A stretch of 64,000 nucleotides of DNA from an uncultured Erysipelotrichaceae bacterium (GTDB lineage Bacteria > Bacillota_I > Bacilli_A > RF39 > UBA660). The translations under genes and the position numbers were made by a program. The stretch is taken from NCBI GenBank assembly GCA_902789225.1, contig CADANC010000001.1, positions 265,438-329,437 on the forward strand, in the 5' to 3' direction. Each line of letters begins with the position of its first letter. Positions within the stretch are counted from its first letter, which is position 1. This document shows, piece after piece, positions 1 through 64,000 of the stretch. The notes beneath the pieces are model-generated. The model was not told where the DNA came from. It did not search any database and saw only the letters and a program-made list of their open reading frames with translations.

Positions 1-1958
1 CTTTGATTAGGATATACATGAGCAGGAACTAATTGATAATTACCTAATCCACCAATATCTTTTAATTCTAAATAAACACTAGTTCCAACATTTGGATCAC
101 TACCAGGTATAAACATAATATAGTTTTCTACAGTATCATAAGAATTAGAATCTACATAATGAGCAGTATTATTACCAGTATCACTATAATATAAATCTTC
201 TACAGCAGTCATAATCTTAACACCAGAATTATTATCAATAGCATCTCCTAATCCTTTTAAACCATCACATTTTTGTGAGATTCTAGACATATTGAAAACA
301 GCTTCACCACGTAAGAATTTAGCTTTTAATTCATCCATGCATTCAGGAGTATCTATAATAGCATTAATAATATCTAAGTAATTTCCACAACCATATCGAT
401 CAAGTACACTCATAGCTTCACTAACAGTACGAGTATTTAATATTACTTGTTTAACTATACTAGAAGTAAGTTTTTGTTTTACCCTAAGTAAATCAGCAAT
501 ATTATCATCACCTCTTAAATATCTAGATTTAACATATCCAATAGAAGGAATAGCATCTACAGTATCGTGTCTATAATATCTAAAATCATCTTCACTCAAA
601 TCAATATAATCTAAAATATCAGAATAATTATTAGGACTATTAAAACCTATACCAATATGAGTAGCATTTACTTTACTTGTTATTTCACTAGAAATACTAT
701 GCAACAATCCACCAAAAGTAGAAACATCCATAGGATCCCCTATTCCTAAACTCAAGTCTTTACTTAATTTTATATACTGACTAGATATAGCAGCATCAAT
801 ATTAAAATCTTTATCTAAATGAAATCTTTCAGTAAATAATTCTTTTAACTCATTATAATTTTCATCATTTTTATAATTTTCAAAATAATATTTAAATTTC
901 ATCATATCATTAATTGAAATATCTTCTTTAAGAATAGTATCATTCAATTCTTCAACATCTAAAGGATTATTTCTATATGCTTTAGAAACCTTCCTATAAT
1001 ATTGAAGTATAGAATTATTTATTTTAGCAGGAATATCAATTCCAAGTTTATTCATATCAAGTGAACCATCTTGATATCTATCTAATACTTTTAAAGTTGC
1101 TACACGAAGAAATTCTCTTTTACCATTCTTAATCAAATCACTAACATCTCTAGTACCACTATAATGTTTAGAAGCATGACTTGCTACATAATCTATTAAT
1201 TCCTGATTAGTAGGATCATCAAATAGACTTTTATATAGTCCTATATTAGATCGCTTTAGATCAAATATCATATAAGCCATATCTTTTTTAATATCATCAG
1301 GCCTAGATAATTTAATCATTTCTAAATCAACTTTTCTTTCTTTATAACTAAAATATAACAATTTATTAACTAAACTTAATGTTTGTAATCTAATACCAAA
1401 ATCTTCACAATCTATTAATCCATCTAGTACATTTTCACCATATAAATTATCCATAGATAATAAATAAAAAAAGTTACCAATAGAATCAAAGTCAGTACTA
1501 GTAGCATCCAATAAATCCATTCTTCTATGAAGCATTCTTAAAATATCACTATTATACTGAACAACACTACTATCAGCTCCACCTAATGGGACTACATTAT
1601 TACGAATAGTATCAACCATATCATATAGTAGAGTGTTTGATCCATCTCCAGAAGAAAACGTAGGAAAACCATATCCATGTAAAATATGTCTTAAATTCAA
1701 AGGTACAGACCCACCTGAAAAAGTAAGAGAACTATTTCTAACAGGTAAATAAGTAAATACAATATTATTTGCTCCTAAAGAACATAATTTTAAATATTCA
1801 AGATAAGCATCACTAAAAGAACTACTAAATTGTTGTAGTTGTATATCAAATTCATAAATATCTCCTACAGTTGCATTAGGACCTTCATCATATAAAACAG
1901 ATCCTTCTGTCCTAATAGCAACATCATCAGAAGCATATAAACTTATTTGCCCTGCCAT
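1..1958 (-). CDS. Unrecognised large protein, 3' end outside the window
   Basis: An open frame of about 652 codons runs without a stop from an ATG at 1958 to the left edge. A ribosome site (GGTGAGAAGG) lies directly before the ATG. The protein begins MAGQISLYASDDVAIRTEG and has no signal peptide, no membrane segment and no motif I can name; it looks soluble, with many Asp, Ser and Tyr and short helical stretches. It is divergent from the gene at 2051 and shares a 90-bp promoter region with it. Since the C-terminus is missing, a recognisable domain could lie outside. I do not assign a function; that it is a real gene is clear from its length. Confidence 0.85.
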   Translation of the reverse strand, partial: MAGQISLYASDDVAIRTEGSVLYDEGPNATVGDIYEFDIQLQQFSSSFSDAYLEYLKLCSLGANNIVFTYLPVRNSSLTFSGGSVPLNLRHILHGYGFPTFSSGDGSNTLLYDMVDTIRNNVVPLGGADSSVVQYNSDILRMLHRRMDLLDATSTDFDSIGNFFYLLSMDNLYGENVLDGLIDCEDFGIRLQTLSLVNKLLYFSYKERKVDLEMIKLSRPDDIKKDMAYMIFDLKRSNIGLYKSLFDDPTNQELIDYVASHASKHYSGTRDVSDLIKNGKREFLRVATLKVLDRYQDGSLDMNKLGIDIPAKINNSILQYYRKVSKAYRNNPLDVEELNDTILKEDISINDMMKFKYYFENYKNDENYNELKELFTERFHLDKDFNIDAAISSQYIKLSKDLSLGIGDPMDVSTFGGLLHSISSEITSKVNATHIGIGFNSPNNYSDILDYIDLSEDDFRYYRHDTVDAIPSIGYVKSRYLRGDDNIADLLRVKQKLTSSIVKQVILNTRTVSEAMSVLDRYGCGNYLDIINAIIDTPECMDELKAKFLRGEAVFNMSRISQKCDGLKGLGDAIDNNSGVKIMTAVEDLYYSDTGNNTAHYVDSNSYDTVENYIMFIPGSDPNVGTSVYLELKDIGGLGNYQLVPAHVYPNQ

Positions 1959-1969
1959 CCTTCTCACCT

Positions 1970-1998
1970 ATTATAATGATAGCAAAAGAAATTGACAT
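1970..1998 (-). promoter_or_regulatory. Putative promoter for the left-edge gene
   Basis: On the minus strand ATGTCA (1993-1998) and TATAAT (1970-1975) are 17 bp apart. The -35 overlaps that of the divergent promoter by five bases, so both polymerases would compete for the same site. The 5' leader would be only a few bases long. Confidence 0.45.
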
Positions 1999-2020
1999 TT
2001 TCAATGTAATATGATAAAAT
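1992..2020 (+). promoter_or_regulatory. Sigma-A promoter for the gene at 2051
   Basis: TTGACA (1992-1997) and TAAAAT (2015-2020) have a 17-bp spacer, with a TG one base before the -10. The -35 lies in an ATTGA-N5-TCAAT inverted repeat (1991-2005), a possible small operator. Confidence 0.75.
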
Positions 2021-2050
2021 ATACAGCTGAAAAAAAGAGAGGTTGGTAAT

Positions 2051-2761
2051 ATGGAAAAAAATACTTTAAAAAGAATGTTAACAAAAAGAAAAGAACTAGA
2101 TGCTATCCAAGACATCGACAAAAAAACACAAGAAATTGTTGCTACGCTTGATATTGATATAGAAGATTTTAAAAAAGCATATAACGAAAGTGGAGATTTT
2201 GTATTAGCACAATTACAATCATTAGAAAAAAAAGTATTAAGTAAATCAATAGCAAATACTATAACTTTAAATGGCAATGTTATCCCAGATGAATTATATG
2301 ATAGAATAACAGAAGCAGCTAATACCGCAACTCTTTTCAAACAAAATAGAGAATCATTAGCTAAATCAATAACATCTCTACAAGAAGGCGATATAATAGC
2401 ACTTTCACCATTACAAATCGCTCAATTATTAATAAATGTTTCAGAAGAAGATAAACCTTTATTTACAGCAGAAGAAAAAGAAATTATAAATGATCTTGCT
2501 AAAAAACCACAAGTATATAAAGCAAAAGAAGCAAAATCTATATTATCTTTCTTAGAAATGAAAAGACTATCAACTAGAGAAAATACAGATTTATATAATA
2601 GAGTAATAAATTCTTTAGAACATAATTGTGAATATGAACCATTATTTATTGAAGAAGGCCAATTAATAAGAGTAAGTGAAGAAAAGAAAAAAGAAATCAA
2701 AACACCTATTAAAAAAATAGAATTAAATAATGATAATAATAAAAGGAACAGAAAAATATAA
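2051..2761 (+). CDS. Unrecognised 236-aa helical protein
   Basis: The ATG at 2051 follows AGAGAGGTTGG at a good distance and a strong promoter. The protein is soluble, charged and predicted mostly helical; residues about 1-40 are Lys/Asp/Glu-rich and the last 30 residues are Lys/Asn-rich and basic (ending NKRNRKI). I see no signal peptide, membrane segment or known motif. It is the only plus-strand gene in the first 34 kb and is divergent from another unrecognised gene, so the two may act together, but that is only inferred from position. A terminator hairpin overlaps its stop. Confidence 0.75.
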   Translation: MEKNTLKRMLTKRKELDAIQDIDKKTQEIVATLDIDIEDFKKAYNESGDFVLAQLQSLEKKVLSKSIANTITLNGNVIPDELYDRITEAANTATLFKQNRESLAKSITSLQEGDIIALSPLQIAQLLINVSEEDKPLFTAEEKEIINDLAKKPQVYKAKEAKSILSFLEMKRLSTRENTDLYNRVINSLEHNCEYEPLFIEEGQLIRVSEEKKKEIKTPIKKIELNNDNNKRNRKI

Positions 2762-2776
2762 TCTGTTCCTTTTTTT
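2741..2776 (+). terminator. Bidirectional intrinsic terminator
   Basis: A stem AAGGAACAG / CTGTTCCTT is followed by a T run, and its 5' side starts in an A run, so it can end both the plus gene at 2051 and the minus gene ending at 2775. Confidence 0.8.
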
Positions 2777-3500
2777 AATTATTTTCTAAATCACCAATAG
2801 GATTTTTAATATTATCAACTTTTCCTATATCATAATATTCTAATTTTATATCAAAATTATTAGTACAAGAACCAATAGTATGACAATAATTACTAAATTT
2901 AAAATTAACATGATCTATATTATTATCAGTCTTAAATATAACACCAACTTCACTAGGAATATCATCATAATCAGTAATATTACCATCTAATAATTCATTA
3001 ATAGTATTAGAACTTATTAAAAAATTATAAATTACTTTTCCACTTTCATAATCCGTTTTATTAGAAAAAGATGAATTCTTAACTAACTTATCAACATAAT
3101 CAATATTAGTGAATTTATAAAAACTATTAGGATTATCACACTTAATCCAAGTGCCATCAGTATTAATCAAAAAGTTATCTAAACTTCTAAAATACTCTCT
3201 ACTTTCTTCCCCAGTAGTAATTGTAAACATTTCGGTACTTTCATTTATTTTACCTTCTATTGTTGTTTCAACCCCATCTAGATTTATTTTATATTTATAT
3301 CTGTAATTAGCATCTAACAAACTATCCCATGAAGAATCATTTGTAACAGTATTATAATACTCTTCAGGATTAGTAGTACCTACAGTCCTAGAAAAAATCC
3401 CAATAAAAACAAGAAATAAAATAAACGCTAAAAAGAAAAGCAAAGCCTTTCCTTTAGTAGTAGATCCAATTTCATTCATATTATCAATAAAATTTTTCAT
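2775..3500 (-). CDS. Single-pass membrane protein, unknown function
   Basis: 241 aa. Residues about 18-38 form one hydrophobic segment (LLFFLAFILFLVFIGIF) after a short basic N-terminus, and the remaining 200 residues are polar with Asn, Asp, Tyr and Thr, as in an extracytoplasmic domain. Two Cys (SYCHTIGSCTN) near residues 205-215 could form a disulfide. The start codon overlaps the fmt stop (TAATG), so the two are translationally coupled. No family recognised; not a lipoprotein, since no lipobox is present. Confidence 0.75.
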   Translation of the reverse strand: MKNFIDNMNEIGSTTKGKALLFFLAFILFLVFIGIFSRTVGTTNPEEYYNTVTNDSSWDSLLDANYRYKYKINLDGVETTIEGKINESTEMFTITTGEESREYFRSLDNFLINTDGTWIKCDNPNSFYKFTNIDYVDKLVKNSSFSNKTDYESGKVIYNFLISSNTINELLDGNITDYDDIPSEVGVIFKTDNNIDHVNFKFSNYCHTIGSCTNNFDIKLEYYDIGKVDNIKNPIGDLENN

Positions 3501-4420
3501 TACAACACCTTATTTATTAATTTATTCTTATCTATTCCATTTAAATAACTAGATACATCCATTTTTTTCTTTCCAAAAGGTTGAATTTCTTCTAGGATTA
3601 TTTCTCCATCTCCAGTACTAATACCTATACCATCTTTATATAATTGAAAGATTACTCCAGGCTTATCATACTTATTAGTACCTATTCTACTCTTAAATAC
3701 CTTAGTACGATTATCATCCATCATAAAATATGCTCCAATACTAGGAGATAATCCTCTAATTAAATTATATATTTCTATAGTTGATTTACTAAAATCAATA
3801 ATTTCATCTTCAGGCTTAATATTATAAGCATAACTTACTTCATCTTCATTTTGTTTTTCTCTAGTATTAGTACCATCTATTATTGAAGGTAATACCTCTA
3901 TTAATAATTCACTACCTAATTTACTTAATTTATCAGATAAAGTTTCTAAATTATCATCCATTTCTATTGGAATAGATCTCTTACTAATTATATCTCCTGT
4001 ATCCATTCCAACATCCATATACATAATAGTTATACCTGTCTCACTATCTCCATTAATAATAGCTCTGTGAATTGGCGCACCACCCCTATATTTAGGTAAT
4101 AAAGAAGCATGTACATTTATACAACCTAATCTAGGTATATCTAATACTTCTTTAGGAATAATTTGTCCATAAGCACAAGTAACTATTAAATCAGGATTCC
4201 AATCTATAATCTTTTGATAATCATTTCTAATCTTTACAGGCTGAAATACTTCTATATTATTATTCAAAGCTAATTCTTTAACAGGAGTATTAGTAAGTAT
4301 TCTTTTTCTACCAACTTCTTTATCAGGTTGACTAACTACTCCAATAACATCATAATTATCAATTAAACTTTGTAATATATTTGTCGCAAAGACAGGCGTT
4401 CCCATAAAAACAATCTTCAT
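3500..4420 (-). CDS. fmt: Methionyl-tRNA formyltransferase
   Basis: 306 aa, the usual length. It transfers a formyl group from 10-formyl-THF to Met-tRNA(fMet) for translation initiation. The N-terminal formyltransferase fold starts MKIVFMGTPVFA; catalytic Asn102, His104 and Asp140 sit in CINVHASLLPKYRGGAP and MYMDVGMDTGDI. The C-terminal tRNA-binding barrel domain (about 205-300) is present. In Bacillus fmt follows priA and def; here priA lies upstream with two unknown genes between, and def is not in the window. Confidence 0.97.
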   Translation of the reverse strand: MKIVFMGTPVFATNILQSLIDNYDVIGVVSQPDKEVGRKRILTNTPVKELALNNNIEVFQPVKIRNDYQKIIDWNPDLIVTCAYGQIIPKEVLDIPRLGCINVHASLLPKYRGGAPIHRAIINGDSETGITIMYMDVGMDTGDIISKRSIPIEMDDNLETLSDKLSKLGSELLIEVLPSIIDGTNTREKQNEDEVSYAYNIKPEDEIIDFSKSTIEIYNLIRGLSPSIGAYFMMDDNRTKVFKSRIGTNKYDKPGVIFQLYKDGIGISTGDGEIILEEIQPFGKKKMDVSSYLNGIDKNKLINKVL

Positions 4421-4465
4421 ATTATCACTCCTAAGTAGTTATAGTAAAATAATTATCAAATAAAA

Positions 4466-5557
4466 TCAAACAATATTTATAATTACTAATAATAATCCTA
4501 TAGTTAAGAATAATACACCTAGTAGCATTAATATAGATACAACACCATGATTACCTACAAAATCATCATATAAACTAAAATCATCATCTTTTATTTTATA
4601 ATTATTAGATTTAACAAAATTATTAGAAAAACTAATTATTTCTATATCATCATTCTTAATATTATACTCATATTTATAATTAGTATAATTATTATTAACT
4701 AACCTATCAAATATAACATCATAATTTTCAGTATTATATTTTTGAATAAACTTATCTAAATCAAATTCATCCATTTTTAACTTATCTCTTCTAACTAACA
4801 TAATAGATGAATTAACACTATCATTATTAAGAAGATTCCATTCTTTATTAAAAAGATCAATTATTCTTTCACCTAAATCACCAGAAATATAATTACTACT
4901 AATTACTTTCTTAATATTAGATAAACACTTTTTATAATCTTTCTTTAAATAAGCATCTTTATACCTTACTAAATCATCATTACATATTAAATCATAAAAG
5001 TAATAAGGACTTCTAACTGAATAATAATAAGCAGTCTTCATATTATCAGTTAAATATATAACATTATCATTAAAATCTTTATCAATAATATTAATATTTT
5101 CGTTTATTAAATCATTTTTTAAATTATTAAAGTCATTATATAAATTTTTATAACTATTAATAATAAACCCATTCTTATTAATATCATCAGTATAAATATC
5201 ACTATAAGCATGCATCATATATCCATTAACAATATATTTATCATAAATATATTTTATAAATGACTCTTTACTATTACATCCTAGTTTAGTAATAATAATT
5301 TTACTAAGTAATTTATTTATACCATCATTAATATCATCTAATTTATCCAATTTTTTAAATAAATATTTTAATTCTCCAAAGTAACTATCAAAATGCATTA
5401 TATTATCAACAATAATACTATATTTAAATAAAGCATCATAAAAGATACCAATCAAATCATATTGATCAGCATTTACTTTATTACGATATACATCTTTATT
5501 ATATAAATCAGTAATAAAATTAATAATATCCTCTCTTTTTAATAGTTCTTTAAACAT
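4466..5557 (-). CDS. Unknown protein with C-terminal membrane anchor
   Basis: 363 aa, very rich in Asn, Asp, Tyr, Lys and Ile, predicted helical and cytoplasmic, with a single hydrophobic segment at about 338-361 and almost nothing after it, so it looks tail-anchored. A GGAGAT ribosome site precedes the ATG. It follows an 85-aa membrane protein by 8 bp and precedes fmt by 45 bp, within the priA-fmt operon position where def normally lies. No family recognised. Confidence 0.75.
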   Translation of the reverse strand: MFKELLKREDIINFITDLYNKDVYRNKVNADQYDLIGIFYDALFKYSIIVDNIMHFDSYFGELKYLFKKLDKLDDINDGINKLLSKIIITKLGCNSKESFIKYIYDKYIVNGYMMHAYSDIYTDDINKNGFIINSYKNLYNDFNNLKNDLINENINIIDKDFNDNVIYLTDNMKTAYYYSVRSPYYFYDLICNDDLVRYKDAYLKKDYKKCLSNIKKVISSNYISGDLGERIIDLFNKEWNLLNNDSVNSSIMLVRRDKLKMDEFDLDKFIQKYNTENYDVIFDRLVNNNYTNYKYEYNIKNDDIEIISFSNNFVKSNNYKIKDDDFSLYDDFVGNHGVVSILMLLGVLFLTIGLLLVIINIV

Positions 5558-5565
5558 AATATCTC

Positions 5566-5823
5566 CTAATTTGTACCTCTACTTATATAGAAAAATGCCA
5601 TAACAGCAATAAAAATAAATAATACTAATAAAATAAGTTTAACTACAACATTATCTTTATCATAAAAATTACTTCTATCAGTAGTACTCTTATTAATTAA
5701 ATCTCTATATTCTTCTTGATTCTTTCTATTAACATCAACACCATTATCACTATCATTAATATTAAGATTTTCTTGATTTTGTTCTTCACTATAGTTATTA
5801 CCTTTATTATCAAAGAATTCCAT
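5566..5823 (-). CDS. Small tail-anchored membrane protein
   Basis: 85 aa. About 55 polar residues (Asn, Asp, Glu-rich) are followed by one membrane segment at about 61-80 (VKLILLVLFIFIAVMAFFYI) and a short SRGTN tail. A good GAGGTGA site precedes the ATG. It sits 8 bp upstream of the 363-aa tail-anchored protein, so the pair share topology and probably an operon. No family recognised. Confidence 0.7.
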   Translation of the reverse strand: MEFFDNKGNNYSEEQNQENLNINDSDNGVDVNRKNQEEYRDLINKSTTDRSNFYDKDNVVVKLILLVLFIFIAVMAFFYISRGTN

Positions 5824-5865
5824 AACTACTCACCTCTATTCTTACTTATATATTATCATAAATAT

Positions 5866-5896
5866 CAATAAAATCCTACACTAATGTGTAGGATTA
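5866..5896 (-). terminator. Terminator of priA
   Basis: The hairpin AATCCTACAC / GTGTAGGATT overlaps the priA stop codon and is followed on the minus strand by TTTATT. The T run is short, so some readthrough into the downstream operon is likely. Confidence 0.6.
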
Positions 5897-8037
5897 AAGT
5901 CTATATCTATTTTTACATAACTATTATTCTTATAATGATCAATTATTTTAGATAATATTTCTTTAATATTATCAATATTTTTATACTTAATATAAATACC
6001 ATATCTATAAGTATTATTAATTCTAAATAATTCAGAAGGTCCTAAAATAATATTATTATTTAAATTTCTATCTAAACTTCTTTTAATTTTATTAGACTCA
6101 TTAAAAACGATTGAATTGTCTTTTCCGCTTATTTTTACAAAACAAATATAATAATAAGGAGGATATTTTAATACTTTTCTAATATTCATTTCTTCTTTAT
6201 AAAAACCTAAATAATTATTATATTTAACATACTTTATAGCATAATGATCAGGATTATATGTTTGTATTAATACTTTACCAGTCTTATCACTTCTTCCAGC
6301 TCTTCCACTAACTTGATTAAGTAAAGAAAAAGTATTTTCACTACTTCTAAAATCTGGAATATTAAGTGATGTATCAGCATTAATTACACCAACTAATGTA
6401 ACTAGAGGAAAATCAAGTCCTTTACTAACTATTTGAGTACCTAATAATACATCATATTCGTGATTACGAAAAGAATTAATCATTTTTTCATGCATACCCT
6501 TACGACTAGTCGTATCATAATCCATTCGAAGTATCTTACCTGTAGTAAGTTTTTTTAATTCTTCTTCAATTCTCTCAGTTCCAACGCCCAAAGGAGAAAG
6601 TGATTTTTCATGGCACTCAGGACAAATAATCTGTTCTTTAGTAGCATATCCACAATAATGACATCTTAGTGTCTTACTACTTTTATGATAAGTAAGAGTA
6701 ATATCACAATTAGGACATTTAAATGTATAACCACAATTCTTACAAGATACAAAAGATGAATATCCTCTACGATTAAGAAGTAATATAACTTGTTCACCCA
6801 AACTAATTTTATTATTTATTTCATCAATTAAAGGTTTACTAAAATGACCAACACTTCTTTTTATTTCATTATTCATATCAATAATACTAATTTCTGGAAG
6901 TTCTTTTCCATTAACTCTTTTATCTAATTTTAATAAGTGATATACCCCTTTTTCAGCTCTAGCCATTACTTCTAATGAAGGAGTAGCTGAACCAAATAAT
7001 ACTTTAGCATTATGATATTTAGAACGAATCAAAGCAATATCTTTAGCATTATATCTAGGATTAGAATCACTTTGTTTATAAGAATCACTATGTTCTTCAT
7101 CAATAATAATTACACCAATATTTTTAAGAGGCGCAAATATAGCACTTCTTGCTCCTATTACAATAGAAGCTTCTCCTCTCTCTATTCTTCTATATTCATC
7201 ATATCTTTCCCCGTCACTTAAAGCAGAATGCAAAGCAGCTATTTTATTACCAAATCTATCACTAAATCTATCTAATAATTGATGAGTTAAACTAATCTCA
7301 GGAACTAAAACAATTGCTGTTTTATTAAGATTTAAATAATAATCAATTATTTCCATATATACTTCAGTTTTACCTGAACCAGTCACTCCAAAAAGGAGTG
7401 TAGGAACTAAATCATCATAAGAAATAAATTCATCATATACTTTTCTTTGTAAAGGAGTTAATTCATGTTTAATAATATTTTCATTAGAATGATCTAATCT
7501 ATAAGATTCTATTTTTTCTTCAATTAAAATATTCTTACTCTTTAAAGTATTTAAAGAACTAATACTAATATCAACCAATTCACTTCTTTTTATTCTACCC
7601 TTACTACATTTATTAATTATTTCTAATTGTTTATTATTAAATTTATAATCATTTAAATCTATATCTTTATTAATAGAATAATAGGTATCAAATTTTTTAT
7701 TGATAGAATTATCATGAGCTTTTAATGCTTTTGGAAGCATAACTTGATAACAAGAAATTAATGTAGATAAAGTCATTTCTTTCAATTGTTTTCCTAATTC
7801 TAACATTTCATCATTTAATACAACCTCTTCAGAAACAATAGAATTTATATATTTTAAATTATCTATATCACTATCATCTTTTATTCCTAAAACAAAACCA
7901 ACTATTTCTCTTCTTCCAAAAGGAACATTAACTCTAACCCCTATTTTTATATCATTTTCTAACTCTTGAGGTACAAGATAATCAAAACACTTATCAACAT
8001 TACTACTAGAAACTTCTACTAAAACACTAACAATCAT
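5881..8037 (-). CDS. priA: Primosomal replication restart helicase PriA
   Basis: 718 aa, slightly shorter than most PriA. It is a 3'-5' DNA helicase that reloads the replisome at stalled forks. The N-terminal 3'-BD (MIVSVLVEV...FDYLVP, PFGRREIVGFVLG) is followed by Walker A GVTGSGKT (217-224), DEEH (313-316) and the paired zinc-binding Cys at 432, 435, 441, 444, 459, 462, 472 and 475, inserted in the helicase core. GTERIEEEL and the GRAGRSDKTG motif VI are present. A GGAGGTATAAGT site precedes the ATG. Confidence 0.97.
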   Translation of the reverse strand: MIVSVLVEVSSSNVDKCFDYLVPQELENDIKIGVRVNVPFGRREIVGFVLGIKDDSDIDNLKYINSIVSEEVVLNDEMLELGKQLKEMTLSTLISCYQVMLPKALKAHDNSINKKFDTYYSINKDIDLNDYKFNNKQLEIINKCSKGRIKRSELVDISISSLNTLKSKNILIEEKIESYRLDHSNENIIKHELTPLQRKVYDEFISYDDLVPTLLFGVTGSGKTEVYMEIIDYYLNLNKTAIVLVPEISLTHQLLDRFSDRFGNKIAALHSALSDGERYDEYRRIERGEASIVIGARSAIFAPLKNIGVIIIDEEHSDSYKQSDSNPRYNAKDIALIRSKYHNAKVLFGSATPSLEVMARAEKGVYHLLKLDKRVNGKELPEISIIDMNNEIKRSVGHFSKPLIDEINNKISLGEQVILLLNRRGYSSFVSCKNCGYTFKCPNCDITLTYHKSSKTLRCHYCGYATKEQIICPECHEKSLSPLGVGTERIEEELKKLTTGKILRMDYDTTSRKGMHEKMINSFRNHEYDVLLGTQIVSKGLDFPLVTLVGVINADTSLNIPDFRSSENTFSLLNQVSGRAGRSDKTGKVLIQTYNPDHYAIKYVKYNNYLGFYKEEMNIRKVLKYPPYYYICFVKISGKDNSIVFNESNKIKRSLDRNLNNNIILGPSELFRINNTYRYGIYIKYKNIDNIKEILSKIIDHYKNNSYVKIDIDFNPTH

Positions 8038-8065
8038 ACTTATACCTCCTAAAATTATTATACAC

Positions 8066-8098
8066 TAAAAAAGAAAAAAGACTATTACTAGTCTTTTA
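8066..8098 (-). terminator. Terminator of the class B sortase gene
   Basis: A stem AAAAGACTA / TAGTCTTTT with a T-rich tail lies at the end of the sortase gene on the minus strand. Confidence 0.8.
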
Positions 8099-9037
8099 AA
8101 AAGCTTCTTCGTTAATTAATTTAGCATGTACAACTTTTCTACCTTTATTATCTTCTGTACAAGTAGATAGAGTAATTATTTTATCACTTGCACTAACAGT
8201 CTCACCAAATCCCATTGTATCTTTACCAGCAAGACCATTTAACCAATTTTGATATTCACTATCACTATAGAAATCAACTTGTAGATAATCAACTACAGGC
8301 TCACTTATATAAACACTAAATATTTTATAAGTATATTTTTTACCAGGAGTTAAAACAATAATATTATGAGAAGTATTATTAAACCATTTCTTAGTGAATA
8401 ATTTACTAACACTACCAAATCCACCTTTATTTAATAAATTATGTCCATAAAATATAACATTATAATCACTCATAGGTCTATTTCTATAATCCATAAAAAT
8501 CCAACCATTATGTGTATAATCTTTAGTAAAATTATGAGTTAAATAAAAGTCATTATCAGAAGTTAAAACAACAGGATAATTAATATTAGTACCATCAACA
8601 CTAATCCATGCAACAGTCTGTTCATTAATACTTTGTAACCAATTAAAATCTACTTCGCTCAAACTCATTTTACTAAATCTAGCATATGAGTAATCAGCAA
8701 TAATGCTCTCATCTTGAGGTGGAGCCTCTTCTACCTTTTCTTCTACCTTAGGAATATCATCATTTTTAGATAAATCAACAACTTTTTGTCCAGGAGAATA
8801 TATTAAACTAAAAATAGTAGTAAAACTCAAAATATAAATACAAGCAAGCAAAATAGCTTCAGGTCTATCTTTTTCAAGTAATTTATTAATAGGCTTATCA
8901 AATTTATTTTTAAATATTTTATTTAATACTTTTAATACAGAAATAAGAATTGTACTAACACCTGTATAAATAATGTTAAGAATAAATGTAAAACCATTCA
9001 TAGTAGTATTAAAAAGATATGCTAAAATTTTAAACAT
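8096..9037 (-). CDS. Class B sortase
   Basis: 313 aa. This membrane transpeptidase cuts a sorting signal and joins the surface protein to peptidoglycan. Two hydrophobic regions (about 15-38 and 60-80) lie before a catalytic domain with WISVDGTNINYPVV and FMDYRN, typical of class B. The catalytic triad is intact: His199 (FYGHNLL), Cys293 (TLSTC) and Arg300 (GRKVVHAKL). It is longer at the N-terminus than usual. The NPKTG and NPVTG proteins at 14016 and 39271 are the likely substrates, since class B enzymes prefer NPxTx; this pairing is inferred. It follows a small membrane protein by 15 bp. Confidence 0.9.
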   Translation of the reverse strand: MFKILAYLFNTTMNGFTFILNIIYTGVSTILISVLKVLNKIFKNKFDKPINKLLEKDRPEAILLACIYILSFTTIFSLIYSPGQKVVDLSKNDDIPKVEEKVEEAPPQDESIIADYSYARFSKMSLSEVDFNWLQSINEQTVAWISVDGTNINYPVVLTSDNDFYLTHNFTKDYTHNGWIFMDYRNRPMSDYNVIFYGHNLLNKGGFGSVSKLFTKKWFNNTSHNIIVLTPGKKYTYKIFSVYISEPVVDYLQVDFYSDSEYQNWLNGLAGKDTMGFGETVSASDKIITLSTCTEDNKGRKVVHAKLINEEAF

Positions 9038-9052
9038 TTATATCACCACATT

Positions 9053-9394
9053 TCAAATAATATCATCAGCGTCTTCTATTTCCAATATCTCTAATACTAT
9101 AGGTTCTTCAGTCTCTAAAGGTGTTAAAGCAATTCCAACATTATTATCTAATTCCTCAATTTTAGGAACATTTATGTCAACAATTGTTTTTCCTTCTAAA
9201 ACAGCTTCATCCCTAACAGCATTCTCTTTAATTATTTCATCTAATTTTTCTTCATACTGCCCTTTAATATCACTTTTACTATTCTTTTTTATATTTTTAC
9301 CATGATATATATCAATAATATTAATTACAACTCCAGTTATAAAAGAAAGGACAGCAATAATAGCAAGAACAATAATCTCTACTTTAATCAACAT
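9053..9394 (-). CDS. Small membrane protein with acidic tail
   Basis: 113 aa. One membrane segment (about 5-28, VEIIVLAIIAVLSFITGVVINII) is followed by a Lys-rich stretch and an acidic, probably disordered tail. It is 15 bp upstream of the class B sortase and probably co-transcribed, which suggests a role in the same envelope process. No family recognised. Confidence 0.65.
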   Translation of the reverse strand: MLIKVEIIVLAIIAVLSFITGVVINIIDIYHGKNIKKNSKSDIKGQYEEKLDEIIKENAVRDEAVLEGKTIVDINVPKIEELDNNVGIALTPLETEEPIVLEILEIEDADDII

Positions 9395-9437
9395 AGAAGC
9401 TTCCCTCCTATCTTATTAAATTATACAACAAACAAGA

Positions 9438-9480
9438 AAGAAAAAAAAGACATAATAAACTAAAATAGTCTAATTATGTC
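9438..9480 (-). terminator. Terminator of rseP
   Basis: On the minus strand GACATAATTA pairs with TTATTATGTC and is followed by eight T. It ends the uppS-cdsA-rseP operon. Confidence 0.8.
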
Positions 9481-10512
9481 ATGAATCGTTACATACAGCA
9501 TAAGTATCATCAGTAGTATCATACCTATAGTATGAATATAATTTTCTATCTTAGGATTAACAGGCTTACCAAATCTTAAAATCTCAATTAATATAAATAT
9601 AATATGTCCACCATCAAACGCTGGTAAAGGAAGTAAATTAATAAATCCAACATTTATACTTAAATAAGCCACTAAGAATAATATTGACTTTAATCCAGCC
9701 TCTCTTTGTTGACCAACAATAGAATAGATTCCAACAGGTCCACTTAAATCATTAACTCCAACAACTCCAGTAAATAAAAATTTAACTGTATACCACATTT
9801 GTCTAAATAATGATGCCCCTTTATGAATCATATAAGAAAGACTAGCTACAAAACCATGAGTTTCTTCCTGTTCTATCGCAATACCATATACATAAGTTTC
9901 TTTTCCATCAACTTTAGTTTTATTAGGCTTAACTTTAATAGTCTCTTCTTTACCATCTCTATCTACAACAATTGTAGTTTTTTTAGTTGGATCAGAAACA
10001 GCTAAAAATAAAGATATATCATCACTATAAACAACTTTAGTACCATTTATTTCAACTATTCTATCATCCTCTTTTAAACCAGCTTTTTCTGCAGCACTAT
10101 TCTCTGCTACTTCAGTAATAACAGGATTCATAGTATTACCACCAAATATTAAAGCTATAAAAAATAGTATTAAAAATGCACTAATAAAATTATTTCCTGC
10201 TCCAAAGAACATTATTAAAAATCTTTGAAAAGGATTCTTATCTTGTAATCTTTTATTCTTAGGAATCTTTTTTAAATCATCATCTTCAACATCTTCTCCA
10301 GCTAAAGCACAAAATCCTCCAATAGGAATTGCTCTTAAAGAATATTCTGTTTCTTTCCCCTTATGACTCCATATTTTTGGACCCATACCTATCGCAAATT
10401 CATATACATATACTCCACAAATCTTAGCCCAAGTAAAATGTCCAAATTCATGAATAAATACAATAAAGCCAAGAATAACAATAAATAATAATATGTTAAT
10501 AATAATTGTCAA
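9460..10512 (-). CDS. rseP: RIP metalloprotease RseP/RasP (site-2 protease)
   Basis: 350 aa. It cleaves membrane proteins within the bilayer, for example anti-sigma factors and signal-peptide remnants. The zinc motif H21EFGH25 lies in the first membrane helix, a PDZ domain is at about 130-205, and the second metal-site motif LLPLPAFDGGH is near residue 300; four membrane segments in all. The start is TTG at 10512, chosen because AGGAGG lies 6 bases before it. It follows cdsA; in Bacillus dxr separates the two, and here it does not. Confidence 0.96.
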   Translation of the reverse strand: MTIIINILLFIVILGFIVFIHEFGHFTWAKICGVYVYEFAIGMGPKIWSHKGKETEYSLRAIPIGGFCALAGEDVEDDDLKKIPKNKRLQDKNPFQRFLIMFFGAGNNFISAFLILFFIALIFGGNTMNPVITEVAENSAAEKAGLKEDDRIVEINGTKVVYSDDISLFLAVSDPTKKTTIVVDRDGKEETIKVKPNKTKVDGKETYVYGIAIEQEETHGFVASLSYMIHKGASLFRQMWYTVKFLFTGVVGVNDLSGPVGIYSIVGQQREAGLKSILFLVAYLSINVGFINLLPLPAFDGGHIIFILIEILRFGKPVNPKIENYIHTIGMILLMILMLYVTIHDIIRLF

Positions 10513-10522
10513 GTTATCCCTC

Positions 10523-11323
10523 CTATATTAATTCAATAATAATTATAAAAGCTAATGCTACAAATATTAAACTATCAACTCTATCTAAAACCCCACCATG
10601 TCCAGGAATTAAATCACCAAAATCTTTTTGATCAAAATATCTTTTTATAGATGAGAAAACCAAATCTCCTAATTGACCAACTAAAGATAATAAAACTGTA
10701 ATAGGAATTATATAATAAAGTGAAATAGAACTATTAATTACAGTTAAATAAAAAGCTACTCCAACAAAAGTACCCATCAAAGTACCTCCAATTGAACCCT
10801 CCACAGTCTTTTTAGGACTAATTTTAGGACATAGTTTATGTTTACCAACATATTTACCTGTAAATAACGCAAATGTATCAGTAATAATAGTAATCAATAT
10901 TAAATATAAGAAATAATTAATATCATAGTTTCTTATTAGTATTAATAAATTAAAAGCAAATCCAATAAACACAGTAATTCCAGTTAACCATATAGCATCC
11001 AAAAAACTATATTTTTCATTATCATTAATAAATATTACTGGAACTATAAATAAGAATATAACTAAAGCTATCAATTGATAACTAACAGTATAATAATTTG
11101 TATGAAATGAAGCATTATTTAAACAAAGAAATAAATATGCTAAATATGCAAATATTTTCATATAAACAGGAACATCATTATTCTTATCTTTTATATGAAT
11201 CATCTCATATAAAGCTAATCCTCCTAAAGTTGCAACAACAACTTTAAAGATAGTTCCACCCAATACTAATACAGGTAAAAGTATTACTATCATAACAATA
11301 GCACTAATTATTCTTGTTTTCAT
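10523..11323 (-). CDS. cdsA: Phosphatidate cytidylyltransferase
   Basis: 266 aa from the ATG at 11323, which follows GGAGGTATTC; an upstream in-frame start lacks a site. The enzyme makes CDP-diacylglycerol from CTP and phosphatidate for phospholipid synthesis. About eight membrane helices are visible, and the signature near the C-terminus is clear: SxKRxxxxKDFGxxxPGHGGxxDRxDS, here [20 protein letters not shown]. The start overlaps the uppS end by about 20 bp. Its product feeds PgsA, whose gene end lies at the right edge. Confidence 0.96.
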
Positions 11324-12029
11324 GAATACCTCCAAATCTTCTATCTCTATGATTATAAGCTAATAAAGCTTTATCAAATTCCTCTTCATTAAAATCTGGA
11401 AATAATACTTGAGGAAAATAAAACTCTGCATAACTTGCTTGATACATCATAAAATTACTAAGTCTTAATTCACCACTAGTTCTAATAACAAAATCAAGAG
11501 GAGGCAAATCTTGATATAAATTATGTTGTACAAAATCAGGATCAATATCATCTAATTCAATTTCTCCATTTTTATACATTTCACAAATCTTCTTAGTAGT
11601 ATCAGCAATTTCATAAACAGAACCATAATTTAAACATATATTAAATGTTAATCCATCAAAATCCTTAGTATCTTCCATTATTTTATCCATTGCTTTTAAT
11701 ACTTTATCAGATAGAGGTTCCCTTCTTCCAGAAAAAACAACTTTAATCTTTTTTTCCATTATAAAATCAAACTCTCTATTGAAGACAGTAAAAAATAAAT
11801 TCATTAAGAAATCTACTTCTGATCTTTCTCTTTTAAAGTTTTCTGTTGAAAAAGCATATACTGATAAATACTTAACTCCTTTATCAGCAATATGAATACA
11901 TAATTTTTTTAAATTTTCTGAACCTGCTTTATGTCCAGCAGTTCTTTTTAGTCCACGACTAGTTGCCCATCTACCATTACCATCCATTATTATTCCAACA
12001 TGGTTAGGTATTTTTAATTCTCCATCCAT
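11304..12029 (-). CDS. uppS: Undecaprenyl diphosphate synthase
   Basis: 241 aa, typical. This cis-prenyltransferase makes the C55 lipid carrier for wall polymers. [13 protein letters not shown] carries the catalytic Asp, followed by [21 protein letters not shown] and the C-terminal [15 protein letters not shown] plus FPDF motifs. It is first in the uppS-cdsA-rseP operon, with AGAGGTAATTGT before the ATG. Confidence 0.97.
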
Positions 12030-12102
12030 ACAATTACCTCTATATCATTATATAATAATAAAAGAAAAATTAAAAGTGCATTTAAAATATCACCAATATA
12101 AT

Positions 12103-12134
12103 AAAAAAAATAACTAATTAAAGTTATCTTTTTT
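12103..12134 (-). terminator. Terminator of rpsP-khpA
   Basis: A stem GATAACTTTAATTAGTTAT-type hairpin flanked by A and T runs lies just after khpA on the minus strand. Confidence 0.75.
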
Positions 12135-12135
12135 A

Positions 12136-12384
12136 TTAAAATTTATCAATATTAATCTTTATATATTTATTATCTTTTAAAGCACTGCTAGCTTGAACTA
12201 AAGTTCTAATAGCATTAGCACATTTACCATTTTTTCCAATTACTCTACCCATGTCATCTTCAGCAACAACAACTTGAATAACCATAGTATTTTCATCTTC
12301 AGAATCAAATTCTTTTACACTAACAGCTTCTTCATCATTAACAATACTTTTAATAATATATTCAGTTAATTCTACTAAATCCAT
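12136..12384 (-). CDS. khpA: KH-domain RNA-binding protein KhpA (YlqC)
   Basis: 82 aa, one KH domain with the GKNG loop (RVIGKNGKCANAIRTL) in the middle. In Firmicutes KhpA dimerises with KhpB (Jag/EloR) and binds many RNAs, affecting cell elongation and division. It lies 2 bp after rpsP, the conserved rpsP-ylqC pair. The usual rimM-trmD downstream and ffh upstream are not here. Confidence 0.94.
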   Translation of the reverse strand: MDLVELTEYIIKSIVNDEEAVSVKEFDSEDENTMVIQVVVAEDDMGRVIGKNGKCANAIRTLVQASSALKDNKYIKINIDKF

Positions 12385-12386
12385 AA

Positions 12387-12662
12387 TTACTTATCCTTCT
12401 TATCTTTAGATTCAGCGAATTTCTTCATAATACCTGCTTTAGATAAAATACTTCTTACTGTATCAGAAGGAATAGCTCCTCTATTTAACCATTTTAATGC
12501 TACTTCTTCATTGATATTTACTTTGCTATCATTAATAGGTTCATAAGTACCAATTAACTCAATATATTCTCCATCTCTTTTTCTATGAGAATCAGTTGCA
12601 ACAATTCTATAAAAAGGTCTTTTTTTAGCACCCATTCTTTTTAATCTTAATTTTACTGCCAT
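12387..12662 (-). CDS. rpsP: 30S ribosomal protein S16
   Basis: 91 aa from the ATG at 12662, which follows AAAGGAGG; an upstream in-frame codon would add six residues with no support. The N-terminus [21 protein letters not shown] is diagnostic, and TYEP and [19 protein letters not shown] are present. It is a small-subunit assembly protein. Confidence 0.98.
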
Positions 12663-12735
12663 TTCATTTCCTCCTTTCAAATATCGATATTATTATATAT
12701 TAAACGTATGAACTTGTCAACCATTTTTTATTAAC

Positions 12736-12758
12736 AAAAGCAACCATTATCTGGTTGC
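12736..12758 (-). terminator. Terminator of the coiled-coil protein gene
   Basis: GCAACC / GGTTGC stem followed by TTTTGTT on the minus strand; the stem overlaps the end of the coding region. Confidence 0.65.
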
Positions 12759-13574
12759 TGCTGCTACTCTAGGTTCACTAGTCCTCTCTTCAGGTCTAAT
12801 CATTTTACTTAATTCTGATAATGCAGGATTAATTCTATCTCTAAGTCTTTGTCCGGCAGTTTTAGCAATAGCTATAGCTCTTGCTCCCTTAATACCAACA
12901 AATTTGCTATTTCTCATATTATCCAACACATCTCTATCAAATGATGCTTTCCACTCATTAGCTCTTCTCTTAACATCTAAAGCCTTATCGACAACTAAAT
13001 CATTAACTAAATTATCTTTAAGATTCATTTGTTTTTCATCTGTTTCTTTAGCTTTCATTTCACTTCTAGCAACTCTAACCTCTTGTTCAGCAAGAACTCT
13101 ACGCTTCAAGCTTTCTTTTTTATTCTTACGAAGTAAAATACTTCTTTGTCTATTACTAAATTTTATACGTTTAGTTTGTAATTTTCTTAATCTAGCACTC
13201 TTAGTCCTTATTTCAGCTAAAATCTTAGTTTTTTCTATAGAATCATTAGTATTAGCTGCTTGTTCACTCAATTCACTTATCTCATTATTTAATTTATCAG
13301 TTTCATCAACTACATCAGTTAGTTTACTATCTATTCTAGTAACTTTATTTCCTTTTTCAGGAATCATAGTAAACTCTCCGTTTTTTGCTTTTTCAATCTC
13401 TTTTTTTACCTGATCAATTTGAGCATTTAGAGATAATTCTCGCTTCATGTAATATTCACTCATAATTTTAGATTGATTAGCCATATATCTAACATGAGGT
13501 AATTCAGACTGTAATCTAGATAATTCTCTCGCTAATACATTAACATAAATAATCTTAGTATCTTCACTAATCAT
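12747..13574 (-). CDS. Basic coiled-coil protein, unknown function
   Basis: 275 aa from the ATG at 13574, which has GGTGAGG upstream; a GTG three codons earlier is possible. It is highly charged (many Lys, Arg, Glu), with no signal peptide or membrane segment. Residues about 25-150 and 160-215 look like coiled coil, and the C-terminus (GARAIAIAKTAGQRLRDRINPALSELSKMIRPEE) is a basic amphipathic helix. The start overlaps the DUF1292 gene end. No family recognised; a nucleic-acid-binding or structural role is only a guess. Confidence 0.75.
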   Translation of the reverse strand: MISEDTKIIYVNVLARELSRLQSELPHVRYMANQSKIMSEYYMKRELSLNAQIDQVKKEIEKAKNGEFTMIPEKGNKVTRIDSKLTDVVDETDKLNNEISELSEQAANTNDSIEKTKILAEIRTKSARLRKLQTKRIKFSNRQRSILLRKNKKESLKRRVLAEQEVRVARSEMKAKETDEKQMNLKDNLVNDLVVDKALDVKRRANEWKASFDRDVLDNMRNSKFVGIKGARAIAIAKTAGQRLRDRINPALSELSKMIRPEERTSEPRVAAATR

Positions 13575-13884
13575 TATCCTCACCTAAACTCTCCAAATTA
13601 GCTTGAATAGTTTTATTAACAGCTTCCCATTCTTTTTCATCACTAATTTCAGTTAGATTATAAGAATCTCCAGATTCAACAACTCTAGAAATATATACTC
13701 TTTCATTAGAATCATCTACACTTTCACCAAAAGAATACATTATATATTCATTGTCCTCATATCCATCTACTTTAAAAATATCAAAAACTTCAGCTCTATA
13801 CTTTTTACCTTCATCATCAGTAACAAAAATATGGTTATCTGTAGCATTATTGTTATTATCTAATTTCTTTTCTTCAGTACCCAT
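13567..13884 (-). CDS. DUF1292 family protein (YrzB-like)
   Basis: 105 aa. The core FVTDDEGKKYRAEVFDIFKVDGY...EYIMYSF and the C-terminal EWEAVNKTI match the Firmicutes DUF1292 family, whose role is unknown. In Bacillus it sits with yrrL/yrrK (Holliday resolvase); here it is first in a two-gene unit with the coiled-coil protein. Confidence 0.85.
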   Translation of the reverse strand: MGTEEKKLDNNNNATDNHIFVTDDEGKKYRAEVFDIFKVDGYEDNEYIMYSFGESVDDSNERVYISRVVESGDSYNLTEISDEKEWEAVNKTIQANLESLGEDND

Positions 13885-13936
13885 GATACCACCAACCTAT
13901 TCTATATAAATTATACATTTCAAAAAATAAATAGTC

Positions 13937-13963
13937 AATTAAAAACGAAGATAATAATCTTCG
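13937..13963 (-). terminator. Second terminator of the NPKTG surface protein gene
   Basis: CGAAGATTATTATCTTCG hairpin followed by TTTTTAATT on the minus strand; it backs up the hairpin at 13978. Confidence 0.75.
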
Positions 13964-13977
13964 CTATTTAAGTAATA

Positions 13978-13999
13978 GAAAAAGACTATTTATAGTCAT
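13978..13999 (-). terminator. First terminator of the NPKTG surface protein gene
   Basis: GACTATAAATAGTC hairpin followed by TTTTTCT on the minus strand, 20 bp after the gene end. Confidence 0.7.
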
Positions 14000-14015
14000 T
14001 CTCTAAAAAATAATA

Positions 14016-15137
14016 TTATTTATTAAAAACATTTCTTTTGAATAAATATAATCCTACAAAAGTTCCTAATAATGGAATTAATAAAAATAATAAATATGTT
14101 CCTGTTTTTGGATTATCAATTGGTGGAATTTTTTCACATTTACCAGTAAATGTTTTATCTCCAAGTTCCCAAGCTTCTATTGTATTTCCTTCTTCCCATC
14201 CCAAGAATCTATATCCATCCTTAACTAATGGATTTTTAATAATTACCTTAGAACCAGAAGTATACTTTCTTGGATTATCAGGATTATGCTCACAACCTTC
14301 AAGTTTATAAGTAATATTAAAATCATAAGTCAATGCATATAAATATGGAAGATATAAAGTATCATTTCTAGGATATGAACTAAATTCAAATTCTGAAGTA
14401 TCATCTAATTCTAATAAAAATATAGGACCACTAAATTCATATAAAGGGCCTTTATATACATCACTATAATTATTATCAGACCAAAATAATCCATTATCTT
14501 TAACATAAAAACTTTCACTAAAATGAGGATCTTCAGGTGTTGCATTAGCACCATTTGATTCTGCATCAATATAATAAACTGCTCTATCTTTTAAATCCAT
14601 TTCATATTCAGAACCATCAGGATCAGCAAAACCAAATAACCCACTATATCTAAAAGGATTTCCATCTTCATCAAAAAAATAAATTTTAAAATCAATTCTT
14701 GGTCTATTTTCTTTTGCAGATATTACAGTAGAAGCTCCTCCCATAGCAGATCTAGTTCTTAATTTAAATGACCCATTATTTAACATAATAGAGTTCATAG
14801 GTTCTGGATTTGTACCCATTTGTTCAGGTCTATTAAAAACAGCATCAATTTTCATAGTAATATTTTTACCAAAAAAACTTATAGCATCAGGATATGTTAC
14901 AGTATATTTCTTACCATATTCAATTAAATATTCTTCCTTTTCTTCATCTTCTTCATTATTTCCAACTAAAATATTTGATTTATACTTAGAACCATCAAAC
15001 GTAAACTCTTTAATATTTTCAGTATCTAATTCTATTCCAATATCTTTAATAGTTTTATTCTCAGCATTTACAATTGGTATATAAACTATTCCTACAAAAA
15101 CAATTATAAAAGCAATTATTCTTAATATTTTTTTCAT
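14016..15137 (-). CDS. Cell-wall-anchored surface protein, NPKTG signal
   Basis: 373 aa. It has a signal peptide (about 1-25, cleavage near NAENK), a polar beta-rich extracellular part, and a C-terminal sorting signal: NPKTG (342-346), a hydrophobic segment and the basic tail KRNVFNK. A Listeria-Bacteroides (InlB B-type) repeat is visible at about 275-335 (GYRFLGWEE...FTGKCE). NPxTG is expected to be used by the class B sortase at 8096. It stands alone with tandem terminators after it. No adhesin or enzyme domain can be named. Confidence 0.85.
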   Translation of the reverse strand: MKKILRIIAFIIVFVGIVYIPIVNAENKTIKDIGIELDTENIKEFTFDGSKYKSNILVGNNEEDEEKEEYLIEYGKKYTVTYPDAISFFGKNITMKIDAVFNRPEQMGTNPEPMNSIMLNNGSFKLRTRSAMGGASTVISAKENRPRIDFKIYFFDEDGNPFRYSGLFGFADPDGSEYEMDLKDRAVYYIDAESNGANATPEDPHFSESFYVKDNGLFWSDNNYSDVYKGPLYEFSGPIFLLELDDTSEFEFSSYPRNDTLYLPYLYALTYDFNITYKLEGCEHNPDNPRKYTSGSKVIIKNPLVKDGYRFLGWEEGNTIEAWELGDKTFTGKCEKIPPIDNPKTGTYLLFLLIPLLGTFVGLYLFKRNVFNK

Positions 15138-15227
15138 TTTTCCACCTCATTATATATTATAATTGTTTTAGATCAATTTACCAATATTTACATTTTATTT
15201 TAATATAGTGTTTACACAAAATTTACA

Positions 15228-15253
15228 CAAAAAAAAGAAGATATTAATCTTCA
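15228..15253 (-). terminator. Terminator of the proS operon
   Basis: GAAGATTAATATCTTC hairpin followed by eight T on the minus strand, overlapping the end of the ymcA-like gene. Confidence 0.8.
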
Positions 15254-15558
15254 TTAATTACTTTATAAAAATAATCATTTAACTCATCATTAACAAAACT
15301 AATCATTTCATTAACCTTCTCTAAATTATTCATATAATTATAATATAAAGGTTCATCATTCAATTCATCTATTAACAAATCTAATTCTTTTTTTATAGAT
15401 AAATCATTACTCTTAATATATCTTTTTTGTAATTCTTTTACCTTATTAATTTTATCCATTAATTTAGTATTATTACTCATCTTATCTTTTAAACTAATAC
15501 ACTTTTTATATTCAGAACTATTAGTAATATAATCAATTATTTCATTTAACTTTTCCAT
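15244..15558 (-). CDS. YlbF/YmcA family protein
   Basis: 104 aa, all-helical. MEKLNEIIDYITNSSEYKKC and the following helices match the YlbF/YmcA family. In Bacillus YmcA (RicA), YlbF (RicF) and YaaT (RicT) form the Y-complex, which carries Fe-S clusters and steers RNase Y cleavage. Position right after miaB, as in Bacillus, favours RicA, though family members are hard to tell apart. It overlaps miaB by 17 bp. RNase Y itself is encoded at 61103. Confidence 0.85.
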   Translation of the reverse strand: MEKLNEIIDYITNSSEYKKCISLKDKMSNNTKLMDKINKVKELQKRYIKSNDLSIKKELDLLIDELNDEPLYYNYMNNLEKVNEMISFVNDELNDYFYKVINED

Positions 15559-16954
15559 CTAAACTCCAAGTATGAACTTCAGTAATAACTACATTAACTA
15601 TATCTCCAAGATTAAGAGGAGAATCACTAGTAAAATTAATAAGCTTATTAGTATCACTATATCCATAATACATATTCTTCTTATCGCTTATTCCTTCAAC
15701 TAATACAGGCAATTCAGTATTTAATAATCTATTATTATTTTCTAAAAAATAATTATTAACAACTTCATTTAATCTTTGTAGTCTTTCTTCTCTAACTTCC
15801 ATAGGAATATTATTTTTTAATTTACAAGCAGGAGTACCTACTCTTTCACTATAAATAAAAGTAAAAGCATTATCAAACTTACAATAATTAACTAAGTCCA
15901 TAGTTTCTAAGAAATCTTCTTCCTCTTCACCAGGAAAACCAACTATTATATCAGTTGAAACAGACACTCCAGGAATATTATTCTTAATCTTATCAAATAA
16001 TTCTAAATAAGACTCTTTTGTATATCTTCTTCCCATTAATTTAAGTATTCTATTAGAACCACTTTGAACAGGCAAATGTATACTAGGCATAATATTAGGA
16101 TATTTTGAAATAACTTCAATCATTTTATCAGTGAAATCCCAAGGATGAGATGTCATAAATCTAACTCTAGGAATTCCACTCTTAGCAATATCTTCTAATA
16201 ACTCTCCAAAATGATAATCATCATATAAATCTTTTCCATATGCATTAACATTTTGTCCTAATACTGTTATTTCTTTATAACCATCATCTACTAAAGATTT
16301 AACTTCTTTTAAAATATCTTCTTTTTTTCTACTTCTTTCTCTTCCCCTAGTATAAGGAACTATACAATAAGTACAAAATTTATCACAACCATAAATAATA
16401 TTAACATATGCTTTATATTTATTACTTCTAATAACAGGCATACCTTCTACTAAATCTTCTTCTCTAGATAATACCTCTATTTGTTGTGAATTTTTTGCTA
16501 CTGCTTCATCTAATAATTCAGGTAATCTATCTATATTATGAGTACCAAATATTAAATTAACAAATTTATAGTTTTTCATTATTTCTTCACAAACATTTAG
16601 CTCTTGTGCCATACATCCACATAAACCAACAATTATTTCAGGTCTTTTTTCTTTTAAATGTTTAAATCTACCTAACATTCCAAAAGCTTTATTATGAGCA
16701 TTTTCACGAATACTACAAGTATTAAGTAATAATAAATCTGCTTTAGTATAATCTTTTTCTTCACTAAAACCTAAACTTTCAAGTATCGCAACTAAAGTTT
16801 CAGAATCTCTTTCATTCATTTGACAACCATAAGTTTTTAGAAAAAAAGTTTTTCCACTATATCTGTTAATATCATCATCTTTTAATTTAAAATCTCTAGT
16901 TTTATAAATTTTTTTATAAACAGACCCCTCTTCCCTTTGATCAGGTAAAAGCAT
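15542..16954 (-). CDS. miaB: tRNA-2-methylthio-N6-dimethylallyladenosine synthase
   Basis: 470 aa. This radical SAM methylthiotransferase modifies A37 of tRNAs that read UNN codons. The N-terminal cluster domain has Cys in KTYGCQMNERDSE, LNTCSIRENA and GLCGCMAQ; the radical SAM triad is in YGCDKFCTYCIVPYTRGRE; a TRAM domain ends the protein. The stop is TGA, which shows TGA is not read as Trp here. It lies 4 bp after the OpgB-like gene in the proS operon. Confidence 0.97.
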   Translation of the reverse strand: MLLPDQREEGSVYKKIYKTRDFKLKDDDINRYSGKTFFLKTYGCQMNERDSETLVAILESLGFSEEKDYTKADLLLLNTCSIRENAHNKAFGMLGRFKHLKEKRPEIIVGLCGCMAQELNVCEEIMKNYKFVNLIFGTHNIDRLPELLDEAVAKNSQQIEVLSREEDLVEGMPVIRSNKYKAYVNIIYGCDKFCTYCIVPYTRGRERSRKKEDILKEVKSLVDDGYKEITVLGQNVNAYGKDLYDDYHFGELLEDIAKSGIPRVRFMTSHPWDFTDKMIEVISKYPNIMPSIHLPVQSGSNRILKLMGRRYTKESYLELFDKIKNNIPGVSVSTDIIVGFPGEEEEDFLETMDLVNYCKFDNAFTFIYSERVGTPACKLKNNIPMEVREERLQRLNEVVNNYFLENNNRLLNTELPVLVEGISDKKNMYYGYSDTNKLINFTSDSPLNLGDIVNVVITEVHTWSLDGKVK

Positions 16955-16958
16955 ATTA

Positions 16959-18374
16959 TCACCTCATTTTCTCATAATAAAATTTACTATAATTACTCAT
17001 ACTATCATTAAACTTATCATAACCATCTTTTTCTATCAATGTTTCAACTCCACTAAATAAATCAGTTCCTAAACCTAATCTATCTCCTTCAATTTTAACA
17101 TTCATAGCAGATAAAGTAGTAGGAAACATATCCATAGTACTAAAATCTCTATTAGTATTATAAAAAGTACTCTTAGTATTAATAAATAGATTATATATAG
17201 TTCTAGAATCATCTTCTTCAAAATAATTATTTTGCATAGTAATATGATCTCCAGTAATTACAATTACTGTATCATCATAATAATCAGTAGTTTTCAACCA
17301 CTCAATAAATTCATTTATCTCAGTAGCTGTACAATAAATAGAATTAGAATATTTATCTTCAAATTTAGTAGGACAACTCTTATCTAAATAACCATCTTGT
17401 ACATGTGTATTACTAGTAAGAATCTGTAAATTAAAATTATCCTTTTCAGAAAGCTTATCTAATTCAGATTTTGCAATTTCAAAGACTTTCTTATCTTCAA
17501 CTCCCCACCATTCTTTATAATCAGCTGATATATATCCCATATCAATCATTTCATTATAATCAAGTATTTTATCGTATGATTCCCCTTCTAATAAAAAATC
17601 TCTATAACCAAAAGAAGCATCACTTCCCATGATAAATTCATTATAATATCCATTATCATGTAAAATATCTCCAATTGAAGTATATTCTTCTAACATATCA
17701 GAATTATCAAGTCTAAGTTTTAAAGGAAGTCCTGTACTTTGAGCAGTCATCGCAGCACTAGTCCAATTAGTTTCATTTATATCTCTTGCTCCACCAAATT
17801 TATCTGAATTAGAAAAATTAATATTATTTTTAGTTAATTGAGTTATAGGTTCTAATAAATTTTCACTCTTTACACCACCTAATTCTTTACTAAAAAAACT
17901 AGATTCATATGATTCAACATAAATATAAATTAAATTTTTCTTTTTCTCAGGAAATTTAATAGAAACAGATTTTGGATCCACATAATTATCCTCAATATAA
18001 GTAGACTTTGTAGTTTGAGCACTAACGTAATTAAAGAAATCAAACTTATTTAATACATGAACAACATCAAATATAGAAATAATAATTATAGATATAACTA
18101 CTACTATCTTAAGAATCTTCTTATTATCATCCTTTATATATTTAAACAATAAACTAAATAGATAGAAAACTATAAATGAAATAATTACACTAGGTAATAA
18201 ACTTTTTAAGAAAAAAGCATTCATTACAGAAGATTCTGTAGCAGCCAAAGGAGATCTTAATTGAAATAAGATCTCCGAAAAGTTAACATCTCCAAAATAG
18301 TTATCTGCCCAATCTGAAACAGATTCTATAAAAACTAATAAAAATGTAAATAAGTATAATAAAAATTTCTTCAT
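16959..18374 (-). CDS. LTA synthase/OpgB-like phosphoglycerol transferase
   Basis: 471 aa. Three N-terminal membrane segments (about 1-20, 50-75 and 85-107) are followed by an extracellular alkaline-phosphatase/sulfatase-fold domain. VESYESSFF gives the first metal ligand; NWTSAAMTAQSTGLPL carries the probable Thr nucleophile, closer to OpgB than to LtaS; GDHITM near residue 375 is another metal site. It should transfer glycerol phosphate from phosphatidylglycerol to a glycan or teichoic-type polymer. Three rather than five membrane segments and the OpgB-like motif argue against a plain LtaS. It starts 1 bp after proS with a weak ribosome site. Confidence 0.85.
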   Translation of the reverse strand: MKKFLLYLFTFLLVFIESVSDWADNYFGDVNFSEILFQLRSPLAATESSVMNAFFLKSLLPSVIISFIVFYLFSLLFKYIKDDNKKILKIVVVISIIIISIFDVVHVLNKFDFFNYVSAQTTKSTYIEDNYVDPKSVSIKFPEKKKNLIYIYVESYESSFFSKELGGVKSENLLEPITQLTKNNINFSNSDKFGGARDINETNWTSAAMTAQSTGLPLKLRLDNSDMLEEYTSIGDILHDNGYYNEFIMGSDASFGYRDFLLEGESYDKILDYNEMIDMGYISADYKEWWGVEDKKVFEIAKSELDKLSEKDNFNLQILTSNTHVQDGYLDKSCPTKFEDKYSNSIYCTATEINEFIEWLKTTDYYDDTVIVITGDHITMQNNYFEEDDSRTIYNLFINTKSTFYNTNRDFSTMDMFPTTLSAMNVKIEGDRLGLGTDLFSGVETLIEKDGYDKFNDSMSNYSKFYYEKMR

Positions 18375-18375
18375 T

Positions 18376-20064
18376 CTATAAATCTTTCTCGATAGCTTTC
18401 TTTATTGTTTTAACTATTTTATCAGTACTTATATTAGTAGAATCACTATCTCTTCTTAATTTAAATTCTACTTCACCATCTTTAAAAGCTCTACCTATAG
18501 TTACTCTGAAAGGTATACCAAGTAAATCCATATCATTGAATTTTACTCCTGCTCTTTCATCTCTATCGTCTACTAACACATCAATTCCAGCTTCTTCTAA
18601 TTCTTTTTCTAGACTATAAGCATAGTTTAATGCATCTTCATCTTTAACATTAGTTACAACGATACATACAGAATATGGAGCAATACTGACTGGAAATATT
18701 ATACCATGTTCATCATTATTTTGCTCAACAACTGATGAAATAACTCTAGCTGGTCCAATACCATAACTTCCCATAACAACAGGATTTGCTTTATTATCTT
18801 TATCTAAATAAGTTAATCCTAATGCTTCAGAGTATTTTGTACCTAATTTAAATAAGTTACCAATTTCAATACCCTTCTTAAAGTATAGTTTCCCACCACA
18901 ATCAGGACAAATATCTCCTTCAATAACATTAGATATATCTCCAGAAACATCATACTTAATATCATCAATATTACAATTAATAAAGTGATAATCCTCTTCA
19001 TTAGCTCCAACTACAAAGTTATGCATTAATTTAACTTCTTCATCAATAACAACTTTACAATTTAATCCAACAGGACCAGTGAATCCCGGACAAGCATTAC
19101 TTGTTGCTATTAACTCATCATTAGCAAAGTTAATTTCACTAACTCCTAATAATTTGCAAGCTTTACTAACATTAAATTCTCTATCTCCTCTTACAAAGAA
19201 ACAAACAAATTCTTCATCAACATTCATAAGTAGTGCTTTAACACTTTTTTCAACAGGAACATTTAAGAAATTGCAAACATCTTCTATTGTTTTACAATGA
19301 GGAGTTTTTACTTTTTCTAACTTTTTAGGTTTATCATTATCTCCAACCATCTTAGTAGTCGCAACTTCTAAGTTTTCAGCATAATCACAACCATCACATA
19401 AAACAATAGTATCTTCACCAATATCAGTAAGTGCTTGATATTCTTCAGATAAGTCTCCACCCATTGCTCCTACATCTGCTCTAACAATTTTATAATCAAT
19501 TTTCATTCTATCAAATATTCTACAATATGCATCATACATTTTCTTATATGATTCTGGTTGAGTTTCAGGTGTATCAAAAGTATAAGCATCTTTCATAATA
19601 AATTCACGAGTTCTAATCAAACCATATCTAGGTCTAGGTTCATCTCTAAATTTATCAGCTTGTTGATATAAATTAAAAGGTAGATCTTTATAACTTCTAA
19701 CCATCTCTTTCGCAGCTAATGCAAACATCTCTTCATGAGTAGGTCCTAAACAATAATCTCTAAGATTTCTATCTTTAAATTTAAACATACCATCTCCGAA
19801 TGCTTCAACTCTACCACATTGTTCATAAACATCAATTGGTAACATACTAGGCATTACTAATTCTTGTGCTCCAGCTCTATCCATTTCTTCTTTGATAATA
19901 CCTTCTACTTTTCTAAGCACTCTAAGACCCATAGGCATAAATACATATAACCCTGAACCAGCTTTTTTAATCATTCCAGCTCTAGTTAATAATGATCCAC
20001 TTTTGCTAGCATCATCACTAGAGTCTTCTCTTAAAGTATAGAAAAAACTATTTTTAATTCTCAT
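18376..20064 (-). CDS. proS: Prolyl-tRNA synthetase
   Basis: 562 aa, the bacterial type with an editing (INS) domain at about 225-385. Class II motifs: RAGMIKKAGSGLYVFMPMGLRV (motif 1 region), FRDEPRPRYGLIRTREFIMKDAY (motif 2) and GSYGIGPARVISSVVEQ (motif 3); anticodon domain at the C-terminus. A GGGAGGA site precedes the ATG. A T-box leader upstream should make expression depend on uncharged tRNA(Pro), and the same transcript appears to run on through the OpgB-like gene, miaB and the ymcA-like gene. Confidence 0.98.
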   Translation of the reverse strand: MRIKNSFFYTLREDSSDDASKSGSLLTRAGMIKKAGSGLYVFMPMGLRVLRKVEGIIKEEMDRAGAQELVMPSMLPIDVYEQCGRVEAFGDGMFKFKDRNLRDYCLGPTHEEMFALAAKEMVRSYKDLPFNLYQQADKFRDEPRPRYGLIRTREFIMKDAYTFDTPETQPESYKKMYDAYCRIFDRMKIDYKIVRADVGAMGGDLSEEYQALTDIGEDTIVLCDGCDYAENLEVATTKMVGDNDKPKKLEKVKTPHCKTIEDVCNFLNVPVEKSVKALLMNVDEEFVCFFVRGDREFNVSKACKLLGVSEINFANDELIATSNACPGFTGPVGLNCKVVIDEEVKLMHNFVVGANEEDYHFINCNIDDIKYDVSGDISNVIEGDICPDCGGKLYFKKGIEIGNLFKLGTKYSEALGLTYLDKDNKANPVVMGSYGIGPARVISSVVEQNNDEHGIIFPVSIAPYSVCIVVTNVKDEDALNYAYSLEKELEEAGIDVLVDDRDERAGVKFNDMDLLGIPFRVTIGRAFKDGEVEFKLRRDSDSTNISTDKIVKTIKKAIEKDL

Positions 20065-20280
20065 ATAAAATCCTCCCTTTTATAAAATAAAAAAGAATGG
20101 CCCAGGAAGTGCATAATGCACGGTACCATTCCTTTTTTTACTTAATTTAATAACGAGTTTCCCCGGGTATATTTTCATATACCATCTCCAAGGTAGGAAT
20201 CATTTACAATAATATTTCTTTTCACCAACCAGAAACTCTCTAAAAATATTTATAAACAATCATGTCCTCTTCATCAATCT
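20065..20280 (-). promoter_or_regulatory. T-box riboswitch (proline)
   Basis: On the minus strand the leader holds Stem I with AGAGAGUUUCUGGUUGGUGAAA-type features, a specifier loop with CCU (20195-20197) followed by ACC, the T-box core AATGGTACCG (20121-20130), and a GAATGG / CCATTC terminator with a GTGCATTATGCAC inner stem and T run (about 20085-20135). Uncharged tRNA(Pro) should pair with CCU and the T-box and favour antitermination. The same CCU/ACC frame occurs as UCU/ACC in the serine leader at 25976. Confidence 0.95.
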
Positions 20281-20286
20281 GCTCAT

Positions 20287-20315
20287 AGTATACACTATTT
20301 TTTAAAATAATTCAA
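20287..20315 (-). promoter_or_regulatory. Promoter of the proS T-box operon
   Basis: TTGAAT (20310-20315) and TATACT (20287-20292) are 17 bp apart on the minus strand, placing the start just before Stem I of the T-box. Confidence 0.8.
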
Positions 20316-20318
20316 ATA

Positions 20319-21011
20319 TTAAATAATAACTTCATTAATAGTAGTATTAATAATAGAAGTAACTATATCTAAACTATCATCCATAATATTAGCTCTAATA
20401 GCTTCTCTATTATCATACATTCTATCAACTAATTTTTTCATATTAGGTTGTAATTCTTTTTTATTAAGAGACTTAATAATAGAATTAAAGTTACTTATTT
20501 TAGAATACTTTCCATAATAATCATTATTAATACTAAGATCAAATAATCCTTTAAAATCATATAAATCTATTGAAGTAAATCTCTTGTCTTCTAATATTTT
20601 TAATGAAGATATTAAATAATTATTATGAATAGCCTTATCTAGTAAAGTTTCTCCTTTATTATTTCTAATATTTGGAAGAAATCTTTTTTTACTAAGTAAT
20701 GCATCAACAACCTTGATAGAGGAAGCACTATTATCACAAGCTAATATATGACCAAAAGTGTCTCCATCTACATTTTGATGGTTTACATCCCAATTCCTTT
20801 TTTTGATATACTTCAACACTAGATTATATTCTCTTACCTTTAATAATCTAACTAAAACATCATTTCCATTCATATCTACAGTATTAATATTTACTATTCC
20901 TTTATCAAGTAAATATTCAACTGTATCAAATTCACCCCTACTAATTAAAGGGAAAATCCCCGAGGGTTCATCTTCACATGATTTAATAATATTTCTATTA
21001 ATATTTAACAT
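20319..21011 (-). CDS. Ankyrin-repeat protein
   Basis: 230 aa with about four ankyrin-like repeats: GEFDTVEYLLDKG, MNGNDVLVRLLKV, VDGDTFGHILACD and NKGETLLDKAIHN mark them at about 25-160. The last 70 residues are helical without clear repeats. No signal peptide or membrane segment, so it probably acts in the cytoplasm through protein binding. A strong GGGAGGAGT site precedes the ATG. It is a single gene ending inside the proS promoter. The partner is unknown. Confidence 0.8.
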   Translation of the reverse strand: MLNINRNIIKSCEDEPSGIFPLISRGEFDTVEYLLDKGIVNINTVDMNGNDVLVRLLKVREYNLVLKYIKKRNWDVNHQNVDGDTFGHILACDNSASSIKVVDALLSKKRFLPNIRNNKGETLLDKAIHNNYLISSLKILEDKRFTSIDLYDFKGLFDLSINNDYYGKYSKISNFNSIIKSLNKKELQPNMKKLVDRMYDNREAIRANIMDDSLDIVTSIINTTINEVII

Positions 21012-21162
21012 AAATACTCCTCCCAGAGTCGTGTAAAAAATATATTACCAAGAAACAAATATATTGTCAAATTCCAGGAAATCAAAGAATATCAACAAAT
21101 TAAAAAAATTCATAAAATAATTTTCTTTATTTTCAACATTTTAAAAAGAAATATTTTTTAAA

Positions 21163-21190
21163 CAAAAAAAATCTGCATAAAGCAGATTTT
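21163..21190 (-). terminator. Terminator of the ydjGHI-like operon
   Basis: AAAATCTGC / GCAGATTTT stem followed by TTTTTGTTT on the minus strand, just after the SPFH gene. Confidence 0.85.
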
Positions 21191-21197
21191 ATTTTAA

Positions 21198-22352
21198 TTA
21201 TTGTAATTTAGTTCCACATTTAGTGCAGAAGTTTCCATTATTTTCAGCTCCACATTGAGGGCAGAATTTCTTTTCTCCTTCTACTGGAGCAGCTTGTCCA
21301 GCTTGAGGTGTTGCTTGAGCAGTAGCTCCAGCTACAACTCCTGTATTATATGGATCAACATTCATTGTTGTACCAGGTGTTTGATTATTAATAGCTCCAC
21401 CCATAGCTCCTCCGCTAGCGATGTTAACCATTCCTACACCCATCATACCATTAACTGCTCCTGCTTCATTTTTAGCAGCATCTTGAACAGCTTGAGCATA
21501 AGCTCCAGTAAGTGTACCTTTTTGCATGAATGTATTTGAAGAAAGTTCATAGTTATCAATTTTCTTTTGACTTTCATCACTTAATGTAACAGATTCAACA
21601 ACAAATCCAACAATAGACATACCACGATCTCTAATTGGTTGGTCAAATACTTTTTCATCCATTACTTTTTTAATTTCATCAGTTTGACTAGGAAGTTCTA
21701 ATACAGGTACTTTATGAGCACTTGTTCCTAATTCATTTAACACATTTTGGAATGAAGCAATAACTTCACTTCTCATTTGTTCAATAATTGTATCTTTCTT
21801 ATATTCTTCTGCAGTTCCTGCAATCTTACTCATAAATGTAGATGGATCAGTAATTTTAAATGTATATTTACCAAAACATTTAACATCTACTCTTAATGGA
21901 GTAACTGAATTTGTCATTTGATTTGGAATTGGATGTGACCAATCTTGGAATGGAATTGGTGCTGGAGTACCAAACTTATTATCAATTATTTCTTTAGCAT
22001 TGATAAAGAATACAGCTTGTTCCTTACTAACTCCTCCTCCATATGTAAAACGATTCCACATTTCTTTAAATACAGGTCCAAATTGTCCTGCAAAGAAAGA
22101 TGGTGATGTAGAAGAATCAAATGTATAAATTCCTTCTTCTGCAGTTGCATCTAAAATTTTTCCACTGTCGAATATAACAGCGATTTGTCCAGGTGCTACC
22201 TGAACGGCACTATCCTTAGAAACGATTCCATTAGGTGTAGAAACACGTTTCATTAGAATATCATTACCTAAATCTTCACAACGGATGAAATCTTTCCATT
22301 GATCATGTAGAGTACTACCTGCTGCCTCTACTGCAGCCTTAATTAATCCCAT
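21198..22352 (-). CDS. SPFH-domain protein with C-terminal zinc ribbon (YdjI-like)
   Basis: 384 aa. Residues about 30-260 form an SPFH/band-7 type domain of the YdjI (virion-core-like) family, starting MGLIKAAVEAAGSTLHDQWKD. A Gly/Ala/Gln-rich linker follows, and the end is a zinc ribbon (FCPQCG...FCTKCGTKLQ). In Bacillus YdjG-YdjH-YdjI form a membrane complex that places the stress protein PspA. All three genes are here in the same order; no pspA is in the window. There is no membrane segment, so it depends on partners for localisation. Confidence 0.9.
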   Translation of the reverse strand: MGLIKAAVEAAGSTLHDQWKDFIRCEDLGNDILMKRVSTPNGIVSKDSAVQVAPGQIAVIFDSGKILDATAEEGIYTFDSSTSPSFFAGQFGPVFKEMWNRFTYGGGVSKEQAVFFINAKEIIDNKFGTPAPIPFQDWSHPIPNQMTNSVTPLRVDVKCFGKYTFKITDPSTFMSKIAGTAEEYKKDTIIEQMRSEVIASFQNVLNELGTSAHKVPVLELPSQTDEIKKVMDEKVFDQPIRDRGMSIVGFVVESVTLSDESQKKIDNYELSSNTFMQKGTLTGAYAQAVQDAAKNEAGAVNGMMGVGMVNIASGGAMGGAINNQTPGTTMNVDPYNTGVVAGATAQATPQAGQAAPVEGEKKFCPQCGAENNGNFCTKCGTKLQ

Positions 22353-22371
22353 AATTTCCTCTCCTTCTTAA

Positions 22372-23262
22372 TTAAAACTTATGTCCGCCACCAGTATGAC
22401 TAGAACCGCTACTACTGATGTGTCCACCGCCACCACTGAAGCCTCCTCCATGTGAACTGCTTCCAGTGTCATGTTCAATAGCATGCTTTGTAACATGATG
22501 TCCAATAACAACATCTTTTATTCTATGAACACCTTTAGAGCCTTTATCATAATACTCTTCAGATGTAGTAGCCACTTTTACTAAATCATTTCTTTTTATA
22601 AGAATGACTATACCTATAATAGTACATACTATAGCAAATATGAATACATACAAATAATTAACATCAGCAGTATTATATTTGTATTCATCTATATTACTAT
22701 CATTATAACTTATTTCATAATAAGTATCTAGTGTTTTTATCATTTGATAAGTACCATCATAATAATTTTGATTACTAAAATAAGTATAAACTTGTTCAGT
22801 AATCATATCACACTCATTATCAGGATATAAAGCCATAGCTCCACCTGTAGCGCTAATATAAACATATCTATTTTCCATATCAACTAAGAATAATAAACCA
22901 TCTCTATCAGTTCCATAACCAAAATTATTATAGTCATAGAAATCATCAGCATATTCTTGAGTACTTTCAAAATTATCATTAATAGTAACAATAACTAAAT
23001 CTAAATTTCTTCTTTGAGTATAATCATATACTGCACTATATAAATTTTTTTCTTCCTCGTCTGTATATAAATCAGCAAAGTCATATATTTTTTCTTCTTC
23101 ATTAACAGAAGGTGTATTTAAAATATTATCTTTATTTTCCTCAGTAACTGTAATCCAAGAATTAATTCTTAAATCATCTTCTGTTCTAGGATAAGTATTA
23201 GTACTAGCAAAACTAACTATAGGAAGTAAAAATATAATTAAGCTTAAAACAATCTTCTTCAT
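22372..23262 (-). CDS. TPM-domain membrane protein (YdjH/YgcG-like)
   Basis: 296 aa from the ATG at 23262 after GGAGGTG. A signal peptide (about 1-20) is followed by a TPM domain at about 60-180 (IYDFADLYTDEEEKNLYSAV, LDLVIVTI, DGLLFLVDMENR), one membrane helix at about 207-225 and a Gly/Ser/His-rich tail (SHGGGFSGGGGHISSSGSS). This is the organisation of YgcG-type proteins and of Bacillus YdjH. It sits between the SPFH and zinc-ribbon genes of the module. Confidence 0.9.
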   Translation of the reverse strand: MKKIVLSLIIFLLPIVSFASTNTYPRTEDDLRINSWITVTEENKDNILNTPSVNEEEKIYDFADLYTDEEEKNLYSAVYDYTQRRNLDLVIVTINDNFESTQEYADDFYDYNNFGYGTDRDGLLFLVDMENRYVYISATGGAMALYPDNECDMITEQVYTYFSNQNYYDGTYQMIKTLDTYYEISYNDSNIDEYKYNTADVNYLYVFIFAIVCTIIGIVILIKRNDLVKVATTSEEYYDKGSKGVHRIKDVVIGHHVTKHAIEHDTGSSSHGGGFSGGGGHISSSGSSHTGGGHKF

Positions 23263-23271
23263 AAACACCTC

Positions 23272-24336
23272 CTATATTACAAACCTAGCAAATAGAAATC
23301 CTATCAAGAAAAATAGAGCTAAAAATATAAAAATGAACAGGAATGTTTTTCCAATACTAACAGGAATATCTCCAACTATTTTTCCAGTATCTCCATTCAT
23401 AGCAAAAATATAATCTTTATCTTTATACTTAATTGAAACCATCCATACAGGAAGTAATATATAGTATGTCTTTTTATTATTAATACTTAATCCATTATTA
23501 GTTACATATGCAGAACTATGTCTACATGCTCCTCTAGCTTTACTAATAGAAGTATTCATAACTCTCTGACTTGCTCTTGTATATGCAACATCATTATTAA
23601 CATCATACTTTTCAGCTAAAAATCCAGATAAATAAGCATGATTATAATCAACTAGATGATCATAATTAAAAGGTTCTAATGAATCCATTAAATCATCAGG
23701 AAATCTACTTGATCCATCAGCAAGAACTTTATTAAAATCCATATCACAATCAATTGTAGTACTATATGATGTAGTTTCAGTATAACGATAATTATAATCA
23801 CTCCAAGTTCTTACATCTTCACAATGAAAAGTAATATCGCCCTTACTTTTTATATCATATGCCCAAAAAGGTATATAAACTCCTGATATCTTTTTTATAT
23901 TATTAACATCTTTAAATGCTTTAGGAGTCAAAGGTCTACCTTTAAACAACTTAGTAAAAGCATCATATGTAGATTCTTTTTCATTTTTAAAAGGAATAAT
24001 ATAATTAGGAGCAATTCCTGAATCAATTTTTTCTTTTAATATAGCAGTACTTCCACAATAAACACAAAAAGTTGCTGTTGTAGTTTTATCAGCTATAATT
24101 TCAGCCCCACAGTTTTTACATCTATATATATCTAATTCATCTTTAGAAGTAATCTTAGTAAAATTTTCATCTACTTTATTATTTTCTAATGAAGATGCAT
24201 TATTATATTGTTGCATTTGTTCTAAAGTAAATTGAGAAGCACAATACTCACACTTAAATTTTTGTTCTGTTGGATTCCAAACAGCTTTGGCATTACAAGC
24301 AGGGCACTTATTGTCTAAAGCAGTTATATCAGCCAT
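23272..24336 (-). CDS. Zinc-ribbon membrane protein (YdjG-like)
   Basis: 354 aa. Two N-terminal zinc ribbons (CPACNAKA...CEYC and CKNCGAE...CVYC), a central domain rich in aromatic residues, and a C-terminal membrane segment at about 332-352. VYIPFWAYDIKSKG and PVWMVSIKYKDKDYIFAMNG are typical of the YdjG family. It is first in the three-gene unit, with its own promoter. The final residues are almost all in the membrane. Confidence 0.88.
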   Translation of the reverse strand: MADITALDNKCPACNAKAVWNPTEQKFKCEYCASQFTLEQMQQYNNASSLENNKVDENFTKITSKDELDIYRCKNCGAEIIADKTTTATFCVYCGSTAILKEKIDSGIAPNYIIPFKNEKESTYDAFTKLFKGRPLTPKAFKDVNNIKKISGVYIPFWAYDIKSKGDITFHCEDVRTWSDYNYRYTETTSYSTTIDCDMDFNKVLADGSSRFPDDLMDSLEPFNYDHLVDYNHAYLSGFLAEKYDVNNDVAYTRASQRVMNTSISKARGACRHSSAYVTNNGLSINNKKTYYILLPVWMVSIKYKDKDYIFAMNGDTGKIVGDIPVSIGKTFLFIFIFLALFFLIGFLFARFVI

Positions 24337-24350
24337 ATCATCACATCCTA

Positions 24351-24362
24351 GTATAATTATAC
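24351..24362 (-). promoter_or_regulatory. Promoter -10 in a perfect palindrome, ydjG-like operon
   Basis: TATAAT (24356-24361, minus strand) lies in the 12-bp palindrome GTATAATTATAC. It is about 20 bp from the ATG, so the leader is very short. No good -35 was seen. The palindrome may be an operator or only the reflection of the AT-rich -10. Confidence 0.5.
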
Positions 24363-24380
24363 CATAAAAAAATCACTATA

Positions 24381-24411
24381 AAAGAAGAAAAATCAAAGAC
24401 TTTTCTTCTTA
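24381..24411 (-). terminator. Terminator of serS
   Basis: A ten-base AAGAAGAAAA / TTTTCTTCTT stem with T-rich tail just after serS on the minus strand. Confidence 0.65.
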
Positions 24412-24413
24412 TT

Positions 24414-25700
24414 TTACTTTACAGGTTCTATTTTCTTTTTACCACCCATATAAGGCTGTAAAACCTTAGGTATATTAATACTTCCATCTTCATTATAATT
24501 GTTTTCTAATAAAGCAATTAACCCACGAGGAGTAGCAACAACAGTATTATTTAAAGTATGTAAATAATATGTTCCATTATCTCCTTTAGCTCTAATTCCA
24601 AGGCGTCTTGCCTGAGCATCTCCTAAAGTAGAACAACTACCTACTTCAAAATATTTTTGTTGACGAGGACTCCATGCTTCAATATCACAAGATTTTACTT
24701 TTAAGTCAGCTAAATCTCCACTACAACATTCTAATTGTCTAACAGGAATATCCCAACTTCTAAATAAATCAACTGTTAATTTCCACATTTTTTCATACCA
24801 ATCCATTGATTCTTCAGGCTCACATATAACAATCATTTCTTGTTTTTCAAATTGGTGTACTCTATATAGTCCTCTTTCTTCTAAACCATGAGATCCACCC
24901 TCTTTTCTAAAACAAGGTGAATAACTAGTCATATTTATAGGTAATTCATCTTTATTAATAATTTGATTTTTATATCTACCAATCATACTATGCTCAGAAG
25001 TACCTATTAAATATAAATCTTCTCCTTCTATTTTATACATCATTGCTTCCATTTCAGGGAAAGACATAACTCCTTCTACAACATCACCATGAATCATAAA
25101 TGGAGGAATTGCATAAGTAAATCCAGCATCAATCATATAGTCTCTTGCATTAGCAAGCATAGCTTCATGTAGTCTAGCAACATCTCCTATTAAATAGTAG
25201 AAACCTTCACCTGAAGTTCTACCAGCAGCTTCCTTATCAAGTCCACCTAATTTTGCAATAATATCTGCATGATGAGGAATTTCATATTTTGGTACCTTTG
25301 CTTCTCCAAATCTTTCAACCTCAACATTTTCACTATCATCTTTACCAATTGGAACACTAGGATCCATAATTTGAGGTATTACAAGCATCTTCTTTCTAAT
25401 ATCTTCTTGTATAGCAGGTAATTCTTCATCTATTTCAGCAATTCGACTACTCATATCAGCAATTTCTTTTTTAGTCTTTTCTGCTTCATCTTTTTTACCA
25501 TCTTTCATTAAAACACCAATATTTTTACTTAGTTTATTCTTATTAGCTTTTAATTCATCACCTTCAGTTTGTAAAACACGAGCTTTCTCATCTAACTCTT
25601 TTATTTCATCAACTAAAGCTATTTTTTCATCCTGAAACTTTTTCTTTATATTTTCTTTTACTACATCAGGATTTTCTCTTATTAATTTAATATCTATCAT
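24414..25700 (-). CDS. serS: Seryl-tRNA synthetase
   Basis: 428 aa, typical. An N-terminal coiled-coil arm (about 28-105) binds the long variable arm of tRNA(Ser). Class II motifs: PPFMIHGDVVEGVM region, SPCFRKEGGSHGLEERGLYRVHQFEKQEM (motif 2), and TLNNTVVATPRGLIALLE (motif 3). GGAGATATATT precedes the ATG. It follows a DUF1653 gene by 23 bp, both under the serine T-box. Confidence 0.98.
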   Translation of the reverse strand: MIDIKLIRENPDVVKENIKKKFQDEKIALVDEIKELDEKARVLQTEGDELKANKNKLSKNIGVLMKDGKKDEAEKTKKEIADMSSRIAEIDEELPAIQEDIRKKMLVIPQIMDPSVPIGKDDSENVEVERFGEAKVPKYEIPHHADIIAKLGGLDKEAAGRTSGEGFYYLIGDVARLHEAMLANARDYMIDAGFTYAIPPFMIHGDVVEGVMSFPEMEAMMYKIEGEDLYLIGTSEHSMIGRYKNQIINKDELPINMTSYSPCFRKEGGSHGLEERGLYRVHQFEKQEMIVICEPEESMDWYEKMWKLTVDLFRSWDIPVRQLECCSGDLADLKVKSCDIEAWSPRQQKYFEVGSCSTLGDAQARRLGIRAKGDNGTYYLHTLNNTVVATPRGLIALLENNYNEDGSINIPKVLQPYMGGKKKIEPVK

Positions 25701-25723
25701 AATATATCTCCTTTATTTAATAA

Positions 25724-25975
25724 TTAATTTTTAACTTCTTCAAATCTATAATTTTGTTCAATGTCCGGATATTTATCCTTATCAACTAATGAATTGAACA
25801 TATCATAAGGTCTAACCCATATCTCACCAGTATCAACATTTTTATAAACTACCATTCTCGACTTCGACGAGTCTTTCTCATCATAGTTTTCAGAGTCATA
25901 AGCAATTGCTATAACTTTATAAATATGTCCCTTAAAATGTCTATAAATTTTATTTACTTCAATCTCTCTTTCCAT
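25724..25975 (-). CDS. DUF1653 family protein
   Basis: 83 aa from the ATG at 25975, which follows AAGGTGG; upstream in-frame codons fall in the T-box terminator. KIYRHFKGHIYKVIAIAYDSE, MVVYKN, GEIWVRPYDMF and RFEE match the DUF1653 family, a small beta-rich domain of unknown function. Being first in the serine T-box operon, before serS, is unusual and may simply be hitch-hiking. Confidence 0.85.
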   Translation of the reverse strand: MEREIEVNKIYRHFKGHIYKVIAIAYDSENYDEKDSSKSRMVVYKNVDTGEIWVRPYDMFNSLVDKDKYPDIEQNYRFEEVKN

Positions 25976-26179
25976 AAAAAACCACCTTATACAAAAAAAA
26001 GAATGGTATAAGGAGTGCAAAAGCACGGTACCATCCTTTGTAACTTAATTAGAATAACGGATAACTCCGGGTATTATTATACCTCTATAGGGTAGATAAA
26101 TAAGTATTTATTATCGTTTTCATCAACCACGATTTTTCTACAAATAAATAATCTTATTATTAGTCCTAATCATCGAACA
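25976..26179 (-). promoter_or_regulatory. T-box riboswitch (serine)
   Basis: On the minus strand: GTGGTTGATGAAAACG in Stem I, specifier UCU (26094-26096) followed by ACC, T-box core GGATGGTACCGTGC (26024-26037), and a terminator in which GGATGGTA pairs with TACCATTC around GTGCTTTTGCAC, followed by eight T. UCU is a Ser codon, which agrees with serS downstream. Confidence 0.95.
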
Positions 26180-26184
26180 AACTT

Positions 26185-26213
26185 ATTATATCACTGATTA
26201 CTTGAAAATACAA
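26185..26213 (-). promoter_or_regulatory. Promoter of the serine T-box operon
   Basis: TTGTAT (26208-26213) and TATAAT (26185-26190) are 17 bp apart with a TG one base before the -10, on the minus strand. The -35 lies in the last codons of the upstream membrane protein gene. Confidence 0.8.
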
Positions 26214-26997
26214 ATGGTTTTTCACAAGACATAGGATCAAAATGATCAAGACTTAAATAAGTAAAGAAGCCTACATCACTAGCATCTAATTCATTAATAT
26301 TAACATTATTAATACCCATAACTCCATCAGTTAAAGTAATATATACATCAGTTTTTCCACTATCATAATGTTCTATTCTAACATAACCCTCTAAACTTTG
26401 TTTAAAGAATGGTGAAACATATGAATTACCAAACTGTTCTTTAGAATCATTAATATTAAAATAATATTGATGAGAAATAGTAGTACTACATTTTTGTCCT
26501 TCTTGACTAAAATATGTTTGTACTTGAAGACCTATATCTTTTGCTTTAACAGCATAGTTTTCTCTTTTTTCACTAAATGAACCCTTTGCACCAGGTAAAA
26601 AGTGAATAATAACCATAATAACAATACCAATAATAATAATATCTAAAATCAAACCAATAAGTTTATTTAAAAAAGTCTTTGTCTTATTAGCATTAATGAA
26701 TTTAGCATTATAATTACCATTATCTGGAGTAACATTATAATTAAAATCAGAATATCCTGATGATTTAGATCTTGGTTTTCTTACTCCATAACTAAAATCA
26801 TTATTAGGTTGACTATCATTTTGACCTTGAAAGATACTAGTATCACTTTTATCTACACTAGGTGTATTGTTAGAAACACTTGGTCCTGATTTATTTCTTT
26901 TGCCTCTAAAGAAATCACCAAATATGGACTTTTTTTCTTCGTATCCTTCTAATTCATCATCTCTAATTGAATTATCATCTTCATTTTTTCCAAACAC
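26191..26997 (-). CDS. Single-pass membrane protein, paralogue of the next gene upstream
   Basis: 268 aa with a GTG start after AGGTGATATAA. About 110 polar cytoplasmic residues come first, then one membrane helix at about 113-132 and a 135-residue outside domain. EGYVRIEHYDSGKTDVYITL in that domain matches EGYIKIVRVDNKYDYYINL at the same place in the neighbour at 27007. Two Cys (KCSTT and MSCEK) also match in spacing. No family recognised. Its end overlaps the promoter of the serine T-box operon. Confidence 0.75.
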   Translation of the reverse strand: MFGKNEDDNSIRDDELEGYEEKKSIFGDFFRGKRNKSGPSVSNNTPSVDKSDTSIFQGQNDSQPNNDFSYGVRKPRSKSSGYSDFNYNVTPDNGNYNAKFINANKTKTFLNKLIGLILDIIIIGIVIMVIIHFLPGAKGSFSEKRENYAVKAKDIGLQVQTYFSQEGQKCSTTISHQYYFNINDSKEQFGNSYVSPFFKQSLEGYVRIEHYDSGKTDVYITLTDGVMGINNVNINELDASDVGFFTYLSLDHFDPMSCEKPFVFSSNQ

Positions 26998-27006
26998 TTA
27001 TATCAC

Positions 27007-27675
27007 CTACCTACAATTACTATCAGTAATAGTATCCATTTCTACTCCAAAATAAGGCAAGACATCCCATGAACTAACTTTTTCAACTTTTTTTTCCATA
27101 ATACCAAATTGTCCAGCCTTCAAATTAATATAATAATCATATTTATTATCTACTCTTACTATTTTAATATATCCTTCATAATTATTATCTAATTTAATAC
27201 CACCTATTTTTTCAATAGATTTAGTATCAAAAACTATATAATAAGCACCATCTATTTCATTACAAGAACTAAAATTATCATTATATTTATTTTTAATTAT
27301 AGAAACAATCTTATTAGCATCTTCAACTACTTTAGTTTGATAACTTTTTACTTTTCCAACAATTACACATAGTATTACTAAAAAGACTGCAAGAATAATC
27401 CATTTAGCAAACTTATTCATAATAGTGAAAAACAGTCCATTTACTTCATGAACTTTTTTCGTTTTTTCTTTAGTTTCTCCAACGTCGATATATTTATTTT
27501 TTCTCTTTAAAAAACTAAAAATACTCTTTTTATTATATTTTTTCAAATACTCATTTTGAGAATTATCATAATTAATGTATCCACAATGAACACAAAATCT
27601 ATCGGTAACTTTCATCTCAAATCCACATTTTGGACACATTATAGATGGAATACGATTATTATCATTTGTATCCAA
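27007..27675 (-). CDS. Zinc-ribbon single-pass membrane protein
   Basis: 222 aa from a TTG at 27675, chosen because GAGGTG lies 6 bases before it; a GTG three codons earlier is possible. The N-terminus is a zinc ribbon (CPKCGFEMK...FCVHCGYIN), then a basic linker, a membrane helix at about 90-108 and an outside domain related to that of the protein at 26191. A zinc ribbon inside and a sensor-like domain outside resemble many Firmicutes envelope proteins of unknown function. Starts 11 bp after the SGNH-like gene. Confidence 0.75.
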   Translation of the reverse strand: MDTNDNNRIPSIMCPKCGFEMKVTDRFCVHCGYINYDNSQNEYLKKYNKKSIFSFLKRKNKYIDVGETKEKTKKVHEVNGLFFTIMNKFAKWIILAVFLVILCVIVGKVKSYQTKVVEDANKIVSIIKNKYNDNFSSCNEIDGAYYIVFDTKSIEKIGGIKLDNNYEGYIKIVRVDNKYDYYINLKAGQFGIMEKKVEKVSSWDVLPYFGVEMDTITDSNCR

Positions 27676-27686
27676 GCAAATCACCT

Positions 27687-28892
27687 CTAACTAATATACT
27701 TACTAAGCTCTTTAGTAACTACACTATATCCTTCTTCATTAAGATTTAATCCATCTTTACTATAATCTTCACTTAAATAACCATCTTCATTTATAAGAGA
27801 AGAATATAAATCAATATAAGTAATTTTGTTTTCTTCACATAAAATCTTAATACCTTCATTTAAGTTAGAAATAGTTTCATTATTTCTACTTTTACTAGAA
27901 TTTCCTACAGGAAGTACAGAAAGAACATAAATATTAGATAAACTTCTATTATTTTTTATAACATCAACTATACCACCTATATTAGTAAGAATTTCTTCAT
28001 TAGATAAATCTTTTAGATAATCATTACTACCTATAGAAATAAATATATCACTAGGATTATAAACTAATGCTCTAGCTTTAATATCTTTAAGTAATGCAGC
28101 ACTAGTATCATCTTCATCAGAAGAATTAACTACATTTTCTTCGCTAATATATTTAGTTAAATCATAATTAGAAAATACATGATCACCTAAGAAAACATAA
28201 TTCTTATCAACAATTTTTACTTCTTTTTCAACAACTTTTTCTTTTACCTTAACTTTATTAATATCATTTCTAAAATATAGATATGTTAATAAACCTCCTA
28301 ATAACAAGAAAAATATACATAAAAATAATTTTCCTAAGAATTTACCAAAACTATGAGTTTTAATAGGCTTATCGGCCTTATTCAAATCTTCTTTTAATTC
28401 TTTAGATTTAACTTTTCCCTCAACAAAACTAGTATCAAGAGATTTAATATCTTTTAATCTATTATCATCAAAATCAAAATCATATAAGTTAGTATCTCCA
28501 GGATTATTATGAATTTCTTGAGAATTATCCAATTCCTTAATTTTCTTAGCTATTTCAGAAGCATCATCATCATTTATAATTCTCTCATCTTTATCATAAA
28601 GATCATCATCTTCATAGTCATCATATGAATCATTTTCTCTAGAATACTCTTGATCAACATAGTCATCTTCTTTAATATCATCAATTATTTCTTGAGTATA
28701 ATTTAACTCATTTTTTTTAACTCTACTAGTTAAAATATCTCTATCTTCATCAAGAACTCTTTCTCTAGCTTCTTCAATTAAATCTTTAGTATCATTAATA
28801 TTTTTATCAATCTTTTTAGTAGTAGTTTTTTTTGTAGTTTTTGTAGTACTTCTCTTAGTAGTACCTTTCTTTTTAGTTGTCTCTTTAGCCAT
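27687..28892 (-). CDS. Membrane-anchored SGNH-fold protein lacking catalytic residues
   Basis: 401 aa from the ATG at 28892, which has GGAGGTG upstream. The N-terminal 180 residues are cytoplasmic: Lys/Thr-rich at first (KKGTTKRSTTKTTKK), then very acidic. A membrane helix at about 187-207 and a short coiled region lead to an outside SGNH/GDSL domain (230-401). Block I reads FLGDHVFSNYDL, with His238 in place of the nucleophile Ser; block III ISIGSND is intact; block V reads DGLNLNEEGY, with Asn383 in place of His. So hydrolase activity is unlikely and binding or scaffolding is more probable. First of three genes with the paralogous membrane proteins. Confidence 0.85.
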   Translation of the reverse strand: MAKETTKKKGTTKRSTTKTTKKTTTKKIDKNINDTKDLIEEARERVLDEDRDILTSRVKKNELNYTQEIIDDIKEDDYVDQEYSRENDSYDDYEDDDLYDKDERIINDDDASEIAKKIKELDNSQEIHNNPGDTNLYDFDFDDNRLKDIKSLDTSFVEGKVKSKELKEDLNKADKPIKTHSFGKFLGKLFLCIFFLLLGGLLTYLYFRNDINKVKVKEKVVEKEVKIVDKNYVFLGDHVFSNYDLTKYISEENVVNSSDEDDTSAALLKDIKARALVYNPSDIFISIGSNDYLKDLSNEEILTNIGGIVDVIKNNRSLSNIYVLSVLPVGNSSKSRNNETISNLNEGIKILCEENKITYIDLYSSLINEDGYLSEDYSKDGLNLNEEGYSVVTKELSKYIS

Positions 28893-28977
28893 ATTTACAC
28901 CTCCAGACACAATCCTAATACTAAGACTATTATATACTATTTATAAATAAAAAGATATAAATATAAAAAAAGTTTAC

Positions 28978-29008
28978 AAAAAAAAAGAAATTAATCAAAT
29001 TTCTTTTT
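28978..29008 (-). terminator. Terminator of the adhesin-sortase operon
   Basis: AAAAGAAATT / AATTTCTTTT stem followed by nine T on the minus strand, overlapping the end of the polytopic membrane protein gene. Confidence 0.8.
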
Positions 29009-29563
29009 AAAGTATATATATAGTTTATAAAACATAGTATAAATAAACCAAATCAGTAATAATAGATTACTAATTTGAACTAAACTAAGTATTGTATTAT
29101 TAGTATATAGTTGTTTCATATCACTTAACTCAATACCATTAGAAGCACTAAGTGTAACAAATAATAAGAATAAAAAATATATACCTACAAAGAAAATATA
29201 ATTAAATATTTTCTTAAACATAGTCATTTTCTTACTAAAAACAGTTACCATAATCATAACAGAAACAAATAATATTATGAAAAAATAAACTATAGTAGAA
29301 GGAAAATATATATATTTCATAATAGACTTAAATAATGATCTAAATGAATAAGAAACATAATCTCCATAACTAAGAAATACTCCTAAAAATAAACCAATAA
29401 ATATAGCAAAAAAGCCTATATTTATAAATATGTTTTTTCTTTTTAAATTAAGAATTAAAAGAATAAACAAAAGTAAACAAAAAATAAACAATTCTAAAGT
29501 AATATATGAAGAAAACATATATTTAATAACAAACCACATCTTATCAAGTAAAGAACTGTTCAT
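28991..29563 (-). CDS. Polytopic membrane protein, unknown function
   Basis: 190 aa with about five membrane segments (about 18-40, 45-68, 83-108, 118-140 and 158-182) and short basic loops; the C-terminus IYFKKKFD is basic. It lies 13 bp after the sortase gene and closes the adhesin-sortase operon. No motif is recognised. An accessory role in export or anchoring of the adhesin is possible but only inferred from position. Confidence 0.7.
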   Translation of the reverse strand: MNSSLLDKMWFVIKYMFSSYITLELFIFCLLLFILLILNLKRKNIFINIGFFAIFIGLFLGVFLSYGDYVSYSFRSLFKSIMKYIYFPSTIVYFFIILFVSVMIMVTVFSKKMTMFKKIFNYIFFVGIYFLFLLFVTLSASNGIELSDMKQLYTNNTILSLVQISNLLLLIWFIYTMFYKLYIYFKKKFD

Positions 29564-29576
29564 AATTTCACCCCAA

Positions 29577-30233
29577 TTATTCTAATTCTGCAACATAAAT
29601 AGTTTGATGATTATTATCATCTTTAGTACATGTAATTAAAGTAAGACAAGTCTTAGACTCATTTCTAATTACATCAACCCATCCAACTTTATCAACATTA
29701 TATATATTAACAATTCTATAATTATATACATTACCATTATAAGTAACACTAGCAGTATCACCAATATTTAATTTATATAAAGTTCTAAAATATGAATTGT
29801 AACCTGTACCTGAATGTGCAACTAATATTAAATTACCATTTTGTACGTCAGGTAAATCAGATCCAGGTAAAAACATAACATTATATTTTATATCATTATA
29901 TTTATTATCAGTATTATAAAATCCTCTTTTTAAATGAATTTTAGGTATCTCTAAAACTCCTAAATATTTACTGTAATCAATTGGCTTTTCCTCTTCCTCT
30001 GGTTTTGTGGTTACAGCAACTTCCTCAGTAATAGGAACATCTTCAACCACTTGAACATTTTCTTCAGAAAATAGAATTAGCATATCAGAATAAAGTTCAT
30101 TCCTAATATCAACTAATTTAGGCCAATTAAGAGCAACAATTCCTCCAAAAACAAGTAAAGAGCCAAATAACATTATCTGGCTCTTTTTTAATTTGTTTTT
30201 ATTGTTGTGTTTGTGTTTTTTGTTTTCTAACAT
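29577..30233 (-). CDS. Sortase, probably dedicated to the upstream VPDTA protein
   Basis: 218 aa. A basic N-terminus is followed by a membrane helix (about 19-37), a linker rich in Val, Pro and Glu, and a sortase domain starting YLGVLEIPKIHLKRGFYN. His140 (VAHSGTG) and Cys202 (LTLITC) are present. The residue matching the catalytic Arg of other sortases appears to be Gln210 (HQTIYVAEL against KRKIFVA in S. aureus SrtA), which is unusual. It overlaps the adhesin gene by 35 bp, so translation is likely coupled. The fold is closer to class A/D than to B; class not settled. Confidence 0.85.
   Translation of the reverse strand: MLENKKHKHNNKNKLKKSQIMLFGSLLVFGGIVALNWPKLVDIRNELYSDMLILFSEENVQVVEDVPITEEVAVTTKPEEEEKPIDYSKYLGVLEIPKIHLKRGFYNTDNKYNDIKYNVMFLPGSDLPDVQNGNLILVAHSGTGYNSYFRTLYKLNIGDTASVTYNGNVYNYRIVNIYNVDKVGWVDVIRNESKTCLTLITCTKDDNNHQTIYVAELE
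30157..30186. other. Strong hairpin inside the sortase start region
   Basis: AAAGAGCCA / TGGCTCTTT with a mostly paired inner part lies about 47 bases into the sortase gene, just after the adhesin stop. On the plus strand it is followed by seven T and looks like a terminator; on the coding strand the T run is poor (TTTAC). It may act as an attenuator or mRNA stabiliser between adhesin and sortase, or end antisense transcripts. Confidence 0.4.
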
Positions 30234-31473
30234 TTATATATAAGATACCTAATCCAGATAACAATACAATTAAACCAACAATATAAATTGTTCCAGAGAT
30301 ATCTGTAGCAGTATCAGGAACTTTAACTATAGAAAAGTCTAAACCTTTACTTACTTCTTTAGGAAGAGTACCTAACATAGTTACAGTTTGATGACCATTA
30401 GCTTTATAATAGTATCCACTGATTACATCAAATTTATAATTAAATACTAATGTAACATTTTTCTTTTCAGTAGAAACTGCATCTTTTGGAACATAAATTC
30501 TAAAATGATCATATGAAGCTAGAGAAATATTAGTTAAATCTTTAATTTCATTACAATCACCACTTGAAGGACAACCATATAACTTAGCATTATCAATTCC
30601 ATTTAATGAAGCAGCAACTGAACTACTACTAGCACCTAATGTTTCAACATTAATCTTACCAGTTCTGTAGAAATCACCAGATTCAGTCCATTGAGAATTT
30701 CCTTCATTAGCAACGCTTAAGTTAATTGAAACGTCATCTAAAGTTCCTTCTTTAGTTAATGCTTCACTTACAGCTGCACTAACTCCATAATGATTAAACC
30801 ATGAATCTCCACCTGGACAATTATAAACTTCCGCATAATCCCCATCATTTGATGAAACTGAAGTAGAAGATTTTATAGCTTCATAATCGAAATCACCTAC
30901 ATACATTTCAGGATTAGAAGGTCCCAATTTTTCAGCTTGATAAGCCCAAACAGCATTTTGTCTTACCCAAGCAGCAATATCTTCACCACTACAAGCATTT
31001 GATGTACAACCAAATTTGTTATTTGAAGAATAATCGTTTTCAATTCTTGCACCAATTTCATCTAATCTTTGAATTAAATAAATTAGTCCAGCATCATTAA
31101 TGCTTCCATCTTGATTTAAAGTAGCTCCATTACCACCATAACCTACTCCATATTCTAGACAAATTCCACGAGCAGTACCACTAGACTCGCCACTAGCTCC
31201 ACCATATTGTAATTTAAATAAGAAAGTAGCAACACTAGCATTATTACCCTTCAAATGTTTATCAACACTTAATGCCTTAACAGATTCAGGCAATGTTTCT
31301 AGACTTTCATATGAATAAGATGGTTTAAATGCAACTACTAATAATATTGAAGCTATAGCGATAAAAGCAATTGCAAAACTTAAACCAACTGTAACATTTA
31401 ACATATTAAATGTCTTTTTTGTTTGTCTTGTTTGTTTTTGGTTTTGATTGTTTTCCATATAAATTTTTTCCAT
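30199..31473 (-). CDS. Probable thioester-domain surface adhesin with VPDTA signal
   Basis: 424 aa. Residues 1-50 hold a long cytoplasmic lead and a signal/anchor helix (about 28-49). Residues about 75-235 look like a thioester (TQXA) domain: Cys105 (GICLEYG) and Gln172 in RQNAVW, which resembles TQxAIW. Such domains form an internal Cys-Gln thioester that can bind host proteins covalently. A beta-rich part follows, and the end is VPDTA (385-389), a hydrophobic helix and RKQKTQTQQ. The signal is not a standard LPxTG, so the adjacent sortase is the likely partner. Confidence 0.75.
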   Translation of the reverse strand: MEKIYMENNQNQKQTRQTKKTFNMLNVTVGLSFAIAFIAIASILLVVAFKPSYSYESLETLPESVKALSVDKHLKGNNASVATFLFKLQYGGASGESSGTARGICLEYGVGYGGNGATLNQDGSINDAGLIYLIQRLDEIGARIENDYSSNNKFGCTSNACSGEDIAAWVRQNAVWAYQAEKLGPSNPEMYVGDFDYEAIKSSTSVSSNDGDYAEVYNCPGGDSWFNHYGVSAAVSEALTKEGTLDDVSINLSVANEGNSQWTESGDFYRTGKINVETLGASSSSVAASLNGIDNAKLYGCPSSGDCNEIKDLTNISLASYDHFRIYVPKDAVSTEKKNVTLVFNYKFDVISGYYYKANGHQTVTMLGTLPKEVSKGLDFSIVKVPDTATDISGTIYIVGLIVLLSGLGILYINVRKQKTQTQQ

Positions 31474-31497
31474 AAATTCACCTTACCTTATGAAAAC

Positions 31498-31503
31498 ATT
31501 ATA
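31498..31503 (-). promoter_or_regulatory. Extended -10 promoter of the adhesin operon
   Basis: TGATATAAT on the minus strand, about 25 bp from the adhesin ATG. A -35 (TTGATT) is visible but only 15 bp away, so the extended -10 probably carries most of the strength. Confidence 0.6.
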
Positions 31504-31540
31504 TCATAAATTTTAATTAATCAAATAGTTTTTATAAAAA

Positions 31541-32764
31541 TTAACTAATTTCAATTAATTCCTTTACACTTTTAATTCTCATATCTTTATTTATATATAG
31601 TGTAGCAAGCAATTCTCCTCTTTTTACTTTATCACCTAATTGCTTATTTAATTTAATTCCTACACCATAATCAATCTTATCATCTAGCTTAGTTCTTCCA
31701 GCACCTAATTTAACAGAAAGTTTACCAAATTCCAAAGCATCAATCTTTGTAATTTTACCACTCTTATAGGCTCTAATATGTTTAGTCTTCTTAGAAACTT
31801 TCAATTTATTGATGTCTCCACCTTGAGACTTAACCAAATCTAAAAACTTACCATAAGCCAATCCACTATCAATTGAGTTTTTAACTTCCATTAAAGCTTC
31901 TTTCTTACTTATATTTTTTCCTAAGCTGATCATCTCACTAGCTAAGTCATAACAAACATCTACTAAATGAGTGTTTAGTTCTTTGCCTCGTAAAACATCA
32001 ATTGCTTCTTGAACTTCCAAAGCATTACCAATGTTATAACCTAAAGGTGTATTCATATCATTAATAATTACACTTACATTTCTATTATAAATTCTTCCAA
32101 TTTCAATCATTAATTCTTTTAACTTATTAGCATCTTTCATGTTAGAAATAAGCGCACCATTGCCAACTTTTAAATCAATAACTATTGAATCAGCACCACT
32201 TGCTATTTTCTTACTCATAATAGAAGATGCTATTAAACCAATACTAGAAACAGTACCAGTAACATCTCTAAGCGCATAAATCATTTTATCCATAGGAACT
32301 AAATTAGCAGTTTGACTACTTATAACAACACCTATATCTTTAGCTTGTTTTAATATTTCTTTTTCACTTAGATCAACTCTAAATCCAGGAATAGATTCTA
32401 ACTTATCAATAGTACCACCTGTATAGCCTAATCCTTTTCCACTCATTTTAATAACATTAACACCACAAGAAGCAACAATAGGAGCAATTATTAAAGTAGT
32501 CTTGTCACCAATACCACCAGTAGAATGTTTATCAACCAAAGGTCCATTTAATTTATAATTAAGAACATCACCACTATCAATAAATATTTTAGTAAGAGCA
32601 TAAACTTCCTCATCTGTTAATCCGTTAATACATATAGCCATTAATAAACTACTCATTTGATAATCAGCTATTTTCCCATCTAAATAACCTTCAAAAAAAT
32701 CTCTTAATTCAACAAAACTTAATTCTTCCCCCAACCTTTTCTTATTAATAATATCTACTATCAT
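31541..32764 (-). CDS. pdp: Pyrimidine-nucleoside phosphorylase
   Basis: 407 aa from the ATG at 32764, which follows GAAAGGA; an upstream in-frame start lacks a site. It splits uridine, thymidine and deoxyuridine with phosphate. DKHSTGGIGDKTTLI, MSGKGLGYTGGTIDKLESIPG and LKVGNGAL are signatures of the thymidine/pyrimidine phosphorylase family; the shortened C-terminal domain is slightly below the usual 430 residues. It follows a GNAT gene by 1 bp and tdk lies upstream, a nucleoside salvage cluster. Whether it prefers thymidine (deoA) cannot be told from sequence alone. Confidence 0.93.
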   Translation of the reverse strand: MIVDIINKKRLGEELSFVELRDFFEGYLDGKIADYQMSSLLMAICINGLTDEEVYALTKIFIDSGDVLNYKLNGPLVDKHSTGGIGDKTTLIIAPIVASCGVNVIKMSGKGLGYTGGTIDKLESIPGFRVDLSEKEILKQAKDIGVVISSQTANLVPMDKMIYALRDVTGTVSSIGLIASSIMSKKIASGADSIVIDLKVGNGALISNMKDANKLKELMIEIGRIYNRNVSVIINDMNTPLGYNIGNALEVQEAIDVLRGKELNTHLVDVCYDLASEMISLGKNISKKEALMEVKNSIDSGLAYGKFLDLVKSQGGDINKLKVSKKTKHIRAYKSGKITKIDALEFGKLSVKLGAGRTKLDDKIDYGVGIKLNKQLGDKVKRGELLATLYINKDMRIKSVKELIEIS

Positions 32765-32765
32765 C

Positions 32766-33158
32766 CTAATTATTCCTTTCAAATAGATTAGTTCCATATA
32801 TTTCAAAGCCTAAATCTAAATACATTTTATTTGCAGCTTCTCTCTTCGGATTTGAATCTAATTTAATCATTTTACAATCACTACATCTCTCTATAGTATC
32901 AATAACCATCTGTTTTCCATATCCGTGACCCCTATAATCAGGATCAATACAAACAAAATTTATCCAAGCATATTTAAAATTCTTAATAACATCAAAATCT
33001 CTAGTAACATTTAAATATCCTACAACCATTCCATCAACTTCATATACCAAACTCTCAACATTAGAAGATGTATGAACTTTTTCTATATTCATATCAAACG
33101 AACTATCTATTATCTTTTTAACAGCCAAAAAATCATTATCATTATATTCTCTTAACAT
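32766..33158 (-). CDS. GNAT family N-acetyltransferase
   Basis: 130 aa from the ATG at 33158, which follows AGGTGATTAT. The acetyl-CoA loop is seen in CIDPDYRGHGYGKQMVIDTI (Arg/Gln-x-x-Gly-x-Gly/Ala type) and the C-terminal NKMYLDLGFEIYG is typical. Substrate unknown. It is between tdk and pdp and would be co-transcribed with pdp. Confidence 0.9.
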   Translation of the reverse strand: MLREYNDNDFLAVKKIIDSSFDMNIEKVHTSSNVESLVYEVDGMVVGYLNVTRDFDVIKNFKYAWINFVCIDPDYRGHGYGKQMVIDTIERCSDCKMIKLDSNPKREAANKMYLDLGFEIYGTNLFERNN

Positions 33159-33192
33159 ATAATCACCTATTATCATTTTATCACACAAATAA

Positions 33193-33221
33193 AAAAATAA
33201 GAATTAATCGTTCTTATTTTT
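33193..33221 (-). terminator. Terminator of tdk
   Basis: AAAATAAGAA / TTCTTATTTT stem with flanking A and T runs at the end of tdk, minus strand. Confidence 0.75.
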
Positions 33222-33812
33222 AACAAGTTTTTTAACTTTCTTTAAATAACATCTAGGACACATAGATTTATAAGTTACTTCATCAAAACCATCTATCGCA
33301 ACTTGATCTCCATCAACAGTAAATTTATCATTTACAAATCTAGCATTCATTGTAGCCTTTTTTCCACACTCACATATTGTCTTCATTTCTTCAATTGATG
33401 ATGCTAATTCAAGTAATCTAGTTGCTCCAGGAAAACCATTACCTTTAAAATCTGTTCTAAGTCCATAACATATTACAGGAATATCTTCCATAGCAGATAA
33501 TTCAAACAAATCCTCAACCTGCTTTGGTTGTAAAAATTGAGCTTCATCTACCAATATGCATGATAGTTTTTGTTTTTTTTCATTCACATCATCATGTACT
33601 AAATCAATAATAGATTCATCAGGAGTAACTAGATAATCTACCTCTCTTGAAGAACCTAGTCTAGAAACAACACTTTTTCCACCTTTTTTGTCAATAGAAG
33701 GTTTTAATAATATTACATTCATTCCTCTTTCATTATAATTATAAGCAACTTGTAAAAGTGAAGTTGTTTTTCCACAATTCATTGCTCCATATCTAAAATA
33801 TAATTTTGCCAT
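33204..33812 (-). CDS. tdk: Thymidine kinase (type II)
   Basis: 202 aa. It phosphorylates thymidine with ATP. P-loop YGAMNCGKTTSLLQ at the N-terminus, Walker B ILVDEAQFL with the catalytic Glu nearby, four zinc-binding Cys (CECGKK and CPRCYLKK) and the lasso region MNARF, all as in TK1-like enzymes. A GGTGATAAA site precedes the ATG. It heads the salvage cluster with pdp. Confidence 0.97.
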   Translation of the reverse strand: MAKLYFRYGAMNCGKTTSLLQVAYNYNERGMNVILLKPSIDKKGGKSVVSRLGSSREVDYLVTPDESIIDLVHDDVNEKKQKLSCILVDEAQFLQPKQVEDLFELSAMEDIPVICYGLRTDFKGNGFPGATRLLELASSIEEMKTICECGKKATMNARFVNDKFTVDGDQVAIDGFDEVTYKSMCPRCYLKKVKKLVKNKND

Positions 33813-33961
33813 TTTATCACCTAAAAAAAATATATCACAAATATTTTTTCACATCTTATAAATTTACATATTAAATTAAATTATTTTTTCAATTAATCTT
33901 TTTATATATGGAAAAACAGCAATTGCATATAATGTCCATTTACATTTAACATTTTGTTAAT

Positions 33962-33990
33962 TTGTCAACAACTTTACTATGCGGTAGTAT
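33962..33990 (+). promoter_or_regulatory. Promoter of the short ssb gene
   Basis: TTGTCA (33962-33967) and TAGTAT (33985-33990) are 17 bp apart. Transcription should start near 33997, giving an 18-base leader that contains the ribosome site. The 150 bp between tdk and this promoter hold nothing else I can name. Confidence 0.65.
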
Positions 33991-34014
33991 ACACTTTCGA
34001 AAGGAGGTGTAAAT

Positions 34015-34359
34015 ATCCTTAATCAAGTAATATTAGTAGGTAGATTAACCCGAGATCTTCAAGTAAACAAATCAAAAAATGGCAGTAAAGTAACAACCAT
34101 CCCTCTAGCAATTCCTCGCAGTTTTAAAAACATCGAAGGAGTCTATGAAACAGATTTTATAGATTGTCTAGCCTTCGATAACATAGCAGAAAATACTGAA
34201 CAATATTGTAAAAAAGGAGATATCATTGGTGTAAAGGGAAGACTACAATCTAGACAAATAGAAGAAGAAGGCGTAAAAAAGAACATAATGGAAATTATAT
34301 CCGAAAAAGTTACATTTCTAAGCACTAAAAAAGAAGAAGAAAAAGAAGAAAAGTCCTAA
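34015..34359 (+). CDS. ssb: Single-stranded DNA-binding protein, short form, ATC start
   Basis: 114 aa. The OB fold is clear: LNQVILVGRLTRDLQV, then YETDFIDCLAF, KKGDIIGVKGRLQSR and a last strand ending EKVTFL. Bacterial SSBs begin MLNQV, and the codon in the Met position is ATC (34015-34017), with AAAGGAGG seven bases upstream. No ATG, GTG or TTG is in frame before the C-terminal third. The acidic tip (DDxPF) that recruits partners is missing; the tail is KKEEEKEEKS, so it resembles the short SsbB of Bacillus. Non-AUG initiation would keep the level low; a mutation or sequencing error is the alternative. Confidence 0.88.
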   Translation: MLNQVILVGRLTRDLQVNKSKNGSKVTTIPLAIPRSFKNIEGVYETDFIDCLAFDNIAENTEQYCKKGDIIGVKGRLQSRQIEEEGVKKNIMEIISEKVTFLSTKKEEEKEEKS

Positions 34360-34371
34360 TCAGGACTTTTT
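34350..34371 (+). terminator. Bidirectional terminator between ssb and sufB
   Basis: AAAGTCCTAATCAGGACTTT hairpin with a T tail on the plus strand and an A/T-rich 5' side; serves the convergent ssb and suf genes. Confidence 0.85.
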
Positions 34372-35683
34372 ATAAATTACGTTTAATTAATTGATTTAAT
34401 TCAACAGCATATTCCATAGGAAGTTCTTCTCTAAATTTTTCGATAAATCCAAGTACTATTAATTCCTCTGCTCTATCTCTACTTATTCCTCTACTCATCA
34501 AATAAAACAAATTTTCTTCACTAATCTTAGAAACAGTTGCTTCATGTTCTAAAAAACTATTAACATTTTGACAGGTATTATCAGGAAAAGTATCACTTTT
34601 ACTCTTTTCATCTAATATTAAAGTATCACATTTAATACTAGCTTCACTATAGTCAGCATTTTTATCTATATAAACTTTTCCTCTATAAGAAGCATTTCCA
34701 CCATTTCTAGAAATACTTTTAGAAAGTATATTACTCTTAGTATGCTTTCCTAAATGGATCATTCTTGCTCCACTATCTTGATTCTGACCATTTCCTGCTA
34801 CACTAATTGTAATACAAGTACCCTTACTATAATTTCCTTTTAAAACACAACAAGGATATTTCATAGTAGCAAGACTACCAATATTACCATCTATCCACTC
34901 CATAGTACCATTCTCATCTACTAAAGCTCTTTTAGTAACAAGATTATATACATTATTAGCCCAATTCTGAATAGTAGAATATCTACATTTACTATTTTTA
35001 CCAACATATATTTCAACAACAGCAGCATGAAGAGATGAATCAGAGTACGTTGGAGCAGTACATCCTTCTATATAATGTAAATCACTATCATGATCAACTA
35101 TAATTAAACTTCTTTCAAATTGACCCATATTTTTAGCATTAATTCTAAAATAGCTCTGAAGTGGTCTATCTAATTTAGTATGAGGTGGAACATAAATGAA
35201 ACTACCTCCTGAGAAAACAGCTCCATTTAAAGCAGCAAATTTATTTTCTTTATTAGAAACAATCTTCCCAAAATACTTTTCAACAAGTTCAGGATAATCC
35301 CTCATAGCAACTTCAATAGAAGTAAAAACAACCTTTTTTTCTTCTAACTCTTTTAACATAGAATGGTATATAACTTCACTTTCATATTGAACACCCATTC
35401 CACCCATATGAGTTTCTGCTTCTCTTACACCTAAATCATCAAGTTCATCAACGATAGGTTTTAATACATTATTCCAATCATTTTGAATAACTTCATCACT
35501 TTTATCATTTTTATAATAAATTATCTTATCAAAATTAAGATTAATTTCAGGACCAAATTCAGGCATAGAAAGATTATTAAAATTATTATAACTATCTAAT
35601 CTAAACTTAGTTATCCAAGATTTTTCTTTTTTTACTTCAGAAATCTTTTTAATTTTATCTTCACTTATACCTATTATTTCCAT
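34370..35683 (-). CDS. sufB: Fe-S cluster scaffold SufB
   Basis: 437 aa, slightly short. It forms the scaffold SufBC2D that builds Fe-S clusters. The N-terminal ISEVKKEKSWITKFRL, GVQYESEVIYHSM, FSGGSFIYVPPHTKLDRPLQSYFRIN, and the C-terminal SFLEHEATVSKISEENLFYLMSRGI are typical. Last gene of the suf operon, 2 bp after an unknown gene. Confidence 0.97.
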   Translation of the reverse strand: MEIIGISEDKIKKISEVKKEKSWITKFRLDSYNNFNNLSMPEFGPEINLNFDKIIYYKNDKSDEVIQNDWNNVLKPIVDELDDLGVREAETHMGGMGVQYESEVIYHSMLKELEEKKVVFTSIEVAMRDYPELVEKYFGKIVSNKENKFAALNGAVFSGGSFIYVPPHTKLDRPLQSYFRINAKNMGQFERSLIIVDHDSDLHYIEGCTAPTYSDSSLHAAVVEIYVGKNSKCRYSTIQNWANNVYNLVTKRALVDENGTMEWIDGNIGSLATMKYPCCVLKGNYSKGTCITISVAGNGQNQDSGARMIHLGKHTKSNILSKSISRNGGNASYRGKVYIDKNADYSEASIKCDTLILDEKSKSDTFPDNTCQNVNSFLEHEATVSKISEENLFYLMSRGISRDRAEELIVLGFIEKFREELPMEYAVELNQLIKRNL

Positions 35684-35685
35684 AC

Positions 35686-36225
35686 CTATCTCCTAAAATT
35701 TATTAATTTACCTCTTGTATTATTTCTTACTTTTATATCAAAGCAATCTCTTTCAGCAAAATAATCTAATAATTCTTCTTGCTTTCTTTGATCTTCAAAT
35801 ATAATTCTTCTAGTTGCTAAATCTTTTTTACCTCTTCTATTAAGAATACCAACTCTATCTTTAAAATATCTATTTGAATTAATAACCATATTTTCTATAT
35901 CTGTCTTAGAAATATTTTCCATTCTCTCATTAGTTAAAATATAACATGGACCTTTTTTCATCTCAGTAGACTCTTGAATTAATCTACAACCAATCTGATA
36001 TTCTTCTCCTCTATCATTATAATAATATTGTCCACAACTATTACTCCTACTATAAGCAGGATATTCTTCTCCACTAAATATATTTACAAATCTAGTATAA
36101 AAATGTCCACCACCTAAATCTTCTTGACATTTTTGAACAATAGCATAAGATGGAGCATCTCCTAATTCAACTCTACTTCCATCAGTATACTTTAATTCAG
36201 CAACATAATATTCATTATTTCTCAT
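35686..36225 (-). CDS. Unknown 179-aa protein inside the suf operon
   Basis: It lies between sufU and sufB, overlaps sufU by 11 bp and ends 2 bp before sufB; AGGAGG precedes the ATG. The protein is soluble, charged and rich in Tyr, Arg and Asn, with four Cys (VQKCQED, SNSCGQY, QIGCRL and GPCYIL) and a fifth in RDCFD. I know no standard suf component like it. The Cys could bind a metal or persulfide, which is only inference from context. Confidence 0.75.
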   Translation of the reverse strand: MRNNEYYVAELKYTDGSRVELGDAPSYAIVQKCQEDLGGGHFYTRFVNIFSGEEYPAYSRSNSCGQYYYNDRGEEYQIGCRLIQESTEMKKGPCYILTNERMENISKTDIENMVINSNRYFKDRVGILNRRGKKDLATRRIIFEDQRKQEELLDYFAERDCFDIKVRNNTRGKLINFRR

Positions 36226-36646
36226 TTTCCAAACCTCCTAGCATCTTATCAATTGCCTCTTCAGGCAATAATGCACATTTAATTCTATTAGGTTGTTTAT
36301 TTATATTGTCATAAACATTTAATTCACCTAATAGTTCTTTATCATATTCTTTATCTTCAATCATATTTTTATAATTAATTAATATTCTTTTAGCTTCATC
36401 TACACTTTTACCTATCAAGGCTCTACTCATAATACTAGAAGCAGATGTACTAATAGCACAAGCTTCGCCATCATAACGAACATCTACTATATTATTATTC
36501 TCTATTTTCATCATAAAATCTAAATTATCGATACAACTTTCACTAGCTTGATTAACTTTTAAATAACTATCATCATCAATCAATTCTTTGTTTTCAGGAT
36601 TCTGATAATTATCTAAAATAATCTCTCTTTTTAAATTCTCATCCAT
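36215..36646 (-). CDS. sufU: SufU, zinc-dependent sulfur acceptor
   Basis: 143 aa. SufU takes persulfide from SufS in Gram-positive bacteria. The three zinc-binding Cys are in SESCIDN, GEACAISTSASSIMS and RIKCALLPEEA, and an Asp (RYDGEAC) completes the site. The start overlaps the sufS stop (TAATG). Confidence 0.95.
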   Translation of the reverse strand: MDENLKREIILDNYQNPENKELIDDDSYLKVNQASESCIDNLDFMMKIENNNIVDVRYDGEACAISTSASSIMSRALIGKSVDEAKRILINYKNMIEDKEYDKELLGELNVYDNINKQPNRIKCALLPEEAIDKMLGGLENEK

Positions 36647-37839
36647 TAAATAACCTCTTTTAATATATCTTTATTATTTAGAGCATCAACTAATCTATCT
36701 ACATCTAAGAAATCATTATATAAATACATTGAAACTCTAACTGTATTATGTTCACCTATTTCTTCATGAAGAAGTTTTGCACAATGATTACCTGCCCTAA
36801 TTGCAATTTTATGTTTATTTAAATAAATAGAAACATCTTGAGCAAAAATACCATCTACATTAAATGAAACAATACCTGAATCACTATTTGTATTATATAA
36901 TTTAATATTTTTCATCTTTTCTAATTTAGAAATTAAATAGTCTTTTAACTTCTTTTCATGTTCATGAATATTTTCCATACCAATCTTTTCAAGATATAAT
37001 ATAGCACTTCTAAGACCAATTACTTCTCCTATAGGAGGAGTACCAGCTTCAAACTTAGTCTCATCAGTATGTAATTCATACTTACCATCACTATAGAAAT
37101 CTAAATTCATTCCACCACCTAAGAATACAGGATCCATCTCTTTAAATAATTCTCCACGTACAACTAAGCAACCAACTCCAGTAGGTCCTAACATCTTATG
37201 TCCAGAAAAACTTAAGAAATCCATGTTTGATTTAGTAAAATCAACAGGAATATGTGGAACACTTTGAGCCCCATCTACACAAAAATAGATATTTTTTTCC
37301 CTACATAATTCACCAATTTTTTCTACATCCCTAATATCCCCAATTACATTAGTAATATGAGCAATACTTACTACTTTAACTTTACTAGTCATTGCTTTTT
37401 TCAAATTAGTAAGAGTTAATTCATAATTCTTATTTAAAGGAACATATTTAATATCTATTCCAATTTCTTCTTTTAATTTAAACCAAGGAAGTATATTAGA
37501 AGCATGCTCACTTTTTGTTAATAGAACAACATCACCCTTTTTTAGATGACTTTTCATAAATGAAAATACAACCATATTAATACTCATAGTAGTACCAGAA
37601 GTATAAATACATTTATCTTCACTTCTAGCATTAACAAATTCTTTAACAGTATTTCTAGTTTCATCATATAAAGTATTTGTCTCTATAGCAGCATCATAAT
37701 CTCCTCTATGAATATTAGAAGTAAATTCACTATAGTATTTATCCATATCTTCAACTACTTGAGTTGGTTTTAAAGTAGTTGCTCCATTATCAAAGAATAC
37801 TAAATCCCCTTCTAACATAGGAAAATCTTCTTTATTCAT
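36646..37839 (-). CDS. sufS: Cysteine desulfurase SufS
   Basis: 397 aa. This PLP enzyme moves sulfur from cysteine to SufU. VFFDNGATTLKP at the N-terminus, the PLP Lys in SFSGHKMLGPTGVG, and the catalytic Cys in RAGNHCAKLLHEE near the C-terminus are all present. AGGAGGTG precedes the ATG. Third gene of the suf operon. Confidence 0.97.
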   Translation of the reverse strand: MNKEDFPMLEGDLVFFDNGATTLKPTQVVEDMDKYYSEFTSNIHRGDYDAAIETNTLYDETRNTVKEFVNARSEDKCIYTSGTTMSINMVVFSFMKSHLKKGDVVLLTKSEHASNILPWFKLKEEIGIDIKYVPLNKNYELTLTNLKKAMTSKVKVVSIAHITNVIGDIRDVEKIGELCREKNIYFCVDGAQSVPHIPVDFTKSNMDFLSFSGHKMLGPTGVGCLVVRGELFKEMDPVFLGGGMNLDFYSDGKYELHTDETKFEAGTPPIGEVIGLRSAILYLEKIGMENIHEHEKKLKDYLISKLEKMKNIKLYNTNSDSGIVSFNVDGIFAQDVSIYLNKHKIAIRAGNHCAKLLHEEIGEHNTVRVSMYLYNDFLDVDRLVDALNNKDILKEVI

Positions 37840-37849
37840 AATACACCTC

Positions 37850-38419
37850 CTATAATTTATTTATTTCATCTACAAAATCACTAATTTTTTCTTTATCAAT
37901 ACTATCAGTATTTAATAAGAAACCACTTAATAATAATTTATAAGCTTTTTTTCTACTAATCCCTCTACTCATAATATAGAACAAATCTTCTTCCTTGAAT
38001 TTACCTATATATGCAGCATGATTAGCATTAACATCAAAATTATCAATTAATAAATTAGGCCAAATCTTACTATTACCATCATTAATATTAATAATTTGAT
38101 TATCCTGATTACAATCACATCCATTACTTTTTTTTGGAACATATCCATCAACCCAATAATGTAATTTAGAATTATTAACATTTACTCCATGATTATATAC
38201 AAAACTCTTAGTATTACTTTTATTATGATTAACTCTAATCTTATAATTATTATCATTATAATTAATATTATTATAATAATAATACAAAGTAATATCTTCT
38301 TTATTTAGATTAATAGTTATATCACTACTTTTATCTATAGAAAAATGATAAATAATAGTATCTTCTTCTAAATTAAACTCTTTATGTTCTTCTCCATTTA
38401 AATAGATAATATTATTCAT
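37850..38419 (-). CDS. sufD: SufD, strongly shortened
   Basis: 189 aa from the ATG at 38419 with GGAG before it; a TTG four codons upstream is possible. SufD is normally about 430 aa. Only the last part of the beta-helix and the C-terminal helical domain remain: WPNLLIDNFDVNANHAAYIGKF followed by EEDLFYIMSRGISRKKAYKLLLSGF, which matches both SufD and the end of the SufB here. The N-terminal half is Asn/Tyr-rich and poorly conserved. Its place between sufC and sufS fits SufD. It overlaps sufC by about 8 bp. Confidence 0.85.
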   Translation of the reverse strand: MNNIIYLNGEEHKEFNLEEDTIIYHFSIDKSSDITINLNKEDITLYYYYNNINYNDNNYKIRVNHNKSNTKSFVYNHGVNVNNSKLHYWVDGYVPKKSNGCDCNQDNQIININDGNSKIWPNLLIDNFDVNANHAAYIGKFKEEDLFYIMSRGISRKKAYKLLLSGFLLNTDSIDKEKISDFVDEINKL

Positions 38420-39161
38420 TTTCTTCTCCAATTATTTGATAACCATTTTTCTCTATTTCTAAAGCTAATTTCATATCACCTGTCTTCTTAATATTTCCAT
38501 CTTTTAATATATGAACATAATCAGGTTTAATATATTCTAATATTCTAGGATAATGAGTAATAATTAATATAGAACATTCTTTATTATCTTTTAAATATTT
38601 ATTAATATTTTTACAAACAATTTTTAGACTATCAACATCTAATCCAGAATCTAATTCATCTAAAATAATAAATTTAGGTTTCAACAATTTCATTTGAAGA
38701 ATCTCATTCTTCTTTTTTTCTCCACCACTAAAATCTTTATTAATAGATCTGTGAATCATATTAGAATCTAATTTCAAATCATCTAAAGAAAATTCCATAT
38801 TCTTAATAAATTCATATAAATTAGTTTTAGATCCATTAATTTCATTTTGAGCAGTTCTAATAAATTCACTATTACTAACTCCATCTATTACAGTAGGATC
38901 TTGCATAGAAAGAAAAATACCTAACTTAGCTCTTTCATCAACAGATAGTTTAGTAATATCTTTATTATTAAATTTAATACTACCATTAGTAACCTCATAT
39001 TGATAATGTCCCATTATAATTTTAGCTAAAGTACTTTTACCTGTACCATTAGGTCCCATAATAGCATGAACTTCTCCATTACCTATTTCTAAGTTTAATT
39101 TATTTAATATGTTAATATCACTATCTATAACTTTTACAGATAAATTCTTAATATTAAGCAT
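38412..39161 (-). CDS. sufC: Fe-S assembly ATPase SufC
   Basis: 249 aa from the ATG at 39161, which follows AGGAGTGG. An ABC-type ATPase: Walker A GPNGTGKST, Q-loop in FLSMQDPTVIDGVS, signature FSGGEKKKNEILQM, Walker B FIILDELDSGLD and His in ITHYPRILEY. It powers SufBC2D. First gene of the suf operon. Confidence 0.97.
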   Translation of the reverse strand: MLNIKNLSVKVIDSDINILNKLNLEIGNGEVHAIMGPNGTGKSTLAKIIMGHYQYEVTNGSIKFNNKDITKLSVDERAKLGIFLSMQDPTVIDGVSNSEFIRTAQNEINGSKTNLYEFIKNMEFSLDDLKLDSNMIHRSINKDFSGGEKKKNEILQMKLLKPKFIILDELDSGLDVDSLKIVCKNINKYLKDNKECSILIITHYPRILEYIKPDYVHILKDGNIKKTGDMKLALEIEKNGYQIIGEENE

Positions 39162-39184
39162 AGCACCACTCCTAAAACACCAAT

Positions 39185-39213
39185 ATAATATCATAAAATA
39201 GCTAAAATAACTA
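39185..39213 (-). promoter_or_regulatory. Promoter of the suf operon
   Basis: TAGTTA (39208-39213) and TATTAT (39185-39190) are 17 bp apart with TG one base before the -10, minus strand. The -35 match is poor. Confidence 0.5.
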
Positions 39214-39234
39214 GATAAACCTAATAATAACCAT

Positions 39235-39264
39235 AAAAAAAAGGATGTTCATAAAACATCCTTT
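39235..39264 (-). terminator. Terminator of the large surface protein gene
   Basis: AAAGGATGTT / AACATCCTTT stem followed by eight T on the minus strand. Confidence 0.85.
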
Positions 39265-39270
39265 AAAAAT

Positions 39271-42200
39271 TTACTTTCTAAATTTTCTTATAATTTTTTT
39301 ATTACGTACAGATATTCCTAATATAACAATAGAAAGTAATACAATAACAAATAAAGTCTTTACTCCATTACCAGTAACTGGATTTTTAAATGGTCTAGTA
39401 TAAGTATTAGTTACAACAACATCAATATGAGAATCACCTTCAATTAATCCTGTCTTATTACTAATCTTAGTTTCATAACCATCTTTAGAATAATCTTCCT
39501 CTTCAATTGTATATTTCATACCAACAGGTAAATTATATAGATTAATAGTTTCTCCATCTTTTAAACTAAATACGCCTACACCATCTACAAACTCAACATC
39601 ACCATATTTAGTATTAAGTAAATCTAAATCTTCAATTTCATCAACTAAACGATAATGTTCTATTGTATTAGTATTTTCAGTATCACTATTTGATTGTTGC
39701 TCAATATCATCTGCAGGAATATCTTCATCCACAACATTTTCATCTTCTATTGGAAGCGCTAAAGTAACTTTAAACTTAAATTCTTTATGCTTATCTATAG
39801 CTCTTAAATCATATAAAGCATCAACTTTCTTAGTTATACTAACATTTCCAGATGAACTAACATGATATGTTTTTGGTGACCAAAGTTCATATTTAACATT
39901 ATTGAATCCTCTTAATTGAGCTTGATTAGTAATTAATTCTTTATTACTTGTTGTAACAGTTACAGGAATTAAGATATGCAACTCTTCTCCAGCCAATAAT
40001 TGTTTAACATTAAAATTCATCTTTCTATTGTCATTGTCAAATTCAACATCAATAGCACCATCTTCACTTAATAATCTATATTCATTTATACTTCCTTCAC
40101 CAGTTTTATAATAAGCAAGATAATCAGGATGAACTAAAACAGCGTCAGATACCTCATCAGTAACTAAAACATCAGAGAATGATTCAAAAGTACTATCATT
40201 TTTAACAACAACATCATAAATATATTTTTCGCCTTTTTGAACCATAGTTGGATTCTCTTCAGTACCACTTACTTTAGAAGATTTCTTATCTATAGAAATT
40301 GGAACATCATGTAATAACACTTGAGTCCATTCATATACAGAATAACTAAAGTGTGGAGCTTCATTTCCTTGTTGAGTTGTACCTTTCCACCAAGAAGCAT
40401 TCTTAGCAGTTGCTCCAGCCTCTTCTAACTCTTTAGCATTATCAACAGGTGCTTGCATTGTCATAGTAATTGTTACACTTTCTTCAGATTTTAAAGTATA
40501 ATCATTACCATTAGTATCTTTAGATAAATCTATCGCAATAGCAGTTACACTAGACATATCTTCAGGTGGTTCTGTAGACCAAATAGATGTATCACTAATA
40601 TCAGTTACACTAGGTGGATCTTGATCAGCAATAGCTTTACCTTTCTCATAGAAATTTAAATCAGTCTTAGTTGTATAGTAAACTACAGGTTCTATTCCCT
40701 TAGATTTAGGTTGAACAAGATTTATATCTATTAGTTTACCTTTCCAACTAGGAGTTCCATCATCATAAGTCTCTAATTGATCATATATAACTAATCCAGT
40801 AGATTTCATATTCTTTTGAGATTGATAACGTAATTGATATGTATAATATCCTCCTGCATTTGCCACAACATCACCTTGCTGTCCATCAACAAAATCAGTC
40901 ATACCAGCCGTCTTAACTTCTTTTCTAAATGAAGCATCAGAAGCAGTATTAAATGCAAATGACAAACCAGTTTGAGCATATACAGTATCTTTAATTGTTC
41001 CTTCTGGATTTCCATCTTCATCTAAATCAGACATATAATCTTTATCTGCAATAGTAGAAGTAGAAATACTAGAACTATCATCTGGATAACCATTACTTAA
41101 ACTTCCACTACCAGACTTATATGCAACAGTATTTACTAAATATGAACCATAGTCAGCAATACTATCCCAACTATAATATGCCTTAAATGTTAATTGCATA
41201 CCACTATAAGTTGCATCAGAATAACTATATCTATTGGTTTCATTTTCATCTACTTTAGCTTTAACAATCAGCATATCTCTACCAGTACCCTTCCAGTTAG
41301 ATTTAACTGAAGATGTAACCGGTATATTTTTACCATTTCTATATCCAGTAACTTTAACTGTACTTAAGTCAGCACTTACACCTATAGGTAATAAATCATA
41401 GAAAGTTCCAACTTTTTGTTCATTAATTATTTTATAATCATAAATTTCATCTGCTGTTAAAACATCAGAATCAAAATCACGATATTCATAAGCATAAGCA
41501 GTATAATTCGCAACTACACGTCTATTTAATACATCATTACTATAAGTAACACTCTTAGATTGTGAAGTAGAACCACCACTAATTCTAGAATAATCCATAT
41601 AATCATATTCATGCGCCACGTCACCAAGACCATATCTTTCTTGATCTAAATCATGAATAATTTGACTAAAATTACTTCTTAAGCCATATCCATAACTATC
41701 ATCAGTATAAATATTTCCATCTTGTTCAGCATACATTGTATTAACATTATAAACACGTAAAGTATCACTATCTTTATAAATATTCTTAACTTTATCACTA
41801 TTAATTAAATTAGCTTTAAAGTCTAAATAAAGAGAAGAACTATAGTGGTTAGTCTCATAAGAGGCCTTAACACCAGTAGTACCAGCAGGTAAATCAACTA
41901 AACTAGATGAAGAAACATTCTTTTCATTTCCATCATTATCTATAAATTTATATGTATTATTAGTAGTTGTCTTAATAATTCCCAATTTCTTCCAATTACC
42001 ATTAGTTTTATAATAAATATCTATATCAGGATAACTAGCATAATTGGTATCGGTAGTTTCCTTATATCCTGTATAGTGAGTAGTTTCTTTAGTACTTGCA
42101 TTATAATATGTCCATTCTTGATATGTATAATGTCTTTGATAATAATCTCTAATATAGAAACCAGTTAATTCATAATCACCATAACCAAGTTTTACATAAT

Positions 42201-43881
42201 CAGTATCAGCGTTAGATGCAAGGAAGTCTTCATTAACTAGATTAAATTTATATTTCTTTTTTTCATAATTGTTTAAATCTGCAATACTACCTGTTCCGCC
42301 ATAAGTTAAATTATAGCCTTGAAAGTAACCATAAGTTGACCAGTTTCTAGAACTATAAGTTTTACTTCCCAACCTAACCTTATAATCACTGTCTGAATTA
42401 GATAAAGTGTTTAAACCACCTCGCATAAGGCCATAAGAATCATGATAATAACATGATGATGAAGTACATTTTCCAACTAAAGAGCTAGCTGAATAATAAT
42501 AAGCATCAACTATATCATCCACTAAATTTCCTGATCTAATAGGTACAACCCCAGGGATATCAACCCAAACATCAGTTGGCTCAATATAAACATATTTATA
42601 ATTAATTGAACTAGTTGCTTCCTTAACATCAGTTGCTCCATCAACACCAGTTAACTCAACTATTGCTTTATTTTTTAAAGTATGAGTCTCACCGTCTTGT
42701 AAAACATCTTTAGGATATTTAACCATATAATAGTAATAATAGTATTGTTCATATTGTTCAAATGGCCTTGTAATACTTGCAGTTAATGGTTGAGTAGATG
42801 CTTTATGACCAGTACTACTAGAATAACTACTATAAAGATCACGTCCATAACTATATGTAGTAGAAGTATCTGTGACATTTTTAGAAAAACAACTATCAAC
42901 ATAATCATAACTATAATATCTACAATAACCAATTACTTCTCCACCTAAATCATCAACCACTTCATCTCTAAATTTCAAACTATATGGTTGAGTAGCATAA
43001 CTTACCTGAGAAGTAGACCTCCATATAGCATAAACATAATCAGAATCATTTTCAGGTTTAATTGAAGGGCTCCAATTATTATTCCAATTAGAATAAACAT
43101 TAACATTAGTTGCACTATCATTATCCCAGTGAGTACTAGCATAATTATAATGAGAAGAAACTGCAGCATGAGATTTATTCTCAAACTTTAATGTATTTGA
43201 AGTAGCTAAAATATCTATTAAATCATCTTGTTCAAAATCTACACTAACTGTACCTTGAATATTTTTAGTATATCCATCAGCTAACTCTGAAGGTGTAACC
43301 AAAATCCAAGTAATTGAACATTCAAAAAGGTAAGATGCAGAAATTTCTTGATTATTTTCTAAAACAATCCAGTCGTTTCCATCATCATCTTTTTCATATC
43401 TCCAGTTAAAACCAGTTCCACCTTCATTTGGATATTCAACAAGAGGAATATCTATAACTTGATTAGTTAAAGGTTTTCCATCTCTTCCATAATATAAATA
43501 TCTAGGTATCTTAATTGTTATTGAACCTGCAGGTGCATTTTTAGAACCACCCATATTAAAAACCAATTGATATGTAGCATGTCCTCCACCACCAGTATTA
43601 GATGATGCATTATATCGTTTATTTTGAACAGCATTCATAATAAAATGAGAAGTATCATTTTCATCTATTGAACCTGCATTATTTATCTTGCTATTAGTCC
43701 ACGCTAATTGGAATTCTCCAACTTCATTTGAAGCATTAGGACTTAATCTAACATTCTTATTAACCTTATGATAACTTTTGAATAATCCTATAGATATAAC
43801 AAAAGTAATAATAACTAATCCAAAAACTACAAGAAACAATTTTTTAGATAGTTTTAAATTTTTCCCTTTAAACTTTTTCAT
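39271..43881 (-). CDS. Large wall-anchored surface protein, NPVTG signal
   Basis: 1536 aa. A signal/anchor helix at about 13-30 is followed by a 1100-residue region rich in Tyr, Ser, Asp and Thr without a clear repeat, a DUF11-like conserved domain near 1230-1340 (VQKGEKYIYDVVVKNDS, VLVTDEVSD), and a pilin-linker/CNA-B-like domain near 1365-1495 (VSITKKVDALYDL ... LPVGMKYTIEEED ... VVVTNTYTRPF). The end is NPVTG (about 1500-1504), a hydrophobic helix and RNKKIIRKFRK. Domains of this kind often carry Lys-Asn isopeptide bonds. AAAGGAGAG precedes the ATG. Likely substrate of the class B sortase at 8096. Confidence 0.88.
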   Translation of the reverse strand: MKKFKGKNLKLSKKLFLVVFGLVIITFVISIGLFKSYHKVNKNVRLSPNASNEVGEFQLAWTNSKINNAGSIDENDTSHFIMNAVQNKRYNASSNTGGGGHATYQLVFNMGGSKNAPAGSITIKIPRYLYYGRDGKPLTNQVIDIPLVEYPNEGGTGFNWRYEKDDDGNDWIVLENNQEISASYLFECSITWILVTPSELADGYTKNIQGTVSVDFEQDDLIDILATSNTLKFENKSHAAVSSHYNYASTHWDNDSATNVNVYSNWNNNWSPSIKPENDSDYVYAIWRSTSQVSYATQPYSLKFRDEVVDDLGGEVIGYCRYYSYDYVDSCFSKNVTDTSTTYSYGRDLYSSYSSSTGHKASTQPLTASITRPFEQYEQYYYYYYMVKYPKDVLQDGETHTLKNKAIVELTGVDGATDVKEATSSINYKYVYIEPTDVWVDIPGVVPIRSGNLVDDIVDAYYYSASSLVGKCTSSSCYYHDSYGLMRGGLNTLSNSDSDYKVRLGSKTYSSRNWSTYGYFQGYNLTYGGTGSIADLNNYEKKKYKFNLVNEDFLASNADTDYVKLGYGDYELTGFYIRDYYQRHYTYQEWTYYNASTKETTHYTGYKETTDTNYASYPDIDIYYKTNGNWKKLGIIKTTTNNTYKFIDNDGNEKNVSSSSLVDLPAGTTGVKASYETNHYSSSLYLDFKANLINSDKVKNIYKDSDTLRVYNVNTMYAEQDGNIYTDDSYGYGLRSNFSQIIHDLDQERYGLGDVAHEYDYMDYSRISGGSTSQSKSVTYSNDVLNRRVVANYTAYAYEYRDFDSDVLTADEIYDYKIINEQKVGTFYDLLPIGVSADLSTVKVTGYRNGKNIPVTSSVKSNWKGTGRDMLIVKAKVDENETNRYSYSDATYSGMQLTFKAYYSWDSIADYGSYLVNTVAYKSGSGSLSNGYPDDSSSISTSTIADKDYMSDLDEDGNPEGTIKDTVYAQTGLSFAFNTASDASFRKEVKTAGMTDFVDGQQGDVVANAGGYYTYQLRYQSQKNMKSTGLVIYDQLETYDDGTPSWKGKLIDINLVQPKSKGIEPVVYYTTKTDLNFYEKGKAIADQDPPSVTDISDTSIWSTEPPEDMSSVTAIAIDLSKDTNGNDYTLKSEESVTITMTMQAPVDNAKELEEAGATAKNASWWKGTTQQGNEAPHFSYSVYEWTQVLLHDVPISIDKKSSKVSGTEENPTMVQKGEKYIYDVVVKNDSTFESFSDVLVTDEVSDAVLVHPDYLAYYKTGEGSINEYRLLSEDGAIDVEFDNDNRKMNFNVKQLLAGEELHILIPVTVTTSNKELITNQAQLRGFNNVKYELWSPKTYHVSSSGNVSITKKVDALYDLRAIDKHKEFKFKVTLALPIEDENVVDEDIPADDIEQQSNSDTENTNTIEHYRLVDEIEDLDLLNTKYGDVEFVDGVGVFSLKDGETINLYNLPVGMKYTIEEEDYSKDGYETKISNKTGLIEGDSHIDVVVTNTYTRPFKNPVTGNGVKTLFVIVLLSIVILGISVRNKKIIRKFRK

Positions 43882-43932
43882 TTCTACAACTCTCCTTTAA
43901 TATGCATTTACACCAAGCCTACTATTAACATA

Positions 43933-43938
43933 AGTATA
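43933..43938 (-). promoter_or_regulatory. Probable -10 of the large surface protein gene
   Basis: TATACT on the minus strand about 52 bp from the ATG. A -35 is not clear (TTGTTA lies 19 bp upstream). Confidence 0.4.
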
Positions 43939-43966
43939 ACATTATTTTAAGTGTTTTTAACAATCT

Positions 43967-44008
43967 TAAAAAAAGTAGACATATACTTTACAACCTGTCT
44001 ACTTTTTA
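43967..44008 (-). terminator. Terminator of the 773-aa protein gene
   Basis: AAAAAGTAGACA / TGTCTACTTTTT stem, 12 bp long, with T tail on the minus strand. Confidence 0.85.
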
Positions 44009-44036
44009 TAGTTTTATTTCTTAATTAATATAAGAA

Positions 44037-46358
44037 TTATTCACCTAACAAACTTTGTGCATCAGCAAGTACTTTAGCAAGATTATTACTTCCTTCTACT
44101 TGTGTTCTTAAATCAGCTAATTCTTTAGTTTGATTTTTAATAGTAGATTCTTTTTCATTAATCTTACTTTCAAGTGTTTCCATTTGAGCTTTTAATTTAG
44201 TAATTTCAACCTCATAATTTTGAATTGAAGATTTTACTTTCTCACGATCGCTTCTTGCTTTATCAACTACTTTTTTATTTAAATCAGTTAATTCAGTAAC
44301 TTGATTCTTATATTGATTTAATTCGTTCTTTTGATTTTTATTAGCTTCTATCAATCTAGTAATAGTATCAACTGCATTATCCATAATATTTGCATTACTA
44401 CTAGTAATAGAAGAACTCTTCTTTGGAACATATCTATAAGTATCATCTAATACAGAAGATGTATCACTATTTAAGAAGTCATCAATATCACTGCTACCAT
44501 TTAATAGATCTTCTACAGTAGAATCATCATCTATCTTAACTGGTTCATCATCAATTTCTTTAGGAGCTTCTTCAACAGTTTCCTCTTCTGATTCTTCCTG
44601 TTCTTCACTATCATCATCCGGCTCATCTTTCTTAGCTTCTTCTTTTATTTCTTCTTTAGACTCTTCTACTTCTTCTTCAGCAGCAGATTCTTCTTTCTTT
44701 TCTGGTTTTTCTTCTTTATTTCCAACCAAATCAGCTAATAAATCGCTACTAATTAAATCTTTTTTAGATTCTTCAACTTCATCATCTTTTTCTTCATTCT
44801 TAACTTCTTCTTTAGATTCTTCTTCTGCCTCTTCTTCAGCAGGTTCTTCTACATTCTTCTCTTCTTCTTGAGATTTAGCACCAGCAATAGAGATATCTAC
44901 AACATTAACATTCTCATCATCTTCAACTTCATCAACTTTTTCTTCAGGAGTAGTTTCTTTCTTTTCAACTGGCTTTTCTGCCACAGGTTCTTCAGAATCT
45001 AAACTACTAGGAACCTCTCCTCTACTAAATTCTTCAATTGCCTTTGCAGGAATTGCTATATAACTACCATCATTTATTATTTTACTTCTATTAGGATTAT
45101 TTTCTTCCTTAGGCTCTGGTTTTTCTTCTTCATTAGGCATTGGTCTTTGTTCGTCTTGATTTTGATAATCTTGTATAGCCCTAGCAGGAATTACTATTTT
45201 TCCATCACTATTAATAAATTGATTTGCTCCAGGTTTTAAATCTTCTTTAACTGTATTCTTAACCTCTTCTTTAGGAGTTTCTTTAGTTTCCTCTTTAGCC
45301 TCTTCTGTACCATCATCTACTAGATCACCAGTAACTGGAGGAATATTAATTTTTCCATCTTCAGAAACATCTAAACCAGATTTTGTAGGTGCAGAATTCA
45401 TAGCAGGAACAACTACACCAGTAGGTACTGAAGAATTATTATCTGAAGGTAATTGAGGTACTGATGGTATCTCAGGAACATCAGGAACAACTGGTGCTAC
45501 TGGAGGTACTGGTGGTACAGGATCTGCTGGAACGGCAGGAACCGCAGGAACTGATGGTACTGCAGGAACATCAGGAACAGATGGAATTGCAGGAACTGCA
45601 GGTACATCATCAACTACAGGAGGAACTGTACTAACAGTATCATCACCTAGTTTAGAAATATTATCATTCATAGCTGCATCAATATTATCCTTATTAACAT
45701 TAGCAGCAGTAACATCCAATCTATTTTCAGCATTTAAATTACTTGGAATGCCAGCATCAACATTAGTAGTATCATTAAATTTCATTGAAGTTAATGACAA
45801 ACTATCTACTCCAGAAGTTTGAACATTATCACTTAAAAAGATAGTGTCCCCTCTTTTATTTAAAGCTATAAAGCTATAATACTTATCATTTAACAAATTT
45901 TTACCGCCAATATCAAATAATGAAGCTTCACTAAATTGATCATTAAAAATAAATCTAGCATCACTGCCCATTTGAGCAGCCATCTTCTCTTTGATAGCAG
46001 CACTATTACTAACTAATTTAGTTGCAGCTAAAGGATCTTTTCTATTCTTAAGAGCCTCTACAACACTAGGAGATGTTGGATTAGCTTTTTCAACCAAAAG
46101 AATATCTTTAGTAATTAATTTAATTGACTTATTAACACAATCAATAACAATATTTCCTTCACTATTGATTACACCAATATTAGCAGGCACTACACTATGA
46201 TCTATAGCTTCTACTAAAGCTGAAGTAACTATAATATTGTTATTAGATAGTTTTCTATCATTAATAAAATAATATTGTCTTCCATCATCAGTTATTCCAT
46301 ATGTACAAACAATATCACTACGATCTTTATACTTTACTAATCCCTTTTGTATCTTCAT
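44037..46358 (-). CDS. 773-aa protein with disordered Pro/Glu-rich centre and coiled-coil end
   Basis: Residues 1-190 form a compact domain (MKIQKGLVKYKDRSDIVCTY...). Residues about 245-305 are Val-Pro repeats of the xVPxVP kind, about 340-640 are very acidic and Lys/Glu-rich, and about 680-770 form a coiled coil. The motif DGxIxIPxxAI occurs three times in the linker (GKINIPPV, GKIVIPARAI, GSYIAIPAKAI). No signal peptide, so it is cytoplasmic; it could be a scaffold. No family recognised. AGGTGGTG precedes the ATG. Confidence 0.8.
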   Translation of the reverse strand: MKIQKGLVKYKDRSDIVCTYGITDDGRQYYFINDRKLSNNNIIVTSALVEAIDHSVVPANIGVINSEGNIVIDCVNKSIKLITKDILLVEKANPTSPSVVEALKNRKDPLAATKLVSNSAAIKEKMAAQMGSDARFIFNDQFSEASLFDIGGKNLLNDKYYSFIALNKRGDTIFLSDNVQTSGVDSLSLTSMKFNDTTNVDAGIPSNLNAENRLDVTAANVNKDNIDAAMNDNISKLGDDTVSTVPPVVDDVPAVPAIPSVPDVPAVPSVPAVPAVPADPVPPVPPVAPVVPDVPEIPSVPQLPSDNNSSVPTGVVVPAMNSAPTKSGLDVSEDGKINIPPVTGDLVDDGTEEAKEETKETPKEEVKNTVKEDLKPGANQFINSDGKIVIPARAIQDYQNQDEQRPMPNEEEKPEPKEENNPNRSKIINDGSYIAIPAKAIEEFSRGEVPSSLDSEEPVAEKPVEKKETTPEEKVDEVEDDENVNVVDISIAGAKSQEEEKNVEEPAEEEAEEESKEEVKNEEKDDEVEESKKDLISSDLLADLVGNKEEKPEKKEESAAEEEVEESKEEIKEEAKKDEPDDDSEEQEESEEETVEEAPKEIDDEPVKIDDDSTVEDLLNGSSDIDDFLNSDTSSVLDDTYRYVPKKSSSITSSNANIMDNAVDTITRLIEANKNQKNELNQYKNQVTELTDLNKKVVDKARSDREKVKSSIQNYEVEITKLKAQMETLESKINEKESTIKNQTKELADLRTQVEGSNNLAKVLADAQSLLGE

Positions 46359-46441
46359 TAAAAAACACCACCTAAATATTCTTTTCCTATCATATCAATG
46401 ATATCACAATCAAAATACTAAATCAATAAATTTAAGACATT

Positions 46442-46470
46442 TTGGTTGAAATAAACATACCATTTAGATA
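46442..46470 (+). promoter_or_regulatory. Putative promoter of the HIT-prsA unit
   Basis: TTGGTT (46442-46447) and TAGATA (46465-46470) are 17 bp apart. The predicted leader is about 13 bases. Confidence 0.45.
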
Positions 46471-46490
46471 AAATAAAAATGGGTGTTAAA

Positions 46491-47234
46491 ATGAGAAAGT
46501 TAAAAATACAATATACAATCTTTGTAATGTTAATTTGCATAGCATTCGGCTCAATAGTCTTAACAGAAAAATTAAGACCAATTAGAAATGATGACATAGA
46601 TAAAAAGTTACAAGTATATATAGAAGAAAATTATAAAGATTTAAAAGATATAACAACAGAAGACACGTACTATGCAAATTTAAAATATAACAAAAAAGTA
46701 ATGAACAAAAACAACGAAAACTATTATTTTATGATTTATTATGAAAAAAGAAAAATAACTGATACATATAAAAAAGACTACGTTGAAGGAAATAAGTTTT
46801 TAAGACATATTGAAAAAGCAATAAATACACAAATAAATGAAAAAGTAAAAGGAAATTATAAAATTACTATAAATACTAAATTAAATAAATTTAATGATGA
46901 AATTAGAGAAAAAATAATAAAAGAAGAAAATTTAAAATCATTAAAAATATATAATCTAGAAATTAAGTTTAAATCAGTCATTGAAGAACAAAATATAATA
47001 AACCTAATAATTGGAAAAGTAGATAAATTAGAAAAAAATAATGTTTATCCAAAAACATACTCTATAGTACTGACAGATAAAGAAGATAATACAAAATCAA
47101 TTAAAATAACCGGATTAACAAGTGAAATAATTAAAAGTGAAAATTTTAATAGCATAATAAGTGATATAATAAATGACAACAAAGAAAGTGAATTATTAAA
47201 TGAAAATAATATCAAATATGAACATTTAAATTAG
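46491..47234 (+). CDS. Single-pass membrane protein, unknown function
   Basis: About 247 aa. The ATG at 46491 was chosen over one at 46479 because GGGTG lies before it. An N-terminal helix (about 8-26, TIFVMLICIAFGSIVL) anchors it, and the rest is Lys/Asn/Glu-rich and likely outside. No family recognised. It ends 9 bp before the HIT gene and shares a unit with HIT and prsA, a secretion-linked context. Confidence 0.75.
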   Translation: MRKLKIQYTIFVMLICIAFGSIVLTEKLRPIRNDDIDKKLQVYIEENYKDLKDITTEDTYYANLKYNKKVMNKNNENYYFMIYYEKRKITDTYKKDYVEGNKFLRHIEKAINTQINEKVKGNYKITINTKLNKFNDEIREKIIKEENLKSLKIYNLEIKFKSVIEEQNIINLIIGKVDKLEKNNVYPKTYSIVLTDKEDNTKSIKITGLTSEIIKSENFNSIISDIINDNKESELLNENNIKYEHLN

Positions 47235-47243
47235 GAGGTATAT

Positions 47244-47636
47244 ATGGAAGATTGTTTATTTTGTAAAATTATAAAAGGAGAAATTCCTTCAAAAACTATT
47301 TATGAGGATGAAATTGTTAAAGTAATGATGGATATTAATCCAATATCAGATGGTCACATACTAGTAATACCAAAAAATCATAATACAGATTTATTAGACC
47401 TAGATGATGATACTTTATTACATATTAAAAAAATTACTACAGAAATATTAATGCCAAAATTAAAAGAAAAACTACAATGTGCCGGAATTACTATTTGTCA
47501 AAATAATGGATTAGGACAAGAAATTAAACATTTTCATGTCCATCTAATACCTAGATATGAAAATGATAATATCAAAATGACTAATAAAGAAAATATCGAA
47601 GATATAGAAGAAATATATAATAAATTAATGGACTAA
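47244..47636 (+). CDS. hit: HIT family protein (HinT-like)
   Basis: 130 aa. DCLFCKIIKGEIPSKTIYED at the N-terminus and the His triad HFHVHLIPRY near the C-terminus identify a HIT nucleotide hydrolase, acting on purine phosphoramidates or AMP conjugates. AGGAGGTATAT precedes the ATG. In Bacillus hit is also near prsA. Confidence 0.96.
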   Translation: MEDCLFCKIIKGEIPSKTIYEDEIVKVMMDINPISDGHILVIPKNHNTDLLDLDDDTLLHIKKITTEILMPKLKEKLQCAGITICQNNGLGQEIKHFHVHLIPRYENDNIKMTNKENIEDIEEIYNKLMD

Positions 47637-47687
47637 AAATAAAAAATTTGTTAATATATAATTTAGTTTATTAAACAGGGAGGCTTT

Positions 47688-48695
47688 ATGAAAAATAAAT
47701 TATTATTAGGAGCAATCGCAACTCTAGGATTATTATCACTAACAGGATGTGGAAAAAGTGCTGAAGTAGATAGTAAAAACATTTTAGAAATGGATGAAGT
47801 TAAGATAAGCGCTCAAGAATTTTTTGATGATATCAAAGAAGAACATATAAGAGATCTAATCGACAAAATGGATCACCAACTACTAGATAAAGAATACAAA
47901 GAAACAGATGAAGAAGATAGATATGTTGAAGAACAAATTAACACATTAAAAACAACTTATGCTAACGGTGATGATAAAACATTTGAAAGTATTTTACCTA
48001 CTTATTTTGGGGTAGATTCAGTTAAAGAGTTAGAAGCAAATATTAGAATTGAATACAAAAGAGAACAAGCAGTAAATGACTATATAGAAAAAAATATAAG
48101 TGATAAAGAAGTTGAAAACTACTATAACACTTATACAACAGGAGACGTTACTGCATCACACATCTTAATTAAATCAGATGCTAAATCAACTGATTCAGCT
48201 GAAAAACAAAAAGAAGCTGAAGAAAAAGCTAAAAAAGAAGCTGAAAAAATAATTAAAGAATTAGATGATGGTGCTGATTTTGCAGAGCTAGCAAAGAAGT
48301 ATTCAGATGACAAATCAACTGCTGAAAACGGAGGTTCTCTTGGAACATTCTCACCAGATGAAATGGTTGAACAATTTGCCGCAGCAGTTAAAGAATTAAA
48401 AGTAAATGAATATACTAAAAAGCCAGTTAAAACTACATATGGTTATCATATAATATTAAAAACTGGAGAAGAAGATAAACCAAAATTAAAAGATGTTGAA
48501 AAAGATATAAGAGAAAAAATAAGAAAACAAAAATTAGAATCTGATCAAACATTATATTATAAATCTCTAAAAGAATTTAGAGAAAGCAAAGGTTTAAAAT
48601 TTGGAGATTCAACTATGAAAAAAGCATATGATGATTATATGGATTCTTTAATTAAAAATGCATCAGGAGCAACATCAGAAAACAACAATCAATAA
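47688..48695 (+). CDS. prsA: PrsA-like foldase lipoprotein (PpiC type)
   Basis: 335 aa. A lipoprotein signal with lipobox LTGC (Cys20-21 region) anchors it outside. The parvulin domain at about 150-265 has TASHILIKSD, DFAELAKKYSDD, GGSLGTFSPDEMVEQF and YGYHIILK, with helical arms on both sides. It helps exported proteins fold after Sec transport. The tail is Asn/Ser-rich. AGGGAGG precedes the ATG, and a strong terminator follows. Confidence 0.95.
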   Translation: MKNKLLLGAIATLGLLSLTGCGKSAEVDSKNILEMDEVKISAQEFFDDIKEEHIRDLIDKMDHQLLDKEYKETDEEDRYVEEQINTLKTTYANGDDKTFESILPTYFGVDSVKELEANIRIEYKREQAVNDYIEKNISDKEVENYYNTYTTGDVTASHILIKSDAKSTDSAEKQKEAEEKAKKEAEKIIKELDDGADFAELAKKYSDDKSTAENGGSLGTFSPDEMVEQFAAAVKELKVNEYTKKPVKTTYGYHIILKTGEEDKPKLKDVEKDIREKIRKQKLESDQTLYYKSLKEFRESKGLKFGDSTMKKAYDDYMDSLIKNASGATSENNNQ

Positions 48696-48720
48696 AAAAA
48701 GCACTTATAGTGCTTTTTTT
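48694..48720 (+). terminator. Bidirectional terminator after prsA
   Basis: AAAAAAAGCACTTATAGTGCTTTTTTT hairpin between the convergent prsA and GT-C-like genes; halves are A and T runs, so both directions are served. Confidence 0.9.
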
Positions 48721-50146
48721 ATTTTACATATTTATAAATATAATAACCATCTTTACCTTTATAAACTTCCTTATAATGACTATTCTTCTTAAGATAAATA
48801 AATATTTGCTGAGTATCACTAACTAAATAATAATCAAAATTATACTTAGATATTAACTTTTCATAATCACCTTGACATACTGAAATATCAATATAGTCTT
48901 TATAATTATAATCACTATATAAATCAGCTCTACCATCAATAAAGACTTTAATATTACTATAGATCAATTCTCCCCCATCTCCATATAGATTAAATAGTCT
49001 TTCAGGTTTTATTTCTTCTATCTTATTTATAGTTTCTTTATTAAGTCTATGTTCATTAATATTAGTAACTATTCTACTAAAACATAATATAAATAGTACT
49101 AAATAAAATGAGGACAATCCTAAGAATATTAGCTCAGTAAATTTATCATCTTTTCTAGCCCCAATATAATAAAATACTACAAAACTCATAATAATATATG
49201 TATATGACCAAAATCTAATACTTTTTAGTCCTAAATATATAGAAATTAAAAATAACATTAAATCCAAAAATCTGATTTTCTTTTTACTAAGAATAAATAT
49301 CATTAAAATAAAGAAAATAAATATATAATACATTAAATGAGAATTATCATTTAAACTTGTATTTCTCCATTCACTAATAGTACCAATCATTAAACTATTG
49401 CCCATATTAATATAAGGATAAACAAACATCTTAAAACCATGAGGATTAATATTAACACATAACATACAAACAACAAACATTAATAAAAATACCAATCTTT
49501 GTTTAACTGTCTTTTCTTTACTCTCAATCTTTGTAAAGTCACAATCCATAAAAGATATTATAAAAAACAATAATGAAAATATATATGGAAGATTACTACT
49601 ACCACCATGGAAATTAGCCCATAAGATAGTAATCAAAGGTAAAAAATAAATCTTCTTAGATTTAGGATTATTATAAAAATCCATCAAAAAGTATATGGTT
49701 AATCCTAGTAATAAATTACTAATCATATGAGGTCTAGCAGTCATAAAACTAGATAATAACAATATCATACTAAACCAAATTAAAGTAAACACTTTATTAG
49801 AATGAATTTTCTCCCTATTAGCAAAATAAATCAATAACATTAAACTAACTAAAAAGAGAAAACAAAATACAATGATATGATATTTACCAAATATACCATT
49901 AAAAACACCAAGAGTAACTTCACTTAACCACTCATGACTCATCCAATATTTTCCATTAACAAACCAAGAAAAAATATCATGAGTAAGAATAGTATGATTT
50001 TTCAACATATATTTACCAGCAGTCAAATGCCAAAAATGATCAGAATCACTCCTAGTAAAAATCATCATTCCTAAACAACTACATATAATAAAAAATAAAA
50101 ATATTAAGTCATATTTATTTTTCTTAATAAATTTTCTAATCTTCAT
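48719..50146 (-). CDS. GT-C-like polytopic membrane protein
   Basis: 475 aa with about ten membrane helices and a C-terminal soluble part (about 395-475). The first loop has SDSDHFWHLTAGKYMLKNH and FSWFVNGKYWMSHEWLSEV, which match the widespread family with DPDxWWHLxxG and HEWL motifs, probably GT-C glycosyltransferases using lipid-linked sugars. The acceptor is unknown. It overlaps recX by 11 bp, which is unusual company. Confidence 0.8.
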   Translation of the reverse strand: MKIRKFIKKNKYDLIFLFFIICSCLGMMIFTRSDSDHFWHLTAGKYMLKNHTILTHDIFSWFVNGKYWMSHEWLSEVTLGVFNGIFGKYHIIVFCFLFLVSLMLLIYFANREKIHSNKVFTLIWFSMILLLSSFMTARPHMISNLLLGLTIYFLMDFYNNPKSKKIYFLPLITILWANFHGGSSNLPYIFSLLFFIISFMDCDFTKIESKEKTVKQRLVFLLMFVVCMLCVNINPHGFKMFVYPYINMGNSLMIGTISEWRNTSLNDNSHLMYYIFIFFILMIFILSKKKIRFLDLMLFLISIYLGLKSIRFWSYTYIIMSFVVFYYIGARKDDKFTELIFLGLSSFYLVLFILCFSRIVTNINEHRLNKETINKIEEIKPERLFNLYGDGGELIYSNIKVFIDGRADLYSDYNYKDYIDISVCQGDYEKLISKYNFDYYLVSDTQQIFIYLKKNSHYKEVYKGKDGYYIYKYVK

Positions 50147-50882
50147 AATACATACCTTTCTGATATAATTTTTGTTTTATTTTATACTCTAACTCATTAC
50201 CATCATACTTTCTAGATAAGCTTTTATATATTTTATTATATTCTCTTTCATAAGTATCCTTATCTACTCGAAAATTGTATTTAGAGATTTCTTCTTTAAC
50301 AATAGAAGTATAATAGCCCAAATTAATAACATTAGAAATAATCTTGTTTTTTAAAACAATACCAGCTTTAGTCCTATTACTCTTAATAAGTTTATCTATA
50401 ATCTTATTAATTCTACTTCTTTGTAATTCATCATCAAATACTTTAATATTCTCATCAATAATAGATTCACCTATTCCTTTTTTTATTAATTCATTTTTAA
50501 TTTTATAAGGTCCCCAATTAGTAGTAATAATTTGATTATTAATATAACTAATACAATAATTATTATCATTTAAATAACCCTGATTTATTAGATTATCTAT
50601 TACTTTTTCAACAATATCTTTATCATATTCTTTATTATAAAGATATTTTTTAGTTTCACTAACACTTTTATATTTAGAATTAAGACTTTTTAAAGTATTA
50701 TAATAAGCTTCATAATAAGAATTATCTTCACGAATCTTAGGAAGTATCTGATCAGAAATATCTTTCTTAATTAATAATTCATATTTTAATATGATATCCT
50801 CATACAAAGTTAATTCAACATTATTTTCAAGTATTACTTTATATTTACCATTAGTTAACTTTTTATATTTCAATATATTCAA
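50136..50882 (-). CDS. recX: RecX family regulator of RecA
   Basis: 248 aa with a TTG start after GGGTGA. RecX binds RecA filaments and limits recombination. The three-helix repeats are seen in RSRINKIIDKLIKS and NLINQGYLNDNNYCISYINNQI, with KNELIKKGIGESIIDENIK between. The N-terminal part is a small beta domain. recA itself is at 62744, so the pair is not adjacent here. Confidence 0.9.
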   Translation of the reverse strand: MNILKYKKLTNGKYKVILENNVELTLYEDIILKYELLIKKDISDQILPKIREDNSYYEAYYNTLKSLNSKYKSVSETKKYLYNKEYDKDIVEKVIDNLINQGYLNDNNYCISYINNQIITTNWGPYKIKNELIKKGIGESIIDENIKVFDDELQRSRINKIIDKLIKSNRTKAGIVLKNKIISNVINLGYYTSIVKEEISKYNFRVDKDTYEREYNKIYKSLSRKYDGNELEYKIKQKLYQKGMYYED

Positions 50883-50935
50883 GTGAAATCACCCTAATAG
50901 TATTATAAACTAAAAAAAAAAGAAGATAAACCTCT

Positions 50936-51136
50936 TTATTTTTTTATAACATCTATCAATTGTTCATTAACCTCTTCTAAGGCTCTACCAATATTTCTTT
51001 TACTTTTATATTTATTCTCAGGCATTTGTAAAAAACCAGTCTTAGAAATTTCTTTACTTCTATGTGCTGCGATTAAAACCAACTCATATTTAGAATCAAC
51101 GATGTTAAGTAGTTTATCTATAGATGGAAATATCAA
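50936..51136 (-). CDS. rpoZ: RNA polymerase omega subunit
   Basis: 66 aa. The core FPSIDKLLNIVDSKYELVLIAAHRSKEI and ENKYKSKRNIGRALEEVNE is diagnostic. I place the start at TTG (51136) with AGGGAG upstream, since the family begins MxxPSID; the longer reading frame to 51217 would add 27 residues foreign to the family. In Bacillus it follows gmk and precedes priA; not so here. Confidence 0.88.
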   Translation of the reverse strand: MIFPSIDKLLNIVDSKYELVLIAAHRSKEISKTGFLQMPENKYKSKRNIGRALEEVNEQLIDVIKK

Positions 51137-51204
51137 AATATCACACTCCCTAATATAATAATAGATTGTATTATTTTTATAATCAATTAAATTTACAAAA
51201 TTAG

Positions 51205-51238
51205 ACAAAAAAAACACTAAATATACATTTAGTGTTTA
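51205..51238 (-). terminator. Terminator of the ffh-radical SAM operon
   Basis: AAACACTAAAT / ATTTAGTGTTT stem of 11 bp followed by eight T on the minus strand. Confidence 0.85.
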
Positions 51239-51565
51239 AATTATAAATAAAACAAATTCATGTAAAGCAAATAATATCAATAGAATTACTAAAATAACAA
51301 TGATTGTAATTACCTTTACTCTATTAGAAATCTTTTTATTTAATAAAACAAATATTCCTATCAAAAACAGTACTATAGTTGAAACTATACTAGCAACATT
51401 AGCTACAGATAGTCCAACTGGATTAACAGGAACAGTGGTGTTACTAGGGTCAGGAGCTGGTCCATATAAAGAAGGTTGTTCAGCAATATCAAGAGCAAAC
51501 CCATTCTTAATACCTAATATAAAACCACTAATACTAAATAAAATATTATTAAATTTCTTTTTCAT
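51236..51565 (-). CDS. Small exported membrane protein next to a radical SAM enzyme
   Basis: 109 aa. Likely signal peptide (about 1-24, ending GFALDI), an outside loop rich in Pro, Asn and Val (EQPSLYGPAPDPSNTT), and two membrane helices (about 55-76 and 83-108). No Cys. It starts 7 bp after the radical SAM gene and shares its operon. It might be a partner or a substrate, but nothing in the sequence proves either. Confidence 0.7.
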   Translation of the reverse strand: MKKKFNNILFSISGFILGIKNGFALDIAEQPSLYGPAPDPSNTTVPVNPVGLSVANVASIVSTIVLFLIGIFVLLNKKISNRVKVITIIVILVILLILFALHEFVLFII

Positions 51566-51572
51566 AATAACC

Positions 51573-52658
51573 TCATTCCAATATATTAGTTAAACATAAC
51601 TTAGGTTCATTATTATCAAAATCCCAAGTATGTAAGGAATCCCCTAGACAATATTTATAATTTTTACAACTTGCGCACTTGCCTACTTTAAATTTATTAA
51701 TATCTCTATACCACTCAAATTTATTGTACCACACGTCAACAAAGTCATCAACGCGAACATTACCTTGAATTAATTCTTTACGCCTTGGTACATCAGGACA
51801 CACAAATATATCACCATTATATAAAATACTAGCAATAGTTAATCCTGCAAAGCAAAAGAATGAATAATCTCTAATAGTATTTTCTCTTTTCATCCCAAGA
51901 AAATGTGCACAACCATAAGTAATTTCAAATTGTGATTTATTTCTCTTTTCTTGCATAAAATCAAATAGTCTTATATAGTCTTCTCTATCCAAAGCTAATT
52001 TATTATTATCAATTGCTCTACCTATAGGATCCATATTAACTATTCTCCAAGAATCAACCTCTAACTCTTGCATCAATTTATACATATCATCTAATTCATC
52101 TATATTTAGTTTATTAATAACAGTAGTAATTTGAAAATTTCTTAAAAATTTCTCTTTTTGTAGTTTTTTAATGTTTTGAATGGTCTTTTTAAAAGCACCT
52201 TTGATACCTCTAAAATTATCATGAGATTTTTCCATTCCATCAATACTAATAGACATAGTTCTAAGCTGTGTATCTTTCATTTTTTGAATAATTTTATCAT
52301 TAATCAACATTCCATTTGTAGTAATACCCCAACGAAAACCCAACTCATTACAAGCATAATCCATTACTTCAAACAAATCCTCTCTAAGTAAAGGTTCCCC
52401 TCCTGTAATATTAAGAAGAATCTTTTTAGCATCCATTTTATCAGAAATAGATTTCAAACAATTCTTTATTTCTTCTGTTGTAAGTTCATCTTTAATATTA
52501 CAATTTTCTCCTGCTCTACTACCACAATGCCTACACTTAGCGTTACATCTCAAAGTAGTTTCCCAAAACAAATTACGTAAATCAGGTTCTTTTGCTAATT
52601 TTAATTTCTGATTATAAACTAATTCACCTTTTCCATAGTTAATTATTTCTTTTATCAT
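51573..52658 (-). CDS. Radical SAM/SPASM-domain protein
   Basis: 361 aa. The triad C38xxxC42xxC45 is in LRCNAKCRHCGSRAG; ITGGEPLLRED is the glycine-rich SAM motif. The C-terminus is a SPASM-type domain with Cys in FCFAGL, ICPDVPR-like VCPDVP, GKCASCKNYKYCLGD and LCLTN. SPASM proteins often modify peptides or proteins or mature dehydrogenases; the target here is unknown. It follows ffh by 8 bp with AGGTGG before its ATG. The small membrane protein follows. Confidence 0.92.
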   Translation of the reverse strand: MIKEIINYGKGELVYNQKLKLAKEPDLRNLFWETTLRCNAKCRHCGSRAGENCNIKDELTTEEIKNCLKSISDKMDAKKILLNITGGEPLLREDLFEVMDYACNELGFRWGITTNGMLINDKIIQKMKDTQLRTMSISIDGMEKSHDNFRGIKGAFKKTIQNIKKLQKEKFLRNFQITTVINKLNIDELDDMYKLMQELEVDSWRIVNMDPIGRAIDNNKLALDREDYIRLFDFMQEKRNKSQFEITYGCAHFLGMKRENTIRDYSFFCFAGLTIASILYNGDIFVCPDVPRRKELIQGNVRVDDFVDVWYNKFEWYRDINKFKVGKCASCKNYKYCLGDSLHTWDFDNNEPKLCLTNILE

Positions 52659-52666
52659 ATAACCAC

Positions 52667-53974
52667 CTAGAAAGGCATTTTAAAATTACCATTAGATATT
52701 TGTTTCATCATCTTCTTCATTTGTTCAAATTGTTCTAATAATTTATTTACTTCTTGAACAGAAGTACCACTACCTTTAGCAATTCTAGTCTTTCTACTAG
52801 CCTTAATAATACTAGGATTACGTCTTTCTTCAACAGTCATAGATAAAACAATTGCTTCTATTCTACCCATTTGTTTAGGATCAACTTTAACTTGATCAAG
52901 TCCAGCTTTTCTTGCGCCAGGAATTAATTTAATTAGATTTTCAATAGGACCTAATCTTCTCATTTGTTTCATTGAAGATAAGAAATCTTCTAAATCAAAC
53001 TTACCTTGTTGCATTCTTTTAGCAGTTTTTTCAGCTTCTTTCTCATCAATAGATTCACTTGCTTTTTCAACTAAAGAAATTACATCTCCCATTCCAAGAA
53101 TTCTTCCTGCCATTCTTTCAGGATCAAATGTATCAAGTCCATCTAATTTTTCGCTAACACCAATAAACTTTATAGGAACATTAGTCAAATGTCTAACAGA
53201 TAATGCGACACCTCCTCGAGTATCACCATCTAATTTAGTTAAGATAACTCCAGTTAAACTTAATTTTTCATTAAATCCATTAATAACATTAATAGCATCT
53301 TGTCCCATCATAGAGTCTATAACAAGTAATGTTTCATTAACTTTAATATTATCTTGAATATTAATTAATTCATCCATTAACTCTTCATCTATTTGCAATC
53401 TACCAGCAGTATCTATCAAAATATAGTCAAAGTCATTTTCTTTAGCATATTCTAATGCATCTTTAACTATTTCTACTGGATCTTTCTTACCTTCTTCAAA
53501 CACTTCAATATTAAGTTCTTTACCTAATTGCTTTAATTGGTCTATAGCTGCAGGTCTATATATATCACATGCTACTAATAAAGGTTTCTTCTTTTCTTTC
53601 TTTCTCAAATATAAACCTAATTTTGCAATAGTAGTTGTTTTTCCTGATCCTTGAAGACCAACTAACAGTAAAACACTAGGTTTTCCAGAAACATATAAAG
53701 GTGAAGAATCTCCTCCAAGTAATTCTACTAATTCATCTTTAACTATTTTTACAAACATATCTCCAGGATTAATACTTTTCTTAACTTCAGTACCTAGAGC
53801 CTTTTCTTTAACAGAATTAGTAAATTCTTTAACTACTTTATAATTAACATCAGCTTCTAATAATGCAAGTCTAATTTCTCGCATCATTGAATCGATATTA
53901 TCTTCTGTAATCATTCCATAACCCTTAATTTTATTAAGAGCATTTTGTAGTCTATCACCTAAATCTTCAAACAT
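52667..53974 (-). CDS. ffh: Signal recognition particle protein Ffh
   Basis: 435 aa. N domain (about 1-90), GTPase domain with GLQGSGKTTTIAKLG, DTAGRLQIDEELM, TKLDGDTRGG, and a Met-rich M domain to the end (MKKMMKQISNGNFKMPF). It binds 4.5S RNA and signal sequences and docks with FtsY. In Bacillus it follows ylxM and precedes rpsP; here ylxM-ftsY lie 3 kb upstream with a HerA-like gene between, and rpsP is 40 kb away. Confidence 0.98.
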   Translation of the reverse strand: MFEDLGDRLQNALNKIKGYGMITEDNIDSMMREIRLALLEADVNYKVVKEFTNSVKEKALGTEVKKSINPGDMFVKIVKDELVELLGGDSSPLYVSGKPSVLLLVGLQGSGKTTTIAKLGLYLRKKEKKKPLLVACDIYRPAAIDQLKQLGKELNIEVFEEGKKDPVEIVKDALEYAKENDFDYILIDTAGRLQIDEELMDELINIQDNIKVNETLLVIDSMMGQDAINVINGFNEKLSLTGVILTKLDGDTRGGVALSVRHLTNVPIKFIGVSEKLDGLDTFDPERMAGRILGMGDVISLVEKASESIDEKEAEKTAKRMQQGKFDLEDFLSSMKQMRRLGPIENLIKLIPGARKAGLDQVKVDPKQMGRIEAIVLSMTVEERRNPSIIKASRKTRIAKGSGTSVQEVNKLLEQFEQMKKMMKQISNGNFKMPF

Positions 53975-54011
53975 AAAATCACCTAGTACTTATTATAACT
54001 GATTTTCTTGC

Positions 54012-54040
54012 AAAGAAAAAGTAGAAGATATACTTCTACT
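54012..54040 (-). terminator. Terminator of the HerA-like gene
   Basis: GTAGAAGTATATCTTCTAC hairpin followed by TTTTTCTTT on the minus strand. Confidence 0.8.
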
Positions 54041-56564
54041 AATTGAAATCATCAAATCCATCATCACTATTGCTGTCATCACTATCATTATTTAGTGTTA
54101 ATTCTTCACCATTATCAGCACCCTTTGCAGGTCCAAGTAATAGTTCAGGTTCAGCAAAAGAATCATTAGAATTATTATTTACTAAACTAGCATTAGCTTC
54201 TTTTATACTTCCCATTGAAGGAGAACTAAATCCAAAAGATTGAAGATTGTTTCCACCACCTTGATTAGAACTACTAGATCCTCCAATATCAACTAATGGA
54301 ACACCTGTATCAGTTTTTGGCATATTATTATCTTCCGCAACAGGAGTAAGTGATGGTTCATTAGAATTATCACCAGCATTAGGTGTATCAATTAAAGGTT
54401 TTTCTAGTTCAACAATTGGCTCTTGTGAAGCACTTCCTCCACCCACCAATGGAACTCCTGTATCTGTAGTAGGCATATTATTACCATTACCACCATTATT
54501 AGATCCTCCAATTAATGGTACACCAGTATCAGTAGTTGGAATAACATTACCTGTATTAGCATCTACATTATTATTTACATCAACTAATGGAACTCCTGTA
54601 TCTGTAGTAGGCCCATTATTAGATGAATTATTATTATTATTATTTTCTTTTAAAGCAACAAATTCATCTTGTACAGGTTTTACTAAATTAACATCAGCAT
54701 CTTGAATACCACCAATATTAAATCCAGTCTTCAAATCACTAGGAATTGTTGGACTCAAAGTTGAATTATTATTAACTGGAGCAGGAGCAGCACCTCTAAC
54801 ATTATTAGCACTTTTACCTTTCCAAATTTCAACTACATTAGCATTTCCACTCCATGGAGCAGGATTAGGCATTTCCATTCTAACTATTAAAGGAATTCTA
54901 AATCCTAAACCGAATCCTAGACAAGTACCAGATTGTAATGTTTTTTGCTTTTCAACAATTTCATCACTAATATTAGGAACCATCTTTCTAATATATTCAA
55001 CATCTACAGGGTGGTTCATCTTAAATATTAAGAAATTACTACATTGAGAAATAACTGTATCAGATAGTTCTACAGGTCTTTGAGATATTAATCCTAAGAT
55101 TACACCATATTTACGACCTTCTTTAGCAATTCTTTCAAATATATTATAACCAATTAAGAATCTATCTGTATCATTTTGAATATATCTATGAGCTTCTTCA
55201 ACAACTATATGGAAAGGAATAGATGCTCTATTCTTTAATCCTTTAGCAAACTCAAATACTAATCTTGAATAAATCTTAGTAATTACTTTAGCAAAATCAT
55301 CATCTACATCATCTAAATTGAAATTTATAATTTGATATTTTCTACCATTATTTAATATTAATGAACTTAAGAATTCTTCTAATGAAACATAATTCTTAAC
55401 ATCAAAGAATTTAGCATTAGGACCAACTATTAATGCATGTAATCTAACTCTAATAGTTACAGCATCACCATAGGTATTAGTATTTCTTAACCAACCTTCA
55501 CTAATTAAAGTAAAGTTTAATGCTTTTTCTAAAGTATCAAGTGTGTAATAAACACCAGGCTTAGGCTCATAGTCATCAAATTTTTCATTTATAAATGAAG
55601 TAACATATTCAGTAAGTAAAACACTCTCACTAAATTGTCCTTTATTATCAATTAAGAAACATTCTCTAAATTTTCTTGTATAACCAATTCCTTGTACAGG
55701 AGCCTCTAAATTAAATTGAGGTGTTGAACAACTAGCTAAAATAGAAAAGATTTCGTTTCTCTTATTAGGACTAGTTTCATTTGTATATAGAATTGTCATA
55801 ATAGCTTTTGCTATTAAATGGTTTTTAAATTTATTAGCATCCATATCTTTTTGACTAAAGATAAGAGCTAGTTTTAACATTCTTTCAATTATAGGTAATT
55901 GTGAATGTGTAGTACATTGTAATAACAATGCTAAATCTTGAGCATTCAATAAATATATAGGAAGTCTTAATTTTTCACCTATATTTTCAGTTTCATTTGT
56001 AGTAATAAATCTATAATGATAGTTAGGATTAATAGAACTTAAATTACTAAATGCATTATAATATTCACCTGAAGAATCAAATAACAAAATATTTGCTTTA
56101 TAAGGATATAATCTTTGATCATGAAACATATTTTGGAATAATCTAGTTACACCACAAGATTTACCAGATCCAGTATTACCAAATATAGCAAAATGGTTAC
56201 TAAAGAAATTATTAACATCTAAGAATACAGGAAAACCATCATAAAAAGGACTATTTCCTAATTTCATAAATCCATCAGCATCATTTCCACAGACCATTGG
56301 AATTTCATTTTCTTCAATAACTCTAACAGTTGAATCAATACTAGGTTTTCTAATAGTACCAGAAACTACTTTATTATCGACAATTTCTCCTAAAAATCTA
56401 GCTTTAACTAAATCTCCATCTAAATCATCAACTTCTCCTAATATTCTTTTCTTATCATCTTCAAAAATTAGATGTAAGTTCATTAAGTTCATAGTAATAT
56501 TAGCTGCATCTTTTAACTTTATAGTACAACCTCTATCATCAATAAAAACAATCCTATCAAACAT
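54039..56564 (-). CDS. HerA-like ATPase with repeat-rich C-terminal tail
   Basis: 841 aa from the second in-frame ATG, which has AAAGGGGA at the right distance. A HAS-barrel-like N-terminus (1-110) leads to a HerA/FtsK-type hexameric ATPase: Walker A GNTGSGKS (131-138 in the longer form), VVEEAHRYIQND (Walker B) and LISQRPVEL (sensor/arginine region). Residues about 590-841 are Asn/Ser/Pro-rich and disordered, with four copies of TDTGVPL. HerA usually works with nuclease NurA in DNA ends or with other effectors; none is adjacent. It stands between ftsY-ylxM and ffh. Confidence 0.88.
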   Translation of the reverse strand: MFDRIVFIDDRGCTIKLKDAANITMNLMNLHLIFEDDKKRILGEVDDLDGDLVKARFLGEIVDNKVVSGTIRKPSIDSTVRVIEENEIPMVCGNDADGFMKLGNSPFYDGFPVFLDVNNFFSNHFAIFGNTGSGKSCGVTRLFQNMFHDQRLYPYKANILLFDSSGEYYNAFSNLSSINPNYHYRFITTNETENIGEKLRLPIYLLNAQDLALLLQCTTHSQLPIIERMLKLALIFSQKDMDANKFKNHLIAKAIMTILYTNETSPNKRNEIFSILASCSTPQFNLEAPVQGIGYTRKFRECFLIDNKGQFSESVLLTEYVTSFINEKFDDYEPKPGVYYTLDTLEKALNFTLISEGWLRNTNTYGDAVTIRVRLHALIVGPNAKFFDVKNYVSLEEFLSSLILNNGRKYQIINFNLDDVDDDFAKVITKIYSRLVFEFAKGLKNRASIPFHIVVEEAHRYIQNDTDRFLIGYNIFERIAKEGRKYGVILGLISQRPVELSDTVISQCSNFLIFKMNHPVDVEYIRKMVPNISDEIVEKQKTLQSGTCLGFGLGFRIPLIVRMEMPNPAPWSGNANVVEIWKGKSANNVRGAAPAPVNNNSTLSPTIPSDLKTGFNIGGIQDADVNLVKPVQDEFVALKENNNNNNSSNNGPTTDTGVPLVDVNNNVDANTGNVIPTTDTGVPLIGGSNNGGNGNNMPTTDTGVPLVGGGSASQEPIVELEKPLIDTPNAGDNSNEPSLTPVAEDNNMPKTDTGVPLVDIGGSSSSNQGGGNNLQSFGFSSPSMGSIKEANASLVNNNSNDSFAEPELLLGPAKGADNGEELTLNNDSDDSNSDDGFDDFN

Positions 56565-56629
56565 AGACATTCCCCTTTTTACTATACTCTATAATAAATT
56601 ATATCTTTAAATGAAAAAATAAACAAGAA

Positions 56630-56662
56630 AAAATAAAAAAATGAGCCCAAAAATGGCTCTAT
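56630..56662 (-). terminator. Terminator of the ftsY-ylxM unit
   Basis: GAGCC / GGCTC stem with ATTTTTTTATTTT tail on the minus strand, at the end of the 79-aa gene. Confidence 0.75.
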
Positions 56663-56663
56663 T

Positions 56664-56903
56664 TTATTTTTTATTATTTTTATTATTATTTTCATTATTT
56701 TTTTTAGCTATTCTATCAATAGCGTCACTACTAGCTTTTCTAATAATTACAGGTATTAGTCCCATTAATAATACTGTAAATATAGTAAATAATAGTAAAG
56801 AATAATTAAATTTATCTAGCATATAAATAAAACCAATTGCCAAAGCTATTAAAAACAATATATCAATAATAATTATTTTTTTATATCTAGGATCTTTTTT
56901 CAT
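56664..56903 (-). CDS. Small two-helix membrane protein
   Basis: 79 aa. Two membrane segments at about 8-28 and 30-52, then a Lys/Asn-rich tail (KKNNENNNKNNKK). It overlaps the ylxM stop by 4 bp (ATGA) and ends the ftsY unit. No family recognised. Confidence 0.6.
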   Translation of the reverse strand: MKKDPRYKKIIIIDILFLIALAIGFIYMLDKFNYSLLLFTIFTVLLMGLIPVIIRKASSDAIDRIAKKNNENNNKNNKK

Positions 56904-57193
56904 AATAGTTTCTCTAATTCCTTTACAATATTTTCATCATTAGTATTATTAATTAAATCTTTAATTCTACTATTCTTTTCATATATATGTAAAATGCCTT
57001 CTAACTCTTTTAATTTATCAGTTCCAAATTTTAATTGTTTAAATATAGCATTTCTACTTACATCATATTTTAAAGCTATTTCTCCATAACTTAAATTATC
57101 AAAATAATAATCTCTAAAATAATCTCTTTGCTTTTCAGTTAATAATTCTCCATATATATCAAATAAATCATTTAAATAAAATACTTCATCCAT
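56900..57193 (-). CDS. ylxM: YlxM family DNA-binding protein
   Basis: 97 aa. Helix-turn-helix of the sigma-70 region 4 type: LTEKQRDYFRDYYFDNLSYGEIA followed by DVSRNAIFKQLKFG. YlxM is a partner of the SRP pathway in Firmicutes and typically lies between ftsY and ffh, as it does here with inserts on both sides. The stop is TGA. GGAGATTATTT precedes the ATG. Confidence 0.93.
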   Translation of the reverse strand: MDEVFYLNDLFDIYGELLTEKQRDYFRDYYFDNLSYGEIALKYDVSRNAIFKQLKFGTDKLKELEGILHIYEKNSRIKDLINNTNDENIVKELEKLL

Positions 57194-57203
57194 AAATAAT
57201 CTC

Positions 57204-57449
57204 CTAAACTAACATAAATATAAATATTACAATAAAAGCAATTGAAAAGAATAAATATAAATAAGTAATAAAACTTCTTCTTTTAAGAATCATATTATTT
57301 AGAAACATAAAGAAAAATGAAATACCTACCATAAACTCAAAAGCTTTAAAATACTTAGCATTAAAGAAATACATAACCGCTAAAACAAAAGTTGCTAAAA
57401 CTACTAATATTTGTGTTACAAAAAATATATTTCCAAAAATTTTCTTCAT
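57204..57449 (-). CDS. Small membrane protein
   Basis: 81 aa with three hydrophobic stretches (about 5-28, 33-52 and 57-80). It starts where ftsY stops and ends 10 bp before ylxM, so it is co-transcribed with SRP genes. No family recognised. Confidence 0.6.
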   Translation of the reverse strand: MKKIFGNIFFVTQILVVLATFVLAVMYFFNAKYFKAFEFMVGISFFFMFLNNMILKRRSFITYLYLFFSIAFIVIFIFMLV

Positions 57450-58589
57450 CTAAATCATATCCTTAAATAATCCATATATATAATTTTCAATATCAAAGCT
57501 AACTAAGTCTTCTTCTTTTTCACCTAGACCAATATACTTTACAGGAATACCAACTTCACTCTTTATCGCAAGAACAATACCACCTTTAGCAGTTCCATCC
57601 ATCTTAGTAAGTACAATTCCAGTAATATTTGTAATCTCTTTAAAAGCTTTTGCTTGAGATATACCATTTTGTCCAGTTGTCGCGTCAATAACTAGTAAAG
57701 TTTCTGAACATCCTCCGTCAACTAATTTGCTTATAACATTATTCATTTTTTCTAACTCATGCATTAAGTTAACTTTATTTTGAAGTCTTCCAGCAGTATC
57801 AACTAATACTACATCACAACCCTCTTCTTTTGCTTTAACAATACCATCATATAATACACTAGAAGGATCATCTTTTTCTCCTCCTCCATAAAAAGATGTT
57901 CCAACTCTCTCACTCCATTCTCTAAGTTGTTCAACAGCACCAGCTCTAAAAGTGTCTCCTGCTACTAACATTACTTTTTTATTATCTTTCTTTAATTTAG
58001 AAGCAATCTTCGCAATAGTAGTAGTTTTACCTACTCCATTAACTCCAACAAATAAAATAACAGAAATATCCTTATCATTAAAATGAATCTTATTAGTTAA
58101 TATTTCATCATTAACATAAATAATGAACATTTCATCAACAAGAACTTCTTTTAATTCTTCAGGATCAGTAATCTTATCATCATTAACACGCTTCTTTAAC
58201 TTCTCAATAAGTTCCATAACAGTATTAACGCCAACATCAGCCATTATTAATATTTCTTCTAATTCATCAAAATAATCCTCATTAATTTTACTATATCTAC
58301 GAGTTAAATCTTGTAACTTAGAAACAAATCCACCTCTACTTTTACTAAGACCCTTATCATATATTTTTACTTTTTCTTTCTTTTCTTCAGTTAGAGGCTC
58401 TATTTCAATTTCTTCATCTATATCATCTTCTTCAATAGTTTCTTCCTCTTCTTCATCTTCTATTTCAGAATCTTCTAAAGTCTCATCATCTATCTCTTCT
58501 TCAGTTTCAAGTGTTTCTTCTACTACCTTTTCTTCTTTTTCTTCTTCTGCTCCTCCGAACATTTTTTTTAATTTACTAAATATTCCCAT
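57450..58589 (-). CDS. ftsY: SRP receptor FtsY
   Basis: 379 aa from the ATG at 58589; a TTG four codons upstream lacks a better site. An acidic A region (about 20-85) is followed by N and GTPase domains: GVNGVGKTTTIAKIA, AGDTFRAGAVEQL, DTAGRLQNKVNLM and TKMDGTAKGG. It receives SRP at the membrane. First of the ftsY-ylxM unit. Confidence 0.98.
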   Translation of the reverse strand: MGIFSKLKKMFGGAEEEKEEKVVEETLETEEEIDDETLEDSEIEDEEEEETIEEDDIDEEIEIEPLTEEKKEKVKIYDKGLSKSRGGFVSKLQDLTRRYSKINEDYFDELEEILIMADVGVNTVMELIEKLKKRVNDDKITDPEELKEVLVDEMFIIYVNDEILTNKIHFNDKDISVILFVGVNGVGKTTTIAKIASKLKKDNKKVMLVAGDTFRAGAVEQLREWSERVGTSFYGGGEKDDPSSVLYDGIVKAKEEGCDVVLVDTAGRLQNKVNLMHELEKMNNVISKLVDGGCSETLLVIDATTGQNGISQAKAFKEITNITGIVLTKMDGTAKGGIVLAIKSEVGIPVKYIGLGEKEEDLVSFDIENYIYGLFKDMI

Positions 58590-58605
58590 AATATCACCCA
58601 AAGAT

Positions 58606-58611
58606 ATTATA
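58606..58611 (-). promoter_or_regulatory. Extended -10 promoter of ftsY
   Basis: TGATATAAT on the minus strand, about 17 bp from the ATG. No clear -35. The leader is about 11 bases long. Confidence 0.5.
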
Positions 58612-58721
58612 TCATGTAAATTTACGAACAGAAAGAGTAAGAAAAAATATTAAATAAGTCACATATGATATACTAAACTCGTATAAATGAACAATAAAAA
58701 TACAACGTACTCGCTGAATAA

Positions 58722-58751
58722 TTGGACATTTTACGTTTTTTTTAGTATAAT
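58722..58751 (+). promoter_or_regulatory. Promoter of the RNase J gene
   Basis: TTGGAC (58722-58727) and TATAAT (58746-58751) with an 18-bp spacer. The 190-bp region between ftsY and RNase J holds this promoter and the one for ftsY. Confidence 0.75.
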
Positions 58752-58793
58752 TACTAAGTTAGTTCTTTCATTAAAAATTAGAAAGGAGAAATT

Positions 58794-60467
58794 ATGAATA
58801 TTGAACCTAATGAAACAAAAATAGTTGTTTTAGGTGGTTTAGGAGAAGTCGGAAAAAATATGTATTGTGTAATGCATAACGACGCAATTGTTATTATAGA
58901 TGCCGGAGTAAGTTTTCCTGAAGATGACTTAAAAGGTGTAGATTACGTTATACCTGATTTCACTTTTTTAAAGGAAAATGAAAATAAAATTCAAGCTTTA
59001 TTAATTACACATGGACATGAAGACCATATTGGTTCCATTCCATTTTTATTAAGCCAAGTTAATATCCCTGTAATATATGCACCAAATCACGCAAAACAAT
59101 TAATACAAAAGAAATTAGAAGACAGAAATATAAGATATGATAATTTAAGAGTATATGATGACAAGACTAAAATAAAGTTTAAAGAAATAGAAGTAGAATT
59201 CTTTATAGTAACTCACTCTATTCCTGATTCTCACGGAATATCAATTACAACACCAGATGGAAGAATTATTACTACTGGAGATTATAAATTCGATTTAACT
59301 CCAATAGGACCAGATGCAGATTTATATAAAATGGCAAATTTAGGTCATGATGGTGTAGATTTATTAATAAGTGATTCTACAAATGCTTTAAATGAAGGAT
59401 TTTCAAAATCAGAATCAATAGTAGATGAAACTTTAGGTGATATGTTTACTAGATTTAAAAACAATAGAATTATAATCGCAACTTTTGCATCAAATATTTA
59501 TAGAATTAAACACATATTTGAAACTTGTTACAAACATAATAGAAAAATATGTATCTTCGGAAGAAGTATGGAAAACAATATTAATATTTCAATAGAAGGT
59601 GGATACATAGATCATAAAGAAATACTTATAAATGCAGAAGAATTAAAAAATCTAAAACCAAATGAAGTTACTATATTATGTACAGGAACTCAAGGAGAGC
59701 CATTAGCTGCCTTGTCACGTATGAGCGCAGGAACTCATAAACAAGTAAAATTAACTCCAAATGATATAGTTATATTCTCATCATCTGCTATACCTGGAAA
59801 CGCCTTAAGTATTTCAAAAACTATTAATAAACTTTATTTACAAGGAGTAAAAGTATATACTTCATCTTCTCTAGCAGACTTACATACTTCAGGTCATGCT
59901 AACGAAGAAGAAATCAAATTATTAATGAAATTAATAAAACCAAAATACTTAATGCCATTCCATGGAGAATATAGAATGTTAAAAAAACAAGCAAACATAG
60001 GAATAGCTTGTGGAATTAAAAAAGAAAATACATTTATAATCAAGAATGGTGAATCATTAATATTAAAAGATCATGTTATAACACGTGGACCAATATATTC
60101 TGGACAAGATGTATATGTAGATGGTTCTCGTATAGGAGAAATAGGCTCTGCTGTAATAAAAGATAGAAAAATAATGGCAAGTGATGGAATCTTAGTAGTT
60201 ATAATAAATGTTAATATGAAAGAAAAGAAATTATTAATCAAACCCAATATAACTACAAGAGGCTTTATATTAGTAAATGAAAATGAAGAACTAATAAAGA
60301 AAATAGAAACAAAAACAGAACAAATAACTAATGAAGCCTTAAAAGATAAAAAAATAAACTTTATTTTATTAAAAGAAATAATTACTGAAAACTTATATCC
60401 ATATATTAACTATCTAACAGGAAGAAAACCTATAATATTACCTATTATATTAGATATTAAAAAATAG
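58794..60467 (+). CDS. rnj: Ribonuclease J
   Basis: 557 aa. It is a 5'-3' exo- and endonuclease of RNA decay. The metallo-beta-lactamase fold has LLITHGHEDHIGSIPFLL, THSIPDSHGI and TTGDYKFD, and the beta-CASP domain holds GTQGEPLAALSRMSAG and YTSSSLADLHTSGHAN. The C-terminal domain is present. AAAGGAGAAATT precedes the ATG. RNase Y is nearby on the other strand, so two main RNA-decay enzymes are within 2 kb. Which of the J1/J2 paralogues it is cannot be told. Confidence 0.96.
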   Translation: MNIEPNETKIVVLGGLGEVGKNMYCVMHNDAIVIIDAGVSFPEDDLKGVDYVIPDFTFLKENENKIQALLITHGHEDHIGSIPFLLSQVNIPVIYAPNHAKQLIQKKLEDRNIRYDNLRVYDDKTKIKFKEIEVEFFIVTHSIPDSHGISITTPDGRIITTGDYKFDLTPIGPDADLYKMANLGHDGVDLLISDSTNALNEGFSKSESIVDETLGDMFTRFKNNRIIIATFASNIYRIKHIFETCYKHNRKICIFGRSMENNINISIEGGYIDHKEILINAEELKNLKPNEVTILCTGTQGEPLAALSRMSAGTHKQVKLTPNDIVIFSSSAIPGNALSISKTINKLYLQGVKVYTSSSLADLHTSGHANEEEIKLLMKLIKPKYLMPFHGEYRMLKKQANIGIACGIKKENTFIIKNGESLILKDHVITRGPIYSGQDVYVDGSRIGEIGSAVIKDRKIMASDGILVVIINVNMKEKKLLIKPNITTRGFILVNENEELIKKIETKTEQITNEALKDKKINFILLKEIITENLYPYINYLTGRKPIILPIILDIKK

Positions 60468-60497
60468 TTATTAACATATTTTGTTAATAACTTTTTT
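60466..60497 (+). terminator. Terminator of the RNase J gene
   Basis: AGTTATTAACA / TGTTAATAACT stem followed by TTTTTT, right after the stop. Confidence 0.85.
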
Positions 60498-60531
60498 GTT
60501 ATATAATAGAAATAGAATAAAAGGAGTTTGT

Positions 60532-61068
60532 ATGAAAAAGCCCTCAATCAAAGAAGAAAAAAAACTAATAAGACAAGAAAGACTAGCAAGAGAAAACAAA
60601 AAGAATTTCTTATTAATAGTATTATTCACACTAATTATAATTTTTATTATTTTTCTATGTGTTAGTCCAGTAATTTCTTTATCGTATACAAATGAATCAA
60701 ATACTAAGTATAGATATTATATTCAAGGAAACATATTAGTAGGATATATACCAAATTATTGCAAACAAACAGATGATAAAGATATTAAATGTAAAGATGA
60801 AAATTTAGTTAAAACAACAATACTTACTAAAGAAGAAAAAGAAATATTAAAAAGTATAAATATAGAAATAAAAAATAACAATAATATATTTTTAGAATCA
60901 GAAACTTGCAAAGCACTAGCATATGTATTAAAAAAAGATCAAGTTATATCAGAAAATGGAAATGTAGATTGGGACTTATATTACTTATATGATACAAATA
61001 AAGATAACAAAACAACTTATCTTGAATATGGAGACGAATATTTAAGATCAATATATAATGGAATTTAA
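60532..61068 (+). CDS. Single-pass membrane protein with EF-hand-like loop
   Basis: 178 aa from the ATG at 60532 after AAAAGGAG; an upstream in-frame start lies in the RNase J terminator. The N-terminus is Lys-rich, a membrane helix is at about 25-47 (FLLIVLFTLIIIFIIFLCV), and the rest is outside. DTNKDNKTTYLE near the C-terminus resembles a calcium-binding EF-hand loop, with Asp/Asn/Asp at 1, 3, 5 and Glu at 12, though the Gly at 6 is Asn. No family recognised. Confidence 0.75.
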   Translation: MKKPSIKEEKKLIRQERLARENKKNFLLIVLFTLIIIFIIFLCVSPVISLSYTNESNTKYRYYIQGNILVGYIPNYCKQTDDKDIKCKDENLVKTTILTKEEKEILKSINIEIKNNNNIFLESETCKALAYVLKKDQVISENGNVDWDLYYLYDTNKDNKTTYLEYGDEYLRSIYNGI

Positions 61069-61085
61069 TTCCATTATTTTTTTTT
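61058..61085 (+). terminator. Terminator of the EF-hand-like gene
   Basis: AATGGAATTTAATTCCATT hairpin followed by nine T; the stem contains the stop codon. Confidence 0.8.
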
Positions 61086-61086
61086 G

Positions 61087-61117
61087 CAAAAAAAAGAAGC
61101 TATTATTTAGCTTCTTC
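61087..61117 (-). terminator. Terminator of rny
   Basis: GAAGCTAAATAATAGCTTC hairpin followed by eight T on the minus strand. Confidence 0.85.
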
Positions 61118-62656
61118 TTGAACTCTTGTTTCTCGAACTACTGTAATTTTAATAGTTCCAGGATATTTCATATTTTCTTCAATCTTTTCTTTAACTTCAC
61201 GAGCAATCTTATGAACTTCCATGTCATCAACTTCTTCAGGTTTAACAATTACTCTTAATTCTCTACCAGCTTGAAGAGCATATGCTTTATCAACACCTTC
61301 AATATTATTTCCTACTTCTTCTAATTGTTCTAATCTCTTAATATAATTCTCTAATGAATCATTTCTAGCTCCAGGACGTGAAGCAGAAAGTGCATCAGCT
61401 ATAGCAACAATAGTAGAAATAACAGAAGTTACAGAAGTATCTCCATGATGTGATGCAATAGCATTAATAACTATATCATTTTCATGATGCTTTTTAGCTA
61501 TCTCAACACCTATATCAACATGACTTCCTTCAATTTCATGATCAATTGCTTTTCCAATATCATGTAATAACCCTGCTCTTTTAGCAAGAACAACATCTTC
61601 ACCTAATTCACCAGCAATTAATCCTGATAATCTACCTACTTCGATAGAATGATCTAATACATTTTGACCATAACTAGTTCTAAAATGTAATTTACCAACT
61701 AATTCTAATAATTCAGAATCAAATTTAGTTAGACCTAATTCAAATATAGCATCTTGTCCATATTGAATAATTTCATTTTTCATATCTTTACATACTTTAT
61801 CATAAACTTCTTCAATTCTAGTTGGATGAATTCTACCATCCTTAATTAAAGTATCTAAAGTAACTCTAGCAATTTCACGTCTAAGTGGATCAAAACTAGA
61901 TAAAACTACTGCTTCAGGAGTATCATCAATAATTAAATCAACACCAGTAACAGCTTCTATAGTTCTAATATTACGACCTTCTCTACCTATTAATCTACCC
62001 TTCATTTCTTCATTAGGTAAATCAACAACAGTAACAGTTTGATCATTTGCTATATCAGCAGCATATCTTTGCATAGAACTAACAATTAACTCTCTTGCAT
62101 TTTTATCTGCCTCTAATTTAGCTTCATCTTCTCTTTCATGCATGTATTCAGCAATTTCCTTATTCATTGCTTCCCTTACTTGCTTCATAACTTGTTCTCT
62201 AGCTTTTTCTCTATTAAAACCAGAAATTTTTTCAAGTAAATCTAGTTGCTCATTCTTTATTTCTTCCACCTTACTCTTTTCATCCTGAATTTCAGCTAAA
62301 CGAGCATTAAGTTTTTCTTCTCTTTCATCTAATGTAGATTCTCTTTTTTGAATTAATTCATCTCTCTTATCTATATTAGATTCTCTTTGCATAAGTCTGT
62401 CTTCAGCAGCCTTTGCTTCAGCTTTTTTTTCACGAATTTCTTTATCTAATTCCATTTTTGCCTTATGTTGATCTTCTTTAAGTTGAATTGCGGCATCTCT
62501 CTTAGATTTTTCAATTTCTTTATTTGCTTTATTAATTAAATCTTCGGCCTTTTTTTCAGCTTTATTGACTTTTAAGTTGTTTATAACAACTGCAATAACA
62601 TAACCGATTATTAATCCAAAACAACCAAGTAAGATGGAGATTAATATATTATTCAT
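61103..62656 (-). CDS. rny: Ribonuclease Y
   Basis: 517 aa from the ATG at 62656, since GGAGGAG lies just before it. It is the main membrane-bound endoribonuclease of RNA decay in Gram-positive bacteria. An N-terminal membrane helix (about 1-24), a long coiled coil (about 28-190), a KH domain (GRLIGREGRNIRTIE) and an HD domain (LLHDIGKAIDHE, ASHHGD) are in order. The ymcA-like protein at 15244 belongs to the complex that directs it. Confidence 0.97.
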   Translation of the reverse strand: MNNILISILLGCFGLIIGYVIAVVINNLKVNKAEKKAEDLINKANKEIEKSKRDAAIQLKEDQHKAKMELDKEIREKKAEAKAAEDRLMQRESNIDKRDELIQKRESTLDEREEKLNARLAEIQDEKSKVEEIKNEQLDLLEKISGFNREKAREQVMKQVREAMNKEIAEYMHEREDEAKLEADKNARELIVSSMQRYAADIANDQTVTVVDLPNEEMKGRLIGREGRNIRTIEAVTGVDLIIDDTPEAVVLSSFDPLRREIARVTLDTLIKDGRIHPTRIEEVYDKVCKDMKNEIIQYGQDAIFELGLTKFDSELLELVGKLHFRTSYGQNVLDHSIEVGRLSGLIAGELGEDVVLAKRAGLLHDIGKAIDHEIEGSHVDIGVEIAKKHHENDIVINAIASHHGDTSVTSVISTIVAIADALSASRPGARNDSLENYIKRLEQLEEVGNNIEGVDKAYALQAGRELRVIVKPEEVDDMEVHKIAREVKEKIEENMKYPGTIKITVVRETRVQEEAK

Positions 62657-62728
62657 AAACTCCTCCATCTAGATTAAAATAATTAATCTAATTATATTTT
62701 AAAAAGAATTAAAGACATTGTCAAGAAA

Positions 62729-62758
62729 AGTAAAAGAAACAGATTATGCTGTTTCTTT
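62729..62758 (-). terminator. Terminator of recA
   Basis: GAAACAGCATAATCTGTTTC hairpin followed by TTTTAC on the minus strand; it overlaps the end of recA. Confidence 0.75.
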
Positions 62759-63769
62759 CTTATTAGCTTTATCTAAATTTATATCATAATAATCTCTAAC
62801 TTTAGTTTCTAACTCTTGAGTTAATTCAGGATTATCTTTTAATAATAATTTAACATTTTCTTTTCCTTGTCCTAGTTTTTCACCTTGATAAGAGTACCAA
62901 GCACCAGTTTTATCTATAATTCCAGCTTCAGCTGCTAAATCAATAACTTCTCCTTCACGAGAAACTCCTTCACCATACATAATATCAGCTTCACATGATC
63001 TAAAAGGTGGAGCAACTTTATTCTTAACAACTTTAATAGTAGTTCTATTACCAACTACACCTTCACCTAATTTTAATTGTTCTTTCTTTCTAATTTCTAA
63101 TCTAATTGTAGAATAGAATTTTAATGCTCTACCACCAGTAGTAGTTTCAGGATTACCAAACATTACACCAACCTTTTCTCTTAATTGGTTAATAAATATA
63201 ACAGTAGTATTAGTTTTACTAATAGTACCATTTAATTTTCTTAATGCTTGAGACATTAATCTAGCTTGTAATCCAACATGAGAATCACCCATCTCCCCAT
63301 CAATTTCAGCTTGAGGAACTAAAGCTGCTACAGAATCTATTACAATAATACTAATAGCATTACTTTTAACTAAAGCATCACATATTTCTAACGCTTGTTC
63401 CCCTGTATCAGGTTGTGATAATAGTAATTCGTCTATATTAACACCTAATTTTTTCGCATAAACAGGATCAAGAGCATGTTCTGCATCAATGAAAGCTGCT
63501 CTTCCACCTAATTTTTGATGTTCAGCAATTGCTTGTAAAGCAAAAGTAGTTTTTCCAGAAGACTCAGGACCATATATTTCAATAATTCTTCCCTTAGGAT
63601 AGCCTCCTACTCCTAAAGCAATATCTAGAGCTAAACATCCACTACTAATAGCATCTACATTTAAATGAGAATTTTCTCCCAATTTCATGATAGAACCTTT
63701 TCCAAATTGTTTTTCTATATCACTTAAAACTTGATCTAAAGTTTTATCTTCACTTTTTGTACTCTTCAT
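62744..63769 (-). CDS. recA: Recombinase RecA
   Basis: 341 aa from the ATG at 63769, which follows GGGAGG; upstream in-frame codons would add nine odd residues. It pairs homologous DNA and triggers LexA self-cleavage. [13 protein letters not shown] is Walker [13 protein letters not shown] is Walker B, and loops L1/L2 are in [19 protein letters not shown] and [16 protein letters not shown]. It follows pgsA, with cinA (usually between them) missing. Confidence 0.99.
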
Positions 63770-63805
63770 AAAGACCTCCCATAACTTATAAATCAATTGT
63801 AATAC

Positions 63806-63811
63806 ATTATA
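63806..63811 (-). promoter_or_regulatory. -10 element of the recA promoter
   Basis: TATAAT on the minus strand, 36 bp from the ATG. The -35 is poor and overlaps the LexA-type box. Confidence 0.6.
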
Positions 63812-63832
63812 TTTTAAAAAGCAAGTCTTTTT

Positions 63833-63846
63833 CGAACATTTGTTTT
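63833..63846 (-). promoter_or_regulatory. LexA/DinR-type SOS box of recA
   Basis: CGAACATTTGTTTT (read on the plus strand) matches 11 of 14 positions of the Gram-positive SOS box CGAACATATGTTCG, with the left half perfect. It covers the -35 region, where LexA would block recA transcription until DNA damage. Confidence 0.7.
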
Positions 63847-63870
63847 TAATTAAATTTTACTTTACAAAAT

Positions 63871-63910
63871 AAAAAAATAAATAAGTTCTTCTATTAAAAA
63901 GAACTTATTT
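63871..63910 (-). terminator. Terminator of pgsA
   Basis: AAATAAGTTCTT / AAGAACTTATTT stem of 12 bp with T run on the minus strand, between the pgsA stop and the recA promoter. Confidence 0.85.
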
Positions 63911-63935
63911 AATTAATATTATTCTTGAATTTTAT

Positions 63936-64000
63936 TTATTTGCTTAAGAAATATTTTTTGTTCATTACAAAATATTGAACTCCAGATACAATACTTAATA
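63936..64000 (-). CDS. pgsA: C-terminal end of phosphatidylglycerophosphate synthase
   Basis: Only the last 20 or so codons are inside the window, reading LSIVSGVQYFVMNKKYFLSK and a TAA. The pattern T/S-I-x-SGxxYFxxNKK is the usual end of PgsA (last membrane helix and cytoplasmic tail), and pgsA lies before cinA-recA in Bacillus. PgsA uses CDP-diacylglycerol made by CdsA. The call rests on a short stretch plus gene order. Confidence 0.65.
   Translation of the reverse strand, partial: LSIVSGVQYFVMNKKYFLSK

Follow-up and report, generated by a model that had tools for sequence, protein, structure and literature searches.

Within the window (the whole 64,000-nucleotide stretch of DNA that was analysed), which belongs to the assembly of a Bacilli lineage of gut type, a reverse-strand gene encodes a bitopic protein with an SGNH-fold domain at its C terminus (Table 1). 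A GGAGG sequence at 28900–28904 lies 7 nt upstream of the ATG. The N-terminal tail has 47% charged residues (D 17%, K 15%, E 10%, with T at 9%) and leads into the only membrane helix apparent by eye in the protein; orthologs carry a hydrophobic stretch at the equivalent place. We infer a topology in which the tail lies inside the cell and the SGNH domain outside the membrane.

The same run continues downstream with two further membrane proteins whose extracellular domains are homologous to each other. The AlphaFold model of the outer domain of the first, the zinc-ribbon protein, is confident (pLDDT 91), and no clear PDB match was found for it (best Foldseek E-value 1.3, best VIA-align Z 4.0). 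Upstream lie a multi-helix membrane protein, a sortase and a surface protein. The sortase keeps the His and the Cys of the TC motif, and a Gln replaces the Arg that follows TC in the PDB sortase 4d7w (LITCTKDDNNHQ versus LVTCTPYGVNTHR); this Gln is found in all 49 of the corresponding sortases listed, from many genera. The surface protein carries a PDTA sorting-like signal and a helix in the window's genus (also in G003), and PDTG in other genera. A promoter scan of the region returned no more sites than were found in shuffles.

Table 1 Features of the SGNH gene and its neighbourhood in the window
Feature	Position	Strand	Description or basis
serS, downstream slot edge	24414..25700	(-)	named from sequence; synteny
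Third gene of run	26191..26997	(-)	charged tail, membrane helix, extracellular domain homologous to that of 27007..27684
Next gene downstream, 2 bp gap	27007..27684	(-)	zinc ribbon, membrane helix, extracellular domain with two conserved Cys
SGNH-fold bitopic protein gene	27687..28892	(-)	401 aa + stop; ATG at 28892, stop at 27687
SGNH-fold domain, residues 226–401	27690..28217	(-)	Pfam GDSL, AlphaFold2, VIA-align; presumed outside membrane
Block V DGLN, residues 380–383	27744..27755	(-)	Asp380 kept, His replaced by Asn383
Block III GSND, residues 288–291	28020..28031	(-)	intact, IGSND, Asn290 kept
Block II NSSDEDDTS, residues 256–264	28101..28127	(-)	Gly at 258 and 261 replaced by Ser258 and Asp261
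Block I, His238 at nucleophile Ser position	28179..28181	(-)	alignment with relatives; reads FLGDH
Membrane helix, about residues 189–207	28272..28328	(-)	LFLCIFFLLLGGLLTYLYF, by eye from sequence
N-terminal charged tail, residues 1–183	28344..28892	(-)	composition; presumed cytoplasmic, disordered
Conserved tail block, residues 138–171	28380..28481	(-)	alignment of 22 full-length proteins; window sequence DFDFDDNRLKDIKSLDTSFVEGK
Core LDTSFV, residues 152–157	28422..28439	(-)	LDxSF-type core of tail block
190-aa multi-helix membrane protein	28991..29563	(-)	marker for locating slot in other genomes
Slot sortase	29577..30233	(-)	sequence comparison with PDB sortase 4d7w
Surface protein with sorting-signal-like C terminus	30199..31473	(-)	sequence
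Thymidine/pyrimidine phosphorylase-like gene (deoA), upstream slot edge	31541..32806	(-)	named from sequence; synteny

Fold and active site of the SGNH domain

Pfam Lipase_GDSL_2 matches the window protein with an E-value of 5.7e-15, starting only at residue 262 and missing block I, and the best PDB sequence match is 2hsj (E 1.9e-18). An AlphaFold2 model of the domain, generated with 20 aligned orthologs as input, reached a pLDDT of 92 and a pTM of 0.89. When compared by VIA-align, the model superimposes on the sialate O-acetylesterase 6xpm with a Z of 25.9 (RMSD 1.8 Å over 174 residues) and on 2hsj with a Z of 25.4. The predicted domain thus has the alpha/beta/alpha SGNH fold of the superfamily and can be aligned over its full length with active SGNH enzymes, so that structure prediction, a check named in the preliminary description, supports its statement that the overall fold is kept. 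A chance resemblance is excluded by the Pfam match, the PDB sequence match and the confident predicted model taken together. No AT3 acyltransferase membrane domain was detected; above cut-off there are only GDSL-type and OSK matches, and there is a single membrane helix.

Alignment with relatives places His238 at the position of the nucleophile Ser. Block II reads VNSSDEDDT in the window protein as against VNSGISGNT in active relatives, with both Gly replaced, and Asn383 takes the place of the block V His, while block III is retained. The preliminary description had read all four blocks in this way, and its numbering of His238 and Asn383 agrees with ours. Only the block V Asp and the block III Asn are left of the Ser–His machinery. 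Since His238 is the only histidine of the domain, in the window protein as well as in G001 (rumen genome RUG343, same genus, 82% protein identity), a Ser–His mechanism is impossible whatever serines lie near. The single His and the end-to-end alignment of the model rule out a Ser–His pair shifted elsewhere in the domain. A sequencing or assembly error as the source of the changes is likewise ruled out, because G001 has identical residues at positions 238 and 383. We therefore regard the catalytic inactivity of the window protein as near certain, and it would be expected to lack activity in the test tube. For annotation, this is a warning: the protein clears the Pfam GDSL cut-off by a wide margin, yet an esterase acting by the Ser–His mechanism is ruled out.

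Intact and inactive orthologs at a conserved slot

To locate the equivalent slot in other genomes, we took the adjacent 190-aa membrane protein as a guide and also scanned named genomes. Many genera of the family have the slot, with the sortase cluster on one side and serS on the other. It starts with deoA, the surface protein, the sortase and the 190-aa membrane protein; next come, as a rule, a VanY-like gene on the opposite strand and a D-Ala-D-Ala-carboxypeptidase-like gene, in some cases joined by a lytic-transglycosylase-like gene, and then the SGNH gene, spoVS, the zinc-ribbon membrane protein and serS; the names of the carboxypeptidase, VanY-like and lytic-transglycosylase-like genes were assigned from motifs read in their sequences. 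In most slots, the spoVS-like gene (86 aa) comes immediately after the SGNH gene (for example, L079:6975-7235 (+)), but this is not so in the window's genus. The window gene shares with the slot orthologs both the synteny, from sortase cluster to serS, and the LDxSF tail motif described below. Slots of the window's genus lack both the carboxypeptidase-like and the VanY-like gene, so that the case for a wall context in that genus is built on the sortase, the surface protein and orthology. The SGNH gene itself is dispensable, since several genomes have none at the slot.

The slot set comprises 35 different SGNH genes, five of which were first scored as non-slot relatives and then moved into it. 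Ser and His are both kept in 26 of these, and Ser is lost in the remaining nine. The window pair carries His in its place, three species of one genus and G016 carry Phe, and G053, L131 and L154 carry Ala, Ile and Gln, respectively. In these nine, the second block II Gly is likewise gone from every gene, the first from eight and the block V His from five. The alignment proposed in the preliminary description finds His238 and Asn383 conserved only in the window's species pair; at position 383, the other inactive lineages have Asn, Ser, Thr or His. The idea of a pseudo-hydrolase thus stands for the window protein, in which the nucleophile, the general base and the oxyanion-hole Gly are replaced, there is no second His and no other Ser/His pair was found in the active site. 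It does not extend to a settled family: a family-wide pseudoenzyme is ruled out by the 26 intact slot genes, one of which (G003) belongs to the window's own genus. The preliminary description had itself named intact relatives as a finding that would speak against its reading.

Outside the slot, where many relatives lie in surface-glycan clusters, Ser is lost in 0 of 70 scorable genes, with three distant Cys variants set aside. The difference in Ser loss between slot and non-slot genes gives a Fisher p of 2e-5, or 0.002 with the Cys variants counted as losses, for genes that are not independent of one another. SGNH genes adjoining the SUF iron–sulfur operon in three genera of one family (L055–L057, from G069, G080 and G091) have a Cys nucleophile (GDC) and an intact block V His. 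Catalytic loss was not tied to loss of the carboxypeptidase gene, as the intact G003 lacks that gene, whereas the inactive G016, G173 and G053 have it.

How often the active site was lost was estimated from two trees. A quick tree of the neighbour genes, in which some rows fill less than half of the columns, calls for six changes to account for the inactive state, four of them forced by strongly supported branches; it places the intact G003 as the fully supported sister of the window pair. The SGNH gene tree requires five changes (four to six across bootstrap trees), but a single origin of all nine losses is not rejected by AU tests on this tree (p 0.27 and 0.40), which is also subject to long branches. 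Several separate losses of the catalytic residues, with the rest of the protein kept, are likely, though not proven.

The slot tails cannot be aligned over most of their length apart from the block at residues 138–171, in which D153, S155 and F156 are nearly invariant across 22 full-length proteins. The core motif LDxSF, defined here with Leu, Ile or Met first and Ser or Thr fourth, occurs in all nine inactive slot proteins and in every intact one except G003, which makes 34 of 35. When 145 genomes of the family were searched with a profile built from the block, seven strong matches resulted, all of them slot genes, along with three weak ones; the motif also occurs in six SGNH relatives outside the slot. 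A motif of this sort within a charged tail suggests a site at which a cytoplasmic partner may bind.

Between the window gene and its G001 ortholog, dN/dS is 0.14 for the tail (residues 1–180), 0.36 for the SGNH domain and 0.22 overall, at a dS near 0.4–0.7. Selection on the window gene is purifying, with no free drift. For the SGNH domain, intact slot pairs give 0.17–0.39 and the three-species inactive group 0.15–0.24. Inactive slot genes sit on longer branches than intact ones, and relaxed constraint predicts the same faster evolution.

A putative binding module at the cell wall

We propose, with a probability of about 0.5, that the window protein is a single-pass protein derived from a wall-side SGNH esterase or acyltransferase, which has lost catalysis, has kept the fold and would now most likely serve as a binding or scaffold module. 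Inactive relatives of wall enzymes are known regulators in bacteria. The ancestor would have stood at a conserved cell-wall locus and, judging by fold and neighbours, the intact orthologs are probably wall-side esterases or carriers of acyl groups on glycans. In the window's lineage, the SGNH domain would have lost its chemistry and kept its shape, the dead cleft or the domain surface holding either a glycan of the wall or a wall protein as partner. Candidates for such a protein are the two bitopic proteins encoded downstream, with their homologous outer domains. On the other side of the membrane, the LDxSF motif may hold a cytoplasmic partner, and the protein would then connect the locus for sortase and wall remodelling with an intracellular site or machine. 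A role across the membrane, as suggested before, gains support from the conserved cytoplasmic motif, which the preliminary description does not mention, and from the wall-enzyme neighbours in relatives; binding or signalling would be its putative form.

The probable repeated loss of the active site with the rest kept suggests that the shape and the inner tail count for more than the chemistry; catalysis had presumably become dispensable because the function of tail and fold was the one under selection. We extend this only tentatively to the slot protein as a whole, which may be a transmembrane linker whose conserved function lies in the LDxSF tail and the SGNH fold, with catalysis optional and switched off several times in gut Bacilli. 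It would then represent a new type of SGNH pseudoenzyme linking a cytoplasmic partner to the wall. Living and dead versions of one syntenic gene occur both within a genus and between genera, so a non-catalytic role can be tested by comparing these natural pairs.

Alternatively, the SGNH domain may be an unneeded and slowly decaying relic, its reading frame kept only through the tail or through co-transcription with the downstream genes. The higher dN/dS of the domain relative to the tail in the window/G001 pair, the longer branches of the inactive genes and the genomes without the gene all fit such a decay. The domain value is nevertheless well below 1 and inside the range of intact pairs, GD, GxND, DG, YNP and NR are invariant or nearly so in the inactive copies, none of the listed copies has a stop inside the matched region, and the structure model is confident, which makes a relic unlikely in our view. 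It is improbable that the dead domain instead pairs with an active SGNH paralog of the same cell, tuning or anchoring it. Five further Lipase_GDSL_2 proteins are indeed encoded in the genome, of which three are close relatives located in glycan clusters, and heterodimers are known among SGNH enzymes, for example from the PAF acetylhydrolase Ib subunits (1fxw), but the paralogs lie far away in the genome and nothing ties their presence to the inactive state. Two close paralogs in glycan clusters, on contigs C14 and C26 of G000 (L031 and L032), are both cut at contig ends; the assembly therefore breaks inside repeated SGNH genes.

The altered residues could also form a new, perhaps metal-dependent site made of His238, the acidic block II (DEDD) and Asn290. 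The window pair does combine a His with four acidic residues in the old blocks I and II, and Asp occupies the second block II Gly position in four inactive lineages. Against this, the other inactive lineages do not share the His, a single base substitution turns a GGY codon for Gly into one for Asp, and the Pfam and NCBIfam searches returned no known family with a site of this type, and we consider a changed chemistry very improbable. Binding of nucleic acids, as by the OSK domain of insects, has in its favour the Pfam OSK match of the window protein, which scores above the cut-off (29.2 versus 27 bits). The same model, however, matches 14 of the 20 aligned slot domains at E 0.001, most of them with intact active sites, which points to general kinship, and the SGNH domain is most likely extracellular, so this reading is extremely unlikely.

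Comparison with known systems

In full-text searches of the open-access literature, we found no description of a membrane-anchored SGNH pseudoenzyme from bacteria. The SGNH fold is known; new here is its occurrence in a membrane-anchored pseudoenzyme whose syntenic orthologs include living versions. The sialate O-acetylesterase of Phocaeicola vulgatus (6njc, 6xpm, 7pzg) and 2hsj of S. pneumoniae have the SGNH fold in common with the window protein over nearly the whole domain (Z 25–26, 26–29% identity). These are annotated as esterases or as PAF-acetylhydrolase-like, whereas the window protein is without the Ser, the block II Gly and the block V His and differs further in its long charged tail and membrane helix. 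Wall acyltransferases of the OatA, PatB and DltD type likewise have a membrane-linked SGNH domain that acts outside the cell in wall chemistry (PMC9487903). Compared with these, the window protein lacks the AT3 domain and the catalytic residues and has a long charged tail bearing a conserved motif of its own. The OSK domain of insect Oskar is SGNH-derived like the window domain, is proposed to descend from bacterial, largely Firmicutes-like, GDSL genes (PMC7250577) and is described as RNA-binding (PMC9487903). Oskar, however, is an insect protein with a LOTUS domain that is not membrane-anchored, while the window protein is bitopic.

Three further systems, CtCE2, the degenerate LytM proteins and MapZ, are precedents for parts of the protein, none of them a relative by family membership. 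The active site of the CE2 carbohydrate esterase CtCE2 binds cellulose without catalysis (PMC2661963) and so provides a precedent for an esterase site that holds a glycan uncut, although CtCE2 retains its Ser–His dyad and its activity. MapZ of Streptococcus pneumoniae has the layout presumed for the window protein, with a disordered cytoplasmic tail bearing a short conserved binding segment, one helix and an extracellular domain (PMC7055233). The extracellular domains are unrelated, and no MapZ-type family is among the Pfam and NCBIfam matches of the window protein, MapZ being judged here by family matches rather than by direct comparison. The catalytically inactive LytM domains of EnvC, NlpD and DipM regulate autolysins (PMC10336132). 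Their fold is unrelated to that of the window protein; they nonetheless show a wall-enzyme fold that has lost catalysis and regulates other wall enzymes, and the window protein may work alike.

Follow-up and report, generated by a model that had tools for sequence, protein, structure and literature searches.

The window, a stretch of 64,000 nucleotides from an uncultured Erysipelotrichaceae bacterium, carries on its minus strand four consecutive genes in the order phosphorylase-like gene (31541-32806), adhesin (30199-31473, 424 aa), sortase homologue (29577-30233, 218 aa) and membrane protein (28991-29563, 190 aa, about five transmembrane helices). The first of these is a conserved upstream neighbour with a homologue in 74 of the 80 loci compared, and from its sequence we take its product to be a pyrimidine-nucleoside (thymidine) phosphorylase-like enzyme. 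The adhesin and sortase frames share the 35 bp at 30199-30233, as the initial annotation had noted, and the Cys105, RQNAVW and VPDTA that it had read in the adhesin are all present in the open reading frame. Its further proposal of a dedicated sortase holds well, since an adhesin homologue lies directly upstream of the sortase gene and overlaps its start in 79 of the 80 loci from named genomes, the remaining locus ending at a contig edge. Because of this overlap and the presence of Cys105, Gln172 and Trp176 in each of 82 aligned adhesins, the arrangement is not due to chance. The third gene of the module is conserved too, with the 190-aa membrane protein downstream of the sortase in 79 of the 80 loci. 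Elsewhere in the window, 26191-26997 and 27007-27684 encode adjoining membrane proteins whose C-terminal halves look alike, one of them with a zinc-ribbon-like start, and these are apparently tandem paralogues.

Measured against L114, which is the nearest relative, dN/dS comes to about 0.12/0.42 (about 0.29) for the adhesin and about 0.06/0.22 for the sortase, and judged on this pair both genes are under purifying selection. The host genome is 1.6 Mb in size and retains two PBP transpeptidase domains, so a cell wall is present for anchoring. Peptidoglycan is predicted in most species of the order RF39, and the excerpted text of the same paper does not include RF39 among the orders that it lists as lacking sortases (PMC10868615). 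The nearest named relatives are MAGs of uncultured Bacilli, Firmicutes and Tenericutes, several of whose isolate names point to the gut of goat, sheep, yak and roe deer. A tblastn search for the sortase in 72,556 plasmid records returned no match, so that this collection gives no hint of the gene being carried on plasmids, and folding of the 5' leader RNA gave no structure signal (z -0.60).

The adhesin consists, in order, of an N-terminal signal or transmembrane helix (residues 27-48), a single class II thioester domain (TED; residues about 59-385 by structure-model alignment) and a sorting signal. Its structure model (pLDDT 75, pTM 0.63) was most similar to Enterococcus faecium TIE86 (EfmTIE86; 6fwy_C, Z 15.5, rmsd 4.4, 256 residues aligned) and Bacillus anthracis TIE (BaTIE; 6fwv_B, Z 15.3, rmsd 4.4, 248 aligned), followed by other solved TEDs at Z 9.3 to 8.6 and by unrelated folds at 7.8 and below; the best Foldseek E value was 3.9e-11. 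The class II fold, comprising a head and a beta-sandwich insert, is thus recognisable in the predicted structure. The profile search that had been recommended for this protein succeeded with the relatives and failed with the window adhesin itself, which gave no match to Pfam TED (PF08341) or NCBIfam TQXA (TIGR03934) even at an E value of 10, whereas 15 of the 20 members of the A1 alignment matched PF08341 (best 1.7e-10) and three matched TIGR03934 at E<=1. The missing match probably reflects a limit of detection rather than of definition. A search of PDB sequences with the A1 profile found weak TED rows (4c0z, E 0.36; 5dcq, E 0.37) amid phosphoglycerate kinase noise, and the A4 profile, built from 20 TED proteins of the organism's own family with the window adhesin included, matched the BaTIE chain 6fwv at 3.4e-60. 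The fold match and the relatives that match Pfam TED bear out, in kind, the idea of a thioester-domain adhesin, and the protein is a divergent class II TED.

Since the model match covers residues 59-385 and the A4 profile matches BaTIE, a single TED makes up almost all of the ectodomain, with the sorting signal directly after it. A stalk of isopeptide or ester domains is absent, as the TED fills 59-385 and the sorting motif occupies 385-389, and we did not file the adhesin as a TIE protein, which is a TED on such a stalk. A stalkless TED would sit low in the wall, and this counts against an explanation as a covalent adhesin. Identity with L114 is patchy along the protein (25/39 at 61-103, 36/60 at 181-240 and 124/145 at 241-385), which suggests that the head contains variable loops. 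The pdp-locus adhesins share a strongly conserved cytoplasmic start, MEKIY (A1 columns 1-12), which is unusual for a signal peptide.

Cys105 (codon 31159-31161, minus strand) is found in 82 of 82 relatives and aligns onto the thioester cysteine of BaTIE in the A4 profile alignment, in agreement with its earlier designation as the predicted thioester cysteine. The bond to Gln172 that the initial annotation had envisaged did not stand. Gln172 (codon 30958-30960, minus strand), likewise present in 82 of 82 relatives, lies within WVRQNAVW and belongs to the helical TQxxΦW motif, which forms no bond; in the characterised TEDs covered by the excerpts of two papers, the glutamine of TQxxW hydrogen-bonds the cysteine backbone and is dispensable for the thioester, and the bond-forming glutamine is located downstream of this motif (PMC4450167; PMC6194298). 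The most likely partner of Cys105 is Gln362 in GHQTVT (codon 30388-30390, minus strand), which the structure model places between two long strands, at the turn of the hairpin 338-357/364-382. This residue is invariant in the A1 alignment (20/20) and in 81 of 82 aligned adhesins, the exception (L137) being an alignment slip, and its column falls one residue off the BaTIE thioester glutamine in the A4 profile alignment, with the BaTIE chain numbering converted. On the strength of its conservation, its hairpin position and its closeness to the known BaTIE glutamine, we infer a thioester between Cys105 and Gln362. A long distance between Cys105 and Gln172 would therefore be no argument against a thioester, contrary to what had been assumed. 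A disulfide at Cys105, raised as another objection, is unlikely given that in 12 of the 82 relatives a single cysteine follows residue 50.

The published thioester motifs are followed with some departures. At the [YFL]C-hydrophobic-polar motif the window adhesin reads ICLE and is one step off, with isoleucine before Cys105 (in the 82 adhesins F 58, Y 20, I 2 and L 2). RQNAVW corresponds to TQxxΦW, in which the glutamine and tryptophan are kept in 82 of 82 adhesins and the threonine in 57; the window adhesin and L114 have arginine at the threonine site. Gln362 fits the weak ΦQζΦΦ motif in the C-terminal part of the TED, and the histidine before it in the window is a departure from the published form.

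The sorting motif VPDTA (residues 385-389; 30307-30321, minus strand) is followed by a transmembrane helix and a basic tail. Among the 82 adhesins Pro386 is kept in 77, Asp387 in 66 and Thr388 in 81, and position 389 is Gly in 55, Ala in 15, Ser in 11 and Asn in one. This end is indeed unlike those of two other surface proteins of the window, for which NPxTG motifs had been noted and which terminate in NPKTG (14016-15137) and NPVTG (39271-43881). The second sortase of the window (8096-9037, minus strand) is class B-like and keeps its arginine (TEDNKGRKVV). It serves as an internal control to the Gln-bearing enzyme, and the NPKTG and NPVTG proteins may be among its substrates.

The sortase next to the adhesin belongs to the sortase domain family by its Pfam score (PF04203, 65.9 bits against a cut-off of 26.6) and by its fold (match to 3re9, Z 18.2), and it has lost the catalytic arginine, on which the initial annotation was silent. 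The catalytic histidine, His140 of AHSG (codon 29814-29816, minus strand), and the catalytic cysteine, Cys202 of TLITC (codon 29628-29630, minus strand), are each conserved in 79 of 79 sequences and in 63 of 63 members of the clade defined below. Eight residues after the cysteine, where the catalytic arginine would stand on strand b8, there is Gln210 (codon 29604-29606, minus strand), which is glutamine in 80 of 80 loci and aligns without a gap to the arginine of Streptococcus agalactiae SrtA (3rcc), for which C184 and R192 are named in the excerpted text of PMC3166054. Published papers on sortases describe the Cys-His-Arg triad as strictly conserved, and we found no description of a Gln-for-Arg sortase in the CC-licensed text of PubMed Central. 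We classed the enzyme as a homologue of sortases that departs from the canonical His-Cys-Arg triad, and assigned it to none of the classes A-F. All NCBIfam class models that were listed, which did not include those of classes A and B, scored far below their cut-offs (bits/cut-off: class C 61.7/160, class D 37.5/165, class E 34.6/160, class F 17.1/166).

A tree of sortase domains from the organism's own family and five other families placed the loss of arginine on a single branch. From 140 domains, 120 of them distinct, three were removed as false (L016_0 and L256_0, which lie in other ORFs, and L274_0, a TC that occurs for the second time in the same protein), which reduced the set to 117; L209, L210, L211, L213, L231 and L263, in which no motif was read, are outside the count, and for seven rows the states were assigned manually from the sequence tails. 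The clade of the window enzyme has Gln in 60 rows, Tyr in two and His in one at the arginine site. Its sister clade, from the same family, has Arg in 6 of 6 rows and all remaining rows have Arg in 48 of 48, making 54 of 54 outside the Gln clade. Only one change between Arg and not-Arg is needed, with SH-aLRT support of 96, or 98 when everything after the catalytic cysteine is left out, in trees of the 'quick' kind for which this was the only support measure and in which L214_0 and L202_1 form long branches. The loss of arginine thus has a single origin, and across the fuller clade glutamine as such is not strictly retained. The three exceptions at this site (L239, L244 and L274) keep Lys182.

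Lys182 (codon 29688-29690, minus strand) lies where strand b6 of the sortase model ends and the b6/b7 loop begins. It is invariant among the relatives (79/79) and in the Gln clade (63/63), whereas the sister clade has lysine at this site in one of six and the 48 other Arg sortases have proline in 31, with lysine outside the four commonest residues. It is the best candidate for a residue that would have taken over the charge near the active site.

Gene neighbourhoods were compared across the same groups. A protein with five transmembrane helices (5-TM) adjoins 44 of 61 Gln-clade sortases, none of six sister sortases and none of 46 other Arg sortases. A TED gene is directly upstream of at least 45 of 61 Gln-clade, at least one of six sister and at least one of 40 other Arg sortases, these being lower bounds because the flanks of the loci are short, often 1500 bases. 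Thus 16 of the 61 Gln-clade sortases are without a TED found directly upstream, and 17 are without the 5-TM partner. Among the 150 sortase and 150 TED matches listed, a TED lies within 4 kb of at least 65 of the sortases of this type, four of six sisters and none of 20 further Arg-bearing sortases from this family. From these neighbour counts, pairing with a TED may predate the loss of arginine, and the membrane protein came with part of the Gln clade. The usual module is a TED adhesin, a Gln-sortase and a five-helix membrane protein. The 5-TM protein matched no Pfam or NCBIfam family and has nearly invariant polar residues, including S18, S19, Y69, Y84, N121, Y153, N155, Q163, N166 and W172.

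Sortases of this profile occur in 142 of 193 genomes of the family and TED matches in 144 of 193 (0/14 in the TED control). A sample of the class yielded such a sortase in 17 of 198 genomes, 16 of them in the same family, and the single one from outside (L232) has Arg. The Gln clade has radiated, with several paralogues per genome, most of them with a TED neighbour of their own. In another TED of the same genome (L097, G000:C30:3224-3490) there is an in-frame TGA, and it is perhaps a pseudogene. One Arg-bearing sortase of the family, L252, which is class C-like, also has a TED gene directly upstream, perhaps encoding a pilus-tip TED.

A conserved covalent-adhesin module is real, and the sortase is its more surprising part. 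We consider it probable that the Gln-sortase uses a rewired active site to attach a covalent adhesin by way of VPDTA, a reading that builds on the gene order, homology, fold match, residue invariance and single Arg to Gln origin observed here. The adhesin would be exported and its class II TED would fold, after which Cys105 would be joined to Gln362 with loss of ammonia. An amine of the putative target would then open the thioester and stay attached to Gln362. The overlapping sortase, which we presume to be active, would cut in VPDTA, presumably after Thr388, and would link the cut adhesin to the cell wall. Catalysis would be carried out by Cys202 and His140, with Gln210 in place of the former catalytic arginine, and the loss of that arginine would be offset by the invariant Lys182 and possibly also by the five-helix partner. 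On balance we also lean towards a broader reading, in which a clade of gut bacteria rewired a sortase to Cys-His-Gln with an invariant loop lysine, retained it while its paralogues radiated, and uses it, often with the five-helix partner, to display thioester adhesins, forming a natural counter-example to the arginine rule.

Other readings of the adhesin fare less well. The invariance of both Cys105 and Gln172 would suit a thioester between these two residues, but the dispensability of the TQxxW glutamine in characterised TEDs and the good fit of Gln362 to the place of the downstream bond glutamine make this very improbable. Alternatively, the TED could be degenerate or purely structural, with no thioester or with Cys105 in a disulfide, as the lack of any score of the window adhesin against the TED profiles and its further cysteines after residue 105 might indicate. 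Such decay sits poorly with a Cys105 and a Gln362 that are kept amid far less conserved surroundings, with the relatives that have a lone cysteine and with the dN/dS of the adhesin, and we regard it as distinctly improbable.

For the sortase, the R200A exchange that abolished activity in an F. alocis enzyme, according to the excerpted text of PMC13257024, implies that Gln-sortases could be weak or dead. The window enzyme might then be a scaffold or substrate sink, with anchoring left to the class B-like sortase at 8096-9037 or to another, and the genome does contain several sortases, of which this class B-like one bears Arg. Unlike in pseudoenzymes, however, the catalytic histidine and cysteine are invariant, and the radiation of the Gln clade with its TED neighbours also speaks against a dead enzyme. 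Moreover, by the general motif rule the class B-like sortase should suit the NPxTG proteins better than VPDTA, and a dead Gln-sortase appears quite unlikely. Somewhat more weight, though still well short of favour, goes to a two-part enzyme in which the missing group comes from the 5-TM protein, or in which this protein brings in the acceptor, be it lipid II or another amine. Its gene stands beside Gln-clade sortases and beside none of the 52 Arg sortases (46 others and six sisters), and its polar residues are nearly invariant, but 17 of 61 Gln-clade sortases do without it, so it cannot be a general compensation, and no family was found for it in Pfam or NCBIfam. Anchoring by an active Gln-sortase with its loop lysine is the reading that we retain.

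The closest known counterparts of the adhesin are the class II TEDs of the TIE proteins BaTIE (6fwv) and EfmTIE86 (6fwy). They share with the window adhesin the fold of the whole ectodomain, the Cys and Gln positions, an export signal and a C-terminal sorting signal (PMC6194298); the window adhesin differs in having no isopeptide stalk, a VPDTA rather than an LPxTG signal, Arg at the Thr site of TQxxW and a private adjacent sortase. TIEpLS20 of the conjugative plasmid pLS20 likewise has a class II TED, whose single thioester cysteine is needed for function, but in the excerpted account it is plasmid-borne, has Cna domains and is not sortase-anchored (PMC8092201), whereas the window locus lies on the chromosome and is linked to a sortase. 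The window sortase resembles class A and C enzymes such as S. agalactiae SrtA (3rcc) and S. suis SrtC1 (3re9) in fold, histidine, TLxTC cysteine and N-terminal membrane anchor, and departs from them in Gln210 (R192 in 3rcc; PMC3166054, in part) and in Lys182, where most have proline. AbpA and its SrtB in oral streptococci also pair an adhesin that has an unusual sorting signal with its own neighbouring sortase, although the excerpts of PMC4974636 do not describe AbpA as a TED and its sortase is of class B, unlike the window locus.

TEDs and private adhesin sortases were already known, and within the CC-licensed PubMed Central text the Arg to Gln sortase variant is the new part. The role of the sortase arginine in substrate orientation, oxyanion stabilisation or charge has been debated mainly on the basis of inactive mutants. 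If active, a natural Gln-sortase with a covarying lysine and an Arg-bearing sister as control would make this role directly testable, and ligation enzymes with new signals of the form PDT[GAS] could follow. For these uncultured gut Bacilli with small genomes, the TED match in 144 of the 193 family genomes suggests a heavy investment in covalent adhesins.
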